Assembly (NCBI GenBank): GCA_959347315.1
Contig: OY365806.1
Coordinates: forward strand, 53,497,862-53,561,861
DNA from: Bimastos eiseni
Taxonomy: Eukaryota > Annelida > Clitellata > Crassiclitellata > Lumbricidae
Length of the DNA: 64,000 nucleotides
Direction of reading: 5' to 3'
In this document: positions 1-64,000 of the stretch, in pieces
Position numbering within the stretch: the first letter of the stretch is position 1
Layout: each line of letters starts with the position of its first letter
Notes under the pieces: model-generated
Database searches by the model: none
Seen by the model: the letters and a program-made list of their open reading frames with translations, nothing else
What the model was told of the DNA's origin: nothing
Program-made: the position numbers and the translations under genes

Positions 1-531
1 ATGAACACATTTCATACAAAATAACATCTCAGGGAGCCCCAAATTAATTAAAATACTAAATACGAAATTCATCTGAGAGGCTCACATGAATGAAAACATT
101 ACATACAAAATGACATCTCATGGGCCCTAAATGAATGAAAACATTACATACAAAATAGCATTTCAGGGGCCCCGGATGAATTAAAAACATTCAAACAAAA
201 TAACATATTAGGGAGCCCCAAATGAATTAAAAAATTTAATTAGCATAACATCTCAGTGGCCCCCAAATGAATGGAAACATTAAACACATAATAACATCTC
301 AGGGGCCTCCAAATGAATGGAAACATTAAATACAAAATAACATCTCAGAGGGCCCAAATGAATTAAGACATTTTATTCAAAATAACATATCAGGGAGCCC
401 CAGATGAACGAAAACATTAAATATAAAATTACATTTCAATGGGCCATCAAATGAATGAAAACATTTCATACAAAGTAACATCTCAGAGGTCCCCGAATGA
501 ATGATAACTTTGCATTCCAAATAACATGTCT
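1..531. repeat. Minisatellite, ~46-bp unit, about 11 degenerate copies
   Basis: The unit reads roughly AATGAATGAAAACATTAAAT, then ACAAAATAACATCTCAGG, then GGCCCCCA, and repeats head to tail from the window edge to about 531. Neighbouring copies differ by scattered substitutions and 1-4 base indels, and copies around 250-350 are the most alike. The array probably continues leftwards out of the window. No coding potential is apparent; short open stretches here follow the repeat period. Confidence 0.85.
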
Positions 532-593
532 CAATTTTGAAATATTTAAACTAACCTATGATATACTTTCTATTTTTGCAATTAAGCATTTAC

Positions 594-668
594 ATGACAA
601 GTGTATTGTGGTTATTCATAATAGCTTTATTAATGTTAATATCAATATCAGCTCGATTAGCTGTGTTG
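594..668 (+). CDS. Candidate short membrane-anchor exon (unproven)
   Basis: An ATG at 594 opens 25 codons that are almost entirely hydrophobic (MTSVLWLFIIALLMLISIS, then ARLAVL). They run straight into GTAAGAG, a good splice donor at 669. A short cytoplasmic tail plus one TM helix is what the first exon of a type II Golgi sulfotransferase would look like, and the CHST15-like gene begins downstream on this strand. Against this, the exon ends in phase 0 while the exon at 4992 needs a phase-1 partner, so a direct join breaks the frame. It would need an unseen intermediate exon, or it may be a chance open stretch. Confidence 0.2.
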
Positions 669-1254
669 GTAAGAGCGAAACGGCTGCATGTTTATGATCC
701 TCTTTGCTTCCAGAAATTGACTCACTGTTTAATTGAGTTACATTTTTAAATAAAGTTTCGTATTTCGATATTTGATGTGATGTCACATATTTAAGTGCTA
801 TTCTCCTTCGTCACAAATCATCACAGATGTATGACCCCTCCAATGGGTACGTGACGTCATTTATAGACGGCCCCTCAGACTCAGTGCACATATTCATAAG
901 GGCCCCACAAATGTGTGCGCCAAGGCACCGTTTTCTGTAAACGCGCCTCTGGAAAAGGTGAGTCTTAAGCTGGTACCGCCTGGAGTAGGGTTGTCAAGGA
1001 AATCGGGCGTCGAGAAATCATTAATCCGACATGGGATGCAAAGATTAAAGGCAAATATGGGCAAAGGCAAAGGCAAAGGTGTGGTCGTTCTCCCATCTGA
1101 TCCTATTAGGACATGCATTAGTGGAGATGCTATATCTACGAATGGCTAGCTTCAAAGCAGAAAAAACGGGATTAAGAAACGAAGTAGTCGGTATCTGTGA
1201 TGAATTACTTCGACAAAGGGCAATATAGAGTATAAAAAATTAATGATACAGTTA

Positions 1255-1655
1255 TAAAATTCTTGTCGATGCTGACAGAAGGTAAACGATAGAGTCGTAT
1301 GGATGAATTTAAACGGATGTGAAATTCCGAAACCTAGGTTCTCGATAGGTGAAAAAGTTAGAATAACTAAGAAAAAGAATATCTGTGAAAAGGCATATAG
1401 CCTACACCGAGATGGACACAGGAAGTTTTTACAATTACTCAGATTCAGTAAACAGATCCTCCAACTTATAAGATTAGGCATACTGATTATAATGGTGAGA
1501 AAATACAGGGCTCATTCTACGAACGCGAGCTACAGAAGACTACTCAAGCAATATTTAGGATCAAAAAGGTAATCAGGAAAAGTATAAACAAATCTTTTGT
1601 GAAATGGCTTGATTATCCTGAGTCATTTAATTCATGTGTTGATAATGATGACTTG
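1255..1655 (+). pseudogene. Polinton/Maverick-type integrase C-terminus, broken
   Basis: Around 1300-1390 one frame reads KPRFSIGEKVRIT followed by a Lys-rich stretch and a C-E-K motif. This matches the SH3-like region after the DDE core in Polinton (Maverick) integrases and their relatives annotated as F54H12.3-like. Another frame then carries the rest: a Y-N-G-E-K-I-Q-G-S-F-Y segment near 1490 and a chromodomain-like ending, KSFVKWLDYPESFNS, at about 1591-1635. At least one frameshift near 1400 and a stop near 1450 break it. No integrase catalytic core, DNA polymerase, ATPase or capsid gene is visible nearby, so this is an isolated 3' fragment. Confidence 0.7.
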
Positions 1656-2084
1656 GTGACCATATGATGACTTATCATCGAAACTGCTGACTCGGCGAAA
1701 GTTTTGGATGACTGTCCTGTGGCTAAGGTTTGTGTATGGTGTATGGCGAATGTCCTAGTTGCTGGCCTATGACTTAGGTTTGTAAACTTTGTTAACCTAT
1801 GCATTGATTCGTTTTTAGGTTAACGTTTTTAAACAATAAATAGGTACGTAATCGGTTTTTTCCCAAAATGTCCTAATTATTACCACTTATATCCACCATG
1901 GTAAGCCAAAAAGTAAACCAAACTGTTTATTTCATATTTCTCTAATGCCTGACAATTGTCTTTTAGATTTTGTAACAAAGTATTTCTAGTGAAACAGTCT
2001 TTAATATTTTTGTGAAGAAACTCTCAATGGTATGATCTGATTATTTAATTAAATAAGATATTCAAAATGTCCTCATTCTGCGTG

Positions 2085-2926
2085 CACATAAGCCTGGAGG
2101 TGATGGCACCATTGGGAAGCAGCATCGTGGACTATCCTCTTATCCAGACTACACTTCCAACAAGCGTTGCCTCAGATCGTTTACATCATGGATTGTTGTC
2201 TGGAAGACTCGCTCTTGCATTACGCTTCGCACTTTGTAATCGACAGGATTTAAATCTGGACTGTTCGGAGGTCATAATGTGGGACAAATGATGTCTGGTG
2301 TCTCTCCTGTTATCATTTCGATGGTGTTCCTGACTCTGTGGACTGGGGCAATGTCCTGTTGGAAAACAAAACAGCCTTCTGGGCTAGATTTCTGATAACA
2401 GGTAGAAGATGTTGTGACAGCAGAACGTCGCATTAATAGACTCCGTTAAGTTTTACTTACGGATCGACGAAGACCAAATGGGAATGACAAGCGTCGAAAC
2501 AGCAACCGACACCATAACAGACTTGCTGAAATGAGTGTACGCATATGCAACAGTCTGTTTGCAGTGACCTGCCTTTTTTAGTGCCACCGTGACATACAGG
2601 TGAACATTCTGGGTGTGGATTGGTCGTGCAACGGTACCCATTTCAGCAAAGATGATAAAGTCAATCGTATGACGAGGATATTTTCTCAACAGTTGTCTTG
2701 ATCTGTTCAAACGTGTCAGACGATTAGCTTCCGTCAGTTCCTGTGCTGGTTTCTTCCTAAGGTACTTGAGTTGAAGGTCATTTTGGATTATTCGAACAAC
2801 ACAGGACCGATGAATTCTGGGTTTCTCTGGATGTTTGACGTGTTGTTCTAGTAGTATTCGGTAGTCAAAGTTTGGCTTACTTTTTATTGAACCACCATGT
2901 ATACATATTATTATACATATGTACAT
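2085..2926 (-). pseudogene. Mariner/Tc1-type transposase relic
   Basis: Reading leftwards from 2926, a 157-codon frame carries an HTH-like segment (ANRLTRLNRSRQLLRKYP) and then IIFAEMGTVARPIHTQN, where the first catalytic Asp of the usual FADEK-like motif is lost. After stops the homology continues in other frames with QQDIAPVH (second Asp, about 2355-2375) and SPDLNPVDY (third acidic residue, about 2245-2270). Order and spacing fit the DDE/D transposase of the Tc1/mariner superfamily. Stops, frameshifts and the lost Asp make it dead. No terminal inverted repeats were found. Confidence 0.75.
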
Positions 2927-2935
2927 ATTATATAT

Positions 2936-3400
2936 ATAATATTTGATGTTAGCTCAGCATTTGATTCCGTGGGCCATTCCATTTTCCTTCAGCGGCTTTC
3001 TATTTCTTTTGGCTTGACTGGTGACCCTTACTGACTGTGCCAATTGTGTAGTTACTGGTACTTCTTGGTCTCGCTGGGTCCCTGCCATTTTTGGAGTTCC
3101 TCAGGGTTCAGTGCTGGGTCCTTTGCTCTGAACTCCTTTCGCATAGAGCTCTGCGCTCCTCTGCTAAGGGCGAGCTTCTGGTGTCCAGGACCCGCACGTC
3201 GCTAATGCTGCGTCGAGCTTTCTCAGTGGTTGGTCGGTCCACTTGGAATGGGCTCCCGGTTGCCCTTCGTCTTCCCCCTTACAATGATCTACCTACCTTT
3301 TGTAAGCTGCTAAAGTCATTTCTTTTTGGCCGAGGCTGGGCTGGGAGCACCTCTGAGTAGTTTCCCTTAAATTATCGAAATGAATGAATATCTATATATT
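2936..3400 (+). mobile_element. CR1/L2-like LINE remnant, internally deleted, with 3' end
   Basis: Short pieces of reverse transcriptase appear first (D-V-S-S-A-F-D-S-V at about 2943, GVPQGSVLGP at about 3090). An internal deletion then joins directly to the far C-terminus: RRAFSVVGRSTWNGLPVALR, then FLFGRGWAGSTSE and a stop at 3358-3360. That tail ends several other copies in this window (20555, and truncated at 18270). The 3' UTR is short and closes with GAATGAAT just after 3380. The RT middle and the endonuclease are absent. Confidence 0.75.
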
Positions 3401-3807
3401 GGGGGCTTATGCCCAGGAGGATATATGTCCTGCGCAAAATAGGGAGGGAGAACCGCAGTATGACACAGTATGAACGAAAGATGACAAGTTATTGCAGGAG
3501 TCGAACTTTATTGTCTGCAGCCATGTTAGGCTTCGATCTTGTCATGCATCCGATTTAGCCAATGGCACCATCTACCGAAAGAAGGACTAGTCTAGGGGTA
3601 ACAGGACTCGCATTCCATGCTTCTGCTCTGTACACCAGTCTTATCCAACATCCATTGATCTACGGACTTCCCATATTTGCTCCATCCTTTGTTTGTCTAC
3701 CATGGAGACTAATATTGCAATTTGCCTGTTCCAATGAAATATTTTTCTTCATGGTTACTGAACATTAATGGCCATGATTATTGATTAGCACTTTTACCAC
3801 TACGAGT

Positions 3808-4345
3808 CATCATCATCATCATGATCCATGGGCTGAAAGCCCATGTGTCCACTGCACAGTTGACCCTTGTTCACCATGCTTCTCTATCATGGGTTAGCTG
3901 TAATAAGGTGCGTTTAATTATCGGTCCCATACCAGTCTTCTATGTCGTCGAGTCATTCTCTGCAAGGACTTCCTCTTCTTCCCGATCCCTTCATAATTCC
4001 TGTCATTACACTCTTTATTTTTCTCTCATTATCCATTGTGCAGATATGCCGAAATAGTCCCAATTTTCATTTCTTTATGGCGTGCATCATATTCTCTTTG
4101 ATATTTAGTATTTTTCTTACTTCAACATTTGTTACTCTTTGTGTCCAGTTAAGTTACAATATCCTTCTATCACAGTCCATTTCAAACACTAGCATCAATC
4201 TTGCATCCGACTTCTTTATCACCCAGGTCTCACAGGCATATAGTGCTGTACTAAAATTTAATACACACGTTTTCAATATCTTCAGTTTGGTATGGTATCT
4301 TATTGTTTTGTTTCTCCATAGTAATAGGCACTGAATTGTATTACT
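3808..4345 (-). mobile_element. LINE C-terminal remnant with ATG/CAT-repeat tail
   Basis: The complement carries YACETWVIKKSDARLMLVFE followed by degenerate D-R-R-I-L and N-W-T-Q-R segments. This is the conserved post-RT C-terminus (C-E-T-W...R-L...F-E-M) of a widespread invertebrate LINE group. A GHI-like segment and a W-A-F-S-P ending lie further on. The 3' end at 3808-3822 is a CAT run, an ATG-repeat tail on the coding strand, common for RTE-like LINEs. Several frame breaks are present. A related copy lies at 41395-41800 on the other strand. Confidence 0.6.
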
Positions 4346-4991
4346 AGGCTGGAACAATAAGTGGTAACGCTTCTGCTATTGGTTTATGGCTGACGGCGAA
4401 TCAGACGTGACTTCCGGTTACGGAAAACGAGACTTGAACGAGACCGTGTTTACACGTGAAACAATGTTAAATTTGTATATTTTTCATGAAACTCAGTCAA
4501 TGGCCAGAAAAATTAACAAGGCTAATAGTTTTGCATACCACTCAACTCATGTCGCCATGCTGGTTTAAAACAAGTCATTGCCGTTGCTGAGTAATTAGTG
4601 TTAATGCAAGTGGCATAGCTGCTCGCTGCTGATGCATTTATGCAAAGCACCACACAAATTACAATATTGAAATCAGACACGAGACCAAAATGTTTATTCA
4701 TCGCTGTCGTCTGTTCTGATTTGCCTCAAAGAATCCTGGGATTGCCCTAACTTGAGCGATAATCCGAACTTTCTTAGGCAATTAGCTATCCAGCCTATTA
4801 ATAGAGATATCTGGTAATAGGGATAACGTGTATATCTATATGGCCATTTATATAGCGCCTCAGTTGAACCTCCCGAAGACACTAAGCGTAGCTATTCCAC
4901 CACCATCGGCACTAGATATTTAATGGCCTAATTAATATTTCCTTCAAGGCTATTAAAGATTAATGAGCCTAATAATATTGTGTATTTGCAG
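4346..4991. other. Intergenic or 5' intronic stretch without recognised features
   Basis: No coding similarity, transposon terminus or RNA gene was recognised. The only structure seen is the pyrimidine-containing run before the AG acceptor at 4990-4991. Confidence 0.5.
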
Positions 4992-5158
4992 TTCTGTTAA
5001 GATCTGGAGACAATTCAGGTCCAATGCTGGAGACAAACTGGCAGAAACATTGGTCTCAAACTCAGGACTTAGCACCTGGAAGTAAACAAGTCTTTCAGTC
5101 AGCAGGGAATGTTGTCAATGTCAAAAATGAGTTTGTTGATGAATACATTGCTCAAGAG
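4992..5158 (+). CDS. CHST15-like gene, first recognised exon (luminal stem)
   Basis: The acceptor is TGTATTTGCAG at 4981-4991 and the donor is GAG|GTAAGG at 5159. The exon contributes two bases of a split codon plus 55 codons of hydrophilic stem with no predicted domain (for example SGDNSGPMLETNWQKHW, ending FVDEYIAQE). It ends in phase 0, which agrees with the exon at 12281. It was chosen because it is the only open stretch upstream with clean splice sites and the right phase. Stem regions evolve fast, so family similarity is weak here and the assignment rests on phase and position. A preceding exon ending in phase 1 must exist. Confidence 0.6.
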
Positions 5159-5340
5159 GTAAGGCCCAGTGTTGCAGGCAGGTAAATGATAAAGTTTAAA
5201 GTTTATAAAAATATTTTTTTTTGATTAAAGCAGAATATGATACACAATTGACTGAGCTAGGCTATTTTTAGGAACCCAGACTTAACCCACACTAAATTTG
5301 TGATAAATAAATATCAGTTACACAAAGTTGCTGATTTTGC

Positions 5341-6700
5341 CATTTTACATATTGAAATTTTTTTCAATTCAAGTTTATTTGGTAACCCCAAAAAACAAGA
5401 GAAAATGACAAGCAACAAGTTTTCATAAATGAATATTCTGGTTACACAGGGGAAGCTAACCAGAGGCTCCTATGTAGAATTTATAAACTGGCAATGGGTA
5501 CCAATATTAATGACATTAACATATCAGGTAAGTAAAAATAGACAGAAGTTAATCTTAACTAATGCCTTAACTAAGGGCATCCACTAAATAGACACAAACA
5601 TTCAATGCTTAAAGGTGTCTTCAAGTAATAGAGGCGAAGTTTATTTTTAAATAATGTAATATTTGGCTGGTGTTGAATATTGAATATTGAATATTGTTGG
5701 GAGACGAGTCCATAAATGGGATCCAGTACATTGAATGGAAAACAATTGAGTATTTTGGTGTGCATCAGGAGGGTCATATGATGTCGAGTTTCTTGTTTGA
5801 TATTTTGACGGCTTGATATTTTCCCATATGGTTTGATAGGAGTGGCGATCAGAGGTGAGGTAAAAAAAGTTATTGAAATCATGTAATAAGCAATAATTAT
5901 AGTGATACATAAACTCTCCTCTTTGAATCTGCCTGATTTTTTCAATGCTCGACATAAGGGTCCCTTCAACAAGTAAGATGGGATTTTCTGGGGGACATTT
6001 TTTCTATGAGATCTAAACAGGATGTAATGTGCTTTAACTAGATTGAGGGTTAGTTTGTTTGACCGAAACCAATCAGCTACTTTGAGGAACTCAGAATTAA
6101 CATTTTTAAATAGAATATGAAATCGAGTAGAGTGTTTTATTAGAATAAAACATATTGGAATCATCGGCAAATAATATAAGATACGTAGAAAGTGACACAT
6201 TGGGCAAATCATTGATATAGATCAAAAACAAAAACAAGAGCAGTCAAGATTGGAACCTTGAGGTACCCCATGGTAAATGGGTCGTAATCCTGAAAGACAA
6301 TCATTAACTAATACAAGTTGGAATCCTTGTTGATGAAGCTATCTAGGCAAGCATACATTAATTTTTCAAATACTTTTGATAACAAGGGGGAGGATGGAAA
6401 TTGGTCGATAGTTAGCTACTTCTTCCTTGGGGCTTTTTTGTGTGTATAGGAACGACTTTGGCAGTCTTGAGAGCAGCCGGAAATACCTCTGTAGCAAAAG
6501 AGCAGTTGACAACCTCTGATAATGGCAAGTTAATATTAGGCAATGATAAAAGAGCAATAGTAGGATCGATTCTGTCAATTCCTTTGCTATGAGTGGGTCG
6601 GATGGTATGAACAAGGCTCATGACTTCAGTTGGTGTTGATGGAATTAGACCAATAGAGTGAGAGATGGGTTGTGGCACATAAGAGAGAAAGGAGTTGTGT
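5341..6700 (-). mobile_element. Reversed LINE relic, same family as the copy at 42.6-50.1 kb
   Basis: On the complement, from 6680 leftwards, the order is: a linker (GIDRIDPTIALLSLPNINLP), the RT entry motif NYRPISILPL at about 6410, GVPQGSNL at about 6260, the catalytic FADDS at about 6155, and SNKLTLNLVKAHYILFRSHR at about 6000-6060. A 3' end near 5341 follows, where AAGTTTATTTGGT resembles the 3' terminus at 42640. The thumb region is mostly deleted. Many frameshifts show it is old. It sits antisense in the first large intron of the sulfotransferase gene. Confidence 0.75.
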
Positions 6701-6844
6701 GTGTCAGGTATTTTGTCAACAGGGGTCTGTGCAATATCTGTAAAGAAGCTCTTACATTTATTTGCTATATCATGCTATATTATTGGGTTGTCATTTTCAG
6801 TCAAGGCTTTAACTGCAGTTTCAGCATTGCCACTTCTATCAAGT

Positions 6845-6935
6845 ATCCTCGTCCGAGGCATCAGTCACTGTGTAGGGACCTTGAGTAAGTCCTCTGCTCA
6901 CAATTGCTCTGCAGTACAACTGCAATTGCGTCGAC
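6845..6935 (+). mobile_element. SINE body fragment
   Basis: The stretch CAGTCACTGTGTAGGGACCT at 6861-6880 and the following AGTAAGTCCTCTGCTCACAA match, with about 20% changes, the body downstream of the B box in the tRNA-like SINE at 39290. The tRNA-like head is missing here, so it is a truncated copy. Confidence 0.45.
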
Positions 6936-7000
6936 GAGGCATGTGCATTTCTGAGCAAAAGATGTTGGAAGAAGGGCGATATCAAATTTCAGAATAAATA

Positions 7001-7600
7001 AATGTGGACGTTTACTTGAAAAGGGACCAGATCGTCGGTTCTAGTTTAAGAGAAAACAAGGCCTAAAGTGATTTGGGCTAAAATTTTGGATTTTGTGCTT
7101 TTTGTCTAATTGCATTCTTCAAATGAATGTGCTACACCTATAAAGGTCAATTTAAATTAAATTAAAGAATTTCATTAAAAAAAATTATGTTTCTTTATGG
7201 TTACATAAAAAGGACCAGATGGTTGGTATTACTTTTGAAGCCCTTCAGCTGGCTGGAGGCAGCTCATATTGCCTAATAACCACTAGAAATGATGACGTGA
7301 GAGGCGCATAAATACATTGCTTTCGGTTTCTGAATTACCGGCGTACTAGCAGTTGTATTTACTAAGTGCGATAAAGGTTGATAAATCCTTGACTTGATGT
7401 TACTGTACGCGTTAATTGCAAATTACTCAAAATGAGTATTTTGGGGTTGTTGTGTCCACTAGTCTCTACAATAACGAGATATGTGCTGAATAATATGTGG
7501 ATGGAATTTTTATTTCACTCGCATTCTGAATATTTTAGAAGTGCCAGTAACTCCACATCGACAATCTGGTCCCTTTTCACGTAGAGGTCCACAAATAAGT
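7001..7600. mobile_element. Inverted-repeat element (MITE candidate), ~600 bp
   Basis: The stretch around 7001-7038 (GTGGACGTTTACTTGAAAAG, then GGACCAGATCGTCGG) reappears on the complement at about 7558-7597 with roughly 85% identity. A third, partial direct copy (AAAAAGGACCAGATGGTTGG) lies at 7198-7217. The interior has no coding similarity. Inverted ends with a non-coding centre suggest a non-autonomous DNA transposon, but no target duplication was identified. Confidence 0.5.
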
Positions 7601-7764
7601 ATGCTTCGCAATAGGTCCCAAGTTTTTTAAGGTTGCATCTGTGCCTGTAACTCTCGTAGAGGAACGGACATTTGCTCCCCCCGGACATTGACCCTCCAGA
7701 CATTTGCCTCGGACAATTGCCCCCCCATTTTGGCTAGGACATTTGCCCCCCCCCCCCCTATATG

Positions 7765-8190
7765 TATATATGCATGTATGTATGTGGGCATGTATACATA
7801 CTTGCATGTATGTATGTATGCATGTATGTATGTATGTGCGGGTATATACACGTCTCATAGTACATACATAGTCTCATACACGTACATATATGTATGTACG
7901 TGTGCATGTATGTACTTATGTCTGCATACACACACATACATTATACATACATACATATGTACGTACATACATACAGTATACCCACACACATATGTACGTA
8001 CGTACATGCATGCACCTACTTAGAGCTATGTATGTATGTTTGTGTGCATGTATATGCATGTATATATATATATATATGCATGCATATGCATACATACGTA
8101 CGTAGGTACATGCATACATATGTACACATGCACAATACATACATGCATACATACATATATATACATACATACATAGGTAAGTAAGTAAGT
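7765..8190. repeat. TATG/CATA-type microsatellite block
   Basis: A long, imperfect (TATG)n/(CATA)n array with GTAC interruptions. Because the unit and its complement intermix, long strand-symmetric open frames of Met, Tyr, Ile, His and Thr codons appear on both strands. They are repeat artefacts, not genes. Related short runs recur at 8465-8580 and 8635-8660. Confidence 0.9.
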
Positions 8191-8290
8191 AAGAATATTC
8201 TTTATTAGACTACCAGCAAATGTACAGTAGCTTACATAATGTATAAACATTATTATCAAATTTAAACAAGGTCAAAGAACATTCTCGTAT
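8176..8290 (-). mobile_element. 3' end of a LINE with (TTAC)n tail, reversed
   Basis: The complement reads ...AATAAAGAATATTC and then TTAC repeats. The same AATAAAGAATATACTTAC order closes the + strand LINE at 55640-55670. The copy is truncated to about 100 bases and lies inside the microsatellite-rich element at 7668-8762, so that element received a LINE insertion, or the tail seeded part of the microsatellite. Confidence 0.55.
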
Positions 8291-8769
8291 TGAAAGTACT
8301 CTTGACTAATATACCAATGCTAGCTATGAGGCACTAACAGAAATTGCAAATAGACAAAATGTGTCAGCAATAGGATTCTAATAGTCTCATACACAAAGAA
8401 ATCTGGATAACGCAGTTCAATCTGTGTCTAAAAAATATAAGTTTCATGTGTGTAGTGTAATTAAAGTAAGTATACATACATACATACATTTTATATACAT
8501 ACGTATGTATATACATACATACATACATACAGTAGACATACATACATACGTACGTAGGTATATACATACATACATTCATACAGGCAGGCAGATAGACAGA
8601 CATGACATGCCATGACACAACACAACGCCACATAGTATTTATGTATGTATGTACGCATATATAGTTTGGGTGAGCTTATGGTCTACACTGGGGAGACAAT
8701 TGTCCTTGTCGGGAGGGGCAGATATGGGGCGGGGCAAATATTCGGGGGGCAAATGTCCTACACTCAATT

Positions 8770-9383
8770 TCGTGGCATATTAATTTGTTTCAGCTTGAGT
8801 TTTAACTTATTCCTATATACTGGATGAATTTCTTTCTGTTTGCCTCATTTGGATCTTTTAAGTATTTTCGATGCAGCATCAATTTTTTATTTCTCGATTT
8901 AAATAGGCTCTACTTACACTTAATTAGGCCTACAATAAGTTAAAACTTCAAGCTTCTGAATATTACTGCACTTGCCATGTTTTTGCTATAGAATATGCCA
9001 ACTTCTGTCTAAGAGGTATGTGACTGCATAGGGACCCTGAATTTCTCTGCCTAGGGGCCCAGGATTTCTGTCTGTGGGCCTGCAGTGGACACCACTTAAA
9101 TGGATAATTAATAAGTGCATGCTTGGCCTATGTGCAGTCTTGTTTTAATATAGTGTATTTCAATGGGAGACAACTGTGGGTATGTGCATGTCACATAATG
9201 TGCCGACTGCAGTGCAGGCCCGTTATGCGTTGGCCTGTTTATATCAACGCCACTTCATTGCATAGGCAGCTTTAGAACATTCTCTCCACTAGGCAGTTTG
9301 CCCGTGGACAGCAAAAGACTGCGGCCTATGTGGAGCTGTCTGTTTCAGCTGCTCCGTAGTCCGTATCATCAAGTGACACATTG
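8770..9383. other. Intronic stretch without recognised features
   Basis: No coding similarity, terminal repeat or RNA gene was recognised between the element ending at 8762 and the target duplication at 9384. Confidence 0.5.
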
Positions 9384-9391
9384 CTGCCAGT

Positions 9392-9716
9392 GAGGCCTGG
9401 TTCGTCTGTTAGGTAAACTGGACAGCTGCCTTGGGCCGCCGATTTTTAAGGACCGCCATTTTGACAAAATAGATATAAGATTTGTTTTTGCAAATTCATT
9501 AATGAAATAGTGTTGGCTTATTTTTCTAATTAGTGTAGTCAATTTATATATTATATTACTACTTACTAATACTTAAATGAAAGCACACCAAAACAAATTA
9601 ACTAACTAATGACCTCATTTTAATTGTGGTGTAATATATTAATATTATGTGTCAGCAGGCCAGGCTGCCAAAACATAGTTTTGCATAGTGCTGCCAAATG
9701 TCTTGAGCCGGGCCTG
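9392..9716. mobile_element. Small hAT-type MITE, 325 bp, 8-bp TSD
   Basis: The left end begins GAGGCCTGGTTCG. The right end, read inward, begins CAGGCCCGGCTCAAG. Flanks are CTGCCAGT (9384-9391) and CTACCAGT (9717-9724), an 8-bp duplication with one mismatch. Eight-base duplications and ends with an AGGCCYGG core are typical of hAT elements. The end sequence resembles the element at 51749-52883. There is no ORF inside. Confidence 0.65.
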
Positions 9717-10481
9717 CTACCAGTCAACATTCCGTTCAGTGTTTGTCATTCAAACTATTGTATCTTGCTTGACATTCTTTTAAGATGTAAAAAGTTAAAT
9801 GGCTGGGCATGTCTGTAAGACTTTCCCATTAGGCAAGACTGATGTTAAGTATTGTGGATGGCCAGAGGTCGTACTGAGCCACAATTAGAAATCAATTCTT
9901 TGCTGAACAGGATTCCGATATAATCATTTGAGCACAGAGCCTATATTCATATTTGGATATATTAGTTATGGCTTTAGCCAAAGAGTTCTGAACTCTGCAG
10001 AATTGTTGACTTATTGATGCCAGTCAGAATTAAGTTCCAGTATTATATGCAACTGGAAACCAATGCATTTGCCAGAGATATCCTGCTAACATGGGCAACA
10101 TAGCGCATATGTAATCATGTAATGTAATGTAATCAAGCATTCATGTAGCTTTGCTCGAATCAGCAGCGCTTTCTACGGGCGTCTGTGCTTGGGCAAGGAG
10201 ACAGGAAAGTCTTAAGGCAACTCCGAAACTGGCAAGGTGAGAGGGTCAGTAATTCCAGCCGCAAAGATTGTGGGAGATAATTCGACTAAGCTGTAGCAGA
10301 GCACATGTGCGGAACAAGAAGAAGGCCGCTAGTGGAAGATCACAAGGAGGCCCTTGCAGGTAAAGAGGACCCCAAAGTGCAGAAAAGCCACAGGTAAGTT
10401 GGGTCCTCCTCTGGTAGGCAGTTGCGCATAAGGGAAATGGTTTTAAGCTGTTTATGCTGTTGAATAGGGAGCCAATGAAGG

Positions 10482-10937
10482 TAGGGACCGACCGATAATC
10501 ACCTTGGACATTCGCCTCGGTCGTATATCCAATATTTTTTAACTATTCAGAAGTATTCGCCTCGACAATTGATACATACATAAATAGATAGTTAAAAAAT
10601 TGAAATTGTAATTAAAAATTCGTAATTCGATAGATATTTCAAAAATGTTATTTTGTAACTATTTCCACTTTCCTCCAACAAGTAAAAGGCTAATATTTAA
10701 TTTTAATTAATATTATTAATTTATTACAGTTAGACAGTATTTAGTGAAATCTCATTTAAAGAAAATTCTTAACTTTGAGTTCCGCCATACACGGTTGACG
10801 AGGCAATGGTATTCGCCGAAGTGGCCGCTCTATTGGGCGACCCACTACTACTCGGTTCGTACCCGGATCCAGCATATAGTACATTCAAATATTCGAATTC
10901 GGTACCCGGTGGAAATTGTCTACCCAGTCGGTCCCTA
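10482..10937. mobile_element. Short inverted-repeat element, TIR TAGGGACCGAC
   Basis: Both ends, read inward, start TAGGGACCGAC (left 10482, right 10937). Internally the left end carries GGACATTCGCCTCGG and TATTCGCCTCGACAATTG, a degenerate ladder recalling the motifs of the other tandem-motif elements here. Length is about 456 bp, with no coding capacity. The target duplication is uncertain (AATGAAGG against ATGTAAAG). Confidence 0.55.
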
Positions 10938-11180
10938 ATGTAAAGCATGAAATATTGGCGAACTTTGGAATGCCACCTATCAGAAGAACAATGGCATTAA
11001 GGATAGACTGAAGTGTAAGAGAATTGAAGAAAAAGAATTGAAACTGTGATTAAAAAGCTCGTAATTCGTTAAATATTACATCGATGTTATTTAGTACCTG
11101 TTTTGATTTCCAATTTCCTCTAACAAAATAAAAGGCTCACATTTAATTTAAATTAATATTATTAATATTTTTAATGGCAT
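10580..11180. repeat. Two direct copies of an AT-rich ~155-bp segment
   Basis: The segment at about 10580-10735 (AAATTGAAATTGTAATTAAA, TTCGTAATTCG, ATTTAATTTTAATTAATATT) recurs at about 11025-11180 with scattered changes. The first copy is inside the element at 10482-10937, the second just outside it. This could reflect an earlier duplication or a nested related element. Confidence 0.6.
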
Positions 11181-12280
11181 TTCGAAAGCCCACCAAGTGC
11201 ATATTATGGCGTGGACTATAGTAGTGATAGCATGAAGTGAGAGGGAACTGCATATGGAACGAAGTTGACACACATGATAAAAGCAAGATCTAGAAACTGA
11301 GTTGATCTGATTACTGAAAATAAGGTTCAGGTCAAAGACAATTCATAGGTCATGAACAGAAGATGAAAATTGGATGAGGCATCATGACGGGAAACCTGAG
11401 GTGGAGAGAAACTGTATTTATTCTATCAAGCTGGAGGCGACCACCAAGCTAGATGAATTGTGTTTATCCGAGTTTAGTCGTAGGTGGTTAGAGGAGAGTC
11501 AGATGAAGCCTCTAGTAAATGCTAACCATTTTAACTGCAGAGGAAGCTGGACCATGAAGAAGGGCAAACTGGTACGTCAAAATGCCAAACAGCTGGAAAA
11601 ATACCCCTAAGGTCTGCAGTGTATAAGACAAGTGACAAAGGAGCAAGAATACAACCTTGAAGGAGACCGTATGAAAGAAATGAATGAGCCATAAATGGGC
11701 CCTGTCTGTGATATCAAAAGATATAGATAGCCGGTTAATATGGTGCATATGTCACATATATCACATATGAACACAATGACTACTTATAAAAACTGGTTAC
11801 GTGGTCACTGGTCAGTGAGAGACATGATAGAATAATTCTACCATTTCTCTCACTGACAATGTAAACAATGCATAAGTTATGAGCAGCAACTGCCATCTCA
11901 AGAAATGAGTAACCCAGTTTCACTGACTTGAGCAGATCAAAATTGCTGTAGATTGCCCTGCAGCAGAAATTCAGAGATATTTAGTTGCTAAACCATGCTG
12001 AGACTTGGTAACCAAGAGTATAAGACCTTTTATTTGATTTGAGACAGAACTGAAAATGACAAGAAAGCCAAAATGGTGTTGACTTGACAACCCAATACTT
12101 ATACAGCTCAAGCATAAACAGAACCTTTGTGAGGTACGTAAAAGGTGCCATTTACATGTCTTATCATGCATTAATCAAACATGTATAAAATAATATAGTA
12201 TACATGGATACATTCATGCCTGCAGTTCTTTACGCTTTTATGAGCTGTTATGGTCTCATGTGTTCTTACTAATATTTCAG
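11181..12280. other. Intronic stretch without recognised features
   Basis: Short open stretches exist (for example near 11374-11610), but none shows codon structure, splice context or family similarity that I recognise. The final bases form the acceptor AATATTTCAG for the exon at 12281. Confidence 0.5.
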
Positions 12281-12490
12281 CATGATCCAGAGCCAGACGA
12301 AGGCGAATACTACGACAGAGATAATCCAGATGTTGAACAAAAGGATTCCGAGTACATGCAACAGTATCGAAATGATGAGATGATGGGAAAGCAGGACCAA
12401 GCAAAGCCTGGGTCGATGGGTGTAGTGCCGGACATACATGACTACTCACTTCAAGAAAACTTTAGACAGCTTTTCAGAAGCAGTCTTCAA
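12281..12490 (+). CDS. CHST15-like gene, acidic stem exon
   Basis: Acceptor AATATTTCAG, donor CAA|GTATGG, exactly 70 codons, phase 0 on both sides. The product is strongly acidic and polar (HDPEPDEGEYYDRDNPDVEQ, then MQQYRNDEMMGKQ, ending LQENFRQLFRSSLQ), as expected for a stem between the membrane and the catalytic fold. No Cys residues and no domain are evident. The sharp change in composition at both boundaries and the matching phases support it as a real exon, though not a family-diagnostic one. Confidence 0.75.
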
Positions 12491-12540
12491 GTATGGTTCC
12501 TAGATGAACAGTTATTAATAATAATTTATTTCTCATTTTA

Positions 12541-13843
12541 ATTAGTTAAGTGAGAAGTCACTAGCATTCGTGAATCCTGGCAATTAAGTCACATGATGAA
12601 CAATATAAAACTGTGTATGAAATTATGATTGGCCCATTTACATATTGCATCTGATTAATAAGCCTTTAAACCATGACTGTAGGAATTAGGGGAACAGTGG
12701 CTGGCTGCAGCTGGTTGTAAATCATACAGAGGAGATTGCAGATTCAGTTAGTTGTTGTGCAACCACACTGTGTGACTATAACAATCATTAGTATCACCCT
12801 CTCCTTTTATCCAGGCTTGGAACCAGCCCTGCCAAAGTACCAATTGCTGCCGAGTTTAGTTCAGAGCACTCAGCCACTGCTATCACTTATGCCATGCACT
12901 CATTTTCCAATCCTGGAAAAACGAAGAGGGCGACGCTAATGAACTTCGTTATAACATAGTGTTGTTAAACTGCAACTACACACACACAGTATAGAGCACA
13001 GTTCAAGAGCAAGACCCAGAGAATTAGGAGGTTCTTGAACCTAATAAATAGCTGCACCAATCATCACTTGCTACACATAGTAGCAGCTGTAGGAGATCAA
13101 TAATGGCATTTGTGCCCTTTCCTTTCCTTAGCTTAATAATGGCAGGATTAGTGTATGGCCGCTTTGCAGCCATACATTGTGCAGTTCAAAACAGACACTT
13201 TTCATGCTTTTGAGTTATTGTTGAAAGAGCAGACATTAAATTTGGCCAGAAACCAAACTTGTTTAAATCAAAATCATTTTTTTCACAAAACAGACAGCAG
13301 CTTATGGGGAGATTTTTTATTATCAAAATCAGACAGATGTCACATTTTTCTGAAAACAAGATTCTTCATTTTATTTTACATGAAATCAAGTTTCTTACAA
13401 TGCAAAAATTATTAAGATAATAATAATTATCTTCAGTAGAATGTAAGATTTGCTAATCTGAAGTGTTGTAATATTAGTAAACCAAAATTGAGAAATACAT
13501 AATCATACGTCTTGTTTCCGGGCTGAGGACTAGCTCTGCTGTTGTAAAATACCAGAGGCAAAGTAGCAGTTTAACATCAGCGTTTTCGCTCTCCTATCCC
13601 TAGGTTTCCCACTACGCAGTGGGACCAGGTTTATTGTGATGGCGACCTAATCTCGCCATGCCACAACTCCGCAATGGGTATATGCAATTTTCAAGGAGGT
13701 GGTGTCGCCACTCGTCACCCCACTGCACCCTGGTGAAGTTGCCGCTGTTGGTCCACATCTGATTATTCGTCGGGGACAATCCCGCTGATTTCGCAGCTAC
13801 CCTTCATACTGAATGGCATTCAATATCTGCCACCTGTGGACGC
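12541..13843. other. Intronic stretch without recognised features
   Basis: The region 13560-13800 is locally GC-richer with several inverted GGTCC/GGACC words (13620-13760), but it matched no RNA or transposon family I can name. Open stretches here lack splice context or similarity. Confidence 0.45.
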
Positions 13844-14230
13844 TAGGGTTGCCAACTCTGAACAAACCTATTCCAGGACCTTTCCCAAGTTCCCACGATG
13901 ATGAATGACACACCGCAAAAGCAGATTTATGAAGTTACGAATTTTGAATGATGTTCGAGACTTTTGAGTCGTTACTCAAAAGTCAATTAGTCGAAATACT
14001 TGTAATTAAATTATGATTGTGAACATTGAGAATTAAGATTTTGTATTACAGTATTGCTCAATCCACATTGCTTGGATTTGGATGATGTCATTGAATTGCA
14101 TAATCTGTTGTAACTACTTAGGCCTACCTTTTTCTGAATTCCAGGACAAAATTTACATTGCTTGGGACACAGGACGGCCTGGGTCCATATCCGGACTGCC
14201 CCGGCCATTCCGGGACGGTTGGCAACCATA
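13844..14230. mobile_element. hAT-type MITE, 387 bp
   Basis: The ends are TAGGGTTGCCAAC (left) and, read inward from the right, TATGGTTGCCAAC. The flanks GTGGACGC (13836-13843) and GTGGACAT (14231-14238) match at six of eight bases. GGTTGCCAAC-type ends with 8-bp duplications fit a non-autonomous hAT element. It lies in the intron between the exons at 12281 and 14707 and has no coding capacity. Confidence 0.55.
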
Positions 14231-14706
14231 GTGGACATGCTGAGCTGTAGTACAGCTCTGCAGTGTTTTTGCAATGTTTTAGCATTCGCTAACACCACTT
14301 GATCAAAAACATAAATAATGTAATTGATTGAACATGTATATTGCATCCCTTCAAGATATCTACTTGGAGACACTCTATGCACTTAACCTATCTGATGTTA
14401 AATGTCATTACGAACGAATATATGACATCAAGTTAGCAAAGCAATGCACTTATTTGTACAGCATCTTCTAAGAAACCCGCAAAAGGTGCTATTGCTTAAT
14501 TATCATGTGTTAAATTTTAAACTGTATCTTCTTTTAGTCTGCTGTGTGATGACTTTATGTAAAGGCTTGCTTATTAGACCTGTCTTTGTAAACTCTGATG
14601 GATTTGCCAGCATTTTAAGATGATTCTTGTTTAAGTTTAATGCTCTTCTCACATTCAGTCATGTTTATTGTATTTATTACTTAAAGCAATTGCATTGTTT
14701 ATTCAG

Positions 14707-15025
14707 GAAGACATTCAGTTTGAGGAAAACTATGTCAATCCCTGCTGGCCAGAAACGATTCCTAAACTGCCCTACCAGAACAACTCGTACCTTAAGGTAA
14801 AGGAACAGTCTAGTGTTCTTGAACCACAATTCAAATATATGCGGCAGCTGTTTGCACAGAGATCAGATCCAAGCAACCGCTGGCGTCTGCGCTGTCTTCC
14901 ATATTTCTACATAATGGAGACGCCACCAATGGCCACTCCTCGTCTATTCAATGCCCTCAGATTTCATCCGCTCGTTGTCAATCCAGATATGCCAGAGCCA
15001 GAATTCTGGAATCAGCGTGGTCCAG
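14707..15025 (+). CDS. CHST15-like gene, exon with the altered 5' PAPS loop
   Basis: Acceptor GTTTATTCAG, donor CCAG|GTGAGC, 106 codons plus one base (phase 1). The exon opens EDIQFEENYVNPCWPE, reaches the family landmark RWRLRCLPYFYI, and ends PEPEFWNQRGPG where CHST15 has K-E-P-H-W-W. Directly after Y-F-Y-I, CHST-type enzymes carry G-x-P-K-x-G-T-T, whose Lys contacts the 5'-phosphosulfate of PAPS. Here the codons at 14914-14940 read M-E-T-P-P-M-A-T-P: no Lys, no Gly, no Thr pair. The surrounding helix (RLFNALRFHPLVV) is kept. The change is clean, not a frameshift, so it is probably a genuine loss of cofactor binding. Confidence 0.92.
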
Positions 15026-15029
15026 GTGA

Positions 15030-15362
15030 GCGCTACAAAACGTTTTGTTTATCATATGTATGGAGCATTTATTTCTTTAAGTTTTGTAATAAGTGAGTTT
15101 GTTTGGGTATTTATTGTATTTGTAAAGTTAGTAACTTTGAATCTGTGACATGTGACAAGTGTATCCAGGATCATTGTACCAAGTCCACTCCACAGGCTTG
15201 AACTCACAGATTACAGACTTAGTAGACCCTAAACCATGATTTAAAAAAATTTCAACTGGCTGATCAATCACTTGTCTGATAGCTAGCTGGCTCAGTTATG
15301 CATCTATGCATAACTCCAGAATTACACCTAGAATTCGACAAACTGCAACCAAATTTGGCTTA
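15030..15362. other. Intronic stretch without recognised features
   Basis: Nothing beyond AT-rich unique-looking sequence was recognised. Confidence 0.5.
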
Positions 15363-15440
15363 AACATAAATTTATTCATTCATACGGAGTAGTTTAGCCT
15401 TCAAGAAGCCTACTCAGTAGCGCTACCCTGTCACGGCTAC
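15363..15440 (-). mobile_element. Short LINE 3'-terminal remnant, reversed
   Basis: The complement carries GCGCTACTGAGTAGGCTTCT and then ATGAATGAAT. This is the stop-codon neighbourhood and tail seen in the CR1/L2-like copies at 3360, 18520 and 20870. Only the last few dozen bases survive. Confidence 0.45.
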
Positions 15441-16073
15441 AGAAAACTGACTTGAGCTATTTATAAATCCCGGTTTGATTGGTCTGATGTGATGATAATT
15501 TTTGTTTATTAGTAATACAAGGCAAGCGAGAAACGAAGCGGTCGAGTCTTGCCGTTGGTCAATTTGTAACTGTGGAGGTGGTATAACTGTAGCATGGATG
15601 TTCTCCTGCCCCACCTCGCGTAAAATTATTTCCACCCTTGTCTGCATTACAATTTTCAGTTTCAAGGGCCTGAGCAATGTTTGATAAAATTAAACGTAGG
15701 CCTAATTAGCTAAACGACACTATTTGACACTAATCTAAGACTAAATTGCACAGTAAAAGAAACAGTTTCATTTAACACATGTGGACCTATTTAATTTAGT
15801 TATAAAAAAATTCCTTCTGCCGTCTTATTTGGGCTAATATTTGTAGACCTATACTACAATAGAACGTGGATAAAATTGCACCAAAAACCATCAGGTATAT
15901 TGAACTTGGTTGCAACTGCACATAAAACTTAACTGTTGCATTTAACATGTGTAGCCTATCGAACTTAAACTTAAGATTAAAAAAAAATTGCACATCATGT
16001 GGCTGTGGCTGCATATTGGATGAGGGGCGTCGAAGCAAAACAAGAAATATGAAAAATCGCAGGAATTTTTTTT

Positions 16074-16225
16074 ACCCTCTTCTATTTCTGAGCACCCAAT
16101 TTACAGAATGCGTACATATGGGCAAATGTCAAAACTTCAGTCCAAAAAGTAACCCTCTTCTATTTATGAGCACTCCATTTACAGAACATGCATGTGTAAA
16201 TGTCAAAACTTCAGACCAAAAAGTA
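16074..16225 (+). repeat. Two-copy tandem duplication, ~78-bp unit
   Basis: ACCCTCTTCTATTTCTGAGC...CCAAAAAGTA (16074-16151) is followed at once by ACCCTCTTCTATTTATGAGC...CCAAAAAGTA (16152-16225), about 85% identical. It is open in one frame through both copies, but there is no splice context suggesting coding use. Confidence 0.75.
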
Positions 16226-16239
16226 AAAACATGGTTGAA

Positions 16240-16345
16240 CTGCCCGGAACGGCGTTCCGCCTAGTTTACTGGCTGAGGTGCCGGAACGCCATTCTGGCAC
16301 TTCAGGAGGTGCCGGTACGATGTTCCGGTTCATTCCGGCTGAAAT
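16240..16345. repeat. GC-rich interrupted palindromes, GGTGCCGGAACG motif
   Basis: CCGGAACGGCGTTCCG, GGTGCCGGAACGCCATTC and GGTGCCGGTACGATGTTCCG follow each other, each close to its own complement. A cluster of short palindromes like this could be one end of a DNA transposon, but no partner end was found. Confidence 0.45.
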
Positions 16346-17344
16346 TGACCACTGAGTCTCGCTCTATATTCCTCAGAAGCATAACCCAATCAAGATACAG
16401 GCATACAGTAGCCAAGCAATGTTCCCTCTCATTTTTGTGCAAGAAATATGTTGTACGCAACACTTTATAAATGGTTCACACTTTTGTCAAACCAGGACCT
16501 TATCTAAAAGTCTATGGCAATAAGTTTTGATAACCTAAGAAAAGTCAGTTGTCTAAAATGTGTCTAATACGATGCATGCATTGTATGTGCATATATGTGC
16601 ATATGTGCATTACATGTAGCTCTCAATTCATTTGCAATTTTATATTCTGCCCAGGTAAACATTGGTTCTCAGTTCATCTTAATATTTGGTTTTCCAAGGG
16701 AAACAATTGTGTGTGCACACAAAATTCTTGTGTACACTAGCTCCACGGCCCATGTGCGTGCGCACATTCACACAGCTTAGAGAGAACACTGTAGCCAAGT
16801 CATGATAGTCGCTTCAGTTATGCCATGCAGAGCCCCATCCGATTGTCCATGAGCTCTTAGAACTTTAAGTGCATGGAGAGAGCTGGAGCTTGACTGCAGT
16901 GACTCACATTGGTCTTGACTCAAGGTAGCACCCAGAACCCTCATCGTGGTAATGCGCACCACACCATTCAGCAATGGCAGAGATTGAGCCAGTCCACTCC
17001 ATTTCTCTCGATTTGCTCTTGTTGAGTGAGAGGTAGTTCCTTGCTGCCCAGGCCATCAGTCGTGTCCCACTTTTTGTCCCAACCTACAGTATAATCCACA
17101 GATTTCATCATAATGTTCTCTTTATGAACGGGCTGAAAATCCGATGCGGTGATAACGTAATCCGTTGGTCCAACCCCAAACCCTGAGCCTAGTATCTTGG
17201 TCTCGGTCTTGGTACCTCACTGTCTCGATGCAAAGTATTAGTACACTGTAATGTAAATCTTTGAAAATTTCTCAGCGCCCACAAGAGCCACGTCAGTGAG
17301 ACCAGCTTATTCACCTGCGCTATACCAAATCAAGTCCGCAATAG

Positions 17345-17790
17345 TCGATCCTCTCATTTCTTTTGGGTGCCAGGTCGAAATCCGGGGGTGAAGCATAAGA
17401 GACAGCATGATGCTATGGTGGTAGTCGGTGATGAGAGTGGTCATGTAGTGACGCTGGAGTAAAATCTGGATAAGACACCTTGAAGAGTTCGGTTTTCAGT
17501 TGTGAGCAGAAAGTAGCAGAGGATAGTGAAAGCAGAGGAGACGGTTTAATTTGGAGGTGACATGTGGGGATGAGCAAACTGACTGAGTTCTTGTGGGAGT
17601 CCTTTCCAAAGTGCTGGTGCAGCATAGACTAAGGAGCGGTTGCAGAATTTCAGAGACGATGAGACTGGAGGTCGAGATAGAGAAAGATATGACGATGAGG
17701 GACTTGATCCGGACGGTTGGATTGTAAGAAGTTGACGAATGTAAGAGGGTTATGATGTGTCTAATGAATCTTGTGCAAAGGCACACAACA
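17345..17790 (-). mobile_element. LINE C-terminal remnant, reversed
   Basis: On the complement, from 17750 leftwards, frames give YIRQLL, then C-N-R-S-L-V-Y-A-A-P-A-L-W-K-G-L-P at about 17590-17640, and later QLKTELFKVSYPD at about 17465-17500. This is the A-P-x-L-W-N-S-L-P ... F-K-x-x-L-K-T-x-L-F ending of CR1/L2-type ORF2. Frame switches separate the parts. Confidence 0.65.
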
Positions 17791-18180
17791 TTATTATTTT
17801 AATAACAGTGGGTGATAATTTCAATTAATTTGACCTGAAATATAAAGGTTTTATTTTTGTCTTCAGTGATGAGATGCGGGATGAAATTTCAAAATCTTGG
17901 AGGGGTGATGACATAGAAAGAGGTTAAGAACCACTGGGTTAGACCACAGAGCAAGGCCATAATTATTATCATAGGAATGGTAACTCCTTCTTCAACATCG
18001 TGTGACATACTTTATTTTCCACTTCTGGACAAGCCAAGAAATATTTGGTGAATTATCAATTAAATTTTTGCCACAGACAGTGAAATATATTAGGCAGATT
18101 TTCGACACAAACTAAATTCCTTGAGATGGCCCCCTCTGGCAAAGACTTAGAACTGCAAAGGCCTAGCGTGCTGGTAATGC

Positions 18181-18240
18181 ACACAGATGACGATTATGAT
18201 GGTGACGATGACGACGACGATGATGAGAACATTGATGTAT
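18181..18240 (+). repeat. GAY-rich simple repeat
   Basis: A short run of GATGAC/GACGAC/GATGAT triplets. It would encode poly-Asp but has no surrounding open gene structure, so it is a simple repeat. Confidence 0.7.
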
Positions 18241-18269
18241 ATATTGGTGATGAGGTTAAATCATAGGTT

Positions 18270-18570
18270 AATCTAGTCATGTTTGCTATGCAAAACCTTT
18301 TCAGCATTCCATTCTCACGCACTGCTATTCTGCAGCATCATTCCTTCTCTGTTGTTGGCCCTGCCATCTGGAATGAGGTTCCTCTGGCATTTACCCAGGA
18401 TCTCCTCATCTTCTTTCTATACTTCTCTGTGTGTAATAAGTTTTTTAATGACGCATCCATGACAAAACTGTCCTTTTTGACTGTGGTTGGACTGGGGGCG
18501 CCCCTGAGTAGATTTTTTGAAGAGGCGCTATGTCAAGTTTCATTTATTGATTGATTGATTGATTGAATTA
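18270..18570 (+). mobile_element. LINE 3'-terminal fragment with (GATT)n tail
   Basis: The frame from 18279 reads HHSFSVVGPAIWNEVPLAF and then degenerates. GGACTGGGGGCGCCCCTGAG at 18488-18507 is the end-of-ORF2 sequence common to the window's CR1/L2-like copies, and the element closes with TTGATTGATTGATTG at 18547-18565. It is 5'-truncated to about 300 bp, the usual outcome of incomplete LINE insertion. Confidence 0.7.
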
Positions 18571-18780
18571 GACAACAGAACATTTAAGAAATGTAGCACT
18601 GCCGAAATTGATAAAGCCCTTGCAAAGTTCAGAAGTGAAACCAGGTAACAGGAAATATTAACCATTAATTGACTGGAGGAATAAGTTCTCAGGTTTTAGT
18701 CAACGATAGACTCGCTAAGTGAGTCATGAACATAAACTGTAAAGTCTCAAAAGGTGGAAGCAGTAAATGTGAATGAATGC

Positions 18781-19234
18781 CAGTGTTGTACGCAAGACTT
18801 TAAACTTCAAGACCAAGACAAGACCAAGACAGTGAGGTGCCGAGACCGAGACAGTGAGGTGCTTAGACCGAGACAGTGAGGTACCGAGACCGATATACTA
18901 GGCTCAAGACAGTACGAGACAGTAAAGGACAAGTGATCCTAAAAGAAATGCTGTAAAATACTTATGTATCAGTTTTCGGGAATAAGGTTTATTCGTAATT
19001 TCAATTTGAAACTTATAATGTATACATGTATAGTACCAATTCCTGAAAACAGTTTTTACATTGCCGCAAGATTTTAAGACAGTTAATGCGAAACTTATCG
19101 ACATCTCTTGTTCGAGACAGAGCAAGACTTTCACTTCAAGACAGTTTCTAAAAGTTTGAGACACTACCTCGAGACCGAGACACTAAAAAACTGTCTCGAG
19201 ACTGAGACACTGTCTCGAGACCCATACAACTCTG
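18781..19234. mobile_element. hAT-type element, 454 bp, perfect 8-bp TSD, GAGACC-repeat ends
   Basis: It is flanked by ATGAATGC at 18773-18780 and 19235-19242, an exact 8-bp duplication. The left end is CAGTGTTGTACGCAAGAC, the right end read inward CAGAGTTGTATGGGTCTCG. Just inside both ends lie tandem, mutually complementary GACCGAGACAGTGAGGTGC and GAGACAC/GTCTCGAG units. There is no ORF. The same terminal words close the 8.7-kb composite at 42435-51101, so both belong to one family. Confidence 0.8.
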
Positions 19235-19831
19235 ATGAATGCCAGTCGTAGGCAAGACATGTGCCAGGAACAAATTCATAAAATGCTTATCATGATACAG
19301 ATTGTTCTTTAACAAGGCTACTCTACTAAAGATGATAAATAAGTTTTGAATATGTTGAAGAAGATCCTTTTGGACACAGTAAGACAGTGTAGAGATTTGA
19401 CTTGCAGGTGTTATTAGGTATTCTGACCTCCTGCAGACTATCATTTGGACAACCCTTTCGATTTGACGCAGCGCTCGTGATTAAGCTGGTGCCCTGCGCT
19501 TAGCTTTCAAGTGGCGCTTTAGAAATTTGGAGATTACAATTGCGATTAGGTACCAGTGATGGAATCCAAGATATGTTGTGTATTTTGGAGTATTGTTTTA
19601 GTAGTGTGGGATATCCTAGATGAAAAATAGGCTTGTCAGCAAACCCTATGAGAGCTTGGATACATTTGTGTGTGCATATGTACATGCATCCTAATTAGAC
19701 GATCTTCTAGTTAACTGGACATGCTTCAGTTTCTGACATTGTTACCAGGCATTTCATCTTTTCTCATTCTCTGAATATGTTGTATACAAAGTGTTTCTGA
19801 ATATATGAAAATCAGATGTGCTTTCATTCAG

Positions 19832-19954
19832 AGGGCATTGCTTCACTCAAAGACTACCTGGACATATTTGATGCTGCAAGCGAGAAAATCCGAAGCAACA
19901 CATCAAGTGTTTTGAAGGATGGCAGGATGACCCTTGAGCACCGGCAGGTCACAG
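19832..19954 (+). CDS. CHST15-like gene, Y-L-D-I-F-D helix exon
   Basis: The acceptor GCTTTCATTCAG (ends 19831) was preferred over the CAG at 19815, because only it keeps the frame after the phase-1 donor at 15025. The donor is ACAG|GTGAGT. The 41 codons include KDYLDIFDAASEKIRS, matching the D-Y-L-D-L-F-D-L-A-A helix of CHST15. The segment between this helix and the previous W-W-like motif is shorter than in CHST15. Phase 1 at both ends. Confidence 0.92.
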
Positions 19955-20309
19955 GTGAGTGATCATGATTCAAATAAGAGTGATGAAGTGTATTTCAAGT
20001 GGAGATTAGACATGTTAGTAGCAATGCAATTTAATATAAAAGCATCAGTTGATGATCAATTATAAGACAACCATATTCTAAGATCACCATCACAGGACTT
20101 CACAGTTTCAGCCGCTTGCCCCATATATACTTTTTTATTTTTACTTCATGAAAATTGTTGTTGTGCAGCGCAAGGTGTCCTGTTTTTTCTTCAGTTTAGA
20201 AACTCTAATTTCTCTTACTAGTCTAAATCTAAGCTAAAATCTGTTACAACACAGTTGTCTTAAAGTATAATACTTTCAATAGTGTGGTTGCTTGTATTTT
20301 AATATACAG

Positions 20310-20466
20310 GTGATGGTACTAGTTCATATCTGTGGGCAGTTGATAGATGGCGAAATCTCATGGGCAACTTAGGAGAGCCAGAGCCTAAGACGACGGTTCC
20401 TGACATCATCAAGAGACTTACACCGAATGCAAAGATTGTTATGGTCCTTCGTAACCCAACGGAGAG
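20310..20466 (+). CDS. CHST15-like gene, 3' PAPS-loop exon, first half
   Basis: Acceptor TTTAATATACAG, donor GAG-AG|GTCAGT, phase 1 in and phase 2 out, 52 codons. It begins with the G-D-G-T-S-S-Y-L-W stretch corresponding to the CHST15 G-E-A-S-x-S-T-M-W element. It ends NAKIVMVLRNPTER, the strand and loop that hold the 3'-phosphate of PAPS (R-D/N-P-x-E-R). The Arg of the loop is kept. The Ser three residues after the E-R pair is encoded by the next exon and is not conserved there. Confidence 0.95.
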
Positions 20467-20554
20467 GTCAGTTTAAAATCTGAGTACAGTAGGCCTATTA
20501 ATGTTATCATGTGCGCTTTCATCCTCATAGCAACAGAGACCAGGCACTTGGAAT

Positions 20555-20930
20555 ATGCAACATGTATTCATTGCTGAGATTGTTTTGCGTTGCGTTTTTG
20601 ATTGTGCTCCATCTTACTTGCGTGATCTTTACCGCCCAGTGTCCGACGTCGCAGTGCTTCGGGTGCTTCGCTTTGTGACGAGGAGTGAGTTTCTAGTTCC
20701 ATGTGCTCGATTGGCTATTAGGCAGCGCCGTGATTTCTCAATTGTGGGCCATTTAATCTGGAATGATCTTCCATTTGAGCTCCGCTCTTTACGTGTGGCC
20801 CAACCGTCAAGTTTTTACAAGTATCTCAAGTCTTTTTTCTTTTGTCATAGCTGGGCTGGGAGTGCTCCTGAGTAGGTTCTTTAAGGGGTGCTATATAAAT
20901 GTTCAGAATGCATGAATGTAGTACCCTGAA
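20555..20930 (+). mobile_element. LINE 3'-terminal fragment, CR1/L2-like
   Basis: One open frame gives D-C-A-P-S-Y-L-R-D-L-Y-R-P-V, then RRDFSIVGHLIWNDLPFELR, then C-H-S-W-A-G-S-A-P-E and a stop at about 20873. This is the ORF2 C-terminus seen also at 3091-3360. The 3' UTR contains GGGGTGCTATATAAATGTTC before the end. The copy lies right after a host exon, so its ORF could be mistaken for part of the sulfotransferase gene. Confidence 0.8.
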
Positions 20931-21309
20931 TGTCATTACTTGCTATATGAATTGAATTAACTCACAGGCAAATATTGTGTCCCTTGCTGAATGAACTTGC
21001 TTTGAAAGTTCAGTAGCTTGTAGCACTTGTGAATAAGGAGGTGCCTTGTGTTTGGACTTAGACTTATTCACTTAAGTAATTTGGAGTTTATGATTATAAT
21101 TCTGATCGACCTGATTTATTGTAAATTCAACATACAAGGTGTTACATAGAATTACATAATGCTATCTTAAGTATCTATCCATCTGTGTAACCTTTTATCC
21201 GTTTACCCCAAATATATTCGCTGGCTGCTAACTATTCCCCAGCATTTGCCACGAATATATTTGCCAATGATACTCCTAGCCAAACCCTACCAGTCTGCAA
21301 TGAATTATC

Positions 21310-23300
21310 TTCAGACGGGGTCTTCTTAGTGGTCCCCTTTGTGGTGATTCAGCGGCGCTGGCTGACTACACTTCTGAGGACCTCTCTGCGCTCTATGACA
21401 CAACAATCCTCACTCTACTTGACTCTCTACTTCCCTTTCGACAACACCACGTTCGCTTTCGCCCTCTTCAGCCATGGCTTGACTATCAACGCCGGGCCCT
21501 CCGTCGCAATGTACGTCGTCTGGAGCGGAGATACCGTTTCAATCGTGATCCAGCAGACCGGATCACTTGGATTAATAGCCTCCAGTGACATGCAACCCAT
21601 GAATATGAACATGAATATCAGGCGAGGGAGACAGCTTAATGGGAGGAGTTGGTTGAGAAAGAGAGAGAGAGCGGGGAACCCCATCATCTTTGGGCGGCAC
21701 TCTCGGGTGTCCTTGATCGTTCTGCGGTTCCCTGCTCTTCGATGCAGACTACATTCACTACTGACAACTATCTGAACTATGTTCAATCAAAGATTGATGC
21801 TACTCGCATCACTGTAGCATCACTGCTGATGCTACTCTGCTCTCGTTCTGCACCACTTCAGCCTCTATCTCATCCTGGGATCCTCTACACTCCGACACCA
21901 TCCGACAGCTTGTGCTGGTTGCCTCATCTGAGTCATGGGAACTTGACATACTTTCACCATTTTTATTGAAGTTCTTTGTAGATGATCTTATTCCATTTCT
22001 TAATGTTTTTTGCAATGTTTCTTTAAGTCAGGGTTCGGTTCCAATACTGCATAAGAGGGTGGTATCACTCCCCTCCCTTAAACGACCAGGTATGAACCAT
22101 ACTTTGCCAGCAAACTTCCGTCCTATCTCAAACCTGTCCTACCTTTCTAAGCTTCTGGAGTGCTGTGTTGCCATTCAGTTGGTCAAGTGCCTGGACTCAT
22201 ATTCCCTTATGCCTTCTTTTCAGTCTGGGTTCAGGAAATTCCACTCCATGGAAACCCTCCTGGCCCGCCTTCTGGATGAAATCTTCAGCGCCCTTGACAA
22301 TGGCAGGGTGACCCTTCTTGCATTATTTGACATCAGTGCGACCTTTGATACTGTGACCACTCTATTCTGCTTTCAAGATCACCATTCTAGATCATTCGGC
22401 ATCTCTGGTACTGTGCTCCTCTGTTTCCAATCATTTCTTTCTGATCGGTCTCTATAAGTAGTTTTGGGTCAACTCGCACAGGCTGGGTCCCTCTACCCTT
22501 TGGCCTCCTCCAGGGATCGGTCTCAACCCCACTTCTATTTATCTTATACACCACTGCACTGGGGAACATCCTTAGTCCTCTATGTGTCTCTTCTCACCAG
22601 TATGCTGATGATACACAGGCTTTCTTTCACAGTCTTTCTTCCTCTGCCCAGTTGATGGTTGAGCACATGCTGGAGGCCTCCTCTGTTCTTGAATGTTGGT
22701 TATCCTCTAACCGCTTATGCCTTAATCCTGGTAAAACTCATTTCATTTGGCCTGGTGGGTGCATCCAGCTTGGCAGGATTGACCTTGAGGTTCTTTGTCA
22801 GACCTTCCCCATCTTTCTTTCTCCTCAACTGTTTGGGAATGTGGATCTCTTACTTGACTCCACACTTTCCCTCTCTGACCATGTCACCGCTGTCTGTCGC
22901 TCTTGCTCCTACCATTTGCGCCAACTTCTCTTTATTCGCCAGTCGCTTTCAATGCATGTGGTGATGACATTAGTGCACGCCTTGATCTGCTCCAGGGTGT
23001 ACTTTGGGAATATTGCCTATATTGGTCTTTCCTCGTCTAACATATCTAAGCTTCAGTTTATCCTTAATGCTGCCGCTCGACTAATTGGGGACATCCCTAA
23101 ATTTTCACACATCTCATCTTTCATCCATGACTCTCTTCATTGGCTTACTGCACCTCAACGCATACACTTTAAAGTTCTTACTTTGATGCAAAACTGTCTT
23201 GTTGGCTCTGCCCCGGCTTACCTTTTGGCTCTCTGTACCAGAGTGTCCTCCATTCCCCAACAGGCTTCTGTCCATTCATCAGCCCATGTCAGTGTTTGAA
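21310..23300 (+). mobile_element. LINE copy: linker plus RT domain, CR1/L2-like
   Basis: From about 21400 a linker (F-R-P-L-Q-P-W-L-D-Y-Q-R-R-A) follows the missing endonuclease. RT motifs then appear in order: LPANFRPISNLSYLSKLLE at 22105-22160, FQSGFRKFHSMETLLARLL at about 22220, FDISATFDTV at about 22330, YADDTQAFFHS at about 22597-22630, and thumb sequence to 23299 (NISKLQFILNAAARLIGDIP). The C-terminal W-A-G-S end is missing. At least four frameshifts and several stops occur. It lies in the 14-kb intron between exons 20310 and 34722. A fragment at 41083 has the same RT motifs. Confidence 0.85.
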
Positions 23301-24497
23301 TTGTCAAATTTGAACTGGAGGGGTTGAAAATTATCCATATGTCAAGTTGTCTCAACCATAATTTGCAGGAACTTTAAACCAGTATACAGAGGCTAAATTG
23401 TAAAGGGTGACAGTGGGTGGGTTTGGGGACACGAATTTGATCTTATAGTTGTGTTTTGTTCAATCATCAGTTTTATGACATTTATCAGGGCAACATTGGC
23501 TGCTGACCTCAAATATAAACACCATAGGGGCTTACATTGGTATTTTACAAACAACATGCACATTTAAGCTGTTCAGGTAGTTATCATAATTTGAGTACCA
23601 GTTTCATTTACTACCAAAGTATACAAGAATCAGTAGTGCTGGTGATTTTAACCTAGACTGATCTAAAGTAGGTATAGGCCTACTAATATACAGCAAACAT
23701 TATTATGACTTTACCAATAATGAAGTGATATTAATGAAAACAGGACATTGTAACAGTTTTCGTTAATTTTGAACTCTAACATTTTCAACTGTTGGCAAAC
23801 CTATAGTTTTGTCCAGGGTTCCAGGTTTGCCTGGCTTCAACCAGCTTATAACACACTTGTTGACATTCCAATGCAGGAGAGGGAGGGCCATTAATACAAA
23901 TACAAACCATAAAGAGGTCATCAATAGAATGTGTTGGTCAGTCTGTTTCTTTCCTTGGTACGATAGAGATTCATTTGACTAAGTCATCGATTACAATCAG
24001 CTCAAGATACAAGCAGCACTATCAAAGTAGTTAACTTAACTTGTTAGGCCTACCTAACATTGCACCAGCACTGTTGTTGAACATGCCATGCTCTTATACA
24101 ATATATTATGCTGCTTGTATTTCAGTAACAGGAAATTTTTTACTTACTTTTGCAACCTGTTTTTCGCCGAAATTGCTCTATTGAAAGAATTTTGAGGCCA
24201 TGATGATTGAAGAGTGAAAAGATAGCCATTATAAAGGAGTGAAAATTGAGAAAAGTGGAGATACTCAAACTGTAACTGCCTAGAGGCCAGTTTTGCAGTC
24301 CTTTGGCCATTTTAATTTCTGTCAGAACGAGATATCTCATACACACTTACAGCTTTTGATTCATCAGCCTTCTCAGCTAGACTGCCACATCATCTTAATT
24401 CAGTTATCGCTGGTTTAGTTTCTCCATCGCATTCTTCGGTAACTGGAAATCGCTTTGGCGGAAAAATCCAAACTTCTTTAGCTCATTTATGTTGTGC
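23301..24497. other. Intronic stretch without recognised features
   Basis: No coding similarity, repeat terminus or RNA gene was recognised. Confidence 0.5.
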
Positions 24498-24735
24498 TTA
24501 AAGAGGTTTGATGGTACATACCAACAACAAATTTAGGTCAGTGACAGATTCCATGTCACTGCTGTACATGGGCTTCATCTCAATATCATCCCAGTACATG
24601 CACGTACTGTAGCTGCAGCTGCTTCGCCCAGTGAGCACACAGTGTATAAAGTGGTCAGAGGTCATACCCTCTCTCTGACACTGCCCGAGACTTATATGTC
24701 GACCCCCTAGTAGTGCTGATTGACCAGGCTTCAAG
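24498..24735 (-). CDS. Possible antisense exon of unknown identity
   Basis: On the complement a 78-codon open frame runs from 24734 and reaches GTATGTACC, a plausible donor, at about 24525. It encodes a Cys-, Asp- and Glu-containing stretch (GQCQREGMTSDHFIHCV, CSYSTCMYWDDIEMKPMY) of unbiased, non-repeat composition. The upstream acceptor is weak (TTTCTTGAAG), and no partner exon was found on this strand. I do not recognise the product. It could be a real exon of a gene nested in the sulfotransferase intron, or a chance frame. Confidence 0.2.
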
Positions 24736-25079
24736 AAATACTCAGTATAATATTATCATCCTCACCGAGCCACTGCATTATCACAGGCAACTCTGTATAT
24801 TCAGAATAGTGCAAGCACACGCAATTGCCTATTAGATATTGTTGTTATGTTACTGAAAATGTAACGTGACGACTTTTTAAATAAAAAATATCATAATTAA
24901 CGACTCGAGCATTAGCTAGGAACCCGATTAAGATACACTAAGCCACTGAAAGTTTATCTGGGGGTTTGCCCTGACCTCCCCAAGGTAATTTTTGAGCATT
25001 AACTATGAGGGTTGAAAAACGAACTGGGGGAGTTGAATCCTTCCAACCCCCTCCCCTCGACAATTCAATCACTGGCCCC

Positions 25080-25320
25080 CGTATGCGCACTACTACGGCT
25101 CAAACAAGGAGCTTTGCTTATGTAAGCCTCTGCAGTTGGAATAGTCTTCCCTCCCCTTAGGGTTGAGCTCTTCGTTCTCTCCTCTGTTCAGTCTCGGAAG
25201 CGCTTGAAGACCTTTTTGTTTACTACTTAGTACCTAGTCACCGACTTGGATCGGGAGCGCTGCTGATTTGAGCGGCGCTTTGAAAATGTTCATTTACTAT
25301 TACTATTACTATCTCGCTTT
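25080..25320 (+). mobile_element. LINE 3'-terminal fragment with TTACTA-repeat tail
   Basis: Frames give T-R-S-F-A-Y-V-S-L-C-S-W-N-S-L-P at about 25105-25155 and S-R-K-R-L-K-T-F-L-F at about 25195-25220. The same order occurs in the copy at 60560-60700, so these two form one LINE family. GGGAGCGCTGCTGATTTGAG follows, then (TTACTA)n at about 25292-25312. Confidence 0.7.
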
Positions 25321-26949
25321 GTATAATTATTCTATGGTATTTATCCATCAGTTAGATTGTCTATGTAAATAAATGGCATCTCTCATGTATTTTCGCGTTA
25401 TTCTATCGGTATTTTTGGTTAATTTATCTGGGATAATTTGTGACGCAAAGGATGTATAGCGCAGCTAAGAAAAGCAACTTTCAGACGTGTGGTGTGAACT
25501 TTGTTCTACAATGCATTTTAAACAACAATTCGTTTGATCAATCGCAATTTCCAGAGCCCAGGCTATAGGATAGCCTACAGAATACTTATGAAAAGGCTTT
25601 TCGGACAGCCTATTAGACCCAGATGAAGGCGTTCACGACAGCGCCCAAGTCAGACTATGACCGTAATGGCGAAAAATTGGCATCTTATGATTACATAATT
25701 CTCAGGTGGTCAACTCGTCTAACAATTCCACGTTAGATGGAAATCTTTGGACAGTGTAAAAAAGTCTCTGTTAGTGACACAAGTGGAAAATTTGTGGAAG
25801 ATGTGGTTTCAAGTGTTGTCAGAGACTAATGCATGGGCTGCAACACTTCTGGCTTCAAGCCGATCAGACTCCAATGTTCCATTTTGGACATTGATCGGTA
25901 CAGGCAGGACTCAATTTTGTAAAATAAACGGGTAAAGTGTTAAGCACTTCTGAATATATTGTTCCTTGCAATAGTGCTAAGCAGTGCTGTAGAAAGAGAT
26001 TTTTGTTTAGGATTTTCTATCAGTATTGAGAGTTATGGTCCTATGGTTGAAGAATAAAGTATACTTTAGCTGAATGCCAACACAAAACAACAGCCTGCTC
26101 AACCGTTCCTTTTGAGTAAAATTGTTTGTTAAAATTAATGATGTGACATGTTCTCTGTATGTCTATGGCTTTATTTGATCATGTTCTGCTATTTAACAGT
26201 TTCTTTATCTTGCTCACAATTTGTTTGATATATTTCTCATTTATTCAGAAGTCTGAATGTGATGGGCTAGTTTGCTCATTCTAGTTATAGCATTGTAATT
26301 TTCAATTACAATCACAATTAGCAATTAGTGAGGTGGATTGTGTTTTGGCGTTTTTCTCAATTTTAGCATAGTCTATGTATGTTATTTGATGGTATTTTTT
26401 CAATCCGATACCTTGCCACCTTTGAATCAGTCTGCTCTTAAGAGGTGAAAGGTTCCCAGCTGGATTATTGAGTGTCAAATCTAATGACCCCCTATGGTAT
26501 CAGGAACCAGGAAAATCTCCAATTCTGTGAAAGAAGGGTGAGAAAGAGTTTTTGTAGTTGGCTTCGACCATCGACTGCGGAAAAGTTCTGTGACCAATCA
26601 AATATCTGCCAGGCAGCGAGCTGTATTCTTTGCACTTCATCAAGTGTTGTCCAGATATTATGTCATCTACAACTGTGAGGACCTGCCTGCTTAGTTGTGA
26701 GACAACCATGTGTTGGTGATGGCAGACAGCCCGATGTGACTTTTCATCTGCATTGCAACATGATCCAGCTTGGTCTCAAGCTGAACTACAAACTCAGGAT
26801 GTGAATACACTGGTTTGGCTCTGGTTTGCCATGCAAATTCCCATCACTGGTGATTATTTATCTGAGCAATAAGGATAATTGTCTTGATTTAAAATAATTC
26901 AAGCTACATGTAACATGAATGTATGATGTAACAAGTTCAACAGAAGTTG
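25321..26949. other. Intronic stretch without recognised features
   Basis: Open frames at 25747-25935 and 26472-26709 have no similarity or splice context that I recognise. No transposon termini were noticed. Confidence 0.45.
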
Positions 26950-27235
26950 AATTTAACTGCAGGACCCCATCTGTAGTGGCATGGATGCAAAATACGCAAT
27001 TGCGTCCCAAAAAAGTTTAAAAAATGACCTAAAATATTTAAACAAACTTTTTTAACGAAGCAAAAGAAATCAAAATATTTAACCAACTAATTTGTAAATA
27101 GCATGAAATTTTCAACTTCATCAGAACATACTTACATAGTAGGCCTACATACACTATATTGATACTTTGCAGACTCAGAATAGCTAATGTATATTAACAG
27201 TACACCCTCAAAAGCACCCGGGACAAATCGCCCCG
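26950..27235. repeat. Dispersed repeat, second copy at 33140-33330
   Basis: AAAATATTTAACCAACTAAT, GAAATTTTCAACTTCATCAG and GACTCAGAATAGCTAAT occur here and again, in the same orientation, at 33140-33315 with about 80% identity. The segment ends in CACCCGGGACAAATCGCCCC, a CGGGACAAAT-type motif like the tandem-motif termini elsewhere. It is probably a piece of a non-autonomous DNA transposon. Confidence 0.55.
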
Positions 27236-27665
27236 ATGATTGTGACCCACATATAATTCTATTTAATTCTATAATTAATAGTAATACATGATGCCCATAA
27301 TTCTATAAATGCTTAATTATTATGCTGATATTTTTATCAATAAAGCTTTTGTTCAAACAGATTTCTTTTCATCAATCCATCTTCTATTTAAGCACAATTA
27401 TTTGCATCAATCCAACTTGCATTTAGGCCTAATAATGAACAATTTTCATCAATGCATATTCTATTTCAGCTTGTTAAGTGCATGACAATGGCTGTGCGCA
27501 CTAACATTCCACACCACTGATTTCACCAAGAATACAACGACCACACATTAGGATGTCTGTCAAGTTGAACCACACATTCCCTTTCACATTCGACGACTCA
27601 TTCGGCAGGAGAGTGATATCCCCAGGCAACCAAACTTTGCTCTTAAATACAATAAAATGCATACT

Positions 27666-28007
27666 AATGGCCGTCAGAGCCCATTTATATTGCTATCAAA
27701 GTTAGGCCCTATTCCAATGCATAGGCATTATATTGCATTAAATACCAAAGTTTGATTGATGGTACAGGGTACATTATGTATTGTACAAAAAAGCGGTTTG
27801 GTGTATTGAGAAGAGGGGTTATTTTTGGTGTGTATGTGGTGTGAATGGCTTAGACCTGTATGCCGTCAGAGCCTATTAATTTAGCTTCCACAGTTAGGCC
27901 CTATTCCAATGCATAGGCATTATAGTGCATTAAATAGCAAAGTTTGGTTGATGGTACAGGGTACATTATGTATTGTACAAAAAGCGGTTTCGTGTATTGA
28001 GGAGAGG
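27666..28007 (+). repeat. ~192-bp satellite, left block (about 1.8 units)
   Basis: The unit contains TTAGGCCCTATTCCAATGCA, TAGCAAAGTTTG and ACATTATGTATTGTACAAAA, then GCGGTTTGGTGTATTGAG. ACATTATGTATTGTAC recurs at 27771 and 27963, a spacing of 192. The array stops abruptly at 28007 against Gypsy sequence and resumes in the same orientation at 32034. Confidence 0.85.
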
Positions 28008-30150
28008 GGCAAAAGCGCCTCACATCCCGGGACCTCCCAACCCAGTAGCCACGTCGCCTCACCTGCAGCGGGTACGATGTACCCGACAGTGACCACCGGT
28101 CAACCCTGTATGGACAAGCCTCTGGTATTCTTCCCTGAACTTCTTGTGGACTAAGACCTGCTCTTCATCGTCGGGTGTCTTCTTATATAGGACCGCGCTC
28201 TATATCATCGACTTCCGAGCCCACTTGAGCCTCGTTAGATGATTCCACGACTTCCGCTGTCATGCTCCACTCCTCCGACCCACACCATCGGTAAGGCCGC
28301 CACGACATTGCATCCGCTTTACCATGTTTCCCCACGGGTCAATGGACCACTTGGAATTCATACTCAGCTAGCCTTTCCAACCACCGGCTTTGTTGGCCAA
28401 TCGACTCCGGCGTATTATGGAGCCACTGGAGGGCGGCGTGGTCCGGTCGCAGCACGAACGGCCGCTCCTGCAGATACTGTGGGTAAAGCTTGCAAAATAA
28501 ACTATCGCGAATAGCTCCTTTCGGGTCACACAAAAATGTCTTTTAACCGAGGACAGCAGTCTACTCCCATACACGATCACTATGCCTACGTCACAAGAGT
28601 CACAATCCAAAAGGTACCTCCCTTCGCCATTGGGCAAGGCCAAGATCGGCGTAGTGATCAGGACTCGTTCACATGTTCGAACGCCCTTGGCATACGTCGT
28701 CGCATACAAAAGTTCGCCTCTTCTTCATGAGCTCAAACAGGGGAGAAGCCAGCACCGAAAAATCTCAGATAAACCTGCAATAGTAGAAGCCTAGCCCAAG
28801 AATAGATCGCGCATCCATTAAGCGTTGCGGGACCGGCCACTCAACCACATCGCGGATCTTTGTCGATTCCACGGGCACTTCTTTCTGAGCCACAACATGA
28901 CCAAGAAAATTTACCGTCCTATGCAACAGGCGATACTTGCTTGGGTTCAGCTTAAGGTTCGCTCCCCGCAGGCGCTCGAACACGAGCCTCACTCATTCCG
29001 CATATTGACCGGGCGTCCTCTCAAAAGTAATAACATCGTCCAAATACACTAGACATGATTCAAAGTGCGATGCAAAGCCAGAAAGGCATCACCTTCGATC
29101 GGAACGTACCCCTGCGGGTCACGAACGCCATTTTATCGGAGTCTGGCGGATCCAAAGCCACTTGATGGTAACCGCTACGTAGGTCCAGCGTACTGAACCA
29201 CCCACCATCAGCTAGGACATCCAGGCATTCGTCTATTCTGGGAAGCGAGTACGAGTCTTTCCTCGTTCGCTCATTTAATTGCCGGTAATCCACACAAAAC
29301 CGTACGGTTCCGTCCATTTCACGGGCTAGCAATACATTGGACAACCACTCACTAGCAGCAGGTTCTATCCACTCAGCCACCAGCAAATTATTCAACTGTT
29401 TAGCGATCGCCACTCGATGGGGAAGCGACTGTCGTCCTTGAGGCTGCCTCACAGGGGTCGCATTCCTGGTGACAATCCTATGCCTCAGGACGGAAGTCCT
29501 TCCTAGATCTAATTCCCCTTCAGAAAGGACATCGTGGAACTTCCGCTGCAGCTCACCCAACCGCGCCCGAACATCAGACGTCACCTCCTCCGGAAGGTCC
29601 GACAATATCCCCTTAAACGACGGTGCTTGGCCGCCCGACGTTGGCCTACCTCGGCCACCTGACTCATCTCAACCTCCACCGGGCGAAGGCCCGCGATTAC
29701 CTGATCCTTAGCGAACCGGACAGGCTCATCACCTAAATTAACTACTCTCACTCGAGTTGTGTTGGCGCTATCTCTCACAGCAACCTGAGCTAGATTAACA
29801 CCCGGCCTAATTTCTTGAGCCTCAGTCATCCAAGCCGGCGTTACAGAAGCCAAATCTCCGTACATCGCACGCACGGGCACGTCACTCTGACATTTCGGCA
29901 GAATAACCACGTCTTCGGCGACGGCTACTCGCATACACCAGATGGACCCGTTGCCTTTTACCAATGGAACGCGTTGGCGGCCAATGAATAATGTACCGGA
30001 CCTGAAGTCTAGACGGCAGCGATGCTCGCTGAGCCAATCCATGCCCAGCATAATTTCAGTTATCTGATCAGAAACAAGAAATGCTCTAGATACATCTACA
30101 TTACAGGGACTGAAAAGCGTGTACACTTCACTGGCCAAGTATCTCACCAT
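28008..30150 (-). pseudogene. Ty3/Gypsy pol fragment (protease to integrase linker)
   Basis: Reading leftwards from 30150: the C-terminal half of the aspartic protease with LGMDWLSEH at about 30040, a linker, and RT (29605-29060) with FCVDYRQLNERTRKDSYSLP, FSTLDLRSGYHQVAL and the Y-L-D-D-V box at about 29030. Connection and tether (NLKLNPSKYRLL, TVNFLGHVV) and RNase H (28709-28339, L-D-C-D-S-C-D, ending EYEFQVVH) follow, then a stretch to 28020 that would lead into integrase. The protease D-T/S-G active site is missing (cut at 30150-30186). Frame breaks near 29060, 28770 and 28710 separate the domains. No LTRs were found. Confidence 0.88.
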
Positions 30151-30185
30151 GTGTTATAATGACCTGATTGTTAAAACTATTGTCT

Positions 30186-30350
30186 TAGACGGTATCAGGA
30201 CAATATCCCCTGGACAATCTCCCCGGAAAATGTACCCTCGACAATCTCCCCCTAGACAATAGCCCCCGGACAACATCCCCCGAACAATATCTCCCGGGAC
30301 AATCTCCCTCCAGACTATCTCCCCGGATAATCTCTCCCGAACAATAACAT
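30186..30350 (+). repeat. Solo tandem-motif terminus, GGACAATCTCCCC units
   Basis: After GGTATCAGGACAATATCC, about ten degenerate 13-17-base units of the form GGACAATCTCCCC follow. The opening resembles the inward-read right end of the MULE at 45272 (GGGATCAGGTCATTACCCCC). No inverted partner was found, so one end of such an element survives between the two Gypsy copies. Confidence 0.6.
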
Positions 30351-30439
30351 TTGTTAAGGGTGTTATTTTGCTTTAAGAGTTGATGTCATCCCATTTATAA
30401 TTTAAACATACTACATGCAAGTCAATGTGATCACACTTT

Positions 30440-30700
30440 TGGGGCACGGTAGCCGATTGTGCAGAGCTCTTGGCTTATAGAGCAGAGAATGGACTCGAGT
30501 CTCACCCCAAATGACAATGGTGTGTGTTCCTTGAATAAATTTTCCACAACTTCACAATTATCTTCGATCTGTGCTTGGCTATGACTATGCTTTTATGCTA
30601 ATTTTCAACAAGTTCATAATTATCTTCGATATTATCAATGCTTGGTTATAAGAGAGAGGTGCTAAATAAATGCATTGTAATGATAATGCCTGTGATATTT
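30440..30700 (+). mobile_element. tRNA-derived SINE
   Basis: GGGGCACGGTAGCCGATTGT...AGAGCTCTTGG holds a degenerate pol III A box, and GGACTCGAGTCTCACCCC a B box about 50 bases further on. The 5' GGGGCAC pairs with the CACCCC end as in a tRNA-like head. A body follows, with a terminal GAGGTGCTAAATAAATGCAT and then ATGATAATG. This is the layout of a tRNA-derived SINE whose tail resembles a LINE 3' end. Confidence 0.6.
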
Positions 30701-32033
30701 TGAGGCACGAGCCCGCTATGGATATCGTCCTGTCCGGGCTTCACTTTGAGGCATGGGTAGTGTATTTGGACGATGTTATTACTTACGCCAGATCAACATT
30801 TGGAAAGATTGAGGTTGGTGTTCGAGCGCCTGCGGGGACCTGAAGCTGAAGCCAAGCAGATGTCGCCTGCTGCGCAGGACGGTCAATTTTCTTGGTCATG
30901 TCGTGACTCCGGAAGGAGTGGCCGTGGAATCGACAAAGATCAGCGATGTGGTTAAGTGGCCGGTCCCGCGACGCTTAAAGGATGTGCTATCTTTTCTTGG
31001 GCTCCTGCTACCGCAGGTTTATCCGGGATCTTTCGGTGATGGTCTCTCCCCTGCTTAAGCTCACCAAGAACGGGCGTTATTTTGTGTGGGACGACTGGCA
31101 TGCGTCGTCCAAGATCCGCGTAGTGGTCAAGACTCGTTATTATGTTCGAACGCCCCGTTCGAGCATATAAAACGAGTCCTGACCACTACGCCGATTTTGA
31201 CCCTGCCCAAGGACAAAGGGACGTACGTTTAGGATTGTTCGAACATATGAAACTAGTCCTGACCACTACGCCAATCTTGACCATCCCCTTCGACGGATCT
31301 TGACCAAAGGGACGTACGTTTTGGATTGTGACGCCTGCGACGCAGGCATAGGGGCAGTGTTGTCCTAACGGACGGAAGAGGATGAACGGGTGATCGTGTA
31401 TGGAAGTAGACTGCTATCCTCGGCCGAAAGAAATTATCGTGTGACCCGAAAGGAACTGCTTGTGAATAGTTTATTTTTGCAAGCTTTGACGACAATATCT
31501 GCTGGGGCGGCCGCTGCGTGCTGCGAACGGACCACGTCGCCCTGCAGTCGTTCCTGTGTTCACCGGAACCGATTGGCCAACAAGGTCGGTGGTTGGAAAG
31601 GCTAGATGAATATGAAATCGAAGTGGTCCATCAGCCCCGGAGGAAACACCGAAACGCCGATGCAATGTCGTGAAGGCCTTGCCGACAGTGTGGGTCGCAG
31701 AAGTGGAGCATGACAGCGGCAGTCGTGGAAGCGTCTGACGAGGCTCAAGTGGGCTCAGAAGTCGACGCTATAAAGCGGGTAGAAGGGGCACAACGAGAGG
31801 ACCCCCAACTTAGTAAGATCATGGATCAAATATTTAATAGCCATTCTGCGAGCAAGCGAGGCTGTGAAGGTCTTTTGGCATCAATAGGACCGCCTTGCGG
31901 GCCGGGGTCCTATATAGGAAGACGCCCGACGATGAAGAACAGGTCTTAGTTCCCAAGAAGTTCAGGAAAAAATACCTGGGGCTTGCCCATACAGGGTTGG
32001 CCGGTACTCACTTTCGTGTACGTCGTACCCGCT
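30700..32033 (+). pseudogene. Second Ty3/Gypsy pol fragment, inverted relative to the first
   Basis: It begins in RT just before the catalytic box (FEAWVVYLDDVITYAR, about 30747-30790). It continues through tether sequence (R-R-T-V-N-F-L-G-H-V-V) and RNase H (IVYGSRLLSSAERNYRVTRK at 31393-31452), to the integrase linker ending at 32033. It parallels 29060-28065 of the other copy on the opposite strand. A ~90-base segment (TCGAACATATAAAACTAGTC-like words, 31110-31290) is duplicated. Many frameshifts occur. With the first copy it makes a large imperfect inverted repeat. Confidence 0.85.
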
Positions 32034-32800
32034 GTATTGTATTGTACAAAAAAGCGGTTTGGTGTATAGAGTAGAGGGGTTAATGGTGCGTATGTGGTGT
32101 GAATGGCTTAGGCCTGTAGGCCGTCAGAGCCCATAAATTTAGCTGTCAAAGTTAGGCCGTATTCCAATGCCTAGGCATTATAGTGCATTAAATAGCGAAG
32201 TTTGATATATAGTACAGGGTACATTAAGTGTTGTACAAAAAGGTTTGGTGTATTGGGTAGAGGGATTAGTGGTGTGTATGTGGTGTGAATGTGATGTGAA
32301 TGGCTTAGGTCTGTATGTCGTCAGGGCCTATTAATTTAGCTGTCAAAGTTAGGCCCTATTGCCATCAGTATTCATTTTATTGTATTTAATAGCAAAGTTT
32401 GGTTGATAGTTATATATTGTATATATTGCATTATATATTGTACAAAAAAGCGGTTTGGTTTATTGAGTAGAGGGGTTAGTGGAGTGTATGTGGTGTGAAT
32501 GGCGTAGTCGTGTAGGCCGTCAGAGCCCATTAATTTTGCTGTCAAAGTTAGGCCCTATTTCAATGCATAGGCATTATGTTGCATTAAATAGCAAAGTTTG
32601 ATATATGGTACAGGGTACATTATGTATTTTACAAAAAGTGGTTTGGTGTATTGAGGAGAGGGGTTAGTGGTGTGTATGTGGTGAGAATGGCTTAGGCCTG
32701 TATGCCGTCAGAGCCTATTAATTTAGCTGTCAAACTTAGGCCCTATTGCCATTGGTACGCATTTTATTGTATTTAATAGCACAGTTTGGTTGATGCTAGT
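32034..32800 (+). repeat. ~192-bp satellite, right block (about 4 units)
   Basis: Same unit and orientation as 27666-28007. TGTACAAAAAAGCGGTTTGG-type starts occur near 32045, 32233, 32440 and 32628. Units differ by short indels and 10-15% substitutions. The block begins directly after the Gypsy fragment. Confidence 0.85.
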
Positions 32801-32804
32801 GTCG

Positions 32805-32890
32805 GAGCGCTTTTGTCAGTCGTTTTTTGGTGCATATGTCGGGGCGCATTTGTCGGGACGCATTTCTTCAGGGCGCTTTTGACGGGCCAC
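32805..32890 (+). repeat. Solo tandem-motif terminus, TCGGGGCGCATTTG units
   Basis: About five units of the type TGTCGGGGCGCATTTG (also TGTCGGAGCGCTTTTG and TCGGGACGCATTTC) follow each other. The arrangement is the same as in the other ladder termini, with a different motif. No clear inverted partner was found; CACCCGGGACAAATCGCCCC at 27219 is a possible distant relative. Confidence 0.5.
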
Positions 32891-32904
32891 GTATATTAAC
32901 GGCT

Positions 32905-33430
32905 TTCCACAGCGGACGATAATCGAACTTTTCCTGTTTAAGCACGTTCTGTTTTCATTTTGTTTTTAAATTACAGTTAAAAATTGCAAATTTGTGTTAA
33001 AATTCTATCTACATTTTTGTAAATCCATTAGATGTAGTTGTGCTGATATTTTAAGTTCACGTTGCTGACGTTTAGTAGGGCCTTCTGCAGTTTACAGATA
33101 TCAAAATTAGACGTAGACGATGTCCAACGAAAACGCTCCATAGTCACTAATAATAATTTTGTCAACAACAATTTTTAATGAAACAAAAGACATTAAAATA
33201 TTTAGCCAAATAATATGTAAATATATTGAAATTTTCAACTTTATCAGAACATACTGAGACCTACTTAGTGCTTACGGTGTATTGATGTTTTCGAGACTCA
33301 GATTAGCTAATAATTATATTATAACGGCTTTCCATAGCAGACGATAATTGACCCTTAGGTTGTTAGGCCTACCTGTCTGAAAACGTTCTGTTTTCATTTT
33401 GCTTTAAAATTACAGTTTAAAATTGCATAC
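32905..33430 (+). repeat. Direct repeat pair ~420 bases apart
   Basis: AACGGCTTTCCACAGCGGAC and AACGTTCTGTTTTCATTTTG-like words at 32909-32985 recur at 33325-33415 (AACGGCTTTCCATAGCAGAC). The second copy follows the dispersed repeat shared with 26950-27235. Possibly one element duplicated in tandem. Confidence 0.6.
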
Positions 33431-33465
33431 CAAATTTTCAAGGCCAGCGGCCCTTCTGTCCTTTG

Positions 33466-33575
33466 TGCCTGCATGTTACCATTCAACCATCTCCCCCTAA
33501 ATCAATTGATGAGACTTGATGTAGTGCCTCTTCAAGATTTCCACTCAGATACACTCTTGGTCAAACTACGGCTGA
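33466..33575 (-). mobile_element. LINE 3'-end remnant, reversed
   Basis: TTGATGAGACTTGATGTAGT...CTTCAAGATTTCCACTCAGA is the complement of the 3' UTR seen at 18500-18560 and 34948-35045 (TACTCAGAGGCGCTCCC-type). Only the tail is left. Confidence 0.5.
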
Positions 33576-33939
33576 GGAAGACAGACCAGAGAAGAGCAGA
33601 ATATAGGCAGAGAATGTCTATACGGCAGGCAAGGTTCTTTAGGAAGTCAATTTCAAATGGTTGGACTCACCTATAAAACAGCTCGATGTTGCCTCATTGA
33701 GGTATGTATAAGCATAAGGGACAACCAGATCCCCACTCAGAGTGGCTGTCGGCCGCAAGGAGCATTATTGGGATAGCACAGTTCCTGGAGATAAACCGTT
33801 GCAATGCCAAGGAAACAGCACCAAAGAAGAACAGAAACCTGAACAGAATGCATTGGAGACAAGTTAAAGTAAAAACATGGGTTTTTTGGCACCCTCTTTT
33901 ATCTGGTAGATACCCGAAACCCTGACATCAACGGTAACA

Positions 33940-34270
33940 TACCTGAAAAAGAGTTGAAAGATGTGCGACTGATGGTCCGACCAACCGTCACAAACTTTAC
34001 ACAAGCCAAGTTAAATCAAAGACGGTAACATTTTTGTAACATTTTTGTATGTTTTAGTCAGTTTTTCAGTGATATTTATATCAATTTTTTAGTCTTGTTT
34101 GTCAAATTTGATACACTGCATTGTCATGCAAGCGTCAAATGTGTGCAAAATTTCAGCTCTCTAGGTCGACGGGAACAAACCCGAAAAAGAGTTGATGATT
34201 ATCCATCGGAGGTCCGGTGACTCCGGTTGAACCCGTGACAAACTTTACACAAGCCAAGTTATAGAAAAGA
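33940..34270 (+). repeat. Direct repeat pair, ~230 bases apart
   Basis: GAAAAAGAGTTGA and CACAAACTTTACACAAGCCA occur at 33951-34009 and again at 34182-34259. The segment immediately precedes the hairpin at 34278-34340. No coding content. Confidence 0.6.
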
Positions 34271-34277
34271 GGGTGAA

Positions 34278-34340
34278 AAGATAACCAGTGCAGAACATCA
34301 CTCTTATAATATTAGAGTGATGTTTTGCACTGGTTATCTT
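34278..34340. repeat. 27-bp-arm hairpin with one mismatch
   Basis: The left arm 34278-34304 (AAGATAACCAGTGC...) and right arm 34314-34340 (...GCACTGGTTATCTT) pair over 27 bases with one mismatch. The loop is nine bases, TATAATATT. A second, weaker hairpin (TTGGCTATC/GATAGCCAA) follows at about 34357-34390. The intron is transcribed, so the stem would be present in pre-mRNA. Confidence 0.8.
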
Positions 34341-34721
34341 ATGCTGACATGTGACTATCTTTGGCTATCCTTGACGATCAAAGATAGCCAAACGTGGATA
34401 TATCAAACGTGCAGCTGATCGCTGACGTGTTCAAATTTCCCAATCCAGCACCAACATATATAGCCTAGGCATACTAACTGATGAACTTTCAGTTCTTAAT
34501 GTTTTTCAGTAACTGTTTTAAACTTGTACAGGGAGTACTTCTAGTTTCTCTTTATGAGGAACTATCTAAATTTGTAATTAAGCTTATCAATTGAAATTCC
34601 ACTGTCCAACCAGCAAAGCAAGCAGTTAATAAGCATTAAGATAGAACAGAGGTTTTGCACAGTCTAGTTGTTTAGTCTAATTGCAAACTTTTGATCAACA
34701 TTTTATATATTTGGTCTATAG

Positions 34722-34875
34722 GCTTTTCCAGGGTTACATGTCCCAGACGGAGAATCCATCTGCTTCCGACTTCCACTCAAAGACAGGACAAGCTCTGAAC
34801 TCAATGACTTCCTGTGAACAGAAAAGGAACATTCGATCATGTGTTTATGATTCATTTTTAAATAAACGTCTTCCG
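34722..34875 (+). CDS. CHST15-like gene, 3' PAPS-loop exon, second half
   Basis: Acceptor GGTCTATAG, donor CCG|GTATGT, phase 2 in and 0 out. The first base completes the Arg codon of the previous exon, giving N-P-T-E-R-L-F-Q-G-Y. CHST family members carry R-D/N-P-x-E-R-x-x-S, where the Ser contacts the 3'-phosphate of PAPS; here that position is Gln (34729-34731). The rest, including ASDFHSKTGQALNSMTSCE and IRSCVYDSFLNKRLP, follows the D-F-H-E-K-V-T-E-A and R-A-C-V-Y-N-N-T-L order of CHST15. The two Cys residues of that region are kept. Confidence 0.93.
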
Positions 34876-34947
34876 GTATGTAAATTTTTAATATGTGATT
34901 TTATATATAGTGTTCGAGACAATGTATGAAATATATAGCCAGATGAA

Positions 34948-35045
34948 GCAAGCAATCAATCAATGAAACTTGATATAGTGCCAAGAAATCTACTCAGAGG
35001 CGCTCCCAGTCCAACCTTGCCTAAAGAAGACAGATTTCAGAGAAT
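34948..35045 (-). mobile_element. LINE 3'-end remnant with (GATT)n tail, reversed
   Basis: AAGCAATCAATCAATGAAAC then TACTCAGAGGCGCTCCCAGT is the complement of the terminus at 18488-18565. Only the last ~100 bases are present. Confidence 0.6.
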
Positions 35046-35930
35046 AATAGAAAGGGGATAGTGTGAAGATATCTGATTGGCCATCATAGGCCACGCCCAG
35101 CTATGCCGACAAATGGCGCCTAGGATAGTGGTGGCGCCCACCGACCACACTAGAAGCTCAGCTTACCAACAAACTAGTCATATATCTGTAAACTACTTGA
35201 TTACAAAAAAACAGCAGTCTTATTTATATATCTTCATTACTCGTTGCATAAAGTAAGTTCCTAGGCAAAAGCCGAAGATCCAATGGGAAGCCATTTCAAG
35301 CTGACAGGCCACAACTCTTGGCTGCGTGCACGCGCTCAGTTACCCAGACATTTCCGCGCAGTGAAATTGTTTCCCGCGCAGCTAATAAAAATTACCACAA
35401 AGTGAACAGACAAAGTTGGCATTCATTGCAAGACAGGAAGTCGACGAACCACGTTCTCGTTTCATCTTGAGTCCGATTCGCTTTCGTTTCAATCGACGAA
35501 GTGCAACGCAATCAACATGTAAACGTAAATCGTTCATTAAAACCTCATTAGGTACTTGTCAGCTCAGTTGCTAGGATTTGTAAATGTCAGCATTCCAAAA
35601 AACGTCTGATTCCAAAGACAGGCGTCCCGACAGAGTCGGCAGTCTCCTCTGGCCCAGTGTGTCAGGTGACTCACGCCCGTAACCCTCGGTGTGCATTGAT
35701 TTGAAGTTGGTCTTGATTAGATACGATGGCAGTTGGGCAATCTGAACATATCCAGATGCATCCACGAACCAGGGTGCCAATCAACCCACCGTGGCACCGT
35801 TATCCAAATCAGACCAGCTAAGCTGCATCATGCATGTTGTTTCATCCAGTATCAAACTCCTAACTTAAGCGCTTTTTAATTGCATATGGAGGAGCCTGGA
35901 GTCTGGACTATAGTCATTCCATCATTTGCA
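35046..35930. other. Intronic stretch without recognised features
   Basis: No coding similarity was recognised. The region is locally richer in GC and CpG words at 35090-35170 and 35280-35500, with no ORF or splice context to indicate a promoter for a specific gene. Confidence 0.4.
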
Positions 35931-35939
35931 GAGAAGCTT

Positions 35940-38852
35940 CATTGCTTTGGATACTTGCTTCGAGTAAACTTGTCATTCTGTGTACAGTTTACTTAGACAC
36001 GAAGTGTAAAAAAGCGGTTACTTCATTTAAATCAGCATGGCTGGAAGAGCTGGTTGAAACGGAAGTAGTTGAATCGAAACTGCCAAAGCGTGTGAAATTA
36101 GGAAACATTTTGAATTTTACCGAAAGCGGTGGCGTTGTCTGCAAAATATGTGCCAAGGCATGCTGTGATTTTGCGACTGGAAAAACCTGGGATATGTGGA
36201 AATTGGATTATCTGAAGAGATACATAACTCAGAAAATTCATTATGGACTCAATTGTCAAATTGAAAAGAATTCAAGCTGGAGCTGGAATTAGCTGCTTGC
36301 TCACCGAGTCGGAAGGTAATTATTTGATAGAAGCAGATGGAAGCGAACGGTTGGCAGCGCAGGCATGGGTGAGCAAGTTAAGATTCTCATAGACAATGTT
36401 TTATTGGGTCTGTCAATGAATGCCTCGATGCTGTCAGTTTTGGACATTCACGATCCGATGGCAAAATGTGTGAAACTTCCCGACTGCTGGCTTAGTAAAC
36501 ACTATGCGTTTGAGTTCATTGAATGTATCAACTCAGTAGTTCGAGAAACATACATGCTCTGGAAATTCGTGAGTCTGAGTTCCATACATAAATTGTTGAC
36601 GAAAGTACAGACATATCCGTAACCAAAATGCTGATTATGTACATTACATATCGTCCTGTAGGAATGAAGTCTCACAGCACAGGTTTTGCTGGTATGGTAA
36701 AACTCACAGCCTGTGGCAGTCAGTCCATTTTTCCAGCCACCAAAGTGTTTTATTTTAAGAACAATCTTGATTTCAACAAAATTGTCATGTTTACCTAAGA
36801 TGGGGCATCAGTTATGCTTGAAAAAAGAAATGATGTGGCGTCACTGATCTGTGCCATGGTTCCCCATTTGACTGAACAGCATTGCATTGCTCACAGGGAA
36901 GATTTAGGAATTGATGATGCTTGGGAAATGGTTTCCCTTATGAAAACAGGTGAAACATTGCTGCAGACAGTTTACACTGTCTTCAGCCGATCTAGTGTAA
37001 AAAGGCTAAATTCGAAGAGCTGACAAATGTCACTGATGCAGATGTTGTAACTTTTCGTCCACTCAATGAGATTAGATGGATGTCTCGACATTTTGCGGTC
37101 AAAGCCTTGATGAAGAACTATGCCATCTTGATTGACTATTTTGTAATGCAGGTGGACGAAAATAACGACCCAATTGCTAAATACCAGGGCTGTTGATATC
37201 GAGATAAAGTATCGCGATACTTTGGTATTGCCGATACTTTTGTCAGTATTGCAGCGAGTATCACGATAGTTTTATTTTACTGGTATTGCATGTGTATCGC
37301 GATACTTTTCTTTAGCCTGTCAGCGATACTCGATACCAATACTTTTTCTCACAAAACTTTTTATGGTTTCTCAAGAAATATGCGAAGTCAATCGTTGCGC
37401 TTTGATAAGTTTAGGTCAATATACAGCCTCTTTCAGCCATATAGACCTTGTTGCGAACAGATGGAATAATTTATAAATAGAGAAATGACCGAAGTAGGCC
37501 TGTGTCCTTTTGCGTTCACTGGTAGAAGTGGCTTGCCAAATTAATTTGGCTACTTCAGAGACATTGTAATTGGCCCAAGGACCAATATGCACAGGACTGG
37601 AAAGTCTCTTTGTTCCTTCATGTCAACACTTTTGGGCGATATTCAGAAGCCAGAGATTTAAAATCTTTTTGATATAGGTTTAAATAATGAATTAATTCAT
37701 CAACCTTTAGTCATGAAGCCAAATTTACAAATTACTACCGGGTATGTCTGCAAAATAAAAAAATGCTGTTGGATGTTTAAAGTCCCATATTTTAAAACAG
37801 ATTCAAAATTTAGATTTTGGCAATATATGTGTTTAAGAATAAAGTGTGTTCACGGAACTATGACAAGTAACCATTCCTCTTATCTAGATTCCTTAAATTA
37901 GCCAAATTTAGGAAATTTTCTATAATTTTCGGTGCCTGAATTATAATTCATGCTTGGATTGAATTCAACAAGCATACTGAAAAGTATTGGTATTGATATT
38001 GCAATACTTTTCAGAAAAAGTATTGGTATTGCGATACTTTAATTAGGAAGTATTGGTATTGCTATTGCAATACTTTTTTCGAGTATTGTTAACAGCCCTC
38101 CTAAATACTGCTTGAAAGAACTCAAGAACCCTCAAGTCCACGTTGCATTAGCTGTACTGAACGAAGTTTTAGCCGAATTAGCAGCTCTGTTCGCTGTTTT
38201 CCAGATAAGCTGCATCACAACCATCGAGGCAGTGCAGTTTACTAAAGCTAAAATTAGTAAACTTAGATCTCAGTATTTAGAAGGTGTTAATCACTAGAGC
38301 AAGACCGTGAAGACGTTGTCAAAAACTGGTCATGCTGACACAGATACATCTTCAATCCTCAGGTTTATTGAGCGTCTCTGCATGCATCTACAAGACAGAT
38401 TTCCAGATGGTGAACTAAAAGAATGGATTGCATTTGACACGCAGGCGATTCAGACCCAAACGAGCTTTGATTATGGTAAAACAGCAATAACCAAATTATG
38501 GTCAAAATACTAGCAGTTATTGCCTCCAGACACTACACAAGAGAGACTGCACTCAGAATATGCTGAACTAAAATTTGTTTTGAAAGAAGGACTGCAATCT
38601 GGAACATTAAAAACTTTTGCCGACATTGTTAGCTTTGTGCTAACAGAAGAAAAGTTTTCAACGGTAGCAACTTTGGTGGATATATGCAGCACATTTCAAG
38701 CTTCGAGTGCTGATGCTGAACGTGGCTTTAGTTTAACGAACAATATAAAAACAAAACTGTGTAACAGACTGGAGATCGATCATCTGGACATGATAATGCG
38801 GATAAAGTTCTTTTTAACAAGGGGACAGAGTGTAGATCTCGACAAAGTGTAA
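35940..38852 (+). pseudogene. hAT transposase gene relic (ZMYM6/KIAA1586-like group)
   Basis: Pieces in order: a CCHC/BED-like N-terminal region (V-C-K-I-C-A-K-A and TGKTWDMWKLDYLKRYIT, 36140-36225), core segments at 36365-36620 and 36814-37025 (LLGLSMNASMLSVLDIHD; H-L-T-E-Q-H-C-I-A-H-R), R-P-L-N-E-I-R-W-M-S at about 37060, and the C-terminal dimerisation domain at 38685-38830 (SSADAERGFSLTNNIKTKLC, LEIDHLDMIMRIKFFL). This order is that of hAT transposases related to domesticated KIAA1586/ZMYM6-type proteins. Stops, frameshifts and a MITE insertion at 37185 inactivate it. No terminal repeats were found. Confidence 0.85.
37185..38100. mobile_element. hAT-type MITE, 916 bp, perfect 8-bp TSD, inside hAT relic
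   Basis: Flanked exactly by CTAAATAC (37177-37184 and 38101-38108). The ends are CAGGGCTGTTGATA and, inward from the right, GAGGGCTGTTAACA. Subterminal regions on both sides hold many AAAGTATCGCGATACTTT-like palindromes and GTATTGGTATTG words. The centre shares AGTAGGCCT.TGTCCTTTT and GGTAGAAGTGGCTTGCC with the copy at 62490-63236. There is no ORF. Removing it restores the hAT relic reading across the site. Confidence 0.9.
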
Positions 38853-38859
38853 AAATTTT

Positions 38860-39285
38860 GGAAGAGCAACAAAAATAGAAGGGAACAAACTATATAGACG
38901 AGGATTAACTCGAACGATAGGCCTATTCTAGTTCTACTGCATGCTAGCCATTTTTACCAAAAGAAATTGTTTTTATTAACCTTTTTGTTTTGTAACCTTG
39001 TGTAATGACGCAAAATTTCTGCACCAACCGCGTTGAACTTTGCACAATCATGCGCGCAAAGTGCACTGCTACCAGTCGCTTAGAGGGAACGTTGGCCACA
39101 ACAGGATATATTCATAAGTGTATTTTCTTTCTTTATGGATTATCATAGTGTAATATGAAATGCCTTGGCCATGCTGTGTTTGCAGCAGATTTTCTTGAGT
39201 GTGTTTTGTATACAATTGGTCTTAAATATCATTATTGTGTTTCTACACTGCATCTTTGACCTTAAAGATTATAACCATAACTATA
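38860..39285. other. Intronic stretch without recognised features
   Basis: The 3' flank of the hAT relic. No terminal inverted repeat was recognised. Confidence 0.4.
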
Positions 39286-39475
39286 AGGATCGCAGGTTCG
39301 AACCCACCCTGAGTCACTGCGTAGCGACCTTGGACAAGTTGCTCACCCATAGTTGTCTGTGAGAAAGGCAACGCGAAACTCACTTCAACCCTGGTTGGCG
39401 TAAAAGTTAACCAATTGGACCTGCCCTGCGGGCAGAGAATTCATCTTCATAATTGTTATACTATTCCGTGACAAT
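39286..39475 (+). mobile_element. tRNA-derived SINE, 5'-truncated
   Basis: GGATCGCAGGTTCGAACCCA at 39289-39308 is a near-perfect pol III B box with tRNA T-loop context. A body follows (GAGTCACTGCGTAGCGACCT, TTGGACAAGTTGCTC) that also appears at 6845-6935. The A box is not convincing, so the head is truncated. It lies about 100 bases before a host exon. Confidence 0.65.
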
Positions 39476-39574
39476 ACGTATGAAGTCTTATAAATACCCA
39501 ACGGTTGGACATGCACATTAAGCATAGTACTTTGTTGTATTAATCAAAATATGTTGTCTCATATTTAAATTTAG

Positions 39575-39722
39575 GTTAGGCTGCGTATTGGAATGTACTA
39601 TCCATTCATACAAGATTGGATAAATGTTTTTGGAAAAGACCAGGTTAAGGTCATTCGCTATGAGGATTATGTCAGCAATCCAAGTGAAGTCATCAATGAT
39701 GTTTGCTCATTTTTGCAGCTTC
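39575..39722 (+). CDS. CHST15-like gene, IRYEDY exon
   Basis: Acceptor AAATTTAG, donor CTTC|GTGAGTAT, phase 0 in and 1 out, 49 codons. VRLRIGMYYPFIQDWINVFG, KVIRYEDYVSNP and D-V-C-S-F-L-Q-L align without gaps to V-R-L-Q-V-G-L-Y...L-L-D-W-L, I-L-R-L-E-D-H and V-F-Q-F-L-N-L of CHST15. This is the conserved region after the 3' PAPS loop, where most sulfotransferases carry an R-x-E-D/E motif. It is intact here, in contrast to the two cofactor loops. Confidence 0.95.
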
Positions 39723-39724
39723 GT

Positions 39725-40650
39725 GAGTATGAAAACAGGGTTAACATTCTTAGTTTTATTAGTACATTTAAAAAAAAGAGTACATAGCTATGTAATAGTG
39801 GTTGCTGATTATTAATTGAGCTAGTTTACATTGTAGCCTAAAATTTACTGCATGTGACTACATTCACCATATGTATAGGAAAGTCTTAGAAGTTTGTGCA
39901 GAGGCAGAAAGGTTAACACCACCAACATTTTAACATGTAATTCTTCCTAGGTCGGCTCAAAGAAGTGGAAAATGGCAGCAAACATAAACCACTTTCTCTC
40001 CGACCATCCTACTTCGTGAATTTGTCAGTAAGGTGCTGCCTTTTTGTGCAGCAATGTGTTTGTCACTGTTGCCCAAGCTATTGAGCAACAGTGACAGACA
40101 CAAAATAGAAGCACTTTTGTAGTAGCATGGCTGCGTTACAGCTCTCTAGAAATTGTCCTTTTATCCGTAGGTTTAATAATAATTGGCATCAGCTATTTTT
40201 CTCAAACTGTTAATGATGCTGGCAACAATAATAATGATCAAGCTGCTCAGGTGCGTGATCGAAAGCTAACTAAAAAAATGAACCCTGCAAACATCCACGA
40301 ACTGCAGTTGTTGAAACAGTTTTACTTGTTAAGTCTACAAGGGATGAGTTCAAAGATGGAATATTTTATCCGTAGGAACTGGACTTAAAAAGCATTTATA
40401 GAAGGCATCTTTACCTATACATATTCACTTTATTTCTACATGGCACACTGCATCATTAGTGATCATACTTCCTGAGCAACACAATTTTTCAGACTTCTCC
40501 CAATTCCTTTCCAGATAGTGACGTTCCAAGGCACCTATTCAAATAATTAAATATTGAAATTTACAGTGTCAAATGCTACACCAACATTAAGGAAAACTTG
40601 TAAGCAGAATGAATTGTTCAGAATCCATGGCATCTTAGCTGTCTTAGCAA
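39725..40650. other. Intronic stretch with one notable stem-loop
   Basis: TTTGTCACTGTTGC at about 40059 and GCAACAGTGACAGA at about 40084 form a stem with a ~12-base loop. No coding, transposon or RNA similarity was recognised. The G-run at 40660-40682 and GGGGCCCCCACC at about 40718 lie just beyond. Confidence 0.5.
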
Positions 40651-41082
40651 GACTAGGCCCACTGAGAGGGGGGGAAGGGGGACAAATGATCCGGGCCTAA
40701 CCCCAAAAAAATAAAAAAAGGGGCCCCCACCGTTTGATTATTTGTAAAATTTTCTGTAATTGTTAAAAAATTTATTAACAAAACACATTTGGCTTTATTA
40801 ACTTGATTTACATTTTTTAAAGCCATGTTCCTACTTTAATATTCTCAATTAATTCTTAAGGCAGTCTTTTTGCTTGCAAAAGAATCAATAACTGAAAAGG
40901 TTGAATAATTTTTGAGCCAATATTTTTTTGATAAATTTGTTATAATGAGTCAACCTCGTCAATTAAATCCTTGCAAATGTCGCAAGAGTAACTTTCACAA
41001 AAATTTTCGCAAATAACCTTGTAGTCATAATCTTCTTGGAGAAACTTCCAAAAAAAATTCAAATTTCTTACAAAGACTTGAC

Positions 41083-41370
41083 ACTCCCTACTTTTCACTC
41101 AGGTTTCCTTTCCGAAAGGGTCACTCCATGGAAACCTTGTTTGTCCGTCTCCTCTCTGACATCTATAGGGCTATTGACAGGTCCTAGATCACAATTCTCG
41201 CACTGTTTGACATAAGCACTGCATTCGACATTGTTGATCACGAAATCCTCTTGCAGCGCTTATCGATCTTTTTTGGCCTGGCAGCACTCTTGACTGGCTA
41301 ACTTCCTTTCTTCAAGACTGCTCTTTCATGGTGGCCCATGGATCCACTAAGTCCCTGTGGGTCCCTGCTC
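41083..41370 (+). mobile_element. LINE RT fragment, same family as 21.3-23.3 kb
   Basis: Frames give F-R-K-G-H-S-M-E-T-L-F-V-R-L-L, then LFDISTAFDIVDHEILLQRL (about 41203-41265). These match the two RT motifs (HSMETLLARLL and FDISATFDTV) at 22220-22340. About 290 bp survive and several stops are present. It adjoins the unrelated LINE end at 41395. Confidence 0.75.
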
Positions 41371-41394
41371 CAATTGGATTAATTGCTGTAATAA

Positions 41395-41800
41395 GAATAA
41401 CTGCAACCTAAATAAGAATCTGAAGAAACGAGTGATCTAGTCTATGATATGGAGTGTAGTACTATATGGATAGGAAACATGGACCAAGAGGAAGAAGACA
41501 ATGAGATTGGAGGCCATCAAGATGTGGATATGGCAAAGGTTAGAGAGAGTTAGCTGGATGGAACACAGGACAAATGAAAGGACACTACAAATGGTTGACA
41601 AAAAGATCCCTGAGAATAGAAGTCAACAGAGAAAATTTCTTGGCCACATAATGAAGGGGAGAATGGAGGGGAAAAGGCAAGTGGAAAATTAGGAACGATG
41701 TCATTGGACTGGATGATGAAGTTGAAGGAGGAACGGGAAAACGTGACAAAGGACGACATTGCCAGGATGGCAGAGAACCACAGGAAGTAGATTCCTAATG
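41395..41800 (+). mobile_element. LINE C-terminal remnant (CETW-type)
   Basis: Y-G-*-E-T-W-T-K-R-K near 41475 is followed by MRLEAIKMWIWQRLERVSWM, R-K-F-L-G-H-I-M-K-G at about 41632-41662, and frame-shifted D-D-E...A-E-N-H-R-K at about 41715-41790. This is the same post-RT C-terminal arrangement (E-T-W, R-L-x-A-x-x-M, W, G-H-I) as the reversed copy at 3808-4345, but better preserved. Confidence 0.7.
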
Positions 41801-42426
41801 TTAAATTGGGCATCTTGGAACGTCTTATCTTATTTCGTGGATGGACCTTAGCATTTCTACTTGGTGTATGGATGAACAGCAATGCGATTCAATGCCCCAT
41901 AGGGATAGTAATATGCCTCACAAAATAAGTGCATAGCAAGCTGCAAATGCGTGGAACCAACCAACAGATTCCTGTTACCAGCTGACAGATGGCATGGATG
42001 CTAAGAGTTTATGGGCCAAGTTGTGTCGATAGGGTAGAGCGCTGACAGTGCTCGCAAGCACATTGACTATGATGACAAGTAAGGGAAGATGACGCGTGTC
42101 CAGATAATCTTCAAAGCACAAGGAGGTCATAGAAAAGGCATTGTGTGCTGGCTGGTAGATTGAATAGCCACCTGTGACAATCAGTCAAGGTCAATCCAAT
42201 GGCCGCGCCAGCCGCCCTTCACTGAAACGATGATACTCGGCTACAGGAGGCATACACGGTTTGCATAGTTGAGTTTCGACCGTACGCATCTGAAAGATGG
42301 GCATGATGCAATCACATGGCCTAAGCAACTTATGAACAAAATACCCCTTTAACGTACAAAATCTTTGGTAAAGCCTTTGAATGTGTCCGGTATGCAAAAA
42401 AATTATTAGAAAACTCCTATTTGTTT
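41801..42426. other. Intronic stretch without recognised features
   Basis: Nothing was recognised apart from the target duplication beginning at 42427. Confidence 0.45.
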
Positions 42427-43038
42427 GAAGTTACCAGGGATGTGGTCTCAAGACGATGATGTCTTGGTCTCGAGACGATCTCGAGACCGAAAAACTGCCG
42501 TCTTGGTCTCAAATGCATCGGTCTTGGTCTCGGACCATCGGTCTTGGTCTTGGTCTCGAATGTGTCAGTCTTGGTCTTAAAGAAATGGTCTTGGGATTGG
42601 TCTCCATCTTAGATTAGCATTCTTGGTCATCAAATCAAATCAAATTTATTGAAACCATCGTGCCACATTTACAAAAGATTAGCAAACAGAAGTACATTAT
42701 CAAATAAATAGAAATTAGTTCAATTGAAGCCAACAATAAAATTATACAATTGAAAATAAAGATGATCAACAGGAGTTCCAAAGGGGATTAAACCCCGCTA
42801 AAAGGAACCCCTAATTTCCCTGTACAACAAAATTACGAAGATGGCGAGTTGAGATGAAAGGTACTAGAATAAGCAAAAAGCAAAATAATTTTTTTTTTTG
42901 AATAACCGAATTACTCAATCTGTTCGTCAGGTGGTACATTGAATGCAAAAAACCCTTGAATTTGACAGTGATTACAGATGAAACAATAAAACTATTAAAA
43001 CACAATAAACAGGATTGAAAAAGAAGATAAGGTTAACC

Positions 43039-45272
43039 GGGTCTAGGTGATTTCCCCCCGGACATTTCCCCTCGGACATTTTGCCCCGGACATTTCCCCC
43101 CCGGGCATTTCCCCCCGGACATTTCCCCCCATATGTAAGTCACATTTCCCAAGGTCATATATTCTATACCAAAAAACATTACAGTTAGTTTTATTTCGGT
43201 CACAAATAAAAAAAACAATAGTATAAAAACGTGCTATAAGGTGTAAAATTAGCAGTAAATCAGCTGTACCTACTCGAATTTATAGCAAAGGTTTCTAGTG
43301 TTACGCTAAAGTTTGGTGTATAAGCTACACAAAGAAATACTGTGTTCACAGACTAATGTTAAAAGCAATTGCTTTCAAGTAGTCTTTGAGACCGCGGTTA
43401 TCAAAGTCTGCAACGATATTTGCGATTCTTGAAGAACAGTATTTGTATTTCTTCTTTGGTTGCTGTGTCAAATGTCCGCCAAAGAGCTGGTTCAAGGCGA
43501 CGTTGTTCAGACTCTGTTCACGCTTAAGGATGCGAAGGAATCTCCAGATATTTGGGTGATGACAAGTGATGGCAGACTGCATCTTTCGATTCCAGCCCTC
43601 TACAGCATTGTTTGTACGTGGCAAGTCGTTGGTGATGCGCGAGTGCACATTCCAAATGTTTTTGTTGAACACTGGAATTGCTCGACGATTACGCCGAAGA
43701 CGACCGATGTAATTATCTTCGAAGTAATCGACGACAGCAGAGATTTCTTCAGGCAGTGAGTCCTGAAGTGATTTGAATGCTTCGAGAACCTTATCCATTG
43801 GCACGAATGCTAATGCAGGAATCATCCGAATTGACAGTGACAAGTCTGCGTCATTCTGGTCTGGTATCTCTCCTGCAGTCCAACGGCTTGAACTTTTCTG
43901 AAGATATTTTGAGCCAGATGGAAGAAGCATCCATGTGTTGCTACGTCGGTAAAGCTTTCAGTAGCAGCATTAATGGAAGCTTTTTCGAAGTCCATTGTAA
44001 TCGTTCGAGGATGCACTTGAGGTTGTAGCACTTTAATTTCATTAAACAGGCGACGATAAGTATCTTGTGTTTTGTTCGGAAGCAGAATGTACAAACATGG
44101 AACAATCGATCCGAACACAAGAACTTGTATTGTGTACAGCTGAAAAAACAGCTCAGGAACCACCTTAAATGTTCCATCCATGAACCAATGTTCCGAATCT
44201 TTGAGCAATGTTAGCGTACGTTCTGTTCCGAATACGAGGAATCTGTTAAGATCGTCGCAGCCACTGTCGTAGAGGAGAAATTTTTCCCCATCAAGTAAAC
44301 GCTGGTATTCGTCAGGAATTTCAAATGTGCGGTCGGTTGGAAGAGGATGAACGGCATTACTGACCTGCTTCACTCTTCTTACGGATCGCAAATCTCGTAT
44401 GGGGATCATCTGAACAGCAGCTTGCTCTCTGAGTTGCTGCAATTCTTGACCCAGAATTTGTTGAGGGGTTTCTTCTGTTTCCTCGGCCTTTCATTTGATA
44501 CTTGCCCGGACCTTAAGCACCTCTACATGAACTGAATCAGCTGCATGCGTGTGTTCATGCATGTAACCAACAACTGAGAGATCTTCATATAATTTGACCT
44601 TTGCTTTACACTCACTTAAATTTGTGCCTGCACCTCTGCGACGTTCGCACTCGTAACTAATCACATTATTCGCTAATTTTTTTTGTTTAACGTAAACAAA
44701 TCCATTCAAAATAACTTTGTTTTTTCCACGTATACTAGCTACAGTTTCCAACTCCAGCTCGACGGTTTTTTCGCAACTATTTCTTTAACAAATTCGTGGC
44801 ACATTATATAGCAACAAATTGTGCAAACATCTACACTTTATTAAACATTTACTTTAGGCATCAAAGTGAGAGAACATCAATTAATTGATACTCAAAGCAT
44901 GTCAGATTACACAGTAAATAAACAGTCTACCAATGTCCAACACCAATCGCTCTGACAAAGAATTGAATGCTTTGAGTCAATAAATTAAGACTCCATTTAT
45001 TAAGACTCAAAGCATGTCAGATTAAACAGTCTACCATTCTTTCTAACAAAGTGACGGCTTCTGTAACATATTTAGTAAACATCACTTTATTCATTAATTA
45101 GCTAGTTTATTAATTAAGCAGTAAACAGTCTGCCAATGTCCAGCACCAATCTTTCTAACATGGGTCAGTGATCAAAGGGGGGAAATCTCCGGGGGGGAAT
45201 GTCCTACGGGGAATTGCCCGGGGGGGGGGAAATGTCCGGGGGGAAATGTCCGGGGGGTAATGACCTGATCCC
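43039..45272 (-). mobile_element. MULE DNA transposon, 2.2 kb, ladder-type inverted ends
   Basis: The left end is GGGTCTAGGTGATTTCCCCC, and the right end inward GGGATCAGGTCATTACCCCC. Both continue as tandem CCCCGGACATTTCCCC units: about five on the left (43050-43130) and five or six on the right (45175-45262). Between them lies one transposase gene on the complement. Flanks are GGTTAACCG and AATTAAACG, which share only a TTAA core, so the duplication is not demonstrated. This is the only ladder element here that still carries its transposase, and it ties the architecture to the MULE superfamily. Confidence 0.85.
43346..44751 (-). pseudogene. MULE transposase with FLYWCH zinc finger, two lesions
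   Basis: From 44751 leftwards: a FLYWCH-type finger (NGFVYVKQKKLANNVISYEC, then H-E-H-T-H), then the MULE DDE domain with HWFMDGTFKVVPELFFQLYT (first Asp), RTITMDFEKASINAA (second Asp), GCFFHLAQNIFRKVQ and R-T-N-N-A-V-E-G-W-N (Glu). All catalytic positions are visible. A single in-frame TGA (44491-44493) separates the finger from the DDE part, and one frameshift near 43860 precedes the last third (43930-43346). Length, about 470 codons, is normal for a FLYWCH-MULE. Only two lesions suggest recent activity. Confidence 0.9.
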
Positions 45273-45421
45273 AATTAAACGATAACTAATCTCAAACTAG
45301 AGTTCCTGTCCCTCTCTCAATCCTCATCACCACATTTTTAATAATACACCAAAAACAATGTGACAAACTGTTACAAATGCGAGAAAATAAAACCAGATAA
45401 TATGTGTAGATAATCTCATAT

Positions 45422-48400
45422 TTAATTGATAAACGTTATTTTATTGGAGTCAGTGGGTTTGGAATCATGCCCTGCTCTGAACAGATGATCTAAAGAGGAG
45501 GAGTTTAAGAGAAAGAGTTTAAGAGCGCTCTTAAACAAATTATAACTAGGAGAGTTTCTAACTGCAGCAGGAAGAGCATTCCAAACAAGTGGGCCAGTGG
45601 ACTTAATAGAGAATTTTCGTGTATTAGTTCTAGAAGCCAAAACTCGATAGCTGGAGGAACCTCTATAACGTGGGAATGGATCTCAGAGATCTCTTAGTGA
45701 GAAATAATATTGGAATGTTCTAGGTAAGAGATGATTGGTAAATCGATAAACAAAAAGGCCTATCTGTAAATTCCTAATCTCGAAAATATTAAGCAGATTA
45801 AGGTCACGAAAGATAGGGACAGTGTGAGAATTTCTGGGAAGTCCACTGATAAGTCTAACCGCCTTCTTTTGTAATACAATTATTCCGGAAAGTCTGGATT
45901 CGTAATTGGAAGCCCAAATCAAATTACAAAAAGTTATATATGGATATACCATTGTAAAATACAGTTGTTTTCTTATATTAATTGGGAGCTTGTAGGAAAC
46001 TTGGTAAGAATACCAATGGTTTTTGATATTTTGTTGCAGATATAGTTTATATGGGGCTTCCATCTTACGAATTGGTCTACGTATATGCCCAATAATCGTG
46101 CATTTTCAACTTGGTTTATAGAGGTGCCATTTATAAAAATGTTTAAGCTAGATGGCTTGGCCTTCTTGTGTGATTGGAATAATATGTAATTGCTTTTTTC
46201 AACGTTAAGAGTAAGCTTATTTGCTACGAACGAATCAACAACTTTATCCAGTTCCAAATTTAGAGTGTCTATTAGTGTCTGGTAGGAAGCATGAGAATAA
46301 AACAAATTTGTATCATCAGCAAATAGTATCATATAGATGGTGTTGGAAATTGAAGCAAGGTCGTTAATATAAATCAGGAACAACAGTGGTCCAAGGTTAG
46401 ATCCCTGGGGTACTCCATAACTGGTTAACAATAAATCAGAGGTGTGTCCATTACAAAAGACTCTCTGAGATCTATTTTGGAAATAGCTCTCAAACCATCT
46501 CAACGGGGTACCCCTTATGCCATAGTGCTCAAGCTTTTTTAACAGTATAGTATGGTTTACTGTGTTGAATGCTTTGGCCAAATCCAGCAGGACCCCCTTG
46601 TTATCAATAGCTTTAGAAAGTAATTCTTCAGTACCCAGTAGGGCCATAAAAGGGGAGTGTCTGGCTCGGAAACCATGTTGAGTTTGGTGTAAGATTTGTA
46701 AGGAATTGATATAGGAGCTTGATCTTACATGCATAATTTTGTCAAGGAACTTAGCAAAATAGGGCAAAATTGAAATTGGTCGATAATTAGTTATGTTTTC
46801 TTTACTACCCTTTTTTAAAAACCGGAATTACTATTGCAATTTTTGCTTAATTTGGTACCTTGCCATTCCTTAAAACAGTTGATGACATTGGCCAAAATAG
46901 GGGCAATAAGGTCAATGTTGGGAGTGGCAATGTAAAGGAACAATATCATCGCAGCCTTTAGTGTGGGTTTTTTTATGGTCCCGACTTATATCCATGATCT
47001 CAGACGAAGAGGTCATAATCAGTCCCATAGAACCCAACTGGGATGGTGGAAGAAATTGGTCAAATGTTGTAGAGGAGGTAGGGATATTTTTATCTAGATC
47101 ACTTGCAATGCTAGTGAAGTATGCATTAAAGTTATCAGCTATAGATTGCGGATCAGTAATGGTCTCGTTATTTAGGTCAAAGTAGTCAATTTTTGAGTCT
47201 TTAGGAGCCGACTTTAAAATGGTTCTTATAAGGGACCAGGTTTGTTTAAGATCATTGCTGTATTTTAAGAATTCTGATTCGTAATAGCTTTTTTCCGCAA
47301 TAAATTTCAAAGACTTGAACCTATTCCGATAGGCAGTGAATTTTTTCTTGTTGAATTCTGTAGAGTTTTTGTGAAACTTTTTATACAGGGAATTCTTTTT
47401 TGAGCACGATTTTAAGGTCATCCATGGCTGCTTGCATTTTTTACCTCTAGCCGAGCAAGAGTGAGAAAGAGGAAACGCTAGATCATAGTTACCTTTATAC
47501 AAAGAAAGAAAAGTGTCGTAGGCCTCCTCTGTTTTGTTTGAGTTGCACAAGCTGGAGATTGGTGACCAGTCAGTGGTAGTGAGATACTCTCGAAACAAAT
47601 TATGTTTGTCCCTTGTTATTTTTCTAGTAAGTTTAATGGGTTGAGAGTGCAATTTAGGAGTTTTATAAGAAAATCGAGCATATATGGGAAGGTGATCCGA
47701 TATGTCAGCAACCAAAATAGCTGAGTTTATGAGCCTATGGGGTGAATTCGTAAATATGTTGTCAATAAGTGTTGCTGAGCAGATATCAATCCTAGTGGGT
47801 TTTGTGATAACCGGAAGAAAGTGATTAGAAACAAGGTTATTATAGAATATATTCGTGTCAGTGTGTTGGGATGATTTTAAAAGATCAATGTTGAAATCCC
47901 CTGCAAGCATAACCTCCCTAGTCCGATGGTTTAATTTTGTAAGCAGTTCATCAATATTTTCATTGAATTGGACAAGATTTGCTCCCAGAGGCCAATAAAT
48001 CACTCCAATTATGGGGGACTTAGCCTGAAGGTCAAGTTGTATAAAAAATACTTCATAAGAGCTACTAGGAGTAATAGTTTCCATAACATGATACTTTAGA
48101 TTATCCTTAATAAGAAAGCCAACTCCACCCCCCAGCCGATCAACCCGGGCTTTATGTAAAAACGTATAATTTGGAATTGCTATGACTTGTTCAAGTCTTA
48201 CTCCTAGCCATGTTTCAGTAACTGCTAAAATAGTAACTGGCAATGATTCAAGAATTTCACATATTTCATCTAGTTTTGGTAAAATGCTTCTACAGTTTAT
48301 ATGCAAAATAGACAGGTCTGATGGAAAAGCTTCATCGTTTATTCCAACCTTGGCAATTAGCGTGTTGATAGATTTGTAAGGACTATTCCAGTTCGAGTCT

Positions 48401-48648
48401 TGAAAACAATGCTGGTCCGGGTCAATATCAAAATTGTTGGTCGTCACATGTGGTTCAGATTCATAGGGGAACACGTTAAGGTCTAGATTATCCATATTGT
48501 AGGAATGAATTGGCGTAGTGATGAGGCTTGGTGCATGAAGGATGAGAGTCTGTTCAGAGTTAGTCATAGGTGAGAGTAGAATATTCAGACTCGAGCCAGT
48601 GATAGAGAAAAAGAGAAATCTAATCTGAAGAGACAAATAGGTGTTCAC
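45422..48648 (-). pseudogene. LINE ORF2: APE endonuclease and reverse transcriptase
   Basis: The 578-codon first frame (48648-46912) holds the endonuclease: LHINCRSILPKLDEI, ILAVTETWL, DRLGGGVGFLI, LAGDFNIDLL and SDHLPIYARF. RT follows: NYRPISILPYFAKF, LLDLAKAFNTVNH, GVPQGSNLGPLLFLIYINDL and MILFADDTNLFYS (about 46310-46350). The C-terminal Y-P-Y-I-T-F-C-N-L-I-W-A-S region ends STGPLVWNALPAAVRN at 45560-45610. Lesions: two compensating frameshifts near 46930 and 46830, one frameshift near 46050, and one TGA near 45675. The catalytic residues are present. Similar order in the older copy at 5341-6700. Confidence 0.93.
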
Positions 48649-49302
48649 TGAAAAGGTTAATGGAGCAAAGTATACTATACCCTTAGAACAGTATACTAGT
48701 ATACTATTAGTATACTATACCCTTAGAACACGACATTGGATCAAACTATTCGTCCTGTAGTTACTTAGGGTGAATCAGCTAAATGAGAAGATGGCAGTCA
48801 TAACGAGACAGACAAAATGATATAAACATCAATAATTTTAACATGGATCAAAATGTGAAAAGAAGTTCAATACTAGTCCATCCATCACACATAATTTGGC
48901 ATAACAATCAAAGATATGTAATGGCAGACAATGCTATTAGCCATCATGCGAACTAGTCGTTATGATAAATGGACTGTACTGAACTAAGCAACAAATTCAG
49001 CGTAAACATTGGAGCATAAGTGAAATAGGAACGGAGCATAATAAATCATGTGAAAATTCAACACAAATGGGATCAGATCAAAGACTTGTTGTGACGAGTT
49101 CGAAGCGAAGAGACTGCATGAGTCGAACGAAAGAGATGTTGAGTACGTCCGCTGAGTAATCAGATGGATTGAGTCGGAGCACCGAAGAAGTCGGACAACT
49201 TGCTTGATCGCAGAGATGATGCTTGTCCGGAATGTTGGAGAGGTGCGAAGCCAGATGTTGCGATTTTGTCCAAATCGTGTTGCGACGATACTTTGATCGA
49301 CT

Positions 49303-50057
49303 TCATATCTTTGTCACCAGAGAGACGGAAAAACACTGCACCACCGTAGGTCCAGGAGGAGTGAAGTTTCCTTTCCTTTGCAAGACTTCATAGATTTGCG
49401 CAGTAATAGGTGACAAACTTTCATTAATGAAAATCCTCTTGGACGGCCCGATGTTAAGATGTTTCAGTTGGAGATGCGATCTGTAGACTGAGTTCCTAGT
49501 TGCTAGGTTGGTAAACTTCACAACTATCGGCCTTGTAGTTTCCTTTCCTCAACTCGGCATGCGGTATGCAGACGCAATATCAGAGAGCATCACGTTCAAA
49601 CCCAGTTTAGTGTTGCAGACGTCCAGAATTGCCTTAGATGCAGCTAAGTCTGGATTAGATATTTTGGTAGATTATCCGACCGATGAGTTCCAGTAAGATC
49701 TGTATCCTCCTCAACTCCATGGAGCAACAGGGTACTTAGTCTTTGTACAGATATTAGAGAATCGATTTGTGACTTCAAGGTCTCATTCGTATCTTCAAGA
49801 ATTTTTATTCTCTTATTTAGGTCAACATTTTCCTCGGTGATCTTGCTAGTGCGTTCAATTAACATGTCCAACTTTTCGCTGTTAGCTGCAGCAAAGGAAT
49901 CCAGTTTCCGATCAAGTTTCTGTTCCAGCTTTTAGTCCAAGATCATATGAATAGTAGGAGAAAGAAGTTTAGCCATTGTCTCGATAAAAGATTCAGTTAC
50001 TTTTCATCCTTCAGCGCTTTGATCATGTCATCCGGCCTGATTCCCTTTTTAACCATG
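49303..50057 (-). pseudogene. LINE ORF1, coiled coil plus RNA-binding C-terminus
   Basis: It starts at an ATG (50057) with VKKGIRPDDMIKALKDE. A frameshift and a stop follow. A 75-codon frame then begins MDMLIERTSKITEENVDLNK and continues with a heptad-like Leu/Ile coiled coil (49871-49740). It ends with NLATRNSVYRSHLQLKHL and RIFINESLSPITAQIYEVLQ (49500-49350), as in L1-type and CR1-type ORF1 proteins with an RRM-like and C-terminal domain. At least two frameshifts break it. Confidence 0.75.
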
Positions 50058-50099
50058 ATTTATCAATCGATAAGTCCAAAGAAATGTCAGGTAAACAAT

Positions 50100-50985
50100 T
50101 CTGACTAGTGAAGGTGGCGTAGCGCTTGCGACAACAAACCGAACGTAAAATTCTATCTGAACTAGGGCAGGATAGTCAGCAGTCATATATTGGAGAGAGT
50201 ACATGAAGTAATTGACTATACGCTAGGATTGGGTGTACGATTGTCGAACTTGTCCATCCTTGTCCCCAATGAAGACTATCAAAAGACTCACTTTTCCTAA
50301 GTAGAATGTTGATCATTCAAATTTTATAGATTAATTCTGGTAATGACGATGATTTAAACCAGTTGTGCTCAAAACGATAATCCATTGTACGCCGATTGTT
50401 CCGATATTTCGAGAATTTGCTCGAGTCTCTTACATGTGAGACCTACTCAACCGCCATCATGCGCTCCTTTTTCCCGATTGGGAAATATCATTCCTTTTTC
50501 ATTTGCCGTATCAGAGCAATTTTGTTATATTTGTCGGTTATTTTTGATTATTAGAGACACCGGATGTTTAGGCCCTTGTTATCGATTTATGGCGTGCTGA
50601 CCATCTACATATACATGTTACTATGGGCAAAAAATGCATTTGCAATGGAGCAAGCCATTTCAAAAGTTGCTTTCACAAATTTTAAGGTTTGGGAATAATC
50701 TAATAATTATGTGGTCGGTGGTGTGTAGACACTATTAACCTACAATTCTGAGTACAAGTACACCATTCAAACGGAACGTTAATCTACTTGTTCAGATGTC
50801 TTAAGGTATTTATCTATCTTATACCATAAACTTCTAGTGTGGGTTCAGTCCCAGGCCAAAGCCAAGGGCTGAACCCGCAAATTTTCAGACTGGCCGGTAA
50901 AACCGTTTCTGGACCATGTTTAAAATTAGTATTCTTCAGCATTATTCCATTTTAGTGTCGTAATAAATTGAATTGTTTTAAAAAA
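50100..50985. other. Core of the hAT-like element, no recognised coding content
   Basis: Between the LINE 5' region and the GGTCTTGGTCTC-rich right end no transposase similarity was recognised. Confidence 0.4.
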
Positions 50986-51109
50986 AAGAGTATCGGTCTT
51001 GGTCTCCGACTATTGGTCTTGGTCCTGGTCTCGGGCCACTCGGTCTTGGTCTTGGACCTCTCGTTCTTGGTCTTGAGGTTTTGGTCTCGTGCCCAACACT
51101 GGAAGTTAC

Positions 51110-51740
51110 TGAGCAAATTATGCATATCGATGAAAATATTAGTCAAAATGACGTAGAAGCCGATCAAGTTGTTGTAATGAAACACACTTCATATTTTTTA
51201 TTATTGAGAAAAGAAACTGGAAATTATTGCAAATGGAAGTCACTTTGACGTCATCTAGCAAGCAGTCGATTAAATTCATGAATAAAAATGTTTTGCGATT
51301 AATCATTTATGATAGCACTTGTAACAAAATAAACATGGGCAAGGTGTCCATGACAGATAAAATGCATATACAGAAACTTGATGAACCATGAGCATGATCT
51401 TGGAGCCTAAGCTGTGATCAAAGCTCACTCAGAAATGAACACTTATAAAAATATGGGAATGTATTGATGATAGTGGGTGGGTGGTGGAACATCTATCCGC
51501 AGCCGAACAAATATCGAGCATGCTGACGAACTTATTTGCTCGCGGAATAGCAACATCAGAAATCATCTGAGTACTCGGCGAATTTCAACTGAGTTGAACA
51601 TCAGCCGCGCACGTCTTTTAGAAGATTTGCCAAAGAAGATCTGAATCTTGCCACTTTTCGTCGTGTCTCTGGGCAAATTATCATCGATGCAATGGCCCCC
51701 AAACAGGTCAACAAAACTTGCCAAATAGACTCAGAATATA
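51110..51740. other. Intronic stretch; weak HTH-like open segment
   Basis: Around 51565-51650 one frame gives S-T-R-R-I-S-T-E-L-N-I-S-R-A, which recalls the helix-turn-helix of mariner transposases, but nothing else of such a gene is present. Otherwise no features. Confidence 0.3.
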
Positions 51741-51748
51741 TGTGGCTC

Positions 51749-52883
51749 AAGCCCGGCTTTAGGTATAGGCGATATAAGCAGCTGCCTAGAGCGGCATTTT
51801 TCCAAGGGGCGGCAAAATCGGGCCAAGTAAATAATTAAAAAATGTTTTTAACTTTTAAAGAGCAAACGTTTTGACCTAACATTAAATTCTCAAAAGGCTG
51901 TTGTTATTTGCCTATTCAAGTGCAATTATTCAAGTCATTTGGTTCCAAACTCTACAGTTCAACTTTATCACATGACTATTTCAATGCTATTTTGTAAGCA
52001 TGATAGTCAGACTCGGAATGCATCACTTCTGTCAAAATAATTACGTTTCATCTACTTTTTGGCAGTCTGTTAATAGCATGTTTCATGTAAGTATTGCTTA
52101 GATAATTGTTTTTTATTTATTGGTATCAATTCAATGGAAATATTATATAATTGAAAATAATATTAAAATTGAAGTGTTTCACTTTCACTTACTCATAGTT
52201 TTATTCACATACTTTTTTGTAATTCTTAGTTCGAACAGTCGTTGCCCCTTATGGGCAAGACTAACACGCTTTTCTGGAGCAGAATATAGAAAAAAAGAGC
52301 TCCAGTAAATTTCTTACAGAATCGCAGTAAAAAGGAGCTATTCCACAGTTTTTAACAACATCTGACAGAAATAATTCATGAATTGGCTTCTGCAAAAGCA
52401 AAATATTACATATTTGTGTTGAAGAAATTAATATTGTTATTAAATAATTATTAATTAAAAACCCTAAAACACAATCTGATTCTGGAGTCTGAATACGTAT
52501 AGGTCTATATTATAAATGGATCAGTTGAATGCAGGGGCATCAACCCCCCCCTCTGAGTGATGAAGGCAAACTCCCGGTCCCAAGGGTATGGAAGGCAAAA
52601 TATCCCCCCACCCCAAGAATAAAAAATATCCCCCGAACGTGAAATTGGAGGCATTTATCTTGATGCCCCTGCGTTGCAATTTTTGTATTATTTATTATAA
52701 AATGTATTATAATTTCATGTTCAGTTTTTTAGTAAATTGAATTATAGACATCTTTGATTTACTATAATCAATATTCAATAGAACATGTTTCTTTTCTTGA
52801 AAATAAGTTAGACAAAACAAGCATTTAGGGGCAGTATTTTTTTCCCTTGCCTATGGCACAAAATTATCTAAGGCCGGGCCTGG
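51749..52883. mobile_element. hAT-type non-autonomous element, 1.1 kb, 8-bp TSD
   Basis: Left end AAGCCCGGCTTTAGGTATAG. Right end inward CCAGGCCCGGCCTTAG, with TGCCATAGGC slightly further in, matching TATAGGC of the left. Flanks TGTGGCTC (51741-51748) and TGTGGCTA (52884-52891) differ at one base. GGCCCGGC..TTAG ends with 8-bp duplications are typical of hAT elements and resemble 9392-9716. The interior is AT-rich, with a CCCCCC-containing block at 52545-52640 and no ORF. Confidence 0.7.
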
Positions 52884-52929
52884 TGTGGCTACTGTTCCTT
52901 TAATTTATTTAATAAATCCTACAAGCCTG

Positions 52930-55670
52930 GCTAAACCTGATGCAATTGAACACTTGCGCTGGATTTAATATCTCTTAATCCGGACGTGGCTATCGTAGTC
53001 GAGAGTTGGTTCAAGGACAAACACAGGACTCTTCGATGGAAGTTGATGGCTACACTCTTTTCCATCGAGATCGAAGGGATCGAAGAGGAGGTGGAGTGGC
53101 GATATACTGCAGCAATCAATTGCACTCCCCAGTTTTCCAACCGACGACTGCATACACACAAGATAATGGAAATCCTGTGGCTCAAAGTTACCAAGGAGGA
53201 GCAAAACTTCTACATTGGCGCTGTTTACCATACACCCAGGCCTATGTATTACATGGACCATTTCATCGCCTGCATCGATTCCGCACTAGGGGAGATTAAT
53301 GCCAAAGCGGAGGATCTAGCCATAATCGTTTCCGGAGACTTTAATCAGCTACCATCATCCAGAATCCTGGAAATGGGACTGTCTGTTGAGTTTGAGGGAC
53401 CCACGCACGAGGGCCACTCTCTCGATCGCATTTATGCATCATTGCATCTGTTTGAATCCTGCATCGCTGTCAAATCAACAGTGAAGACAAAACATTCTGC
53501 CAGTTTAGCCACCTCTTCTCTTTCAGAGGCAGACATAGACTCTGGACCGCGGACGCAGGATAGACAAACGTTGCTTTTCCGCCCTCGCACACCTAGCCAG
53601 TTTGCCTCCCTTCAGTCCCATCTGATGGAGCAGAGCTGGACTTTTATAACCGAATGCCCCACCCCTGCTGAAGCCTTTGAGGCCTTGTACACATTTACTA
53701 CAACAGTCTTTGATCATTACTTTCCAATTAAAAGCATTATGATAAAGGAGAGGGACCCACCCTTTATGACACCAATCGTCAAACACCTGTTATGGAAGCG
53801 GAAGAAATTGCTAAAGAGAAAGCATATAGAAGCTGCCTCTGCCTTTCCGAAAGGATAAACAGAATAATTACACGATGTAACACTACCACCTTTGCGAGGG
53901 TCCCGTGAATTGTGGAAGGAAGTAAATCGGCTTCGAGGTGGAGGAAAAAAAGGATGCAGCGCATCCAGACTGCCACGTCACTGCAGAACCCTTAAATATA
54001 CACTATGGTTACATCTCTAACGATGAACATTATGTTGCTCCTCTCCTCAAATCAACTGTTGCAGATGAAACAATGGAATTTATTGATTATTTCACCACCT
54101 ATAGGCTCCTTTCATCGGTCAGAAGCACAGCTGCTGGTCCTGATGGTCTGACAGCATGGCTTCTCAAGGGGGTTGCCCCTATACTTGCAGAAAATGTTGC
54201 CAAACTTTTTAATATGTCAATAATCTCCTCCTTTGTTCCGTACACAGTGGAAGACTAGTACTATCACGCCAGTTGCAAAAGTCGCTCGCCCGTCAGAAGA
54301 AGCCGACTTTCGACCCATATCGGTTACCCCCATCCTTAGTCGTCTTCTAGAAAAGTTCATCGCGTACCGTTTTTTCCATCCACTCCTGACACAGCTGCAA
54401 TCCAACCAGGAATTTGAGGATCAATTTGCCTTTCGTCCATCGGGTTCAACCACTGCAGCCCTCATAGCCTTGACCAACAATCTACAAGAACTCCTTCATG
54501 ACAACCAATATGTCCATTTGATAGCCCTAGACTTTTCAAAAGCCTTTGACATGGTCGGACACGCATATCTTGCAGAGCGGTTGGCAGAGTTGTCAATTCC
54601 AGATAGTATATACAACTGGATCATTAACTTTCTTAGCAATCGCAACCACGAACCAAATACAATGGCGTTGTATCGGCAATCATTCATATTAATGCCAGCA
54701 TTGTCCAGGGTTCTGAACTCGGCCCTTTACACTTCATTACGGCCATATCCAGATTAAAAACTGTCCTTCCTGCAAATAGATTGGTCAAGCATGCTGACAA
54801 CACATACCTGTTATTTCCTGGTTCCAACAAAGACACGATTGAGATTGAACTAAATCATGTGTCTGAGTGGGCTGCCAAATGCAAACTACGACTAAATAAA
54901 AAAAAAACACAAGAGATTATACGACGTCCTCGGGAGTGGAAAGGTCGAGGAGAAGACCCATTGGAGATGCCAGGACTGCCAAGGGCCAAAAGTATGGTTA
55001 TCCTGGGGGTCACCATGACTGAAAATCTCAGTTTTGAGCCTCATATAAATAGAATATGTTGTCAGGCAAGGCAATCAATGTATGCTTTGCGTATAATGGT
55101 GATGCATGGCCCCTCAGGACTTACTTTTTGACGTGGTGCATTCGACTAAAGTGGCCCGCATGCTGTATGTGGCCCCGGCCTGGTGGGGGTACATGGGGCA
55201 GCAGGAACGTGCCCGGGTACAGTCAGTGATGAACAGACTGATTCGCCAACGCTACCTGGCAGATGATGTTCCTCCTTTCAAACGTTTGATCCGGTTGGCC
55301 GATATGGGTCTATTCAAAGCGATACTGGAGAACCCAGGTCATATGCTGCACCGGTTCCTTCCTCCTATCAAGGCGACCTACCGCTCCCTGCGTCCACGCC
55401 CACATGACCATGAAATTCCACAGGCAGACAATCTAGAGCGAAAATCCTTTTTAATGAGAATGTTGTATTATTAAAATTAATGTATTGCTATTTTAAAGAA
55501 GATCTGCTAATCCCCACAACTGCATGTATGTTGCAGACAATCTAGAGTGGAAAGTATTTTTCAGTTTTTTAATTAGAATGCTGTACTTTAAAATGTATTG
55601 TACACCAGAGTGCAGATAAGCAGTTGGTTCAATAAAGAATATACTTACTTTTTACTTACTTACTTGCTGG
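52930..55670 (+). mobile_element. LINE copy, endonuclease to (TTAC)n tail
   Basis: APE endonuclease pieces: V-A-I-V-V-E-S-W-F-K, D-R-R-G-G-G-V-A-I-Y-C-S (about 53075-53115) and VSGDFNQLPSS (53329-53361). RT: EADFRPISVTPILSRLLEKF (54301-54360), HLIALDFSKAFDMVGHAYL (54513-54570), V-Q-G-S-E-L-G-P-L (about 54700) and KHADNTYLLFPG (54787-54825). The last box should be A-D-D and reads A-D-N, so the catalytic pair is broken. The C-terminus runs to 55472. The end is AATAAAGAATATACTTAC with TTAC repeats at about 55640-55668. Several frameshifts are present. It lies in the 16.5-kb intron before the last core exon. Confidence 0.88.
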
Positions 55671-56232
55671 TGGTAGACACAGGTTGTGAAACAATAATAT
55701 GATGTTTGTTTTATAACAATTAATTAAACTGTGACCTCATAAAAATCGTTTTTGTGACTTTTGCTGCGTAAAATGTTTTTGAACTACCAGAAATCAGTGG
55801 TTGACGGTTTTTCAAATGATATAACTTTTGTTCTGTGCGAAATATGTTAGTCAAGTTTGGCAGTTAGGCCCTATATGTAAATATGAATTAGCTTAGCGCC
55901 TGTATCACTTACTTACTCTACTTTTGGTTGAAATATTAGCAAGAGAACTGAGGGGTTTACTTTTTAATGGCCCACTCTGTACATGCTGGTTGTACCTCTG
56001 GTTTTGTTGCTTGTTTATGACAATTCTGTTCTTTCTAATCAGGCAGAGCTTTAATTACCCATTCTAACAAAGTGCCATAGTATCTGGATACATAAGTAAA
56101 TATGTACATTATTCTATTCTTATGAACAGCTAAAAGAAAACATTGGTATTTTTAAATTCATTATGAAGTCCATCTGTTAGTAAATTACAAGTGGCAGAAT
56201 ATTCTAAATATTTAGTTATGCTTATGCTGTAG
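55671..56232. other. Intronic stretch before the last core exon
   Basis: No feature was recognised other than the acceptor TTATGCTGTAG at 56222-56232. Confidence 0.5.
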
Positions 56233-56462
56233 CACCATATCCGACAAAGGACCTGGAATCGATGGAAGTGATGATCAAGGATATAGAAAAGAAGCGCAGA
56301 GACAACCAGAAGCTGAAGATTCTATCAGCCACAAGAGCAATGCTCAAAGAGTTTCACAAGAAGCTAAACAAACAACTGGCTAACCTTCTACAGGATGACA
56401 AGTTCTTGTGGCCTGAATTAGAAGTTGACTCAGATCATGTTAAAGAACAGGCAAGTGTGTAA
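56233..56462 (+). CDS. CHST15-like gene, last core exon, with short C-terminus
   Basis: Acceptor TTATGCTGTAG, phase 1 in. It encodes PYPTKDLESMEVMIKDIEKK and then SATRAMLKEFHKKLNKQLAN, L-L-Q-D-D-K-F-L-W. These align gaplessly with the CHST15 C-terminus (T-Q-K-I-L-R-D-F-Y-R-P-F-N-A-R-L-A-Q-V-L...F-A-W). The family normally stops a few residues after this Trp. Here ten further polar residues (P-E-L-E-V-D-S-D-H-V) lead to K-E-Q at 56450. Unspliced reading adds A-S-V and TAA (56460-56462). Spliced reading uses the GC donor at 56451. Confidence 0.93.
56448..56458 (+). other. GC-type splice donor, CAG|GCAAGT
   Basis: CAG at 56448-56450 is followed by GCAAGTGTG. CAG|GCAAGT is the near-invariant consensus of GC-AG introns, which need strong pairing to U1 snRNA elsewhere in the site. 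It falls after a complete codon (phase 0), and the AG acceptor at 61338-61339 opens a phase-0 exon. GC donors are often weak and used alternatively, which would give two C-termini. Confidence 0.6.
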
Positions 56463-56575
56463 GAATGTGTTACAGAATGTTTTAAAGGATGCTGAATACT
56501 TTTATTGTATTGTATTGCTTTTGCAGATTTCGATAGCACATCTCTCAGTACAACCTAATCAGAGGTGCTCTCGGT

Positions 56576-57272
56576 ACATGACATTTAATCACGCAACATT
56601 TAATCACGCGACACTTAAACAACGACACTTAATCTCGACAACACTTAATCTCGCAACACTTAATCTTGAGGACACTTAATCTCGTGGCATATAATCACGC
56701 GACACTTAATCTAAACTCACAACTACTGCGTTTCTTTGGGAGTGGGAATGATTACAACATTTTGATTTAACTATAATTCTTTTAAATTAGCAAAAGGTTT
56801 GATGAAAGAGATCTATTTTAACTACAAGCTGGATCGATGGAAAAAATGCTAAATTTGGAGAAAGGCTGATGAAAAGAATAATAATTTACTGCTTGATTGA
56901 TGAAAAATAATTCTGCTTAAATGGAAGTTTGAATGTTGAAAGAGTGTTCTTTCAATGATAGCTTCTAGTTTAAATACTTGTCATCATTTGCACATGCCAT
57001 CTAAATGCTTTCACTTTTCATCAATCCAGCTTTTATATGATAATGCATTTCATTCTGTTTATGTTCTAAACTCCTAGAATAAATATGCATAAGAGAATCA
57101 AGCTCAGTTGAATCAAGTTCTATTAAGCGCAATTAAGTGTCGCGCAATTATATGTCACGAGATTAAGTGTAGCGAGATTAAGCGTTGTCAAGATTATGTG
57201 TCATGAGATTAAGTGTCGTCGGGATTAAGTGTCATTGTATAAGTGTCGCGAGATTAACTGTCGGCACACCAT
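56576..57272. mobile_element. Ladder-type MULE-like element, 697 bp, 9-bp TSD
   Basis: Flanks GCTCTCGGT (56567-56575) and GCTCTCAGT (57273-57281) differ at one of nine bases; 9-bp duplications are usual for MULEs. The left arm (56580-56710) is eight to nine units of CGACACTTAATCTCG type. The right arm (57120-57262) is eight to nine inverted units (CGAGATTAAGTGTCG). The centre (56715-57115) is non-coding and contains TTTCATCAATCCAGCTT, similar to 27370-27415. Confidence 0.8.
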
Positions 57273-57281
57273 GCTCTCAGT

Positions 57282-58000
57282 GCGAAAAGTCCTATGCAAA
57301 AAGCATGTGGGCAGAAGCATCCCCCAATTAAAGTCAAGGAGTGAATCATAGAGGGGATATTGTTCCAAAGGAAATGGTCAACCAACACATTACCTGGGGT
57401 TTGGGTATCACTTGGTACTGGGCAGAAGCCACCTGTGTCCAAGGCACCAAGTCTAAAGAACGAAGATAATGACGAGAGGCAGCCAAAAGAGGATGACGGA
57501 TAAGGTCACACAGATAACGTAGAGCTTGACCCAAAAACACACTGGAGTAGTGGAGGTAATGAAATTAACTTTACACCATGAGCAGAAGCCTAGGTGAATG
57601 CTCAGTCATGAAGGTCACAATATGTAAGAATCAGATGGTCATTTAGCACCGGTTGAAGAGCTGACAGTGGACATAATGGAAGATCAATTAATACCGAGTA
57701 ACTGTAATCTATGCATGAGCAGACAAAAGCAAGTACCATAGAGGCGAAAATATAGGGTGGAACAGCTTGAAAATGCACCAGTTTATTCATGAGCAAGGCT
57801 ATCTAGACAATTGATCAATGACAGGATCCCTTGGAAATAAAAATGCAGCCTCTAGTCCGTTAGAAAGGAACCAACCCACTGCAGCACAGTTCCATATAAT
57901 CTGAATTGCCTCTTCAGCCAATGCAGCAAATGCTTTGGTTGACTGAGTCAAAAGCAGTGCTAAGATCTAGTGGACCCAATAAAGGGTCCATATTGCTCTG
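57282..58000 (-). mobile_element. Reversed LINE RT fragments, rearranged
   Basis: On the complement, L-D-L-S-T-A-F-D-S-V-N-Q-S-I (about 57990-57945) is RT motif A. Further left, VPPYIFASMVLAFVCSCIDY and L-P-L-C-P-L-S-A-L-Q-P-V-L-N (57765-57645) are the post-RT region found in CR1-like ORF2. The YADD box between them is missing, so there is an internal deletion. It abuts a LINE in the opposite orientation at 58005. Confidence 0.65.
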
Positions 58001-58004
58001 TCAC

Positions 58005-58921
58005 ACCCTCATCAGTCTGGTAAACTAAAACTGGAAGAATGCCTCTCATCCATATATGCATGGTTCTGTTTCAATGGTTTGGTCATAAACCCAGACAAGT
58101 CTGAAGCAATTGTATTTGGCTCATGTCAACTCCTGCGTTCTTTCCCTATGCTCTCTAGCATTGAACTGGCGGGCACTGCTGTGCTGCTTTCAGACTCTGT
58201 CAAAACACTTCGGGTTACCCTCGACAGCAAGCTCACATTTCGACCTCGCATAACAAGCCTTTGTAAATCTTGTTTCTACCACATCAGGGCAATACGTCAC
58301 ATAAGGTCGGCTCTAACTCAAAATATGTCTGAAACTATAGCCTGCTCACTTGTCTCCTCTCGCCTCGATTATGCTAATTCACTTTTTGTCGGTCTCTCAG
58401 ACCTTGAACTCAAAATGCTTCAACGTATCCAAAATACGTTAGCTCGAGTAGTGCTACGTGTCCCCCTACGAACATGCTCTTCTGCCCTACTTCACCAGCA
58501 GCATTGGCTCCCTGCTGAATTCAGAATCAAATTTAAGTTAGCTTGTTTGACCTACAAAGCCATCATCACTAGTACACCTACCTATATTCATGCTCTACTA
58601 CCTCCTTACATTCCTCCTCGTTACTTACGATCATCAAGTACAGGTCTTTTAGTTGAACCACGATGCAGAACAGTTATGGGCTCTCGTGCATTTCATGTCT
58701 CTGCTCCTAGGGAATGGAATCGACTGCCACTCTCTCTTCTTAGCTCAAATTCACTTCCTTCCTTCAAGATGCGACTCAAAACTCACTATTTCTCTTTGGC
58801 TTTCAAGGATTTGGAAATCTAATTGCATCTTCTCCTGGCGACTGACTATCCGCGCCTCAGATTCGCATTTAGGTGTGACCCTGTGTGCGTTACAAATTTA
58901 TTTTAATAATAATAATAATAA
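58005..58921 (+). mobile_element. LINE ORF2 C-terminal third with ATT/AAT tail
   Basis: A 247-codon open frame (58079-58822) starts just after the RT active site (LVINPDKSEAIVFGSCQLLR). It includes D-S-K-L-T-F-R-P, SCFYHIRAIRHIRSALTQN, V-S-S-R-L-D-Y-A-N-S-L, Q-R-I-Q-N-T-L-A-R, LPPYIPPRYLRSSST and FHVSAPREWNRLPLSLL, to the stop. The tail is AATAATAATAATAAC at 58908-58922. It is intact over this length, so it is a relatively young, 5'-truncated copy of a CR1/L2-type LINE. Confidence 0.88.
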
Positions 58922-58926
58922 CAGAA

Positions 58927-59317
58927 GGGTTCTACGTCTTTTGATCCCCCGTCAGTTGATCCCTGTCATGTCCCTTCATGCTGTAACAGATTACGGTCGT
59001 TCGGATATTCTTTTATATCTCAGAGCAATGGCCCATTTATCCCATAAACGTATAAACGCTCATGCTTAGGACTTTATGCTGATAAACTTATCATATCATG
59101 ACTCTCAATACGCTTTTGCATTTTTTTCCATTTTAACAATTCATGGTCTTTTACATCATTCTTTTAATAAATGGAGAAGGTCATAAGTGGAACATGAATG
59201 CCCATGAATTGGGCTGGGTTCAATAGGCAGGGGATCAATTGACAAAGGGATCAATTGACTAGGGGACCAATTGATGGAGGATCAACTGATGGGGGGGGAT
59301 CAGTTGACGTGATACCC
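58927..59317. mobile_element. Ladder-type inverted-repeat element, 391 bp, TTGATCCCC motif
   Basis: Left end GGGTTCTACGTCTTTTGATC then CCCCGTCAGTTGATCCC. Right end inward GGGTATCACGTCAACTGATC then CCCCCCCATCAGTTGATCC. The right arm has five GGGATCAATTGAC-like units (59228-59308), the left only two or three. There is no ORF inside. The element begins directly at the AAT tail of the preceding LINE. The target duplication is not clear. Confidence 0.75.
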
Positions 59318-60089
59318 AATAAAGTGACGTATAAACCATCTGCTGCATTGAGCAAAGTCTTACAAAATTTGCATGAGAGCTGTTTTGGTTGAGTGGTTAT
59401 GCCTAAGTGGAAAGATGACGGCCTAGCATCCAGCTGTTTGTCTGCACATAATCAATGAATTGCTAAGCAACAGTGTAGTTTGCAATATTTGATATGGCTG
59501 TCAGATTGGAACAGGGGTACAGTTTCTGCAGTCAATTGAGCAATTGGGTGCAGATTCCAGTGATAAAGTATCTCAATATGTGGTGATGGTATCATTGCAC
59601 TGTGATACTGTCGGATGTGTAAATCTTAGTTAAGTTGTTCTACAATTTTCTTTTCGATCATTTGTCACATATTAGTCAAGTATTGTATCGATTTATTTTC
59701 CTATATGGTTGTTGCATATGAAGTGACTCCTAATTGGATGGGTAACTGTGAACTGACTGTGAAATGCTGCCCACTATTTCTATAACTTCTTTGTTTTGAC
59801 GATAATTTTGCTCTGGGATTAATCAACTAGCCTGGATTTGTGGCCCTTCAGGTTGCGCTCATTGTACCGAGTCATGCAGCATGGCGTCGTAATGTGGCTG
59901 ACATTACCTTTAGGTTTTAGTAAAGTCCTTCTTTACCTGACCCTCTTTGCAGTTCCCAATTACTGGTTTAAAATAACTTCAGGAACAGGCAGTGCTTAAA
60001 ACTAATGTCTGGAAACAGCAGGCACTAATGTATTCATAATGTAATGTATGTATCTATCTGGATATTGTTAAAATATGGTTATAACAATA
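59318..60089. other. Intronic or intergenic stretch without recognised features
   Basis: Nothing recognised. Confidence 0.5.
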
Positions 60090-60780
60090 TATCTGTTCGA
60101 GATCTCGGCCTCCTTCTTGACCCTACGCTTTCCCTATTTGGTCACATAAATGCCCTTTCTGGCTCCTGCTTCTATCACCTGCGCCAGATCCGTTGTATTA
60201 GACAGTCGCTCTCATTGCATGCTGCGTCCACTCTTATGCATGCTCTGATCTATTCTAGGGTCGACTTTGGCAACATTGCCTTCATTTGACTTTCTTCTCA
60301 CAACATCTTTAAGCTTCAGTCCTTTCTCAATGCGGCTGCCCTGATTAATTGGTGGAATTCCAAAATTTTGTCACATCTTTTCCTTTATTCATGAAGCCCT
60401 TCACTGGCTTCCTGCACCTCGACGCATTTGTTTCAAAACCTTTGCGTTGATGCGTAATTGTCTCCTACCTTCTGGCTCTCTGCACTAGGGTCTCCTCTCT
60501 TCTGCACGGGGTTTCCCTTCGTTCTTCTGCCCGCTGACTTCTGGTGGCTCCCCACATGTGCTCTGCCATGGCCCAATGCAGGAGCTTTGCCTATGTGAGT
60601 CCCACCAGCTGGAACAGCCTTCCCTTTCGTATTCGAATGGAACTGTTCTCTCTCTCTCTCCTGCTGCCTTCCGGAAGGGCTTGAAGACTTTCCTTTTCTC
60701 TTTAGCTTTGTGTTGAGCCGTGAGCGCCTCTGATTCGAGTAGCACTATTAGTGCTCCATTACATTACATTACACTACAAG
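60090..60780 (+). mobile_element. LINE ORF2 C-terminal relic with CATTA-repeat tail
   Basis: SVRDLGLLLDPTLSLFGHIN, SCFYHLRQIRCIRQSLSLH and Y-S-R-V-D-F-G-N-I-A-F-I (60095-60290) are the post-RT region. Frames then shift through L-N-A-A-A-L-I to R-S-F-A-Y-V-S-P-T-S-W-N-S-L-P (about 60582-60622), matching the fragment at 25105. The tail is (CATTA)n at 60755-60775. Confidence 0.8.
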
Positions 60781-61339
60781 TAACTTTTCAAGGCTTTGGA
60801 ACATGAAATGAATTAATGAATGATTGTTCAATTGAACAAATTAACAGTTTTACGCTTTCACTACAACTACATATATTTTTCTACTTTTTATATATTATCT
60901 ACATTTCTTAACAAGGTAACTATGATTTATTTATTATGTTTGTTTATTCTATTTATGCATACTTTTTGTATATCTATTATATAAGGTCACAATGATATGT
61001 CAGGTTTTAAGGTAAGGGTTTTAAGGTTCATATAAATAAAAAATAACATAAGTTTTCAAGTAGTAAAAAATGTTAATCTTAGAACAGCTTGAACTCATTA
61101 AGGTCTGGCAGATCAAAGCATAGTAGGCAATGGCTTAAAATATTTTGACTGTAAATCAGTGTGCTGCAAAAGATGACTTGTTTACTTTGTGTCGCCATTT
61201 GCAGAAGTTATTTGCACAAGGACGGCTAAACAACCTGCTTAACAATGGCTTTAGCCCAATGAACATGGCTGTATGGGTTGTTGTCAAATTATTTCCGAGT
61301 TTGAATAGTTGCAACTATAGCTTGTCATTTTGCTTGTAG
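60781..61339. other. Non-coding stretch before the repeat exon
   Basis: AT-rich and without similarity. Its end, TTTTGCTTGTAG (61328-61339), is a good pyrimidine-containing acceptor for the exon at 61340. An open frame at 61145-61339 runs into the exon in frame but has no supporting features. Confidence 0.45.
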
Positions 61340-62287
61340 TTGGCACCTACTGAAGCCCAACAGAGAGAACTTGATGAAAGGCAGGTTCAAGAAAAAGAGA
61401 AATTAGCAAGAGAACAGCAAGTCAAAGAACAACAAGCCAAAGACCAACAAGCCAAAGAACAACAAGCCAGAGATCAACAAGCCAGAGACCAACAAGCCAA
61501 AGACCAACAAGCCAGAGACCAGCAAGCCAAAGAACAACAAACAAGAGACCAACAAGTCAAAGACCAACAAGCCAGCAAAGAACAGCAAACCAGAGACCAG
61601 CAAGCCAAAGAACAACAAGCCAGAGAACAGCAAGCCAGAGACCAGCAAGGCAAAGAGCAACAAGCCAAAGAACAACAAGCCAGAGAACAACAAGCCAGAG
61701 AGCAACAGGCCAGAGAGCAACAAGCCAGAGAACAGCAAGCCAGAGAACAACAAGCCAGAGAGCAACAGGCCAGAGAGCAACAAGCCAGAGAACAGCAAGC
61801 CAGAGACCAGCAAGCCAAAGAACAACAAGCCAGAGACCAACAAACCAGAGACCAACAAGCCAGAGACCAGCAGGCCAGAGACCAACTGGCCAGAGAACAA
61901 CAGGCCAGAGAACAGCAGGCCAGGGAGCAACTGGCCAGAGAACAACAGGCCAGAGAACTGCAGGCCAGGGAGCAACTGGCCAGAGAACAACAGGCCAGAG
62001 AACAGCAGGCCAGAGACCAACAAGCCAGAGACCAACTAGCTGGCAAAGAACAGCAAACCAGAGAGCAACAGGCCAGAGAGCAACAGCAAATTGATCAGAT
62101 GAGAGCGCAGCAAAATCGAATAAATCAACAAGTGCAGCATCAGGGACAACGTACCCAGGACCAACAGGCACAACAGAATCAACAACTAGGGCAAGATCAG
62201 AGAATACATTATCAGGCACAACAGAATCAACAACAACAGAATCAACAACAACAGCTAGGACAAATAATTCAGCAAAGAGCACAATAA
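61340..62287 (+). CDS. Gln-rich pentapeptide-repeat exon, likely alternative C-terminus
   Basis: Acceptor TTTTGCTTGTAG, phase 0, 315 codons to TAA at 62285-62287. It opens LAPTEAQQRELDERQVQEKE, then has roughly 45 copies of [E/D]-Q-Q-A-[R/K] (15-base DNA unit, 61405-62080), then a Q/N-rich end. No initiating ATG occurs at its start, which argues for an internal or terminal exon. Charged, Ala/Gln-rich repeats of this kind favour a long single helix or coiled coil. Phase and order fit splicing from the GC donor at 56451 of the CHST15-like gene. It could instead belong to a separate gene with unseen upstream exons. The frame is open despite heavy repetition, so selection on it is likely. Confidence 0.75.
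   Translation: MAPTEAQQRELDERQVQEKEKLAREQQVKEQQAKDQQAKEQQARDQQARDQQAKDQQARDQQAKEQQTRDQQVKDQQASKEQQTRDQQAKEQQAREQQARDQQGKEQQAKEQQAREQQAREQQAREQQAREQQAREQQAREQQAREQQAREQQARDQQAKEQQARDQQTRDQQARDQQARDQLAREQQAREQQAREQLAREQQARELQAREQLAREQQAREQQARDQQARDQLAGKEQQTREQQAREQQQIDQMRAQQNRINQQVQHQGQRTQDQQAQQNQQLGQDQRIHYQAQQNQQQQNQQQQLGQIIQQRAQ
61405..62080 (+). repeat. 15-bp coding minisatellite
   Basis: The units vary around CAGCAAGCCAGAGAA and CAACAAGCCAAAGAC, about 45 in tandem, with a higher-order block (61681-61740 and 61741-61800 nearly identical) showing recent unequal exchange. The only length changes are multiples of three. The open frames on the complement here (rich in Ser/Leu/Ala/Cys or Leu/Trp/Val) are shadows. 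Confidence 0.9.
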
Positions 62288-62489
62288 ATTGAGAACATTG
62301 TTCATCAAGGACCTAGTAAAAGTAGCCAGCAATTCACCCGCATAAGGCATTTATTTGGTACTGCTTTTTGGGTGTCATTTAGAACAGCTTGGCTCTTAAA
62401 TTTCATTTTAGAATCTGCAATACTACTACACCCTATATAATTTCAATTGCTAAATATTTTTACATGTTGATATATTGAAATTCTGAACA

Positions 62490-63236
62490 CAGGGCTGTTA
62501 ATATCGCGATAAAGTATCGCGATACTTTGGTATCGCGATACTTTTGTCAGTATCNNNNNNNNNNNNNNNNNNNNNNNNNNNNNNNNNNNNNNNNNNNNNN
62601 NNNNNNNNNNNNNNNNNNNNNNNNNNNNNNNNNNNNNNNNNNNNNNNNNNNNNNNNNNNNNNNNNNNNNNNNNNNNNNNNNNNNNNNNNNNNNNNNNNNN
62701 NNNNNNNNNNNNNNNNNNNNNNNNNNNNNNNNNNNNNNNNNNNNNNNNNNNNNNAGATGGAATATTTTATAGACCTAAAAAAGGAAATGACTGTAGTAGG
62801 CCTATGTCCTTTTAGGTTCATTGGTAGAAGTGGCTTGCCTAATTAACTTTAGAGTGCTTGCGAAGTGAGTTGATCTTGAAATGGATAGGACTGAAGAAAC
62901 CAAGATTGCCAGTGCGATATCAGAGCATTGTGTTTGAGCTGCGTGCCTGAAGGCTAGTTCAAAAACATTGTGATATCTAGATTCCTTGTGATTGGATGAA
63001 GCGATTTCTTGAGTTATTTTCAATAATTATCTATTTATTATTATTATTCAACAGTTTAACGACATCTTATAGCCTAGCAACACAGGCTGTTGACGTCTTC
63101 AGAATTTGAATTATATCGGTGCGTGAATTATAATTTAATATGCTATGATCGAATTCGGTAAGGATGTTGAAAAGTATTGGTATTGGTATCGCGATACTTT
63201 TAATTAGGAAGTATTCAAGTATTGTTAGCAGCCCTG
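62490..63236. mobile_element. hAT-type MITE, second copy, with assembly gap
   Basis: Ends CAGGGCTGTTAATATCGCG and, inward from the right, CAGGGCTGCTAACAATACTT. Flanks TCTGAACA (62482-62489) and TCTGAACT (63237-63244) differ at one base. The centre shares GGTAGAAGTGGCTTGCC with the copy at 37185. The AAAGTATCGCGATACTTT palindromes sit at both sides of the gap, which probably caused the assembly break. Confidence 0.85.
62555..62754. other. Assembly gap, 200 N
   Basis: An unresolved run of exactly 200 N inside the MITE. The round size suggests a placeholder length. Confidence 0.98.
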
Positions 63237-63272
63237 TCTGAACTACAGATTTGTGACTTTTCTTGCAAATAG

Positions 63273-63383
63273 GTGTTGATTAAACAGAATTTGCTTGTAA
63301 TTGTTGCGAGAGCATTTCTACTCATACTTGTTTTTATAATGGTTGTCATTTTGTGGAACATAGTTTACAGCATTTTTATTCCA
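63273..63383 (+). CDS. Candidate hydrophobic exon (low confidence)
   Basis: After the acceptor TTTTCTTGCAAATAG the frame reads VLIKQNLLVIVARAFLLILV, F-I-M-V-V-I-L-W, one clear TM segment, and reaches a possible donor (CCA|GTAACT) at 63384. There is no ATG at the start. It could be an alternative anchor exon of the next gene, or chance. Confidence 0.2.
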
Positions 63384-63467
63384 GTAACTCTACATGCAAA
63401 TGTCACATTAGAAATGTGGTACTGTATTCTGTACTTAGCATTATTAAATTTGCCTGTGACTAACTAG

Positions 63468-63773
63468 GCAGTCCTATCATTTTGAATACTAGGGGGCTGC
63501 CAGGTGAGCTTACAATACTGAACACTAATGAGCTGCCAAGCACACTTTCAAATCGGAATACTTGGACCAAATCATTGGCCACACCAACAACCCATAACGT
63601 CTTAACCTTTCCTGCCGAAGAACCCAAATTGAGATTAGTTGCCTTCTTGTTACTTATACTTTTGTGTCCATATGTGCATGTCATGGACTTGCCTCCCTGT
63701 TTTAATTATCAAGGAATTATCAAGGCCTTTCCCGACGATTCACTTCAAACCGGTGTTGAAGAAAACTTTAATA
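63468..63773 (+). CDS. Candidate first coding exon of a type II membrane protein
   Basis: Open from 63464 to the donor AATA|GTAAGT at 63774, ending in phase 1. The product has a polar N-part (NTWTKSLATPTTHNVLTFPA), a TM helix (LRLVAFLLLILLCPYVHVM) and a short luminal part (DLPPCFNYQGIIKAFPDD). Phase 1 is what a CHST15-like stem exon such as 4992-5158 needs from its predecessor. A tandem paralogue starting here is therefore possible, but no ATG lies upstream of the TM in this frame. Confidence 0.35.
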
Positions 63774-63852
63774 GTAAGTTAAAATCATATACGCACAACT
63801 GAAACATCTTTGATTAAAGGCGCTGACAGATTTGTCAACCTTCTATCCATCA

Positions 63853-64000
63853 TCACCCCCGAGACAAGAAATCGGCAACAACATTCTTACTTTCGGGTCG
63901 ATACTTGAACTCGAGATTAAACTCCTGGAGAGCCAATGCCCAGTGCGCTAACTTAGAGCTCTTAGGCGTGGAATCCGTCAAAAAGGTTAAGGGACTATGC
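63853..64000 (-). pseudogene. Ty3/Gypsy RNase H end, 5' part beyond window
   Basis: The complement from 63999 reads HSPLTFLTDSTPKSSKLAHW, then A-L-A-L-Q-E-F, F-K-Y-R-P-E-S-K-N-V-V-A-D-F-L-S-R and G, with TGA at 63853-63855. K-L-x-x-W-x-L-x-L-Q-E-F and Y-R-P-x-x-x-N-V-V-A-D-x-L-S-R are the closing RNase H motifs of Ty3/Gypsy pol. The sequence differs from the Gypsy copies at 28-32 kb (L-Q-W-L, R-L-A-E-Y-E-F), so it is another family. The stop may be a lesion before integrase. More of the element should lie to the right. Confidence 0.85.

Follow-up and report, generated by a model that had tools for sequence, protein, structure and literature searches.

A CHST15-like gene of Bimastos eiseni with altered PAPS-binding motifs and a probable Gln-rich tail exon behind a GC-AG intron

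Background

The protein described here resembles CHST15 (GalNAc4S-6ST) in its NPCW, RLRCLP, and VRLRIG motifs and in its sulfotransferase fold. It differs from it in the P-loop and the 3′ motif, which are altered in the window –the whole 64-kb stretch of DNA that was analysed– and in a Gln-rich tail past the conserved last Trp. The sulfotransferase domains of NDST1 and HS3ST present 18-19% identity, and PQKTGTT lies opposite TPPLAVP in a local alignment that is weak (negative domain score).

SULT4A1 is not known to have a Gln-rich tail. This protein presents a conserved sulfotransferase fold, and PAPS-dependent activity has not been described for it (PMC11275347). It differs from our protein in being cytosolic, in keeping the PAPS-domain residues, and in belonging to another family. 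The tail itself may resemble single alpha-helices (SAHs): a helix is predicted over 310 of its 315 residues, and the sequence of the repeat spaces E/D to R/K by 4. It is, however, Gln-rich and apparently less charged than the R/E/K-rich SAHs.

GC donors represent <1% of splice sites, and their other positions are nearer to the consensus, as stated by Churbanov et al. (PMC2490688). The last intron of our gene shares this general GC-donor trait with GC-AG introns such as intron 10 of C. elegans let-2. For let-2 the regulation was tested; alternative use of the window intron would be hypothetical. Overall, a tailed, non-catalytic CHST15-like protein with mainly constitutive GC-AG splicing is the explanation that we consider probable for this locus.

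Results

A single open frame was obtained from nine exons on the + strand (4992-62287), with fixed splice sites and a sole, terminal stop, and it encodes a CHST15-like protein (Table 1). The eight core exons, all on the + strand, were located by tblastn using the relatives P0001-P0004 as queries; the tail region also matched, by composition. The introns are of the GT-AG type in seven cases, followed by a final GC-AG intron. A start exon with a membrane anchor was not found within the 64-kb window. When six single ORFs were scanned against Pfam, only the 39575 exon scored above a cutoff; a PDB search with one exon alone retrieved chance-level matches only, and Rfam at gathering threshold gave no match in the window.

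Table 1. Exons and other features of the gene model, in window positions.
Feature	Position	Strand	Evidence
Exon, stem region, MLETNWQKHWSQTQ..., first visible	4992-5158	+	tblastn to P0001-P0004, GT-AG sites, frame
Exon, acidic stem, EYYDRDNPD	12281-12490	+	tblastn, frame
Exon, NPCW motif and degenerate 5′-phosphosulfate loop METPPMATPRLF	14707-15025	+	tblastn, frame, alignment
Core exon DYLDIFDAASEKI	19832-19954	+	tblastn, frame
Core exon TGDGTSSYLW ... VLRNPTE	20310-20466	+	tblastn, frame; Pfam Sulfotransfer_3 below cutoff
Core exon RLFQGYM...	34722-34875	+	tblastn, frame
Core exon VRLRIGMYYPFI ... VIRYEDY	39575-39722	+	tblastn, frame; Pfam Sulfotransfer_1 above cutoff
Last core exon, end ...FLWPELEVDSDHVKEQ, phase 0	56233-56450	+	tblastn, frame
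GC-AG intron GCAAGT ... TTGTAG, 4,889 nt	56451-61339	+	
Read-through end A-S-V-stop on intron retention	56451-56462	+	
Final exon with stop, coding for the Gln-rich tail of 315 residues	61340-62287	+	frame; predicted single long helix
15-nt repeat, 45 copies, mostly (Q-A-R/K-E/D-Q)	61405-62085	+	

In the model, the sulfotransferase fold is kept together with the family motifs; the predicted fold is that of the relative P0001. Pfam Sulfotransfer_1 scored above cutoff on one window exon and on P0001-P0004. An N-terminal helix, a candidate for a type II transmembrane anchor, is predicted at 32-70 in P0001, with a similar start in P0002 and P0004 and without it in P0003.

In the CHST15 family, the 5′-PSB loop reads PKCG[ST]T and carries the PAPS-binding Lys. 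At this loop (14914-14949), the window has METPPMATPRLF instead of PKCGTTDL, and TPPMATP at the motif. The four close relatives all have PPxA[TV]P instead of PKCGTT, and the P-loop Lys is absent. At the 3′-PB motif (34722-34740), LYSDY is changed to LFQGY: the Arg of RDPxxRLYSDY is kept and the Ser is replaced by Gln (RLFQGY) in the five proteins, the Gln being encoded at 34729-34731 where canonical relatives carry the Ser that contacts the 3′-phosphate. The earlier note had named a Golgi sulfotransferase; as an enzyme this is probably wrong, given that the window protein and the four relatives show changes in each of the two PAPS-binding motifs. Read from its motifs, the domain is most likely no longer catalytic. 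P0001 and P0003 bear the name of the enzyme in their source, and P0006, P0008, and P0009 are named carbohydrate sulfotransferase 15 or 15-like.

We searched for relatives with a joined core and tail query, restricted to the core, which retrieved 7 proteins from 2,680 candidates. The four closest ones (P0001-P0004, protein records from JGI/Logan contigs) presented 46-50% identity and 703-745 residues, and all of them continue beyond the last conserved Trp, with tails of 157-235 residues and 13-35% Gln (only 13% in P0004). Searching with a profile added no other close family member. Neither search retrieved a tail-less member, although the length limits would have admitted one (~545 residues) in both cases. 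The window protein and P0001-P0004 form one clade with a support of 100/100. Since a tail that is either Gln-rich or Gln/charged occurs at that place in 4/4 of the close relatives found, we assign the tail to the gene, and the earlier proposal that the Gln-rich exon is part of the sulfotransferase gene is strongly supported. Judging from these sequences, the protein would normally end in this tail, which is most likely an ancestral feature of the five-member clade.

None of the five canonical relatives compared (P0005-P0009) has a Gln-rich tail. P0005 has 20 residues after the Trp, P0007 and P0009 stop within a few residues of it, and P0006 is a shortened isoform, little informative on the tail. 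P0008, a canonical CHST15-like protein from the gastropod Babylonia areolata, carries a charged C-terminal tail of 175 residues (Gln fraction 0.04); thus, other proteins of this kind can also be extended at the C-terminus.

We also compared 75 window residues at the junction (12 from the core and 63 from the tail exon) with the relatives, and there was no clear match beyond composition: 60, 20, 108, and 251 of 300 shuffles reached the window score for P0001, P0002, P0003, and P0004, respectively, and 158 of 300 for P0008. Thus, the link between gene and tail rests on position, composition, and frame. Alignment from tail to tail was rejected as a proof of homology. Out of 300 shuffles, those reaching the score were 0 for P0001/P0002 and P0003/P0004, 4 for P0002/P0003, 8 for P0001/P0004, 14 for P0002/P0004, and 46 for P0001/P0003; for the tails of P0001-P0004 against P0008, they were 102-274.

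Scanning the window in six frames, stop-free stretches of 100 codons with at least 20 Gln were found at one place only, where the repeat is read in two frames that overlap. In a DNA-only alignment, the repeat copies differ from their consensus 4 times at the first codon position, 19 times at the second, and 56 times at the third; of the 3,003 possible choices of five columns, 44 match or exceed this pattern. The only two indels are 3-nt insertions in frame. Repeat copies may share ancestry, and the codon-position count is taken as support for variation of the coding type, not as a formal selection test. It seems that the minisatellite rewrote and lengthened an ancestral tail in frame in this species.

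Repeats of this kind tend to be drawn as helices. For the window tail alone, AlphaFold in single-sequence mode predicted a helix at 5-314, with a mean pLDDT of 81.6 and a pTM of 0.30, and for the tail of P0001 the prediction gave a helix (585-640), with a Gln-rich end of low confidence behind it. A Pfam HC2 match of the tail (30.6 bits, cutoff 40) was taken as composition. The length of the minisatellite may vary between individuals.

Regarding the splice sites, several readings of the earlier note are confirmed in sequence and frame. The last core exon closes after a full codon at CAG/GCAAGT, ignoring the GC donor adds A-S-V before a stop codon whose last base is 56462, and the phase-0 ORF from 61340 has 315 codons up to the TAA at 62287, which is 312 residues beyond the read-through form. 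Of the 2,851 GC dinucleotides on the + strand, all scored as donors with a position matrix, no other reaches the score of CAG/GCAAGT at 56450. The acceptor directly before 61340 is TTTTGCTTGTAG/TTG (pyrimidine fraction 0.71). With its AG/GCAAGT donor, an AG acceptor with pyrimidine tract, and a kept frame, the intron has the sequence features of the U2-type GC-AG class.

The acceptor at 61340 had been presented as the next good one. It opens a phase-0 exon, but it is not the first to do so: the stretch from 56456 to 63900 holds 501 AGs, 45 of which pass as acceptors (CAG/TAG, pyrimidine fraction ≥0.6), and phase-0 frames of 75-268 codons likewise start at the earlier sites 58016, 58499, 58502, and 60489. 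None of these four frames is Gln-rich, and the longest one (58016, 268 codons) lies within a LINE. The donor had also been called weak, a description that is not supported: C at +2 is its sole mismatch to the donor consensus, and judged by the description of GC donors in PMC2490688, it is a good example of its class and not simply weak.

Discussion

The probable explanation is that the product of this locus is a CHST15-like protein, either secreted or a type II membrane protein, which would enter the secretory pathway and whose normal C-terminus would be the Gln-rich tail. The last intron is probably an ordinary U2-type GC-AG intron, in which the full match at the other donor positions offsets the C at +2; from that match we infer that the 56450/61340 splicing is mainly constitutive. 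Having lost the PAPS-binding Lys and Ser, the domain most likely binds without sulfate transfer, its ligand being perhaps a glycan or another partner. The tail could act as a helical rod or as a self-association arm.

Sulfotransferase activity with PAPS held in an altered pocket would be compatible with a constitutive tail, and both the well-conserved core (65% mean column identity among the five clade members) and the retained Glu of the [KSP]EP motif point in that direction. We find it improbable, however, since the P-loop Lys and the 3′-phosphate Ser are gone in 5/5 clade members and present in 5/5 outgroups. Placing the Gln-rich ORF outside this gene –as a minisatellite that is not coding or as part of a different gene– is very improbable. 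In favour of it, the other frames of the repeat also run long distances without a stop, so that an open frame alone proves little, and the window tail does not clearly align to those of the relatives beyond composition. Against this stand the tails at the same place in the four close relatives, the third-position variation and in-frame indels of the repeat, and the phase-0 frame as the most Gln-rich one (0.38 with flank, vs. 0.01 and 0.14 in the other frames). Moreover, the only in-frame ATG of the tail ORF is late (62099), and thus the ORF needs an upstream exon.

The earlier note suggested that the GC donor could switch the tail on. In a regulated switch, inclusion of the tail would be controlled by the choice between this donor and either intron retention (A-S-V) or the GT donors at 56455 and 56459. 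Alternatively spliced genes are enriched in GC donors, let-2 being a case that was tested (PMC2490688 and PMC7242645), and three GTs lie 4, 6, and 8 nt past the GC donor (56455, 56457, and 56459). Joined to 61340, they give a 5-residue end (AIGTY), a 317-residue end with Ala-Ser added, and a 24-residue out-of-frame end; 56457 would thus retain the tail. Their donor scores are 1.89, -5.46, and 0.18, vs. 8.86 for the GC site before the penalty for C at +2, which makes the true gap smaller. A low score does not exclude a site, since the gene model's own donor at 39722 scores only -0.29. Nevertheless, a short read-through-like end was seen in 0/4 relatives, and the first AATAAA is at 57078, 616 nt past the read-through stop. 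Altogether, we regard the switch as unlikely. Quite unlikely, too, is the combination in which an animal lineage turned a CHST15-type enzyme into a non-catalytic glycan binder and inclusion of its long helical Gln-rich arm is set by competition between one GC donor and GT donors within 8 nt.

If the tailed, non-catalytic protein with mainly constitutive splicing is right, the five proteins would represent CHST15-like pseudo-sulfotransferases, a conserved clade that gained a structural tail. The gene would also be an example of a coding minisatellite that extends a protein tail in frame, and would provide a simple junction for testing GC-AG splicing. Among open-licence PubMed Central papers, we found none on such a repurposing of a sulfotransferase.

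By eye, the stop codon of the tail lies inside an AATAAA hexamer (62283-62288), and a poly(A) site could be very near to it.

Finally, the GC-AG intron had been reported to hold three LINEs and two MITEs. Two LINE fragments (58016-58597 and 60101-60534, similar to a LINE at 22445-23299) and two inverted-repeat elements were recovered. The long one, just past the GC donor (56596-57261), has 115-nt inverted arms that are 81% complementary and consist of short ACACTTAATCTCG-like repeats, and the other one is weaker (~58927-59317). The third LINE was not recovered: the ORF pieces 58653-59066 and 60489-60713 gave no match to LINE, and the latter no Pfam match either. Elsewhere, remains of a MULE-type transposase are found inside an intron of the CHST15-like gene at 43346-44490 (-), with Pfam MULE on 43822-44490 and no Pfam match at 43346-43957. 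At 46912-48714 (-), a LINE ORF of 600 aa has endonuclease/reverse-transcriptase relatives, with identities up to 47% among the matches listed (120 of 144).
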